A stretch of DNA of 24,475 nucleotides from the IMG/VR virus record IMGVR_UViG_3300042691_014185, positions 1 through 24,475 of that record; one strand, given 5' to 3'. The position numbers and the translations under genes are program-made. This document shows positions 1 through 24,475 of the stretch, one piece after another. Numbering within the stretch: position 1 is the first letter of the stretch; every line of letters starts with the position of its first letter. The notes below the pieces were generated by a model that did no database searches, was not told where the DNA came from, and saw only the letters and a program-made list of their open reading frames with translations. Source of the stretch: a virus.

Positions 1-17
1 ACCAGTACCAAAGAAAA

Positions 18-275
18 ATGGAGATCATTAAAAACATATCCGAAACCGAGCGCGAGATTTACGGGTTTAGAGTACTCGGATTGTATTTTATTTTCTCGAA
101 GTACAATAAGGAAGAAAAGCCAAAAGGCAAAAGAAAATGGCGGCTTTTAGAGCATATAAACGGTTATCAAAGCAAAACGCCACTTCCAGAACTGCCCGAA
201 GAAATCCGCAGGGAGGCAGAAATAGAGGCGGCTAAATTGGTTCGCGTAATGACTTGGCAAGAATATAAACGTTAA
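18..275 (+). CDS. hypothetical small phage protein
   Basis: I do not recognise this 85-residue protein. It is rich in Lys, Arg and Glu, has no predicted signal peptide or membrane segment, and carries basic runs near residues 31-42 (KEEKPKGKRKW). The ATG at 18 is the first in frame, but the frame is open to the left edge of the window, so this could be the end of a longer gene. It lies just upstream of the terminase genes and is separated from them by a 70-nt gap holding a promoter-like motif. Its position next to terS makes a packaging or late-regulatory role possible, but nothing in the sequence proves it. Confidence 0.6.
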   Translation: MEIIKNISETEREIYGFRVLGLYFIFSKYNKEEKPKGKRKWRLLEHINGYQSKTPLPELPEEIRREAEIEAAKLVRVMTWQEYKR

Positions 276-333
276 AAACCTAGGCGAGGCGATGCTTTTC
301 TTAGTCCCCGCGCCACTTTTAAGTTTATTTTTT

Positions 334-341
334 TACCTTTG
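334..341 (+). promoter_or_regulatory. candidate Bacteroidota -7 promoter element (TACCTTTG)
   Basis: TACCTTTG is a full match to the Bacteroidota -7 consensus TAnnTTTG and ends 4 nt before the ATG at 346. A transcript starting at the usual distance would begin at or next to the start codon, making the terS message leaderless or nearly so. I see no clear -33 TTG or TTTG at the expected spacing, which weakens the call. Confidence 0.45.
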
Positions 342-345
342 TAGT

Positions 346-705
346 ATGTCAGCAGGTAGACCACCAATATGGGATGATCCAGAAAAGTTTGAAAAAGCCG
401 TAGAGGCTTATTTTGCTGAATCTGAAACCAAAAAATCAAATCCTACATGGACCGGATTGGCTTTGCACCTTGGCTTTGAAAGCCGTCAAAGCCTTCAGGA
501 TTACAAGGAAAAGGAACAATTTTCTTACCCGATAAAAAAAGCCCTAGCCAGAATTGAGGAAAACTACGAACAAGGGCTATTTTCAAGGAATCCAGCAGGC
601 GCAATTTTCGCCCTTAAAAACTTTGGCTGGAAGGATAAACAAGAGGTTGAGCAGTCAGGCTCAGTCAAATATGACCACGTAATAACAGGCATGGAGATTA
701 AATGA
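346..705 (+). CDS. terS: terminase small subunit
   Basis: This 119-residue protein is the DNA-recognition subunit of the packaging motor; it binds the phage packaging site and directs the large subunit to cut. The pattern is typical of a common TerS family: an N-terminal GRPP motif (residues 4-7), a helix-turn-helix-like stretch PTWTGLALHLGFESRQSL (33-50), and the conserved ending NPAGAIFALKNFGWKDKQE (82-100). The same frame is open upstream to an ATG at 292, but the extra 18 residues are hydrophobic and unlike the family, and a promoter-like motif lies inside them, so I start at 346. It overlaps the large subunit gene by ATGA, which suggests translational coupling. The function assignment is strong; packaging mode (cos or pac) cannot be told. 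Confidence 0.88.
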   Translation: MSAGRPPIWDDPEKFEKAVEAYFAESETKKSNPTWTGLALHLGFESRQSLQDYKEKEQFSYPIKKALARIEENYEQGLFSRNPAGAIFALKNFGWKDKQEVEQSGSVKYDHVITGMEIK

Positions 706-2060
706 AGCTACTGTTTGATACCAACGGAAATGACAAACAGAAATTAGCGGCCAGTTACTGGATTGACAATGAGACGTTTGATATAGTTTATGGCGGCTCA
801 AAAGGCTCAGGCAAAAGCTATTTAGGCGTTTCTCTTATTTTTGGGGACGCTTTTATTTATGCCGGCACCCACTACTTTATTGCCAGAAAGAAACTTAACG
901 ACCTCCGAAAATACACAATACCATCAATTTACGAGGTTTTTGCCGATTGGGGAATAAATGAAAATCAATACCGATTTGACGGAAAGGATAATTTCTTTGA
1001 GCTTTCAAACGGTTCAAAGGTATTTCTAATTGAAGCATCATACATGCCATCAGACCCAGAATATCAAAGATTTGGGTCAATGCAAATGACGCGCGGATGG
1101 ATAGAGGAAGCTGGTGAGATAGCCGTAAAAGCAAAAAACAACTTGGCCGCGTCTATCGGTAGGTGGAAAAACGATCTATACAATTTACTGGGCAAGTTAC
1201 TGCAGACGTGCAACCCAGCTAAAAACTACCTATACCGAGATTATTACAAGAAGTACAAGGATAAAAGCCTTGAAGCATGGAAGAAGTTCGTACAAGCTTT
1301 ACCGGGTGATAATAAAAAACTATCGGCTGGGTATCTTGATAACCTTAAAAGAATACTTTCAAAAAATGAGAAAGAGCGCCTTTTAAATGGTAATTGGGAG
1401 TTTGATGATGACCCTAAAACACTTTGCGAGTACGAGCAAATATGCAATATCTTTTCTAATCAGTTTGTTGATGGCGATGAGTATTATATAACTGCGGACA
1501 TTGCCCGGCTTGGCAAGGACTCAACAATAGCCAAGGTATGGCGCGGCTGGAGAGTGGTTAAAAGGGTTGAAAAAAAGAAGTTAAAAATAACAGAATCAGC
1601 CGAATTGGTTAGGGGATTAGCAACTGATTACGCGGTCCCTATGTCAAATACCATAGTCGATGAAGGCGGTGTAGGGGGCGGGGTAGTGGACATTTTAGGG
1701 TGCCTTGGATTTGTCTCCAATGCCAGACCATTGCCCACAGGGGAGTATGATGCTGATGGTAAAGAAATTATTGATAACTTTGACATGTTAAAAAGCCAGT
1801 GCGGGTTTAAGTTAGCAGAGATTGTAAACTCAAATGGGCTTTATGAAGATGCCGAAGTTGATGTACAACAAAGAATAATTGAGCAACTGGAGCAACTAAA
1901 ACAAAAGTCAATTGATTCAGACATGAAGCGCGGATTAATGCCGAAAGAAGAAATTGTATCCAACATAGGATACAGCCCTGACGATATGGATAATTATATC
2001 ATGAGGGCTTATTTTGAATTTGCCACAAGAACAGTAGGAACATACATGCAATCATTTTAA
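702..2060 (+). CDS. terL: terminase large subunit
   Basis: This is the ATPase-nuclease motor that pumps DNA through the portal into the prohead and cuts the concatemer. The N-terminal ATPase shows a Walker A GGSKGSGKS (31-39), an arginine-containing segment FIARKKLNDLRK (59-70), Walker B with acidic pair in GWIEEAGEI (132-140) and a coupling-type TCNP motif (169-172). The C-terminal RNase H-like nuclease shows candidate metal ligands D266 in ITADIARLGKDST, D320 and E321 in VDEGGVGGG, and D427, D428 and D430 in SPDDMDNYIMRA. At 452 residues it is of normal length and intact. It starts by ATGA overlap with terS. Unusually, the portal gene does not follow it but lies about 19 kb downstream. Confidence 0.95.
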   Translation: MKLLFDTNGNDKQKLAASYWIDNETFDIVYGGSKGSGKSYLGVSLIFGDAFIYAGTHYFIARKKLNDLRKYTIPSIYEVFADWGINENQYRFDGKDNFFELSNGSKVFLIEASYMPSDPEYQRFGSMQMTRGWIEEAGEIAVKAKNNLAASIGRWKNDLYNLLGKLLQTCNPAKNYLYRDYYKKYKDKSLEAWKKFVQALPGDNKKLSAGYLDNLKRILSKNEKERLLNGNWEFDDDPKTLCEYEQICNIFSNQFVDGDEYYITADIARLGKDSTIAKVWRGWRVVKRVEKKKLKITESAELVRGLATDYAVPMSNTIVDEGGVGGGVVDILGCLGFVSNARPLPTGEYDADGKEIIDNFDMLKSQCGFKLAEIVNSNGLYEDAEVDVQQRIIEQLEQLKQKSIDSDMKRGLMPKEEIVSNIGYSPDDMDNYIMRAYFEFATRTVGTYMQSF

Positions 2061-2061
2061 C

Positions 2062-2724
2062 ATGAAATTTGACATCACCCTTAACGGAGTAACGGTAAAA
2101 AAAGAAATCCCCACATCATACGCTGAAATGACCTACGAGCAGCTTATTGGGTTGGCTTCTTGTGGAGATGATAAGATCAAAATTCTATCGATGTTTACCG
2201 ATGTTGCGGAAGAAACCTTGCGAAAAGCAAAGATAAAAAACCTTTTTGTCGTGCTGGATTCGCTTAAATTTCTACGCAAAGAAGTAGAGCAAACCATGCC
2301 AAAGTCAATCATGGGCTATCCTATAAAAGACATTGAAATAGAAACGATTGGCCAATATGCCGACATTCAGGATATTATTTCTAAGTATGACAAAGATAAC
2401 CCAATAGATATTCTGAAGTCTTACCCGTTGATTGTGGCAACCTATTGCGTTAAACCTTACGACTTTGCGAAAGCTGAAGAGTTATCAAAGGAGCTATTAA
2501 AAGCGCCATGCGGGGAGGTCTTGGCAGTGGCAAATTTTACGTTAGTGAAGTTGGAAGAATTGAACAGAACCACGCAGCCAATCTTCCTCCGACTGGTTAT
2601 ACGGATGAGCAAATTCAAGCGGGCTATGAAAAACTGGCTAAATCGTTTGGTTTTTACTCAACGTTATTATTCATGGAGAAACAAACTCCGTTCACACGAG
2701 ATCAATTACTTGAATGGACAGTAA
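2062..2724 (+). CDS. putative tail assembly chaperone, zero-frame product (gpG-like)
   Basis: This 220-residue frame begins 1 nt after terL. Residues 1-159 look like a normal acidic, helical protein and resemble the N-terminal part of tail-chaperone-like proteins I know from Bacteroidota phages (for example IPTSYAEMTYEQLIGL, 16-31). After residue 159 the frame turns Arg/Lys-rich and loses protein-like character, while the -1 frame takes over with plausible sequence to 2810. A heptamer A_AAT_TTT at 2532-2538 fits the X_XXY_YYZ slippery pattern in this frame. In phage lambda and many others, tail assembly chaperones are made as a short form and a frameshifted longer form that bind the tape measure. 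The zero-frame tail of 61 residues past the site is longer than is usual. An indel mutation or sequencing error is the main alternative. Confidence 0.6.
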   Translation: MKFDITLNGVTVKKEIPTSYAEMTYEQLIGLASCGDDKIKILSMFTDVAEETLRKAKIKNLFVVLDSLKFLRKEVEQTMPKSIMGYPIKDIEIETIGQYADIQDIISKYDKDNPIDILKSYPLIVATYCVKPYDFAKAEELSKELLKAPCGEVLAVANFTLVKLEELNRTTQPIFLRLVIRMSKFKRAMKNWLNRLVFTQRYYSWRNKLRSHEINYLNGQ

Positions 2725-2810
2725 GGGACTTTAAATTTAACCTGAGATACATTAGTTGGAAGAACCATATCGATGAAGAGTACGCCAAAATAATGAGGGA
2801 CAAAAAATGA
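2508..2810 (+). CDS. -1 frame extension of tail assembly chaperone (gpT-like)
   Basis: This frame is open from 2478 to 2810 and lies -1 to the preceding gene. The ATG at 2508 is probably not a real start; the opening residues look out of frame. From about 2538 on it reads as real protein, for example YTDEQIQAGYEKLAKSFGFY and the C-terminal ISWKNHIDEEYAKIM. If ribosomes slip at 2532-2538 the fused product has 159 zero-frame plus 90 frame -1 residues, 249 in all. Its stop forms an ATGA junction with the next gene at 2807, the same coupling seen at many other real junctions in the window, which supports its being translated. Position upstream of tail-completion genes fits a tail role, although the tape measure gene is 5 kb away. 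Confidence 0.6.
   Translation: MRGGLGSGKFYVSEVGRIEQNHAANLPPTGYTDEQIQAGYEKLAKSFGFYSTLLFMEKQTPFTRDQLLEWTVRDFKFNLRYISWKNHIDEEYAKIMRDKK
2532..2538 (+). promoter_or_regulatory. putative -1 ribosomal frameshift slippery site A_AAT_TTT
   Basis: Read in the upstream gene's frame the codons are GCA AAT TTT, giving the heptamer A_AAT_TTT. Both tRNAs can re-pair after slipping back one base (AAT to AAA, TTT to TTT). The next codon in the new frame is TAC at 2538. A stem-loop begins 14 nt downstream. A second, weaker slip candidate is G_AAA_AAC near 2626-2634 inside the overlap. Confidence 0.5.
2553..2587 (+). other. stem-loop downstream of the slippery site
   Basis: GGAAGA-a-TTG (2553-2562, one bulged A) can pair with CAATCTTCC (2579-2587) around a 16-nt loop, giving nine base pairs. 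It lies 14 nt after the candidate slippery heptamer, a little farther than the 5-9 nt usual for stimulatory structures, so its role in frameshifting is an inference. Confidence 0.35.
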
Positions 2811-3238
2811 AACGCAGCGAGATAAGGGCAATAATTAAGGCGGGTGTCGATTCTATGACTCCCGTTTTACAGTTCTGGGATGGTGAACTTCAGGATTGGA
2901 ACGCACAAAGAGACAACAAATATCCCGGAGTATTGTCTATTCTTGATCAGGTTGATTCAAAATATGAGGACAACATGTCTCCTTTAGATACTTGGCCCAT
3001 TAGGTTGCTAGTATGTAAAATTGACAAGATGGACTCTTTACCAGGTGTTTACGAGAATATTGTAGATGATTGCGATGATGTTGCTCAGAAGCTAATTTAC
3101 TACTACCGCAATAATTCAGGTGCTTACGAAATCAAAACAGCTAACAGAAAACGGTTTATTAAAAAGCATGCGGATTGTTTAACGGGTGTTGAGCTTACAT
3201 TTACGATACAGGCAAACGATAAAACTAGGGTATGTTAG
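2807..3238 (+). CDS. putative tail terminator / tail completion protein
   Basis: This 143-residue protein has no motif I can name with certainty. Size, position (after the chaperone and before a gp10-like protein) and the sequence trend fit a tail terminator or head-tail completion protein: an N-terminal helix (KRSEIRAIIKAGVD), then alternating strands, WPIRLLVCKID (64-74), and a helix VDDCDDVAQKLIYYYRN. Such proteins cap the tail tube and dock it to the head. It starts in an ATGA overlap with the -1 frame of the preceding gene, and its end overlaps the next start by 7 nt. No signal peptide or membrane segment is seen. It could also be a stopper or other neck protein. Confidence 0.45.
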   Translation: MKRSEIRAIIKAGVDSMTPVLQFWDGELQDWNAQRDNKYPGVLSILDQVDSKYEDNMSPLDTWPIRLLVCKIDKMDSLPGVYENIVDDCDDVAQKLIYYYRNNSGAYEIKTANRKRFIKKHADCLTGVELTFTIQANDKTRVC

Positions 3239-3726
3239 AGTTGTTTGAAACATGGGGTAAGAAAGGTGTGGCAATATTTAGAGCTGCACTATTGCCATTT
3301 TCAGCAACTGGTAAAACGGTAGCATCGATCAAATATAAGGCAACAGGAACAGGTCTTATAATAACAGGAAGAGGATTTCTGGAAACTTTAGAAACCGGTA
3401 GAGGCCCGCGCAAGTCTTCATCCTATGGTGGTTTTGATTTGAGCCTTGATGAGTGGGCGCAAGCCCGGGGATTTGCGTCAAAGAAAACTAAGTCGGGAGT
3501 TGTTTACTACAACATCAATGGAGTGTGGTTTTCAGCCAAGTCTTTAGCGTGGAAAATCAACACAAAAGGAGATAAGCAGTTTAGATCAGGCAGTCAAAGA
3601 GATGTCTACAAGTCCGTAAAAGATCAGTTCATTGAAGATTTAAAGGATTCGGTATTTAAAGAGGAAAAGAAAAAGTTTAAGGATAAGGTAATAAACATGA
3701 TGAGAAATGAGCCTGTCAATAGTTAA
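3232..3726 (+). CDS. putative neck / tail-completion protein (HK97 gp10-like)
   Basis: This 164-residue protein has a pattern reminiscent of HK97 gp10-type neck proteins: a short N-terminal helix, SATGKTVASIKYKATGTGLI (24-43), then FLETLETGRGPRK (49-61) and a basic, helical C-terminus. The phrase ETGRGP with a following aromatic and glycine-rich strand is common in related Bacteroidota phage proteins. Proteins of this type bridge the portal ring or stopper and the tail tube. The ATG at 3232 overlaps the upstream stop by 7 nt, and its end overlaps the next gene by 20 nt. Similarity is by eye only, so the exact position in the virion is uncertain. Confidence 0.5.
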   Translation: MLELFETWGKKGVAIFRAALLPFSATGKTVASIKYKATGTGLIITGRGFLETLETGRGPRKSSSYGGFDLSLDEWAQARGFASKKTKSGVVYYNINGVWFSAKSLAWKINTKGDKQFRSGSQRDVYKSVKDQFIEDLKDSVFKEEKKKFKDKVINMMRNEPVNS

Positions 3727-5410
3727 GCGGCCTATTGGCAGCATCAACAGCACATCTAGCAATACAGCCACGTACACCAATAATTCAAGCGTAATCACGC
3801 GCGCTGGTCATGGACTTATCACCGGAGCGACTATCTACATCTCATCAGGGCAGTATATTGGTTATTGGTATGTTACACCATTAACCGCAAACACATTCAA
3901 TATCCGCGAGTATGCCGGCAGCACGGTAAAGACTTTTATAGGCTCAGGAAGTTTTAACTATTTTGCTAGCGTTGACAATGCGGGCCACAATTGGTCTTCT
4001 GTTCACCTTCCAATAGTTTATAAGCTAAGTTCTAACCTGTGGCCGATTAATTCAGTGGATAGCGTATTTGGTGGCATAACTCCGACCAATGACAACGGGT
4101 ATTGTAAGATAGATTTGCCGGGCGATTTAAAGGTGGGTGTTGCCACAAATGAGCTTGAATATGTACAAGTTCTTTTTGCGGATGGGGTAACCTATGCGCA
4201 ATGCCGGATTATTCGTGTATACTCAAACGATATATTTACAATCAATCTGGCTTACGGGGTTACGCCATCTTTTAACACGGTACAATACTACACCAATAAT
4301 TACCACGCACGTGTAAGAATCTATGCCGGCCTTACCTCATCGCATTTTTTCAACACGGTAAAGCCTTACTCACTATTGGCAGAGCTGAAGATTATTCCTG
4401 ATTCTAGCGGAGTGGTGACGGCTAACATTAACGAAATCATAAAGAGCAAGATCGAGGTATTAAAAAACGATCTCACAAAAGGAACGCTTCAAAACAACTT
4501 GGACGCGTTTTGCCAGTTTTACATCTCTTATGCTGAGGCGTATGACTACGCGCCTAACGGATACACTACATTGGACTACATCAGCTCGTACACAAACGAT
4601 TCATTTAACGGGGTTGCGGTAAATGCTGATCTTCCTTTTAAGAACATTGCACAGGGGTTTATGTCTGATTACCTGTACGGTAACAGCGCTACAAAGCTAA
4701 AGTTTCTAACCCCTTCAATTTATCCGGTTCTTAATGCTGGGCAGTTCTTTGATATGTCATTTATCAATCAGATAGGGGCTAGGCTTAGAATGAAGCGCGA
4801 GGCGTATAAAAACGGACAGATAGTAAACCTTTTCTTTGATGATATAAACGATTACGGAATAGGAATCTATCGCTATGAGGTAGCTCAATCCGTTTACTTA
4901 GAGGATCGTATAGACTTAACGCTTCAATGGAATGATTATACTGCATGGATTGATATAAGCGAGGTCAAAACCATCACAGTTAATTCAGAGTGTTATAGTA
5001 ACATCATTAACCTATCATGGCTAAATTCGCTCGGAGGGTTTGATTATTGGGCATTTAAAGCTAATTCGGACTACGGTGTAGATATTGAAGGAAGCACGCA
5101 AACAACCAAGAATATTTATTCAAATTGGCCTTTGTCGTTTGGTGCTGGTGCCGATTCTATCAACATTGAAACATCGCGTACATCACGACAGGCAATAAAT
5201 GTAAGAGCCGAGAACCTTACACGCGATCAGGTAAATGATTTGTTTAGGATTAAGCTAAGCCCATTGCTTCAGATCGTAACATCTCGCACCGATAGACGGA
5301 CGGTTATTGCTGATAAAAACTCATTTGTTTACTACAAGCAAAGAGAGAAGCTATTCAATATGTCTTTTAACATCTCATTCACTGACACGCTGCCAGCGCA
5401 AAGCCTATGA
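3707..5410 (+). CDS. tail tip / baseplate structural protein (distal-tail-like)
   Basis: This 567-residue protein is rich in Asn, Ser, Thr and Tyr and predicted mostly beta-stranded, as expected of a virion surface protein. Residues about 15-85 look like a small all-beta domain (NNSSVITRAGHGLITGAT). The C-terminal third carries a phrase typical of a family in Bacteroidota phages and prophages: CYSNIINLSWLNSLGGFDYW (residues 433-452), followed by a strand-rich region like a tail-tube or distal-tail fold. It overlaps the upstream gene by 20 nt and the downstream tail protein by ATGA. Together with the next gene it probably forms the tip that contacts the host. The exact label (Dit or another baseplate component) is inference from location and composition. 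Confidence 0.55.
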   Translation: MSLSIVKRPIGSINSTSSNTATYTNNSSVITRAGHGLITGATIYISSGQYIGYWYVTPLTANTFNIREYAGSTVKTFIGSGSFNYFASVDNAGHNWSSVHLPIVYKLSSNLWPINSVDSVFGGITPTNDNGYCKIDLPGDLKVGVATNELEYVQVLFADGVTYAQCRIIRVYSNDIFTINLAYGVTPSFNTVQYYTNNYHARVRIYAGLTSSHFFNTVKPYSLLAELKIIPDSSGVVTANINEIIKSKIEVLKNDLTKGTLQNNLDAFCQFYISYAEAYDYAPNGYTTLDYISSYTNDSFNGVAVNADLPFKNIAQGFMSDYLYGNSATKLKFLTPSIYPVLNAGQFFDMSFINQIGARLRMKREAYKNGQIVNLFFDDINDYGIGIYRYEVAQSVYLEDRIDLTLQWNDYTAWIDISEVKTITVNSECYSNIINLSWLNSLGGFDYWAFKANSDYGVDIEGSTQTTKNIYSNWPLSFGAGADSINIETSRTSRQAINVRAENLTRDQVNDLFRIKLSPLLQIVTSRTDRRTVIADKNSFVYYKQREKLFNMSFNISFTDTLPAQSL

Positions 5411-7620
5411 CGTTCAGGGATATATCTACGGGTAACGTAATAGACTACAATGGTGAGTTTGGCTTAACCAAACAGGCCGCGTCATTCTTTGACTTTAAAA
5501 TCAAAGGCGATGTTTCTATTTCATTTAAGATACATAATAATTCATACAATCGTAACGTACTGGGGTACTACACACCTAACCAGATAAACAGCATCTCATC
5601 CACAAGAAAGAGATTCGAGTTATTGGATAAGGGGATTTCAATAGCCATCGGGTTTATAATTATTTCGCGTGTTGATGAATCTAAGATGGAGGTTTACTTT
5701 ATCTCTGGCAATAGCAATTGGTTTAATCAATTATCAGCAAAGATTACAGATTTTGATTATGAGGGTTATGAGGTGTTTATGAACCAAATCGAAAGTAGAA
5801 AGGCGGCCACGGAAGGTATTATATTTCCGTTAGTTGACTGGTATGCAAAAGGAAATAAAGCAAGTAATACGTTTATAGCTTCAAACATACTTTCAACCGG
5901 CTGGCCATCCAACGAAAACGGGCGAGCGCTGCAAGAGTTTTTTCCATGCTTTTATATTAAGTCAATATTCAAAGAAATAACCCGAAACACGGGAGTAGGA
6001 TTTTCTGGCAATGTATTTCAAGATAAAGTTTTTAATTCCTTGCTATGTACACCTAGCAGCCCTGAGATAGAGGTGCCAGAAGCAAAAGTTTATGATTCAT
6101 TGGTAAGGGTAAAGCGATCAACCACGCAACCTTTTTTAATTGCTAGTAGGCTCGTTGAGTTTGACCAGATTACACGCATAAATAACAACGAGCGTTTTTC
6201 AGGTTATAAGTATAACTGCGGGGTAAGTGGTGTAATAAAGATTACCGTAAATATTTACTTTTCAACAGCTCAGGCCTATCAGGTAGATGTGTTTAATGAT
6301 ACCGGAAGCGTAACAACTACCATTATTCCTTTTACTGTAGGCCGAACAGATTTGAATTATTACGGGTATATTTACGTGTCAGTTACAAGGGGGGATTTGC
6401 TTTCTATCTACCTCACCAGTGATGGCACATTTCCAAGCTATTCAATAGATGAGGCTTCTAATGTTCAGTTTGAATTAGAAAAAACAATTCCAGCGATATT
6501 GACTTCAGACACATATCCCGGATTTAGTTTAGTGCCTTCAGTTCTTCCTTCATCCATTGTGCCATCAATCACGGCTTTGGATATGGTTAAGTTCATTGCA
6601 TTTTACTTTGGATGTGTTTGCACGTATGATGAATATGCTAACACTATTTCAATAAATATAGTTGATAGGATAACAACGCAAGAAGATTGGAGCGATTACT
6701 ACGTTTCGCATTTAGATAAATTTGAAACTGGAATAGCTAAGAATAACTATATCCAAACAGAGGAGCCACAAGAAGATGATCTCCTAGCCTACAATGACAA
6801 GAGCAAGGTAATGTTTGGGGGAGGAAATATAGAAACTGATTACCAAAAAGTTCAAGATAGAGAAGTTTACAAAATACCTTTTGCCCCAGCTGATGACATT
6901 TCCTCTATCAATGGCATTTATCTACCGTATATTAATTTCTACGACATAAAGCAGGACGATAAGATAACAATGACCGTGACAACGGTTACCAATAACGCAG
7001 GTGTTGCAAGATTTAATGGATCAAATTCATTTAAAATAGGAGATTTGGTTTCTATGAAATCATCTATTTATAATGGGGCTGGAATAGTATCGGTTGCTAA
7101 TGCGGCATACATAGAAGTTCATGGTGTTATCTACAAGAACAATGATTCGGGGACGATTATAAAGCTAGACTACTCAACCGTAAAAGGCAGCAATAGATTA
7201 TTGTTTGCTTTGCCCGGTTATAATCTATCGGACTCAGGAACGGAGACAAGTTACAATTATGTATCAGGCGCAGGGCTTGCCACAGCCGTAAACAGTACAA
7301 CGGGATGTATTGCGTTCTTCGATAAAGTGCCGGTGGCTAGTAAACCGATCGACAATATCAAACAAAGTTTATCTATTGACTCGGTCAATAGCAGAAATAT
7401 CTCAATAGCTGAAAATTATCACGGGGTAATGCGGAGGGCTTTTAATAATCCGTTGATTGAGGCTAAGATGATTTTGCCTCAGTCCGTGTTTTACACTTTT
7501 AACTTTGATCGATTCATCTATTTAAAGACGGATGATTTGACGGGGTTGTTTTATGTGGCATCGATAACCAATTATAAAGATAGCAATACCCCTGTAGACG
7601 TAAACTTATACATGTTATGA
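5407..7620 (+). CDS. tail tip / baseplate hub protein (Tal-like)
   Basis: This 737-residue beta-rich protein is the largest of the tail-tip genes before the tape measure. The N-terminal part (FGLTKQAASFFDFKIKGDVS, 18-37) and C-terminal part (FDRFIYLKTDDLTGLFYVAS) resemble hub-type proteins of Bacteroidota siphophages, which close the tube end and carry receptor-binding parts. A central insert around 250-360 is Ser/Thr/Tyr-rich and could be a separate beta-sandwich. I see no peptidase or lysozyme motif. It starts by ATGA overlap with the gene before it and ends by ATGA overlap with the small gene after it. In most siphophages hub genes follow the tape measure; here they come before it. Confidence 0.55.
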   Translation: MTFRDISTGNVIDYNGEFGLTKQAASFFDFKIKGDVSISFKIHNNSYNRNVLGYYTPNQINSISSTRKRFELLDKGISIAIGFIIISRVDESKMEVYFISGNSNWFNQLSAKITDFDYEGYEVFMNQIESRKAATEGIIFPLVDWYAKGNKASNTFIASNILSTGWPSNENGRALQEFFPCFYIKSIFKEITRNTGVGFSGNVFQDKVFNSLLCTPSSPEIEVPEAKVYDSLVRVKRSTTQPFLIASRLVEFDQITRINNNERFSGYKYNCGVSGVIKITVNIYFSTAQAYQVDVFNDTGSVTTTIIPFTVGRTDLNYYGYIYVSVTRGDLLSIYLTSDGTFPSYSIDEASNVQFELEKTIPAILTSDTYPGFSLVPSVLPSSIVPSITALDMVKFIAFYFGCVCTYDEYANTISINIVDRITTQEDWSDYYVSHLDKFETGIAKNNYIQTEEPQEDDLLAYNDKSKVMFGGGNIETDYQKVQDREVYKIPFAPADDISSINGIYLPYINFYDIKQDDKITMTVTTVTNNAGVARFNGSNSFKIGDLVSMKSSIYNGAGIVSVANAAYIEVHGVIYKNNDSGTIIKLDYSTVKGSNRLLFALPGYNLSDSGTETSYNYVSGAGLATAVNSTTGCIAFFDKVPVASKPIDNIKQSLSIDSVNSRNISIAENYHGVMRRAFNNPLIEAKMILPQSVFYTFNFDRFIYLKTDDLTGLFYVASITNYKDSNTPVDVNLYML

Positions 7621-7886
7621 TAATTATTTATCTATCGTTTTACTTTTCTGGGCATCTTTGCGCTGGATCACTTCAGATAAATGATGATAAAATAACTTAT
7701 TGGAATGACGGTAATTATATCACCGAGGCAATTATAAAAAGTGATAAGGCAGGATACGACAGAATTATAAAGACGGAAAGCGGAAGAATAATAGTGATTG
7801 GATATAGATATGTTCAATACTTTATTGACAATAAGATTATGAGGCAGGAGATCAAAAGGGATATGATATGGAAAAAGAAACTATAA
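7617..7886 (+). CDS. hypothetical small protein with hydrophobic N-terminus
   Basis: The 89-residue product begins with a hydrophobic run, IIIYLSFYFSGHLCAGSL, that could be a signal peptide or membrane anchor, then a charged, strand-like body with basic ending. I do not recognise the family. It starts in an ATGA overlap with the hub gene and its last 19 nt overlap the tape measure start, so it is embedded in the tail operon and is probably expressed with it. It could be a minor tail-tip factor or a small exported protein; nothing in the sequence separates these. Confidence 0.5.
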   Translation: MIIIYLSFYFSGHLCAGSLQINDDKITYWNDGNYITEAIIKSDKAGYDRIIKTESGRIIVIGYRYVQYFIDNKIMRQEIKRDMIWKKKL

Positions 7887-9757
7887 TAATTGACTTTCAG
7901 GTAGACAATAAAGATGCCATCGTAAGCATCGAAAGTCTCACCAAGGCAAATAAAGAACTTCGTGAGGAGCGCAAGAAACTTGATTTGCAGACCGAGGAAG
8001 GGCAGTCAAGGGTTAAAGAAATTAATAACCAGTTAAACAGGAATACCGAAATCATTAAAGCTAATTCATCTGCTTTAGAAAAGCAAAAAATGAATGTTGG
8101 TAACTATACCAACTCAATAAGAGAGGCGGTTCCTTTTTTAGATAAAATGACCGGTGGCGCAGCCAGTGCAGCGCAGGGTATAATGGGAATGACCAAGCAA
8201 GCCCTCACATTTATAGCTACTCCAATAGGGGCAATTCTTGCCGCGGTTGCTGCGGTGCTTGCATTGGTTACGGCCGCACTCAAAAGAAGCGAACCCGCAT
8301 TAGATTTCTTTGATGACATTATAGGTAGTATAACCGAAGGAGCGCGGTTTCTTGTGGATAATCTTGCGGCCATTGCAAGTGTAATTGGTAATGTTTTGGT
8401 GGGCAACTTTGCGGAAGCTGCTGCTGGCGCAAACTCATTAGCTGACGGGTTTAGTGCGGCTCAAAAAGAAGCCCAAAGATTGCGCAAGGAATTTCGAGAA
8501 TTGGAAGATGAGGAAGCAAAGCTGATTGCGGCAACAGCCGGAACAGAGGCGCAAATCAAAGCCTTAATTATCCAGTCTAAAAACCGCAATTTATCCGAGG
8601 CTGAAAGGATTAAGTTATTAAAAGAAGCTGAAGAACTTGAAAGGAAATCTACCGAGCAAAAAGTAAATTTTGAGAATCGCAAGAGCGCGGCCACTATTGA
8701 GCAGATTGGCAACGAGCGCGATTTAAGGCGCGCACAAGATGAGACTATCGATGCTTACACTCAGAGATTAATTGCGTCTGAAAAGCTAGAAGGAAAAGAA
8801 AAAAAAGCAGTGGCAGAGGCGTATGCGGCACGAGTAAACGCGTCAACCGCCACATTAGCGCTGCAAGAAAAGATACAAAACCAACAAGATGCTGCCTTTG
8901 CCAAACAAGAGGAAGAGGCTAAAAAAAGATCAGAGGTTGCCCGCGAACGAGAATTAGCTGATTCTGAGTTTAGGATTTCATTGCTCAGGCAAGAAGTTAA
9001 TAGGCAAAAGCAACTGCTCGATGAGTTTACAGTTTGGGCAAACGAAAACTCGGACAATGCTATTATTAGAAGAAGGCAGAAGTTATTAGAGGAAACGGAC
9101 GCGGAGAATCAGGCTTTGGTTGATAGGATGATAGCGAGTCAAGAATCGCTTACTGAGCAATACGAGCAAGAGGGTATAATCGAAACGGAAGCTGACACCA
9201 AAAGAAACCTTGCCGCCTTGGATCGTGTAAAAAAACAGATTGAACAGGAGGTGTTTTTAAAGAGCTTTGGCGAACAGCAAAAACTAGGCATCGTATCAAA
9301 TTCAGCGGCTCAGTTCTCAAAAATACTTGGCAAACAAACGCAAGAGGGTAAGGCACTGGCCACCGTTCAGGCGCTGGTCGATACCTACGCGGGCGCATCC
9401 GCTCAATTAAAATTACCATTCCCTTATAACCTTGTAGCGGCGGCCACAACAATCGCAAGCGGTTTGGCTAACGTTGCCCAGATTCAAGGCTTTAAGCAGG
9501 GCGGATACACCGGCGACATGGACACAAATCAGATTGCCGGAGTAACTCACGGTAAAGAATTTGTTATGCCTGCCAGCGTTGTATCTCAGTACGGCAAAGA
9601 GCATTTTCAGTCATACATGGACGGAACTATTATGGCTAACAGCGTTGCTTCATCATCTGGCGCTCAAAGCCAGCCGCCTACGGTTTATCTTTCCTACAAA
9701 GAGTTTTCAGATTTCCAGAACAGGGTAAAATATAAAGAAGAAATGACAGCCGCATGA
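7868..9757 (+). CDS. tape measure protein
   Basis: This 629-residue protein sets tail length and is extruded at DNA ejection. The sequence shows an N-terminal coiled coil (about 18-75), the phrase VGNYTNSIREA (77-87) common in Bacteroidota tape measures, a hydrophobic stretch TFIATPIGAILAAVAAVLAL (114-133), long Glu/Lys/Arg/Ala/Gln-rich coiled coils (about 195-460) and a second hydrophobic region near 490-535 before FKQGGYTGDMDTNQIAGVTH, a typical ending. At about 0.15 nm per residue it predicts a tail near 90-95 nm. It overlaps the small gene before it by 19 nt and the small gene after it by ATGA. The long antisense open frames here are composition shadows of its Ala/Glu-rich codons. Confidence 0.9.
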   Translation: MEKETIIIDFQVDNKDAIVSIESLTKANKELREERKKLDLQTEEGQSRVKEINNQLNRNTEIIKANSSALEKQKMNVGNYTNSIREAVPFLDKMTGGAASAAQGIMGMTKQALTFIATPIGAILAAVAAVLALVTAALKRSEPALDFFDDIIGSITEGARFLVDNLAAIASVIGNVLVGNFAEAAAGANSLADGFSAAQKEAQRLRKEFRELEDEEAKLIAATAGTEAQIKALIIQSKNRNLSEAERIKLLKEAEELERKSTEQKVNFENRKSAATIEQIGNERDLRRAQDETIDAYTQRLIASEKLEGKEKKAVAEAYAARVNASTATLALQEKIQNQQDAAFAKQEEEAKKRSEVARERELADSEFRISLLRQEVNRQKQLLDEFTVWANENSDNAIIRRRQKLLEETDAENQALVDRMIASQESLTEQYEQEGIIETEADTKRNLAALDRVKKQIEQEVFLKSFGEQQKLGIVSNSAAQFSKILGKQTQEGKALATVQALVDTYAGASAQLKLPFPYNLVAAATTIASGLANVAQIQGFKQGGYTGDMDTNQIAGVTHGKEFVMPASVVSQYGKEHFQSYMDGTIMANSVASSSGAQSQPPTVYLSYKEFSDFQNRVKYKEEMTAA

Positions 9758-9954
9758 TATTACAATTCACAAGAGATCAAATCATCCAAATGGTAAAGGA
9801 TGGATTCTTACATAAAAAATCTATCTTCCATTATGACGTATGCATGGAACTTGCCAAGAAAAAAACACAATCTCAGGTAGCCGAAGAGAAGGACGTAAAG
9901 GAGCCGCGCACAATCCGCTACATAAAAGAGCATAAGTGTAAGTACTGCATTTAG
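9754..9954 (+). CDS. small protein with possible helix-turn-helix
   Basis: This 66-residue protein follows the tape measure by ATGA overlap. The stretch KKTQSQVAEEKDVKEPRTIR (36-55) has the spacing of a helix-turn-helix, and the C-terminus carries two cysteines in KCKYC. Similar short proteins with a GFLHKKS-like phrase (17-23 here) occur beside tape measure genes in Bacteroidota phages as I recall. It may be a DNA-binding regulator of late genes or a small structural accessory. The call of a real gene rests on tight coupling and plausible composition; function is not established. Confidence 0.55.
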   Translation: MILQFTRDQIIQMVKDGFLHKKSIFHYDVCMELAKKKTQSQVAEEKDVKEPRTIRYIKEHKCKYCI

Positions 9955-9970
9955 GTAATAATTTTAGCCT

Positions 9971-10000
9971 TTTGCGCGATTTGCATCGTAATTAATTTTA
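9971..10000 (+). promoter_or_regulatory. candidate Bacteroidota promoter (-33 TTTG, -7 TAATTTTA) for the capsid unit
   Basis: TTTG at 9971-9974 and TAATTTTA at 9993-10000 (seven of eight positions match TAnnTTTG) are separated by 18 nt, within the range usual for Bacteroidota promoters. The -7 element ends 5 nt before the ATG at 10006, again pointing to a leaderless message. It lies in one of the few non-coding gaps and would drive the capsid and major tail protein genes. Confidence 0.5.
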
Positions 10001-10005
10001 CATGC

Positions 10006-12258
10006 ATGAATGAGGCGCAAATATTCATTGAGGGAGAAATCACATCCCAGACCACACAAGACATAAAAGATACGCTTGCGCGGAATCAAAACGCTGACTC
10101 TTTCTGTCTACACATTTCATCTCCTGGCGGTTCTGTTTATGATGGCTACAAGATATTTCACGCCATCCGCAAAGCGGCCACACAATCAGGCCAAATAAAA
10201 AGAGTTCGTGCCGTTATAGAAGGAGAAGCCCAAAGCATGGCTACTATCATTTCAATGGCAGCGGATAAGGGATGTATTGAAATTGCCAACCCTTCCCGCT
10301 ACATGATCCACAACCCTTCAATGGGTGTAAAAGGAACAGCAGAAGATTTCAAGCAGGGAGCTACCGAGCTTTCCATGATTGAGGAAGAGATGGCGCAAAT
10401 CTACGCACAGCGCACAGGCATACAGCTCGAGCAAATCAAGCTAATGATGAAACAAACCACCAATATGACAGCTGAGGAGGCGGTTAGAATGGGGTTTGCA
10501 GATAAATTATCAACTCACCTAAGAGCGGTTGCGCTCGGAAAAAATATGGAAGAAAAAACACTCCTTGGAAAAATTGAAGCTGGAATCCAAACATTAGAAT
10601 CTGGCCTTAACAAATTATTGCAGCCATCAGCCGTAACAGGGCCTCCAAAGGTAACCGCGCCAACAGAGCCACCACCAATGCCCGCGCCAACTCCAGCAAA
10701 GTCTATGATAGACGCGCCTTTGCAAGACGGCACGATATTATCTATTGACGCGCCAAATGAGGATTCATTGGTTGGCGCACCAGCCACAATCAATGGCGCA
10801 CCGGCTCCAGACGGAGATTACCCTTGCCAAGATGGTGATGTAATCACTGTTATGGGGGGAAAGGTAAGCGCTGTTCAAACCGCTATGGATGCGCTTGCCA
10901 AGCAAAACGAGGCGTTGAAAGCCCAGCTTGAGGCTTTAAAACCAGCGGTGGCAACCGTAGCCGAACAGGCTAAGGTAATCGAGGAAGTAAAAACAACCGC
11001 AAAAGCGCTAAATGAACAAGTAACCATTTTAAAAAATACAACCGTGGGAAACCAAGAAAGACCAATCGAAGGGTTAGGCTCACCCCAACCTGTGGGACAA
11101 GGCCCCACAGCGGCAGCCGCAAAACAAACAGTAGATTTCTTAGGCGAATACATGCCTTGGCTGTCTCAGTATAATACCAAGAACAAGGTAGAAAAAAGCG
11201 GCCCGCAAGCAGCTGTTTTGGAGACTTCGTTTAACTATACCTATCCGGGTATTCTGACAACGGAAATCTTCTACAAACCAACCTTGGAAACCCCTGCGTT
11301 GAGTGATCTTTTCACAATCGATCAAGGCATTTCTTTCCGTAAGCGTTATAACTTGGTTACTCAGCTTTCCAACTTGTTAAAACCTTATGGAGGTTGCACA
11401 AGAATTTTCAACAACAACACTCAAAATATTACCAGTGCAGTTGTTGAGACAAAAGAGTTTCAAATGGCTGAATCTTGGTGTAAAGATGATTTCACCGATC
11501 AGTTGACAGGTGTTTATAACCACCTTGCACAAGAGTGGTTAAAGTCTGGCATTGATTCTTTTGATCCTACCGGAACGCCTATCTCAGCCGTAATCGATCA
11601 GATTCTTTCTGACGCTCTTCGTAGAGATGTATTCCAAAGAGTTTCTTTCGCTGCCGGTAACAGCTCATCAACAAACTACAACCAAATTGACGGCTTATGG
11701 GATCGCTTAATTGATTCTTCAGGCGGTTCAAACTACTGCGTAGTTCGTGGTGGTTCAGCTTTTGGAACGGGAACGCTTGCGGCAGGCGCGGCATTGACAG
11801 CCCTTGAGACAGTGTATGCAGCTTCTAATCCACTGTTAAAGCAGATGATTGGCAAGACTAAGTTCTACGTAACCGGATCGGTTTACGATAACTACGTGAA
11901 CTCTTTGATTGGTACTGGTAACGTATCTGCCAATCAGTTTCAGAATACTATTGACGGTGTTAATGGTTCTTTGAACCTGACAGTCGGTGGAGGTGTGAAC
12001 TACAAAGGTATCCCAGTAATCCCTGTACGTTTCTGGGATGTTAGCTTGCAAGATTCAAGCAACCCTTTGTTTGCAACCACTCGCCACTTAATCCTTTTGA
12101 CAGTAAAGGAAAACCATATTCTTGGTGTTGAGCAGGGCAAAGACTTGAACCGTATAGATGGATGGTACGAAAGAAAAGATCGTACGTTCTATTACGAGTC
12201 AGACATGAAATTTGGATACAACTATTTGCATTGTGATCTCCAGTCCATTGCATACTAA
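10006..12258 (+). CDS. head maturation protease - scaffold - major capsid protein fusion
   Basis: One uninterrupted 750-residue chain joins parts usually made by two or three genes. Residues 1-175 are a ClpP-type (S14) serine protease: oxyanion-loop SSPGGS (38-43), nucleophile S77 in GEAQSMAT, H102 in YMIHNP and D166 in MGFADKL. Residues 183-370 are a Pro/Ala-rich linker with a predicted coiled coil (about 290-345), matching a scaffold or delta domain. Residues about 374-750 resemble HK97-fold major capsid proteins of Bacteroidota phages. The protease should cut the scaffold and free the mature capsid protein. Met181 (10546) could be an internal start for a protease-free form. Arg codon CGT is used 7 of 13 times in the capsid part but 1 of 8 in the protease part, as expected if the capsid domain was under stronger expression selection. 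Confidence 0.9.
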   Translation: MNEAQIFIEGEITSQTTQDIKDTLARNQNADSFCLHISSPGGSVYDGYKIFHAIRKAATQSGQIKRVRAVIEGEAQSMATIISMAADKGCIEIANPSRYMIHNPSMGVKGTAEDFKQGATELSMIEEEMAQIYAQRTGIQLEQIKLMMKQTTNMTAEEAVRMGFADKLSTHLRAVALGKNMEEKTLLGKIEAGIQTLESGLNKLLQPSAVTGPPKVTAPTEPPPMPAPTPAKSMIDAPLQDGTILSIDAPNEDSLVGAPATINGAPAPDGDYPCQDGDVITVMGGKVSAVQTAMDALAKQNEALKAQLEALKPAVATVAEQAKVIEEVKTTAKALNEQVTILKNTTVGNQERPIEGLGSPQPVGQGPTAAAAKQTVDFLGEYMPWLSQYNTKNKVEKSGPQAAVLETSFNYTYPGILTTEIFYKPTLETPALSDLFTIDQGISFRKRYNLVTQLSNLLKPYGGCTRIFNNNTQNITSAVVETKEFQMAESWCKDDFTDQLTGVYNHLAQEWLKSGIDSFDPTGTPISAVIDQILSDALRRDVFQRVSFAAGNSSSTNYNQIDGLWDRLIDSSGGSNYCVVRGGSAFGTGTLAAGAALTALETVYAASNPLLKQMIGKTKFYVTGSVYDNYVNSLIGTGNVSANQFQNTIDGVNGSLNLTVGGGVNYKGIPVIPVRFWDVSLQDSSNPLFATTRHLILLTVKENHILGVEQGKDLNRIDGWYERKDRTFYYESDMKFGYNYLHCDLQSIAY

Positions 12259-12269
12259 ACCTTTAGTAT

Positions 12270-12827
12270 ATGGCAAACTGTAAAGTAGTAACAGGTATTA
12301 ACAACGTATGCGCAGACTTGCTGCAAGCGTCCGGTGTAAGCAAGGACTTTTATGTAGGTTATGTTTCTGATTTGAGTGTTAGATTTTCGACAGCTCAAAC
12401 AGGCCCAATCCCTTCAATTCAATTTGTTCCTTACAATGGGTTAATAAAGTTTGAGGGTCAGAAATACGCTCACAAATTTGACCATGAATTGGCGGTAGCT
12501 GAAGGCGGTAGTATATCATTCCTACATAAGGCAATGGTAAAACTAATGGCTCTTAGCACGCAGGACGATGTAGAATTACAGCGACTTGCACAAGCTCAGG
12601 ATATGTTTATCATCTCAGCCGATGTGAATGAGTCAATATTCATCTACGCACCGGTAAACGGATTTAGCGCGGTAGCTGGGCCGATAGGAACCACCGGACA
12701 AAAGGCAGGAGAGGACACAAGCGACACACTGAACTTCACTTCCAATGAAAAGGTATTGCCATTGCGTTTTAGCACTGGCGGAACATTTGCGGCAAATATT
12801 GCCTATTTGGACAGCTTGATAAGATAA
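12270..12827 (+). CDS. putative major tail protein
   Basis: This 185-residue protein follows the capsid gene by 11 nt and is the last gene before a strong terminator, so it is in the highly expressed structural unit. Phrases such as SKDFYVGYVSDLSVR (24-38), KFEGQKYAHKFDHELAVAEG and LSTQDDVELQRLAQAQDMFI match a family of tail-tube proteins that I recall from Bacteroidota siphophages. Its size fits a single-domain tube subunit, many copies of which stack around the tape measure. In most siphophages this gene sits just upstream of the tail chaperone and tape measure; here it comes after both. A head-decoration role is a less likely alternative. Confidence 0.65.
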   Translation: MANCKVVTGINNVCADLLQASGVSKDFYVGYVSDLSVRFSTAQTGPIPSIQFVPYNGLIKFEGQKYAHKFDHELAVAEGGSISFLHKAMVKLMALSTQDDVELQRLAQAQDMFIISADVNESIFIYAPVNGFSAVAGPIGTTGQKAGEDTSDTLNFTSNEKVLPLRFSTGGTFAANIAYLDSLIR

Positions 12828-12849
12828 GCGGGGTTAGGTTTTAGGTTTT

Positions 12850-12879
12850 AAAAGCCGAGGAAATTTTTCTCGGCTTTTT
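12850..12879 (+). terminator. intrinsic terminator after the capsid / tail-tube unit
   Basis: A perfect ten-base-pair stem, AAAAGCCGAG (12850-12859) with CTCGGCTTTT (12869-12878), encloses a 9-nt loop and ends in a T-run. It begins 22 nt after the stop of the tail-tube gene and has the form of a Rho-independent terminator, so transcription from the capsid promoter should largely stop here. Confidence 0.85.
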
Positions 12880-12880
12880 G

Positions 12881-12911
12881 TTTGCCTTTTCGGGAAATAT
12901 TTTGACCTTTA
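12881..12911 (+). promoter_or_regulatory. weak promoter candidate for the glycan cassette
   Basis: TTTG (12881-12884) and GACCTTTA (12904-12911) are 19 nt apart and resemble the -33 and -7 elements of Bacteroidota promoters with two mismatches in the -7 box. The ten bases TTTACATGCA at 12908-12917 also occur at 9997-10006 over the capsid promoter and start. The site lies right after the terminator, where a new promoter is needed. Confidence 0.3.
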
Positions 12912-12913
12912 CA

Positions 12914-12927
12914 TGCACTTTAGTGCA
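12914..12927 (+). promoter_or_regulatory. inverted repeat TGCACT-TT-AGTGCA
   Basis: A perfect six-base inverted repeat with a 2-nt spacer lies just downstream of the weak promoter candidate and upstream of the first cassette gene. This could be an operator for a dimeric regulator overlapping a transcription start, or an RNA hairpin. No cognate regulator can be named. Confidence 0.3.
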
Positions 12928-12937
12928 AGCCTTGGAG

Positions 12938-12964
12938 AAGCCCCTTGATTTATATCGGGGGCTT
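12938..12964 (+). other. GC-rich hairpin in the leader of the glycan cassette
   Basis: AAGCCCC (12938-12944) pairs with GGGGCTT (12958-12964) around a 13-nt loop and is followed by only two more T before GATAAAATATG. It resembles a second, weaker terminator or an attenuator placed 10 nt before the ATG at 12975. It may limit read-through into, or translation of, the first cassette gene. Confidence 0.4.
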
Positions 12965-12974
12965 TTGATAAAAT

Positions 12975-13169
12975 ATGAGTAAAATAAGCGATTTAAATAA
13001 AGCTGAACTTGTAGAGTACATGAAATCCAATGGTGAGATTCACCGCTACAATTCAGAGAGCCACGCATGGAAAAGGGCGTTTCATCTTATCAGAATGGCA
13101 GGACACGAGAACCTAGAGCACGGTTGCTCTAAATGTGTGGATAAAGTAAAAACATGGCTGCTACAATAG
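12975..13169 (+). CDS. hypothetical small Cys-containing protein
   Basis: The 64-residue protein opens the glycan cassette. It is helical, with an aromatic/charged middle (SESHAWKRAFHLIRMAGHEN) and a CSKC pair at 51-54 near the end, in HGCSKCVDKVKTWL. The CxxC together with His could bind metal, but only one pair is present. I cannot assign a function. It overlaps the next gene by 16 nt and lies 10 nt after a GC-rich hairpin, so it is probably the first gene of this transcription unit. Confidence 0.6.
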   Translation: MSKISDLNKAELVEYMKSNGEIHRYNSESHAWKRAFHLIRMAGHENLEHGCSKCVDKVKTWLLQ

Positions 13170-13825
13170 ACTTCATCCAAATTTACTACAACCAATCACA
13201 TAAAGAGTTTCTTTACGACTTTGCTAAGCATTACTATTCAGCCGGTTTAACACCTTACTTTGAGAATGCTATTATAGCGGGCATCGTGCCTACATGCGAG
13301 GCTGATTACATTTCTGTTTGTTCATGGCGCCTTAAAAAGAAGCGAGGCGATTCAATCCACTATCTCGGAGGGTTTGGCAGCGATCAGCTAACGATGGACA
13401 AGATTCAGGCCGCTATGCCATTTGATGTGGCCATACTCACCCCTAGAAGCCCACAGCATCAAGTTTTATCCATGGCGGCTAACTGGCATGGTAAGGCGTG
13501 GACGGATGCCTTCGATGCTTTAAAGCCATTTATAGGGACCTCAAAAGAACTTACACACGCTATATACGAGAATCATTTTATTACCAAGGCCGAAATCTAT
13601 AAGGATTACGTTAATAATTTTCTGATACCTTGTATTGAGTTCATGGGCGATAATCCGGTATTCTTTGCCGACTCAGGCTATCTTCAAAAGAAACGCGATC
13701 AGGAAGAGATTGCGCGGGTTCAAAAGCTTTTAGGCCGCACTGACTGGCCTATACTTCCGTTTATTTTAGAGCGACTTTTTAGCATCTACATTGAAGGCAA
13801 GAACTTAAACGTAACCAAGTTATGA
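13154..13825 (+). CDS. putative glycosyltransferase-like protein (DUF4422-like features)
   Basis: This 223-residue protein heads the row of sugar genes. Two phrases hint at a capsule-type glycosyltransferase: ADYISVCSWRLKKKRGD (50-66), comparable to the donor-site region with Tyr-Arg phrases in DUF4422 proteins, and ILPFILERLFSIYIEG near the C-terminus, where that family has an ERLF motif. I see no DxD motif of standard type, so donor and product are unknown. It overlaps the gene before by 16 nt and the next small gene by ATGA. The assignment is tentative and rests partly on the neighbourhood; an unknown structural or modifying protein remains possible. Confidence 0.45.
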   Translation: MAATIDFIQIYYNQSHKEFLYDFAKHYYSAGLTPYFENAIIAGIVPTCEADYISVCSWRLKKKRGDSIHYLGGFGSDQLTMDKIQAAMPFDVAILTPRSPQHQVLSMAANWHGKAWTDAFDALKPFIGTSKELTHAIYENHFITKAEIYKDYVNNFLIPCIEFMGDNPVFFADSGYLQKKRDQEEIARVQKLLGRTDWPILPFILERLFSIYIEGKNLNVTKL

Positions 13826-14004
13826 CGGAATTTTTTTTAATGTTAGGTGGATTTTTGATAGGCTACGGAGTCAATAAAATGCTAACGCCTGCTGAAGTAA
13901 AGGAGGTAAAGATCAAAATATTGGTAGACAGTAAACAGGCGATACTGGATTTAAATCAGGCCGAGGCCGCTATAAAAAAACTAAAAAAGGAAATGAACTT
14001 ATGA
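13822..14004 (+). CDS. small single-pass membrane protein with coiled coil
   Basis: The 60-residue product has an N-terminal hydrophobic segment, FFLMLGGFLIGYGVNKML (4-21), and a charged helical tail ending in AAIKKLKKEMNL. It should be an inner-membrane protein with a cytoplasmic or periplasmic coiled coil. The segment ILVDSKQAILDLNQAEAAIK lines up by eye with the first 30 residues of the tape measure protein, VDNKDAIVSIESLTKANKEL (12-31). It is joined by ATGA overlaps to the genes on both sides, so it is made with the sugar enzymes and might anchor or organise them. Function unknown. Confidence 0.55.
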   Translation: MTEFFLMLGGFLIGYGVNKMLTPAEVKEVKIKILVDSKQAILDLNQAEAAIKKLKKEMNL

Positions 14005-14807
14005 TAGTAGCTAGACACATTGGAAGGTTGGGTAACAATATGTTTCAGATCGCTGCAGCTATCGGATACGCTAGAAAATACGGTTATCAATGGTCTGCTG
14101 ATTACGGGCGCGGTGTAGGTGAACCTTATTCATGTATCCATGAATCCTTTCCAAATCTTCCAAAGCACGAACTATCTGGAGTAAGATACCACGAACACCC
14201 AAACGAGTTTTGCCAAGTACACGGAGTTCATAAAAATGAATGCCATTTTGATTACCATCCTATTCCTAACCTTGGCGGTAACGTTTCATTAATTGGATTC
14301 TTTCAATCGTACAAATACTTTGAAGGGCAGGATGAAGAGATAAAGAAAGTGTTTGCCTTGCCCCATATTGAAGGTTATGAGGACTATGTGAGCATCCACG
14401 TCAGGCGCGGTGATTATGTACAACACTCGGGGAGTTTCCCGCCTATTGATGCTGAGTATTTAAAAAAGGCAATACTGCAATTACGGATTAATATAGGCGC
14501 TGAAAAATTTATTGTTTTTTCTGATGATATTGAATGGTGCAAGCAGACATTAATAAACCACGAATCAGAAGTTTTTTTATTCTCCGAAGGCCGCACCGAA
14601 ATTCAAGACCTTGCGCTTATGGCTTCATGCGGTCACCACATTATCGCAAACAGTACATTTAGTTGGTGGGGCGCCTACCTTGGACATAATCCGAATAAGA
14701 TCGTTATTACCCCATCAGCTCAAACATGGTTTGGCCCAACCGCTGGGGTTAAGAAACCCGTTGTAGATTTACTTCCCTCTAACTGGATACAAATACACAC
14801 AAGATGA
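14001..14807 (+). CDS. GT11 family alpha-1,2-fucosyltransferase-like enzyme
   Basis: GT11 enzymes move L-fucose from GDP-fucose to the 2-hydroxyl of a galactose-like acceptor. The 268-residue protein has every landmark: GRLGNNMFQ (8-16) at the N-terminus, HVRRGDY (133-139) for GDP-sugar binding, FSDDIEWC (173-180), and the C-terminal ANSTFSWWGAYL (216-227). Length is normal and the gene is intact. No signal peptide is seen, so it acts in the host cytoplasm. The upstream and downstream junctions are both ATGA. The donor is expected to be GDP-fucose from the host, but the epimerase two genes downstream makes GDP-L-galactose, a close relative, plausible. The acceptor is unknown. Confidence 0.9.
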   Translation: MIVARHIGRLGNNMFQIAAAIGYARKYGYQWSADYGRGVGEPYSCIHESFPNLPKHELSGVRYHEHPNEFCQVHGVHKNECHFDYHPIPNLGGNVSLIGFFQSYKYFEGQDEEIKKVFALPHIEGYEDYVSIHVRRGDYVQHSGSFPPIDAEYLKKAILQLRINIGAEKFIVFSDDIEWCKQTLINHESEVFLFSEGRTEIQDLALMASCGHHIIANSTFSWWGAYLGHNPNKIVITPSAQTWFGPTAGVKKPVVDLLPSNWIQIHTR

Positions 14808-15502
14808 TTTCAGTCTGCCTAACCAACTACAACCGTACCGATTTACTTTTTGAATCAATAGCGCCATTTTTAAATGATGATCGCATTGATGAAATAGTAA
14901 TTTCAGACGATCACAGCATTGAGAAATTATTTAATGAGGTATGCGAGAAATACAAAGACCATGAAAAGGTGCAGATATTTCGCAACACGGAAAATCTTGA
15001 CTGCTATCGCAACAAAAGACAGGCGGTAAAACGAGCCACAAATGAATATGTTTTGCTTTTGGATAGTGATAATATTTTCACGGTGAGTTTTATTGACAAG
15101 ATTTTTTCACTCAAAGAGGCGTGGGAACCTTACATTGCTCTAGCTCCATGCTGGGCAAAACCTCATTTTAACTTTACTGAGTTATCAGGAAAGACGATCT
15201 CAAAGGAAAATGTAGCCTCACTTTTAAACGTTGGCAGTTGTTCAACCATGCTCAATGCAATGAACTACTTTGTGAATCGTGAGGAGTATTTGCGGGTGTG
15301 GGACGGATCGGTAGACCCCGTAACGAGCGACAGCCTTTATCAAAATTACAATTGGCTGAATGGAGGAAATAGTATCTTTGTTGTGCCTGACTTAACTTAT
15401 GAACATCGCGTACACGCTGGCAGTCACTATCAAAACAATGTGAGAAGAACGCCACAAGGCTTCCATGATTCGATTATTGATAAACTAAAAAACTTGAAAT
15501 GA
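14804..15502 (+). CDS. GT2 family (GT-A fold) glycosyltransferase
   Basis: The 232-residue protein starts with a nucleotide-sugar-binding strand typical of GT2, MISVCLTNYNRTDLLFESI, followed by VISDDHS (32-38) and the metal-binding LLDSDN (85-90) that serves as DxD. It should add a sugar from a nucleotide donor with inversion; donor and acceptor are unknown. It lacks membrane segments, so it is a cytoplasmic enzyme. The C-terminal half (WLNGGNSIFVVPDLTYEHRV) fits the acceptor part. It is tied by ATGA to the fucosyltransferase before it and the epimerase after it, which suggests that the three act on one glycan. Confidence 0.85.
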   Translation: MISVCLTNYNRTDLLFESIAPFLNDDRIDEIVISDDHSIEKLFNEVCEKYKDHEKVQIFRNTENLDCYRNKRQAVKRATNEYVLLLDSDNIFTVSFIDKIFSLKEAWEPYIALAPCWAKPHFNFTELSGKTISKENVASLLNVGSCSTMLNAMNYFVNREEYLRVWDGSVDPVTSDSLYQNYNWLNGGNSIFVVPDLTYEHRVHAGSHYQNNVRRTPQGFHDSIIDKLKNLK

Positions 15503-16569
15503 AAACAGCATTGGTACTAGGCGCTGGCGGATTTATAGGGTCACATCTTGTCAACCGTTTAAAGTCGGAAGGTTATTGGGTGCGCGGTGTAGATTTGAAG
15601 CATCCAGAATATTCACCAAGTCAAGCGGACGAAATACTTATCTACGACTTACGCAAACCAGAAAACGTTAAGGCGGTTATGAAATTGGAATATAATCACG
15701 ATTGGATAATGCCATTTCAGTACTTAAAGCATCCATACTCAGAAGAAAAACCATTTGATGAAGTCTACCAACTAGCGGCAGACATGGGCGGGGCTGGCTT
15801 TGTTTTCACTGGCGAACATGATGCCGACATCATGCACAATTCAGCGTTGATTAACTTGAACGTTTGCCATTATATTGATAAAAAAAGCAAGTTGTTTTAT
15901 TCCTCATCGGCTTGCATGTATCCGCAGGAATTGCAGAACGATTACCAGAATACAGGACTAAAAGAAAGGGACGCTTACCCGGGCAATCCAGATTCTGAGT
16001 ACGGATGGGAGAAACTTTTTAGCGAGCGGTTATTTTTAGCGTATGCCAGAAACTACGGTTTAGATGTGCGCATCGCTCGCTTTCATAACATTTACGGGCC
16101 GGAAGGAACGTATAAGGGAGGTAGGGAAAAGGCACCCGCAGCTATGTGTAGAAAGGTGATTGAAACTATGGAATTCGTGGATGATGTTCTTTCAGGTAAA
16201 ATTTATAGGCAATCATTAAATAGTGGCGAAGTTAATATTGAAGTCTGGGGAACGGGCCACCAAACGCGTTCATTCCTTTACATAGACGATTGCATTGACG
16301 CGGTTCTATTACTTATGCAGTCCGAATTTAAAGAGCCTATAAACATCGGCAGCGAGGAAATGGTGACCATTAACCAACTTGCTCAGATGGCAATTACTTT
16401 AAGTGGGAAACACATCAAGATCAAAAACGTGCATTCAAACGCCATCGGTGTAATGGGGCGCAATTCAAATAACGAATTGATTGAAAAGGAGCTTGGATGG
16501 AAGCCTAAATATTCCTTGAAGCAAGGGCTAGAAAAAACCTACAACTGGATTAAATCGCAGTATGAGTAA
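15499..16569 (+). CDS. NAD-dependent epimerase, GDP-mannose 3,5-epimerase-like
   Basis: This 356-residue extended short-chain dehydrogenase binds NAD through GAGGFIG (8-14). The catalytic set is S137/C139 in SSSACMYP, Y168 and K172 in YGWEK. LAADMGGAGF (92-101), a DIMHNSALINLN phrase (110-121) and ARFHNIYGPEGTYKGGREKA are hallmarks of GDP-mannose 3,5-epimerases, which turn GDP-D-mannose into GDP-L-galactose. The insert around residues 60-84 is longer than in most relatives. It lies between a GT2 and a small unknown gene and probably makes the donor for a transferase of the cassette. Substrate class is likely, but close bacterial relatives with other sugars exist. Confidence 0.82.
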   Translation: MKTALVLGAGGFIGSHLVNRLKSEGYWVRGVDLKHPEYSPSQADEILIYDLRKPENVKAVMKLEYNHDWIMPFQYLKHPYSEEKPFDEVYQLAADMGGAGFVFTGEHDADIMHNSALINLNVCHYIDKKSKLFYSSSACMYPQELQNDYQNTGLKERDAYPGNPDSEYGWEKLFSERLFLAYARNYGLDVRIARFHNIYGPEGTYKGGREKAPAAMCRKVIETMEFVDDVLSGKIYRQSLNSGEVNIEVWGTGHQTRSFLYIDDCIDAVLLLMQSEFKEPINIGSEEMVTINQLAQMAITLSGKHIKIKNVHSNAIGVMGRNSNNELIEKELGWKPKYSLKQGLEKTYNWIKSQYE

Positions 16570-16747
16570 AAAATTTGTGACCGTATACGTCAAGGACGGA
16601 AAGGAATACATGAGTGAGGTGGAGGCTTCAACAACAGAGATTGCAAACACTAAACTTCATCAGCAGGGCAAGCGCAACGAGAAAGTAATAGGCGAGTTTG
16701 TGGCTGAGATTGATTCGGAAGGAATTGAAGATAAATTGAAAAAATGA
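16562..16747 (+). CDS. hypothetical small acidic protein
   Basis: I do not recognise this 61-residue protein. It has a strand-like start (KKFVTVYVKDGKEYMSEVEA) and a highly charged helical end. No cysteine, signal peptide or membrane segment is present. It overlaps the epimerase by 8 nt and the double methyltransferase by ATGA, so it is translated within the cassette. Its place suggests an accessory role only by association. Confidence 0.5.
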   Translation: MSKKFVTVYVKDGKEYMSEVEASTTEIANTKLHQQGKRNEKVIGEFVAEIDSEGIEDKLKK

Positions 16748-17934
16748 CAGGCATTTCTGAAACCGAAGTAAAAGCAGTTTTAGCCCTTCGTGAGCGTTGC
16801 GGGGCTGATCCTATTGTGTTCGATGTTGGCAGTAATAAAGGGGACTGGGCTAGTATCTTAGCGCCTAATGTGAAAGATATTCATTTATTTGAGCCCAACG
16901 AAATACTTCTGCATTACTCAATGGTTAGGTTTGACACATTAAAAAATGTTCACTACAACCAAAACGCGGTATTCAGCAAAGAATCAGAATTAGATTTCTT
17001 CTACTTCACAAACAATAACAACGGCCTTTCAAGTATCTACTATAACAAGTTTTGGGAAGATGAAGGCTTGCCAATGAAGAAAGGCAAGGTTAAATCTATC
17101 AAACTCGATGAGTATTTTGCCTATTATTTTGATGGGCAAGAAAACATTGACATTCTAAAGATTGATGTTGAGGGTGCCGACTTTGACGTATTACTGGGTT
17201 CTGAGTGGCTACTATCAAAAAAGAAAATCAAGTTTATTCAGATAGAATACTCCACACACTACACACTTGCCGGCCGATCATTTCAGGACGTGATTGATTT
17301 AGTTACAAAATACGGTTACTCGCTTTACCATTTCAACGGGGAAGATTTTGAACCATACACAAACCAACAAGCAGAAAACTTTTACATTATGGCAGAATAC
17401 ACCCAAGATTGGAACAGCGAATTTAAAAAGAATACCAAAGGGATAAGGGTTCAAACGGCTTTGGAGATTGGGTGCTTTGAAGGGTTAACGACAAATTATA
17501 TCTGCGATAACCTTTTAGTGGAAGGTGGCCGGATTGTTTGCGTTGACCCTCTCACGGATGAGTATTTACCTGGGCATAAGGATAACGAAATGTTTAAAGG
17601 TCAGTACGATCGATTTATTAGAAATACGGCCGGCCGTCCAGTAGAACTAATCCGAAAGAAAAGCATTGATGCCTACAATCAACTGAAGGACTTATCATTT
17701 GGGCTTATCTACGTTGACGGTGACCATACCGAGGAAGGCGTTTATCAGGATGCTATTTTGTACTTTGAAAGGCTGCTAACTCAAAACCAAGGCGGGGGCG
17801 GCTACATGCTGTTCGATGACTACGGCCAAAGCGAAGAAACAAAGCGCGGGATTGATCGGTTTCTATCCGACAGGCAAGGGCGTTACAGTTTGATTTTAAA
17901 AGGGTATCAGGTTTTAATCCGTAGAATATGGTAG
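16744..17934 (+). CDS. fused double methyltransferase (FkbM domain + class I SAM domain)
   Basis: Two SAM-binding modules lie in one 396-residue chain. Residues about 20-215 match FkbM-type O-methyltransferases: VFDVGSNKGD (25-34), HLFEPN (47-52) and ILKIDVEGADFDVLLG (137-152). Residues about 235-396 form a second class I domain of Methyltransf_24 type: LEIGCFEG (240-247), VDP (267-269), YVDGDHTEEG (323-332) and FDDYG (357-361). Both are apparently intact. FkbM enzymes commonly O-methylate sugars; the second domain may methylate another position or serve another substrate. Upstream junction is ATGA and the downstream gene overlaps by 7 nt. Fusion is the odd point: the parts normally occur as separate genes. 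Confidence 0.85.
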   Translation: MTGISETEVKAVLALRERCGADPIVFDVGSNKGDWASILAPNVKDIHLFEPNEILLHYSMVRFDTLKNVHYNQNAVFSKESELDFFYFTNNNNGLSSIYYNKFWEDEGLPMKKGKVKSIKLDEYFAYYFDGQENIDILKIDVEGADFDVLLGSEWLLSKKKIKFIQIEYSTHYTLAGRSFQDVIDLVTKYGYSLYHFNGEDFEPYTNQQAENFYIMAEYTQDWNSEFKKNTKGIRVQTALEIGCFEGLTTNYICDNLLVEGGRIVCVDPLTDEYLPGHKDNEMFKGQYDRFIRNTAGRPVELIRKKSIDAYNQLKDLSFGLIYVDGDHTEEGVYQDAILYFERLLTQNQGGGGYMLFDDYGQSEETKRGIDRFLSDRQGRYSLILKGYQVLIRRIW

Positions 17935-18692
17935 AAAACTTATACGCGGGGTTTTTAAACATGAACCACCGCACCGATCGACTAACCCACATGGAAGCGC
18001 AACTGTCAAAAGTTGGATTAAAAGCTGTCAGACACCGAGGCAAAAAGCCACAAGAATATAACCTAGACGATCCAAAGTATAGAGTGATGTTGAACCGCAC
18101 ACCTGGCGCGATAGCTTGCCATGAGGGACAAGTAGAAATAATGAAGACAGCGCAATACATCCAATCACACGCGCTAGTTTTAGAGGACGATGTAATATTT
18201 TGTGATGACTTTCAAAAACGCCTTGAGTACATTGATAACTGGACAAAGACCCACGAATGGGATGTTATTTGGCTTGGTGCCTCCTTCCACACTAATCCTC
18301 CTTACTGGCATCGTATAGGAGTTTCTGGAATGCCTCCAGATTGCAGCGCGCAACTTGGAAAGGACTGCGAACCTACGGACGATCCGAGAATAATCAGGAC
18401 TTACGGGGCTTATGTAACCTTTGCTTACATCGTCAATTACAATTCGATGGACAAGATTTTTAAACTGTTTGACGAGCATTTACACACCTCAATAGGCATT
18501 GATTGGCTGTTCATTAAGCTGCAGCCGCAGTTAAAATGTTTTTCATTTGTCCCTGGTTGCGTTATGCAAATGGACAACATGAGCGACATAGGAACAGGAA
18601 TGACGGTATGGAGTGGTCAACTTAATAACGGCCCTTATGTATTTCAGAAACGAATGGAGGACTTTAACCCAGAAACCTTTAAATGGATATAG
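17928..18692 (+). CDS. GT25 family glycosyltransferase (LPS-type)
   Basis: The 254-residue protein fits GT25, which adds galactose or other sugars to lipopolysaccharide or related glycans. It starts with YAGFLNMNHRTDR (6-18), has TPGAIACHEGQ (58-68), where the family has GEIGC.LSH-like phrases, and a DxD-type LEDDVIFCDD (85-94). YGAYVTFAYIVNYN and GIDWLFIKL fit the later acceptor and base regions. No signal peptide is seen. It overlaps the upstream methyltransferase by 7 nt and the following one by 10 nt. Specificity is unknown. Confidence 0.75.
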   Translation: MVENLYAGFLNMNHRTDRLTHMEAQLSKVGLKAVRHRGKKPQEYNLDDPKYRVMLNRTPGAIACHEGQVEIMKTAQYIQSHALVLEDDVIFCDDFQKRLEYIDNWTKTHEWDVIWLGASFHTNPPYWHRIGVSGMPPDCSAQLGKDCEPTDDPRIIRTYGAYVTFAYIVNYNSMDKIFKLFDEHLHTSIGIDWLFIKLQPQLKCFSFVPGCVMQMDNMSDIGTGMTVWSGQLNNGPYVFQKRMEDFNPETFKWI

Positions 18693-19312
18693 TTTACAGA
18701 ACATACCCTTGCGATATTTCAATTTGCTCATGTCAGCATATATCCGGAAAGGGATTTGCTTGCACCGCTACCGAAAAAACTATGATAAAACACCGCGCAG
18801 AACTTTACAAACTACTTCCTCCCAACTCTGTGATTGCCGAGATCGGTACCGCAGAGGGATATTTTGCTTCCGATATGCTGGCATGGCCAGTAACCAAGAA
18901 GTTGTATGTCGTAGACAATTGGGGAACCATTCCAAATCAATCTGGGGACGGCAACAATCCGCAGGAATGGCACAACAAAAACTATTCGGATGCCATGCTT
19001 CGGCTAAACTTTGATATTGAAAAGGTGGTAGTTTTGCGCGGAATTAGCTGGGACATGGCCGCAAGCGTGCCGGATAACAGCCTAGATTTGCTTTATATCG
19101 ACTGCTGTCACACCTATCAATGTGTAAAGGCGGATATAAACGCATGGATTGGCAAGGTTAAAAAGGGTGGAATAGTGGCCTTCCATGACTATGAGAACAG
19201 GGCCTACGGAGTGAAGCAAGCCGTTGAGGAGTTCTGCAATGGAAAATACAAGATTGAGTTGCTACCAGAAAACAAACCAGAGGACGCGGGCGCGTACTTC
19301 ATAAACCAATAA
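18683..19312 (+). CDS. class I SAM-dependent methyltransferase (Methyltransf_24-like)
   Basis: The SAM site is AEIGTAEGYFA (52-62), with the ribose-binding acidic VVDNW (76-80), then the typical YIDCCHTY (138-145) and a FHDY near 167-170. It resembles the second domain of the fused methyltransferase upstream, so the two may be old duplicates. The length, 209 residues, assumes the ATG at 18683, which overlaps the GT25 gene by 10 nt; the start region is Cys-rich (residues 10-27: YPC, CSC, FAC), and an inner ATG at 18782 could be the true start of a 176-residue protein. Substrate is probably a sugar or a related small molecule. Confidence 0.78.
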   Translation: MDIVYRTYPCDISICSCQHISGKGFACTATEKTMIKHRAELYKLLPPNSVIAEIGTAEGYFASDMLAWPVTKKLYVVDNWGTIPNQSGDGNNPQEWHNKNYSDAMLRLNFDIEKVVVLRGISWDMAASVPDNSLDLLYIDCCHTYQCVKADINAWIGKVKKGGIVAFHDYENRAYGVKQAVEEFCNGKYKIELLPENKPEDAGAYFINQ

Positions 19313-19316
19313 AACT

Positions 19317-19952
19317 ATGCTAATAGATTTCAGGGCACTATTTCCAAAGTACGGTATCAATCCGAAAGGAGTTTTACACGTTGGCGCAAATGTAGGAGAA
19401 GAGGCACCAGTTTACTTGGAACTTGGCATTAAAAGACAGATTTGGATTGAGGCCAACCCAGAGATTTACGAAAAGTTAAAACGCAACATAGCAAACAATC
19501 CAGAGGCAGAAGCTATACAGGCTTGTATTACCGATGATGATCAGCAAGAGGCTATTGACTTCCACATCTCAAATAATGGTAGTCAATCTAGTTCTATACT
19601 TGAATTAGGCACTCATTTGATAGCTCACCCAGAAGTGAACTATACCAATACAATTAAATTGATTCCACAGAGGCTTGATTTCTTTTTTGAAAATGTTTAC
19701 GATGTTTTTAACAGTGATTTGGATTTTCTTAACCTTGATTTGCAGGGAGCTGAATTAAAGGCATTGAAAGGGCTAGGCATCCACTTACATCATTTTAAGT
19801 ACATCTACACAGAAGTAAACAAAGAAGAACTTTACAAAGGTTGCGCTTTGGTCGGTGAGATTGACGAGTACCTAAGTCACTACGGATTTAAGCGAGTGGA
19901 AACAAAGTGGTGTGGTAATACTGGATGGGGAGACGCTCTTTATATCAAATGA
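19317..19952 (+). CDS. FkbM family methyltransferase
   Basis: The 211-residue protein has the FkbM set: motif I VLHVGANVGEEAP (19-31), IWIEANPE (42-49), and FLNLDLQGAELKAL (137-150), which takes the place of the family's KIDVEG. It is intact and complete, and starts 4 nt after the previous stop. FkbM enzymes methylate hydroxyl groups of sugars or other polar products. Having this in addition to the FkbM domain of the fused protein suggests that two positions or two sugars are methylated. It is joined to the next glycosyltransferase by ATGA. Confidence 0.85.
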   Translation: MLIDFRALFPKYGINPKGVLHVGANVGEEAPVYLELGIKRQIWIEANPEIYEKLKRNIANNPEAEAIQACITDDDQQEAIDFHISNNGSQSSSILELGTHLIAHPEVNYTNTIKLIPQRLDFFFENVYDVFNSDLDFLNLDLQGAELKALKGLGIHLHHFKYIYTEVNKEELYKGCALVGEIDEYLSHYGFKRVETKWCGNTGWGDALYIK

Positions 19953-20662
19953 AAGTAGAAACCTACATCGTTACTTGGAACCGAGAGGACACCATACACC
20001 TCACCATAAAACATTATTTAGAATTAGGCAGTGTAATTATTTACGACAACTGGTCAACGGATCGAACCCGCGAAATAGCCGAAAGTTTAGGCGCTGAAGT
20101 ACGGGTATTTGGCAAGCAAGGTGAGCTTGACGATCAGGCGTACTTAGATGCAAAAAACCACGCGTGGAAGGGTTCAAAGGCTGATTGGGTTATAATTGTT
20201 GATGATGATGAGATTCTTTACCATCCTAATTTAAAAGATGTTCTATTGACAACTACCGGCACCATTTTCAAGACTCATGGGTTTAATATTCACTCAGATG
20301 AAATGCCAGTAAATAGCTGGCTAGACATTCAAACCGGTGAGCCTAACGAGAACTATTCAAAACTTTGCATATTCAACCCAAAGCAGATAACCGACATCAG
20401 GTATAACTACGGATGCCATGTAGCACGGCCTATGGGTAATGTGATTTACTCTGATACTCGCTTAACTTTGCTCCATTACCGCGATGTGGGAGGTGTTGAA
20501 AGATTGATAGCCAGACATAAGCAATACAAAGAAAGGCTCTCAGAAATCAATAAAAGATACAATTTAGGCCATCATTATACTGAGAATGAACAAAGCAAAA
20601 GACAGCAATGGAAAGAATTTACAGAAAGGTGCGTAACATTATCCGAGGCTGGTTTACTCTGA
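19949..20662 (+). CDS. GT2-like glycosyltransferase (family 92/DUF23-like pattern)
   Basis: The 237-residue protein begins with ETYIVTWNRED (4-14), followed by IIYDNWSTDRTREIA (30-44) and a metal-binding VDDDE (84-88). The late segment LLHYRDVGGVERLIARHKQY is like the HYR-type ending of GT-A glycosyltransferases of the GT92/DUF23 group. I prefer the ATG at 19949, in an ATGA overlap with the FkbM gene, over an ATG at 19925 in the same frame, which adds only eight residues that overlap it. It should be a cytoplasmic sugar transferase of the cassette; donor and acceptor are unknown. Confidence 0.8.
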   Translation: MKVETYIVTWNREDTIHLTIKHYLELGSVIIYDNWSTDRTREIAESLGAEVRVFGKQGELDDQAYLDAKNHAWKGSKADWVIIVDDDEILYHPNLKDVLLTTTGTIFKTHGFNIHSDEMPVNSWLDIQTGEPNENYSKLCIFNPKQITDIRYNYGCHVARPMGNVIYSDTRLTLLHYRDVGGVERLIARHKQYKERLSEINKRYNLGHHYTENEQSKRQQWKEFTERCVTLSEAGLL

Positions 20663-20814
20663 TTAGCTGGCAAACTCCGGAATGGTCACGGAAACGGTTG
20701 AGAGCTTGCAACAAATGCCCACATAATAAGTTCATGCTTTGCAAAAAATGCGGCTGCCCATTGCACGCAAAAACCAGATCGATTGATGAAGATTGTCCGG
20801 AAGGAAAGTGGTAA
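20608..20814 (+). CDS. small zinc-ribbon-like protein
   Basis: The 68-residue protein ends with the spaced cysteines CNKCPHNKFMLCKKCGCPLH (34-53) and then CPEGKW at the very end. Two CxxC pairs plus extra Cys/His can bind zinc. Proteins with the CGCPL...K.R...CP.GKW ending recur as small phage proteins, as I recall, with no fixed function. It overlaps the glycosyltransferase by 55 nt, more than other junctions here; this is the only ATG before the Cys motif. It closes the cassette. Confidence 0.72.
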   Translation: MERIYRKVRNIIRGWFTLISWQTPEWSRKRLRACNKCPHNKFMLCKKCGCPLHAKTRSIDEDCPEGKW

Positions 20815-20848
20815 AGATTCTTACCTATTAAATACGGGTTAATCACCT

Positions 20849-20856
20849 TATTTTTG
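20849..20856 (+). promoter_or_regulatory. candidate Bacteroidota -7 promoter element (TATTTTTG)
   Basis: TATTTTTG matches TAnnTTTG in full, lies in a 46-nt gap and ends 4 nt before the portal's GTG start at 20861. The expected transcript start would fall at the start codon. No -33 TTG is clear at the expected spacing. The same 4-nt placement is found before terS. Confidence 0.45.
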
Positions 20857-20860
20857 TCAA

Positions 20861-22492
20861 GTGAATAATGACGGTAAATTATTTTACGAGACAAGAGGCG
20901 GTGAAAAACGCCCCGTAGGCAGACCAATAAAGCCTATCGAATACGTCTCACCCTATCCACAGGCTTTTGATATTACAAAAAAACCTGAGGCTCTACAAAC
21001 AGAACTAACCACGCGTAATCAAATACGCAACGATTCAGGAACCCTTATCTGGGGAAATGATGACGCGCTTCCGATGAACATCTTGGATGCGATCGCTAAA
21101 AGCCCTACTACTTCATCATGTATTGCCCGAATAGAACAGTTTACAAGGGGCGAGGCGTTTAAGGATGAGGGATTAATGACAATGGTGATAAACAAAGACG
21201 GTGAAACGCTTTGGGATTTACATTGCCAACTAGTTCAATACTTTGCTTCGCTCGATGGATTTTCGGTAAACTTCAAGTTTAATTCTGAGGGGAAGATCAC
21301 AAATTCATACTGCATGAACACGGCCGCAATCCGTTTTGCGGCTCAGGCAGAAACAAACAAAATAACAGGCATAAAGTACAATCCTTACTGGGGAAGTAGC
21401 GAGTATAAAAAAGCTTTTACGCAGGATTATTCTATTTGGGATGCGGAGGCTTTGAGCGATCAAATTAAAAAGCAAGGCACAAAGTTTAACGGTCAAGTTT
21501 ATTGGCACGCGACAAAAAGAACGCTATACAAACATTATCCTGTTCCTAAGTTTTGGAGCGGATCAAAATGGATTTATTCAGATGCCAAGTTAGCGACCTA
21601 CATCGATACGATGCTGGATAACGGTTTCTTTTCTAGCGTGCTGATGAATGTTATTGGCGACCCTAATAAGATGTCAAAACATCCTGACTCTATGCGTGAA
21701 GTACGCGGAGATGATGGGGTTATACGCAAGGAGCCAACCAAAACAGAAGGCGAGGTATTTGGCGAGATGATGGCGTCCAATTTTTCGGGCGTTCAAAAAG
21801 CGGCTAAGGCTCTTGTTACCTGGTCAATGAACAAAGATCAAAGTGTAAACATTCAAGCGTTTCCGACTAATACTAATTTTGATTTTGTCTCAGGCACGCT
21901 TCGCGAGACTATCCGAATGATTACTATTGCAACCGAAGTCCCGGGTATACTTGCCAATCTTCCGGATGAAGTTTCTCCGCTTTCTGGGCAGGACTCAATC
22001 GATAAGGCTATCCAGCTAATGGTTTCTAATACAAAACCTAAAAGAAATGTTTTGGAGAACTTCTACAATAATATTTTGATTCCTAACCTAGTAAAAAGCA
22101 CCAAGGCAAGGGTTGAGATTAAAAACTATTCGCCTGTTAAAACATCGGTTACGGTGGATGACAAGTTCTGGGAGTTTATGAACGAGGCTGAGAAGATCGA
22201 CTTTATTCAGCGCAACGAACCAAACATAGTAATTAACAGGCCTCCTGCTGCCGAGCAAAACACGGCTCCAGCAACAACAGATGAGAAAGGAAATGTAATA
22301 TCGGCACCTATTGCTCCGAGCGTAGATGAGAATTTAAAATCTATGAAGGTGGCGGAGATCAACCGGATACTTTCTATCGTTAGAAAATTCAACGCTGGCG
22401 CGCTTACTATTGAGCAAGCTAAACAGCTTTTATCAGGTTATGGATTGAATGAGGAACAGCAATCGGCATGGCTTAACCCAACACTAGAATGA
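20861..22492 (+). CDS. portal protein
   Basis: The 543-residue protein is the dodecameric portal through which DNA enters and leaves the head. Its central phrases are those of the portal family in Bacteroidota phages: LIWGNDDALPMNILDAIAKS (43-62), ETLWDLHCQLVQYFASLDGF, SGQDSIDKAIQLM and a C-terminal helical region (RKFNAGALTIEQAKQLLSGY). It is in the usual size range and intact. The GTG start at 20861 fits the promoter motif 4 nt upstream; an ATG beginning 3 nt after the GTG codon is out of frame. The connector gene follows by ATGA. That the portal lies 19 kb from the terminase and is set off by the sugar cassette is unusual. Confidence 0.82.
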   Translation: MNNDGKLFYETRGGEKRPVGRPIKPIEYVSPYPQAFDITKKPEALQTELTTRNQIRNDSGTLIWGNDDALPMNILDAIAKSPTTSSCIARIEQFTRGEAFKDEGLMTMVINKDGETLWDLHCQLVQYFASLDGFSVNFKFNSEGKITNSYCMNTAAIRFAAQAETNKITGIKYNPYWGSSEYKKAFTQDYSIWDAEALSDQIKKQGTKFNGQVYWHATKRTLYKHYPVPKFWSGSKWIYSDAKLATYIDTMLDNGFFSSVLMNVIGDPNKMSKHPDSMREVRGDDGVIRKEPTKTEGEVFGEMMASNFSGVQKAAKALVTWSMNKDQSVNIQAFPTNTNFDFVSGTLRETIRMITIATEVPGILANLPDEVSPLSGQDSIDKAIQLMVSNTKPKRNVLENFYNNILIPNLVKSTKARVEIKNYSPVKTSVTVDDKFWEFMNEAEKIDFIQRNEPNIVINRPPAAEQNTAPATTDEKGNVISAPIAPSVDENLKSMKVAEINRILSIVRKFNAGALTIEQAKQLLSGYGLNEEQQSAWLNPTLE

Positions 22493-23040
22493 AGCAGTTA
22501 ATACCATTGGCATATTTAAACGAGGCCTGTTTTTTGTCTTTGAACATAGACGAAAAGAAGTTTAAGATGGTATTGAAATTAGCGCAAGAAGATTTAAGGG
22601 ATATTTTGGGTGGAGAATTTTATGAGGAAATTGAAACGCAATATGAAGCTAGTGGCGGTACTTTCGATTCTGCTAATGAGATATTATACGAGGACTATAT
22701 CAAAGACTTTTTAGCATGGGCAACGTATCACTATCATCTTGGATTTTCGCAAAGCGAATCTACCCCAACCGGTGAGAGATCATTTAAAGATGATAACAGC
22801 GACCTACTAACAGATATTACCATATTTGGTAAAGAGAAAAATGTAAAGGCTCAAGTAAGTAGGTATAAAAACAAGATGATAAATCACCTTAGGCTTCAGC
22901 AAACGATCCTATCCACAAACTTTCCTTTATGGAAAGATACCTGTAACGAAACATTTGGATTTGGCATTTCAGGAATTGAGCGCGACAGTCAAAAAGACAG
23001 AGTAATAAGCATAACAAAATCCGTAATCGGAAACGAATAA
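22489..23040 (+). CDS. head-tail connector protein (DUF6712-like)
   Basis: The 183-residue, mainly helical protein follows the portal in an ATGA overlap, where an adaptor (gp6/gp15-like) is expected. MKQLIPLAYLNEACFLSLNI and FKMVLKLAQEDLRDILGGEF (25-44) resemble the first helices of connector proteins found in Bacteroidota phages (DUF6712). The role would be to bind under the portal ring and join the head to the tail's neck. The C-terminal extension (residues about 150-183) is flexible. The family name is from memory. Confidence 0.65.
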   Translation: MKQLIPLAYLNEACFLSLNIDEKKFKMVLKLAQEDLRDILGGEFYEEIETQYEASGGTFDSANEILYEDYIKDFLAWATYHYHLGFSQSESTPTGERSFKDDNSDLLTDITIFGKEKNVKAQVSRYKNKMINHLRLQQTILSTNFPLWKDTCNETFGFGISGIERDSQKDRVISITKSVIGNE

Positions 23041-23409
23041 ATGGAATCTTTGGGCACTGGTACGGGGAATTTAAACATAACCTTTCAGATAAATTCTGCA
23101 AGGGTGTTAAACTTTGTTTTTCGTAGATATAGCGCTGCTAGTGGTTTATATTTTGATGAGGATATAAGCGGCAAAACATTTGCATTCTTTGTTAAGAAGA
23201 ACAAAGGAGATAGAAAAAAAACTTTTAACCTTACACTCGGAAACGGGATTACCATTCCGATCTATTCAACAAATGAATTACGCGTAGCTCTCTCAGCTTC
23301 AAATACAAACATCGAGGAGGGTGAATATGTATGGGAGCTGAGAAGAACTGATTTAGACGCGCCTTATCTTTCTGGATTAGCTTATTTTACTTATGACAGC
23401 CCGCAATGA
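23041..23409 (+). CDS. beta-sandwich virion accessory protein (BppU-N-like)
   Basis: The 122-residue beta-rich protein begins right after the previous stop. It resembles the N-terminal domain of upper-baseplate or fibre-attachment proteins: ISGKTFAFFVKKN (42-54), LTLGNGITIPIYSTNELRVALS (in order) and EEGEYVWELRRTD (91-103) match the pattern K.F..kl. .. L.. GeY.yeL of that fold. It lacks a signal peptide and its stop overlaps the next gene by ATGA. It may mount the fibres encoded further downstream. Fold and role are inferred by eye. Confidence 0.5.
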   Translation: MESLGTGTGNLNITFQINSARVLNFVFRRYSAASGLYFDEDISGKTFAFFVKKNKGDRKKTFNLTLGNGITIPIYSTNELRVALSASNTNIEEGEYVWELRRTDLDAPYLSGLAYFTYDSPQ

Positions 23410-23822
23410 GTTTAAACGTCACCATATTAGAGCAGGACATTTTTGTAAACATACAAGATGAAACTATCAACGTTACACTTCAAAATAATGGTAGCGTTAT
23501 TGAGGTGCCAACCGTTTCTAATACTGGAGCTTGGATAGTCAAGGGAGATTGGGACGCTTCAACAAATACCTTTCCGCCGGGAACGGTTTTAAAGGGGTAT
23601 CAATATTTGAATACGGCTGACTCTACGACACTTCGAATGCCTGACGGTGGTATAATTCCGAAGGGTACTATCATTGTTGCAAGGGTTGATAATCCGGGGC
23701 AGACAGTTACTAATTGGTACTACTTGTTGAGCGTGGTTGGCGAGGGAACTAATTGGATTTTAGCAACAGGATTTTGGAATGACAATGGTATTTGGGATGA
23801 CACAGCAAATTGGATAGACTAA
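23406..23822 (+). CDS. fibre-associated structural protein (Trp-rich beta domain)
   Basis: The 138-residue protein has an N-terminal beta segment, then GAWIVKGDWDASTNTFPPGT (41-60), a WxxKGxWDASTNTxP phrase seen in many phage fibre or carbohydrate-binding modules. It ends with GFWNDNGIWDDTANWID (122-138), where Trp/Asp repeats recall similar tail-fibre endings from Bacteroidota phages. It is likely a small receptor-binding or fibre-linking part, but no enzymatic motif is present. ATGA overlap joins it to the gene before, and one nt separates it from the next. Confidence 0.5.
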   Translation: MSLNVTILEQDIFVNIQDETINVTLQNNGSVIEVPTVSNTGAWIVKGDWDASTNTFPPGTVLKGYQYLNTADSTTLRMPDGGIIPKGTIIVARVDNPGQTVTNWYYLLSVVGEGTNWILATGFWNDNGIWDDTANWID

Positions 23823-23823
23823 T

Positions 23824-24219
23824 ATGGCACAGCAAACAGTAAATAATTTAGAACCCGGTCTTTCGGCAAGGACTAAGATAAACGAAAACTTCACGGAGTT
23901 ATATACCGATTCGATTCAATCGGTAACAAGTGCGGCAACGGTTACAGCGTTAAGCACAAACGACTATGTAAATATTACGGCTCAGGCAGAGGCTTTGACA
24001 ATTGCCAACCCAACAGGAACGCCTGATAATTTTGCAATTATTGCCTATAGGATTAAGGATAATGGAACGGCTCGCGCAATATCATTCGGCAGTCAATTCA
24101 GAGCGGTAGGAGTTACCCTGCCAACTACTACGGTACTTGGTAAGATCATGTACATCGTTACGATATGGCACGCTGGAGACAGTAAATGGGATGTTGTAAA
24201 CGTAATCCAAGAGGCATGA
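23824..24219 (+). CDS. small phage structural protein (fibre / neck associated)
   Basis: The 131-residue protein begins AQQTVNNLEPGLSARTKINE, including the conserved NEPG-less variant of a fibre head-binding phrase (KINENFTELY, 17-26) shared by many tail fibres. The second half, TIANPTGTPDNFAIIAYRIK and GKIMYIVTIWHAGDSKWDVV, is a widely spread virion module whose common relatives read ANPTGTP..G and SKWD.V. It is probably a decoration or fibre-base protein. It ends by ATGA overlap with the secreted-looking protein that follows. Confidence 0.6.
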   Translation: MAQQTVNNLEPGLSARTKINENFTELYTDSIQSVTSAATVTALSTNDYVNITAQAEALTIANPTGTPDNFAIIAYRIKDNGTARAISFGSQFRAVGVTLPTTTVLGKIMYIVTIWHAGDSKWDVVNVIQEA

Positions 24220-24475
24220 GAAAAATACTATTCATACCGTTGTTTCTATTATGTGTATCTGCTTTCGGGCAGTTTACAAAACCACAACTTTATAACGGGA
24301 TAAACACCAACATTAGAAACAAAAGCGCGTCACAGTTGAGGCTTGCGGCCATGCTTGATTCTATTGTGGTTAGCCTACCGTCTGGTGGATCGGGTACGGT
24401 TACTACCGTATCGGTTGCCACGGCTAACGGTTTTAGTGGATCGGTGGCCAACGCAACTACCACTCCAGCGATTAC
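24216..24475 (+). CDS. tail fibre-like protein with signal peptide (partial, runs off window)
   Basis: Only the first 86 codons are in the window. The product starts with a textbook signal peptide, MRKILFIPLFLLCVSAFG, with a likely cut before Q19. After a short helical linker comes GGSGTVTTVSVATANGFSGS (residues 60-79) followed by VANATTTPAI, a phrase found in many phage tail fibres (GTVT.VSV..ANG.SGSVANATTTPAIT). Start is the ATG in an ATGA overlap with the gene before. A signal peptide on such a protein would send it out of the cell, which is odd for a virion part. The gene continues beyond the right edge. Confidence 0.7.
   Translation, partial: MRKILFIPLFLLCVSAFGQFTKPQLYNGINTNIRNKSASQLRLAAMLDSIVVSLPSGGSGTVTTVSVATANGFSGSVANATTTPAI

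Follow-up and report, generated by a model that had tools for sequence, protein, structure and literature searches.

Organization of the glycan-enzyme cassette

The window analysed here, the whole 24,475-nucleotide stretch of virus record IMGVR_UViG_3300042691_014185, carries a cassette of glycan enzymes at positions 12975-20814 on the + strand, between the tail-tube and portal genes. The cassette is made up of nine tightly packed enzyme genes and four small ORFs, the enzymes comprising five glycosyltransferases, one GDP-mannose 3,5-epimerase and three methyltransferase genes with four domains. Intergenic gaps range from -55 to +4 bases, 4-base overlaps being the commonest, and no transmembrane helix is predicted in any cassette enzyme of the window, the five glycosyltransferase or glycosyltransferase-like genes included. 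The features are as follows.

12270-12827, +: o12270, tail-tube protein (AF2 model); candidate acceptor, directly upstream of the cassette
12850-12878, +: intrinsic terminator directly 3' of the tail-tube gene, 13-bp stem and T-rich tail
12975-13169, +: o12975, small CxxC protein; fixed frame, in minimal and full cassettes
13154-13825, +: o13154, glycosyltransferase-like, resembling WbbM/DUF4422; first enzyme in every complete cassette
13822-14004, +: small protein, N terminus weakly hydrophobic; its only homologue seen in L002
14001-14807, +: GT11 glycosyltransferase (fucosyltransferase family); Pfam PF01531, 109 bits; HxRRGDY motif
14804-15502, +: GT2a, GT2 glycosyltransferase; Pfam GT2, 55 bits; DSD motif
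15499-16569, +: GDP-mannose 3,5-epimerase; PDB 2c59, E=7.5e-80; Pfam Epimerase, 131 bits
16562-16747, +: small protein without a PHROGs family
16744-17934, +: fused FkbM and Methyltransf_24 methyltransferase; Pfam FkbM 65 bits, Methyltransf_24 55 bits
17928-18692, +: GT25 glycosyltransferase; Pfam 25.2 bits (cut-off 24); EDD motif
18683-19312, +: Methyltransf_24/TylF-like methyltransferase; Pfam Methyltransf_24, 56 bits
19317-19952, +: FkbM methyltransferase; Pfam FkbM, 66 bits
19925-20662, +: GT2b glycosyltransferase (Glyco_tranf_2_4); Pfam 38.5 bits; DxD motif; kept in minimal cassettes
20608-20814, +: o20608, small cysteine-rich (zinc-ribbon-like) protein; fixed frame
20861-22492, +: portal protein, downstream neighbour; PHROG 11226, E=7.5e-33

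All the ORFs that the original prediction had listed in this overlapping arrangement were found, among them its four small proteins (starting at 12975, 13822, 16562 and 20608). In the capsid/tail-tube unit that it had placed upstream, the gene preceding the cassette has a tail-tube fold: its predicted model, built with AF2 from a 35-sequence alignment, finds its best PDB folds in the tail tubes 8zc9, 7t2e and 6yeg, all at weak E-values. A strong terminator directly follows the tail-tube gene in 22 of 39 relatives, as against 5 of 780 shuffled sequences and none of 237 other gene ends, and it separates the cassette and portal from the capsid and tail tube. A promoter scan gave counts at chance level (38 matches, 33.7 expected), and we therefore assign the cassette no promoter.

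Conservation of the cassette and lifestyle of its carriers

Relatives gathered by a portal profile comprised 61 portal loci in IMG/VR. Cassette genes lie directly upstream of the portal in all 54 loci with upstream sequence, and o13154 is the first glycosyltransferase-like gene in all 40 complete tail-tube-to-portal intervals. The original prediction had proposed this search for the gene set in related genomes and had named absence or degradation in all close relatives, the mark of a passing insertion, as a refuting outcome; the result is the opposite. The complete intervals span 1.8-11.0 kb (n=40), and the minimal cassettes hold o12975, o13154, GT2b and o20608 and nothing else. The divergence of the frame genes follows that of the portal, whereas that of most interior genes does not; the interior genes look exchanged, and homing endonucleases are present in some cassettes. 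The interior of the cassette has a history apart from its fixed frame. In the cassette genes tested, dN/dS against the closest relative was 0.04-0.10, similar to capsid and tail tube, so that these genes are under purifying selection.

Tyrosine integrase (PF00589) was absent in 21 relatives and serine integrase (PF00239) in 26, and a search of 84,980 genomes with two proteins returned no prophage relatives. Exact terminal overlaps in seven of ten long contigs indicate complete genomes. The relatives of TerL are Bacteroidota phages. No GtrA (PF04138), initiating transferase (Bac_transf) or Wzx family was found in 26 records, and the thymidylate synthase/hydroxymethylase family (PF00303) was absent in 25 of 26 records, the single exception being a distant one.

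Identity of the cassette enzymes

Pfam matches were obtained for the GT11, both GT2-like, the GT25-like, both FkbM and both Methyltransf_24-like assignments of the original prediction. For GT11, GT2a, GT25 and GT2b the match exceeds the gathering score and is joined by a family motif: HVRRGDY or HIRRGDY in 30 of 34 GT11 members (a one-residue variant in the other 4), DSD in 33 of 34 GT2a members, EDD in 24 of 24 GT25 members and DxD in 34 of 34 GT2b members. The epimerase, also foreseen, is related in sequence to Arabidopsis GDP-mannose 3,5-epimerase (PDB 2c59), and on a pairwise alignment, counted by hand, its C139, Y168, K172 and K211 align with C145, Y174, K178 and K217, the catalytic residues of the plant enzyme. 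These four positions are invariant across ten phage homologues.

The ORF at 13154-13825 had been described as possibly DUF4422-like, and its C-terminal motif does resemble DUF4422. Membership by sequence was rejected, with no match to the Pfam DUF4422 profile in any of 14 o13154 homologues (E up to 10) and none in a PDB sequence search with o13154; what stands is a resemblance of fold. The structure model (pLDDT 89.7) has WbbM (PDB 6u4b) as its best solved fold, at a Foldseek probability of 0.99 and TMq 0.49 but an E-value of only 1.5e-3; it also matches a viral DUF4422 protein (probability 0.98, TMq 0.56) and resembles viral glycosyltransferases. WbbM is a GT111 enzyme whose N-terminal domain is of the DUF4422 type (PMC12269835), and we assign the likeness to no particular WbbM domain. 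No cultured-phage relatives were found for o13154 or for the DUF6712 protein.

Comparison with known glycosylation systems

The mycobacteriophages Che8, Corndog and Myrna have glycosylated virions, according to passages in PMC12363180, PMC12619734 and PMC11600133 referring to Freeman et al. (2023, Cell Host Microbe). For Che8, a passage in PMC12363180 citing that study states that virion proteins are glycosylated and that gp110 is essential for capsid glycosylation. By Pfam, gp110 is a GT25 protein, of the same family as the window GT25 at 17928-18692, the profile match between the two being weak (20 bits). A glycosyltransferase family of sister cassettes, C1, has no gene in the window; among 50,697 cultured-phage records its tblastn matches are confined to 35 Mycobacterium and 22 Gordonia phages, the best being Che8 gp108 (34.6% over 94% of the query). 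In gp108 a C1 domain is fused to a TylF-type methyltransferase, and the C1 and TylF-type families adjoin in several sister cassettes; the direct homology of gp108 is with those sister cassettes and not with the window. Che8 and the present lineage share phage-encoded glycosyltransferases accompanied by an O-methyltransferase. Che8 has three glycosyltransferases at its genome end, whereas here up to five sit between tail tube and portal, together with a nucleotide-sugar epimerase and three genes for methyltransferases. Che8 is also a temperate phage of the F cluster (PMC12363180), in contrast to the integrase-less, Bacteroidota-type phages with varying interiors described here.

The flagellin glycosylation islands of Enterobacteriaceae (PMC4875605) likewise bring together FkbM methyltransferases, sugar enzymes and glycosyltransferases of the GT2 and GT25 families, sit beside the gene for the polymeric surface protein they decorate and vary in content among close strains. 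These islands are bacterial, lie between fliC and fliA and occur in about 15% of strains (PMC4875605), whereas the cassette is viral and no relative checked lacks it. Phage serotype-conversion gtrABC clusters are also phage-borne sets of glycosyltransferases, but no GtrA was found in the 26 records, the cassette has no membrane enzyme and the relatives searched have no integrase.

Function of the cassette

We put at about two in three the probability that the locus serves as a resident module for virion glycosylation, with soluble enzymes that act in the cytosol and place an O-methylated oligosaccharide on virion proteins of the phage itself; this figure is for the explanation as a whole, in which the lineage consists of lytic phages of Bacteroidota-type hosts. 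Because every checkable relative carries the cassette in some form, it is likely that each of these viruses covers its own particles with a custom-made sugar chain, different from those of the others. The dedicated, multiply methylated glycan of the original prediction, and its preference for virion decoration over host conversion, are supported to this degree. Virion decoration is favoured by the lack of integrases, prophages, GtrA, Wzx, initiating transferase and transmembrane enzymes in the searches above, and by the homology of sister-cassette enzymes to glycosyltransferases of Che8, whose virions are glycosylated according to the passage in PMC12363180. The placement between tail tube and portal in every complete interval, the enzyme families with their motifs, the Pfam family shared by the window GT25 and gp110, and the purifying selection also speak for it. 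Against it count the lack of a serine/threonine-rich C-terminal tail in the tail-tube and capsid proteins, the confinement of the direct gp108 homologue to sister cassettes, the weakness of the window GT25 match to gp110, and the existence of cyanophage relatives for window enzymes of the same families. Since the Che8 glycosyltransferases lie at its genome end, a structural-gene neighbourhood is not needed for virion glycosylation.

The soluble enzymes would be made late in infection and act before lysis, assembling a short oligosaccharide with O-methyl groups directly on at least one virion protein; candidates are the tail tube, the major capsid protein and an exposed protein of the tail. Because o13154 and GT2b are the only enzymes retained in minimal cassettes, beside two small proteins, they would build the innermost portion of the glycan. 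The epimerase may convert host GDP-mannose to GDP-L-galactose or GDP-L-gulose, and GT11 may accept GDP-L-galactose instead of GDP-L-fucose; GT2a and GT25 would attach additional sugars, with the methyl capping of hydroxyls left to the FkbM and Methyltransf_24/TylF enzymes. The benefit could be shielding against binding proteins or altered adsorption.

The main rival, which we consider unlikely, is a late change to a host surface glycan (LPS, capsule, S-layer or lipooligosaccharide) through cytosolic lipid-linked intermediates, stopping superinfection or the re-adsorption of progeny to debris. In its favour, O-antigen loci typically contain GT2, GT11, GT25 and epimerase families, the host could supply a lytic phage with carrier and flippase, and cyanophages with GT11 and FkbM genes have often been credited with remodelling host surfaces. 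It is harder to reconcile with the absence of initiating transferase, GtrA and Wzx from the 26 records, the lack of lysogeny genes, the grouping of the cassette with the portal behind a conserved terminator, the two-enzyme minimal form in some relatives and the homology between enzymes of sister cassettes and those of phages that glycosylate their virions. Host conversion of the prophage type is rejected, the searches above having found no integrase, prophage relative or GtrA.

That the glycan is made on a phage or host protein outside the virion, such as a lysis or transport protein, would fit the lack of a recognized acceptor motif, and is rendered improbable by the fixed location among structural genes and the homology to virion-glycosylation enzymes. 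Still less credible is modification of phage DNA bases against restriction, as with hydroxymethylated cytosine, despite the existence of virus-encoded DNA-hypermodifying glycosyltransferases (Pyle et al. 2024, as cited in a passage of PMC12619734). We reject it because the thymidylate synthase/hydroxymethylase family occurs in only one, distant record of the 26 searched; the position among structural genes also speaks against it. GME, GT11 and FkbM, moreover, are not known to be DNA-modifying families. A recent moron or passing insertion without a settled function, for which the apparently exchanged interior and the homing endonucleases of some cassettes might speak, is the least plausible reading and is ruled out by the conservation at all 54 portals with upstream sequence and in all 40 intervals and by purifying selection, with the co-divergence of frame genes and portal also against it.

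Significance

For virion glycosylation at the level of the lineage, we judge the odds evenly balanced that a whole lytic, Bacteroidota-type group carries an obligatory virion-glycan locus with conserved end enzymes, an exchangeable interior in which homing endonucleases occur and a phage-specific methylated glycan, including in some members L-galactose-type sugars produced by a phage GDP-mannose 3,5-epimerase. In the proposed arrangement of conserved end enzymes and exchangeable interior, the locus would resemble a bacterial O-antigen locus. The virion glycosylation described so far in the passages cited from PMC12363180, PMC12619734 and PMC11600133 is that of actinobacteriophages, and the literature searched yielded no report of it in Bacteroidota phages. 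If our reading is true, virion glycosylation would be an essential and diversifying trait beyond the actinobacteriophages, and the presence of an obligatory and modular glycan locus throughout a large uncultured lineage would mean that phage sugar coats are more widely spread. One would then also have to ask what selective pressure favours such coats in hosts without antibodies. Phages that are otherwise alike but carry either a minimal or a full cassette offer a ready natural experiment.

RESULTS

Gene content and flanks of the cassette

Within the window, a fragment of 24,475 bases from an IMG/VR virus, thirteen ORFs, all on the + strand and with overlaps of mostly 4 bases, occupy positions 12975-20814. 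Those named below (ORFs with the prefix o by start position) are:

12975..13169, + strand, o12975
13154..13825, + strand, o13154, first enzyme
14804..15502, + strand, GT2a, a GT2 glycosyltransferase
15499..16569, + strand, epimerase
17928-18692, + strand, GT25 protein
18683..19312, + strand, MT24, a Methyltransf_24 protein
19317..19952, + strand, FkbM2, an FkbM protein
19925..20662, + strand, GT2b, the second GT2
20608..20814, + strand, o20608

Pfam families GT11, GT2, NAD-dependent epimerase, fused FkbM and Methyltransf_24, GT25, Methyltransf_24, FkbM and a second GT2 were each matched over the curated cut-off. The epimerase is nearest to Arabidopsis GDP-mannose 3,5-epimerase (PDB 2c59, E 7.5e-80), and its residues C139, Y168, K172 and K211 (placed by alignment), which correspond to the four catalytic residues of that enzyme, are unchanged across ten phage homologues. 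Upstream lie a ClpP-capsid fusion and then a gene whose assignment to the tail-tube protein is supported by its modelled fold; downstream are the portal and a DUF6712 protein. The enzyme families, tight packing and flanks of the original prediction are thus borne out. The fusion (10006-12258, 750 aa) joins a ClpP-type head protease to the major capsid protein, domains encoded by separate adjoining genes in L086, L104, L108, L110, L112, L117 and more distant relatives. The late genes (292-22492) run from terminase through tail proteins and tape measure, protease-capsid, tail tube and cassette to the portal, and this order, with the portal last, is unusual and is kept throughout the lineage.

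A strong intrinsic terminator (12850-12878) lies just past the tail-tube stop codon; strong terminators of differing sequence stand at the same place in 22 of 39 relatives (controls: 5 of 780 shuffles and, for ten other genes with 237 ends in all, none). A promoter scan demonstrated none for the cassette.

The first enzyme

No sequence relative of o13154 was found in Pfam or PDB. Its structure model, built from 14 homologues (mean pLDDT 89.7), has as top solved-structure match WbbM (probability 0.99, TMq 0.49), a bifunctional O-antigen galactosyltransferase, and in a viral structure library it matches glycosyltransferases and one DUF4422 protein. The N-terminal domain of WbbM is a DUF4422/GT111 galactofuranosyltransferase (PMC12269835). 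The proposed DUF4422 likeness is a resemblance of predicted fold and not of sequence, and we take o13154 to be a glycosyltransferase of related fold and a candidate member of GT111.

Conservation of the locus

Relatives gathered by scans with the epimerase, capsid protein and o13154 share a recurring order: capsid, tail tube, o12975, o13154, enzymes, GT2b or C4 (an unnamed protein standing in its place in some relatives), o20608, portal, DUF6712. A portal-profile scan, blind to the cassette though built from these same relatives, returned 61 loci, and cassette genes lie upstream of the portal in all 54 with at least 700 bases there, at portal identities as low as 27%. The cassette is thus present, in varying form, across the lineage sampled, o13154 occurring in every one of 40 non-duplicate complete tail-tube-to-portal intervals (1.8 to 11.0 kb). 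Three contigs (L086, L098, L104) hold a minimal cassette of o12975, o13154, GT2b and o20608; elsewhere the interior differs and includes additional GT2-like families, methyltransferases of the TylF type, a protein resembling GT47 and a hexapeptide acyltransferase. On a distant branch (L131-L136), the cassette measures 3.1 kb and includes a hexapeptide-repeat acyltransferase, which suggests a glycan acylated instead of methylated. Many other viral contigs (L005-L063) also encode proteins like GDP-mannose 3,5-epimerase, at 55-60% identity, with an o20608-like cysteine-rich gene within a few kb in L007, L017-L019 and L028-L035.

In ten genomes holding all families, divergence follows that of the portal for o13154 (r 0.64), GT2a (0.69) and GT2b (0.52), but less so for GT11 (0.34), the epimerase (0.31), GT25 (0.16), FkbM2 (0.08) and MT24 (0.03). 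The frame genes diverge with the portal and most interior genes do not; this is good evidence, though short of conclusive given the small sample and the diverged sequences, for swapping of the interior between phages of the lineage. Homing-endonuclease-like genes (HNH and AP2-HNH) within relatives' cassettes (family C22 in L004 and L078; C25 in L119, L125, L173 and L180) could drive such exchange. When compared with L002, the nearest relative, the five cassette genes that it covers show dN/dS of 0.04-0.10, near the values for capsid (0.07) and tail tube (0.03), which argues that the cassette products matter.

Host and lifestyle

Cultured relatives of TerL belong to Flavobacterium, Bacteroides, Cellulophaga, Polaribacter and gut phages, and those of the portal to Cellulophaga, Tenacibaculum and Bacteroides phages, so the host is most likely a member of the Bacteroidota. 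Of ten long contigs, 41.6-46.3 kb in length, seven have exact terminal overlaps of 99-141 bases, which indicate completeness. Tyrosine integrase was absent from 21 records searched and serine recombinase from 26, and two proteins found no prophage relatives in 84,980 species genomes.

DISCUSSION

The original prediction favoured decoration of the virion over host conversion. Transmembrane helices were absent from the cassette proteins, and GtrA, an initiating sugar-phosphate transferase and Wzx from the relatives searched; a complete cell-surface polysaccharide or Gtr-type periplasmic modification would therefore be unfitting unless host parts were borrowed. For virion decoration, the most telling functional pointer is homology of sister cassettes to phages of proven virion glycosylation. 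Among 50,697 records, tblastn matches to C1, a sister-cassette glycosyltransferase family, were confined to Mycobacterium and Gordonia phages; the best is to Che8 gp108, in which a C1 domain (142.8 bits) and a TylF-like methyltransferase (47.7 bits) are fused, and the two families adjoin in several sister cassettes. PMC12363180, citing Freeman et al. (2023), describes Che8 gp110 as essential in capsid glycosylation; gp110 and the product of 17928-18692 are both GT25 proteins, their direct match being weak. In these virion-glycosylating phages the glycans are located at capsid and tail-tube C-termini (PMC12619734). A good positional analogue is provided by the flagellin glycosylation islands of bacteria, which are variable, adjoin the gene of the decorated polymer and carry GT2, GT25 and FkbM genes (PMC4875605). 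In the minimal-cassette relative L086, the gene at 12547-17175 of that contig, downstream of the portal, encodes 1542 aa containing numerous N/S/T-rich repeats; its product is possibly a tail protein and a candidate glycan acceptor.

Beyond the enzyme families, we infer a pathway in which the epimerase would convert host GDP-mannose to GDP-L-galactose or GDP-L-gulose, the frame enzymes would begin or carry the inner part of a glycan attached to a virion protein, its extension would fall to GT11, GT2a and GT25, and FkbM and Methyltransf_24/TylF enzymes would methylate it. The cassette is real, with support stronger than the sequence alone could give. Phage virion glycosylation is itself known; what appears to be new is an unusual modular locus kept lineage-wide, with a putative glycan, a putative acceptor and a putative benefit to the phage.
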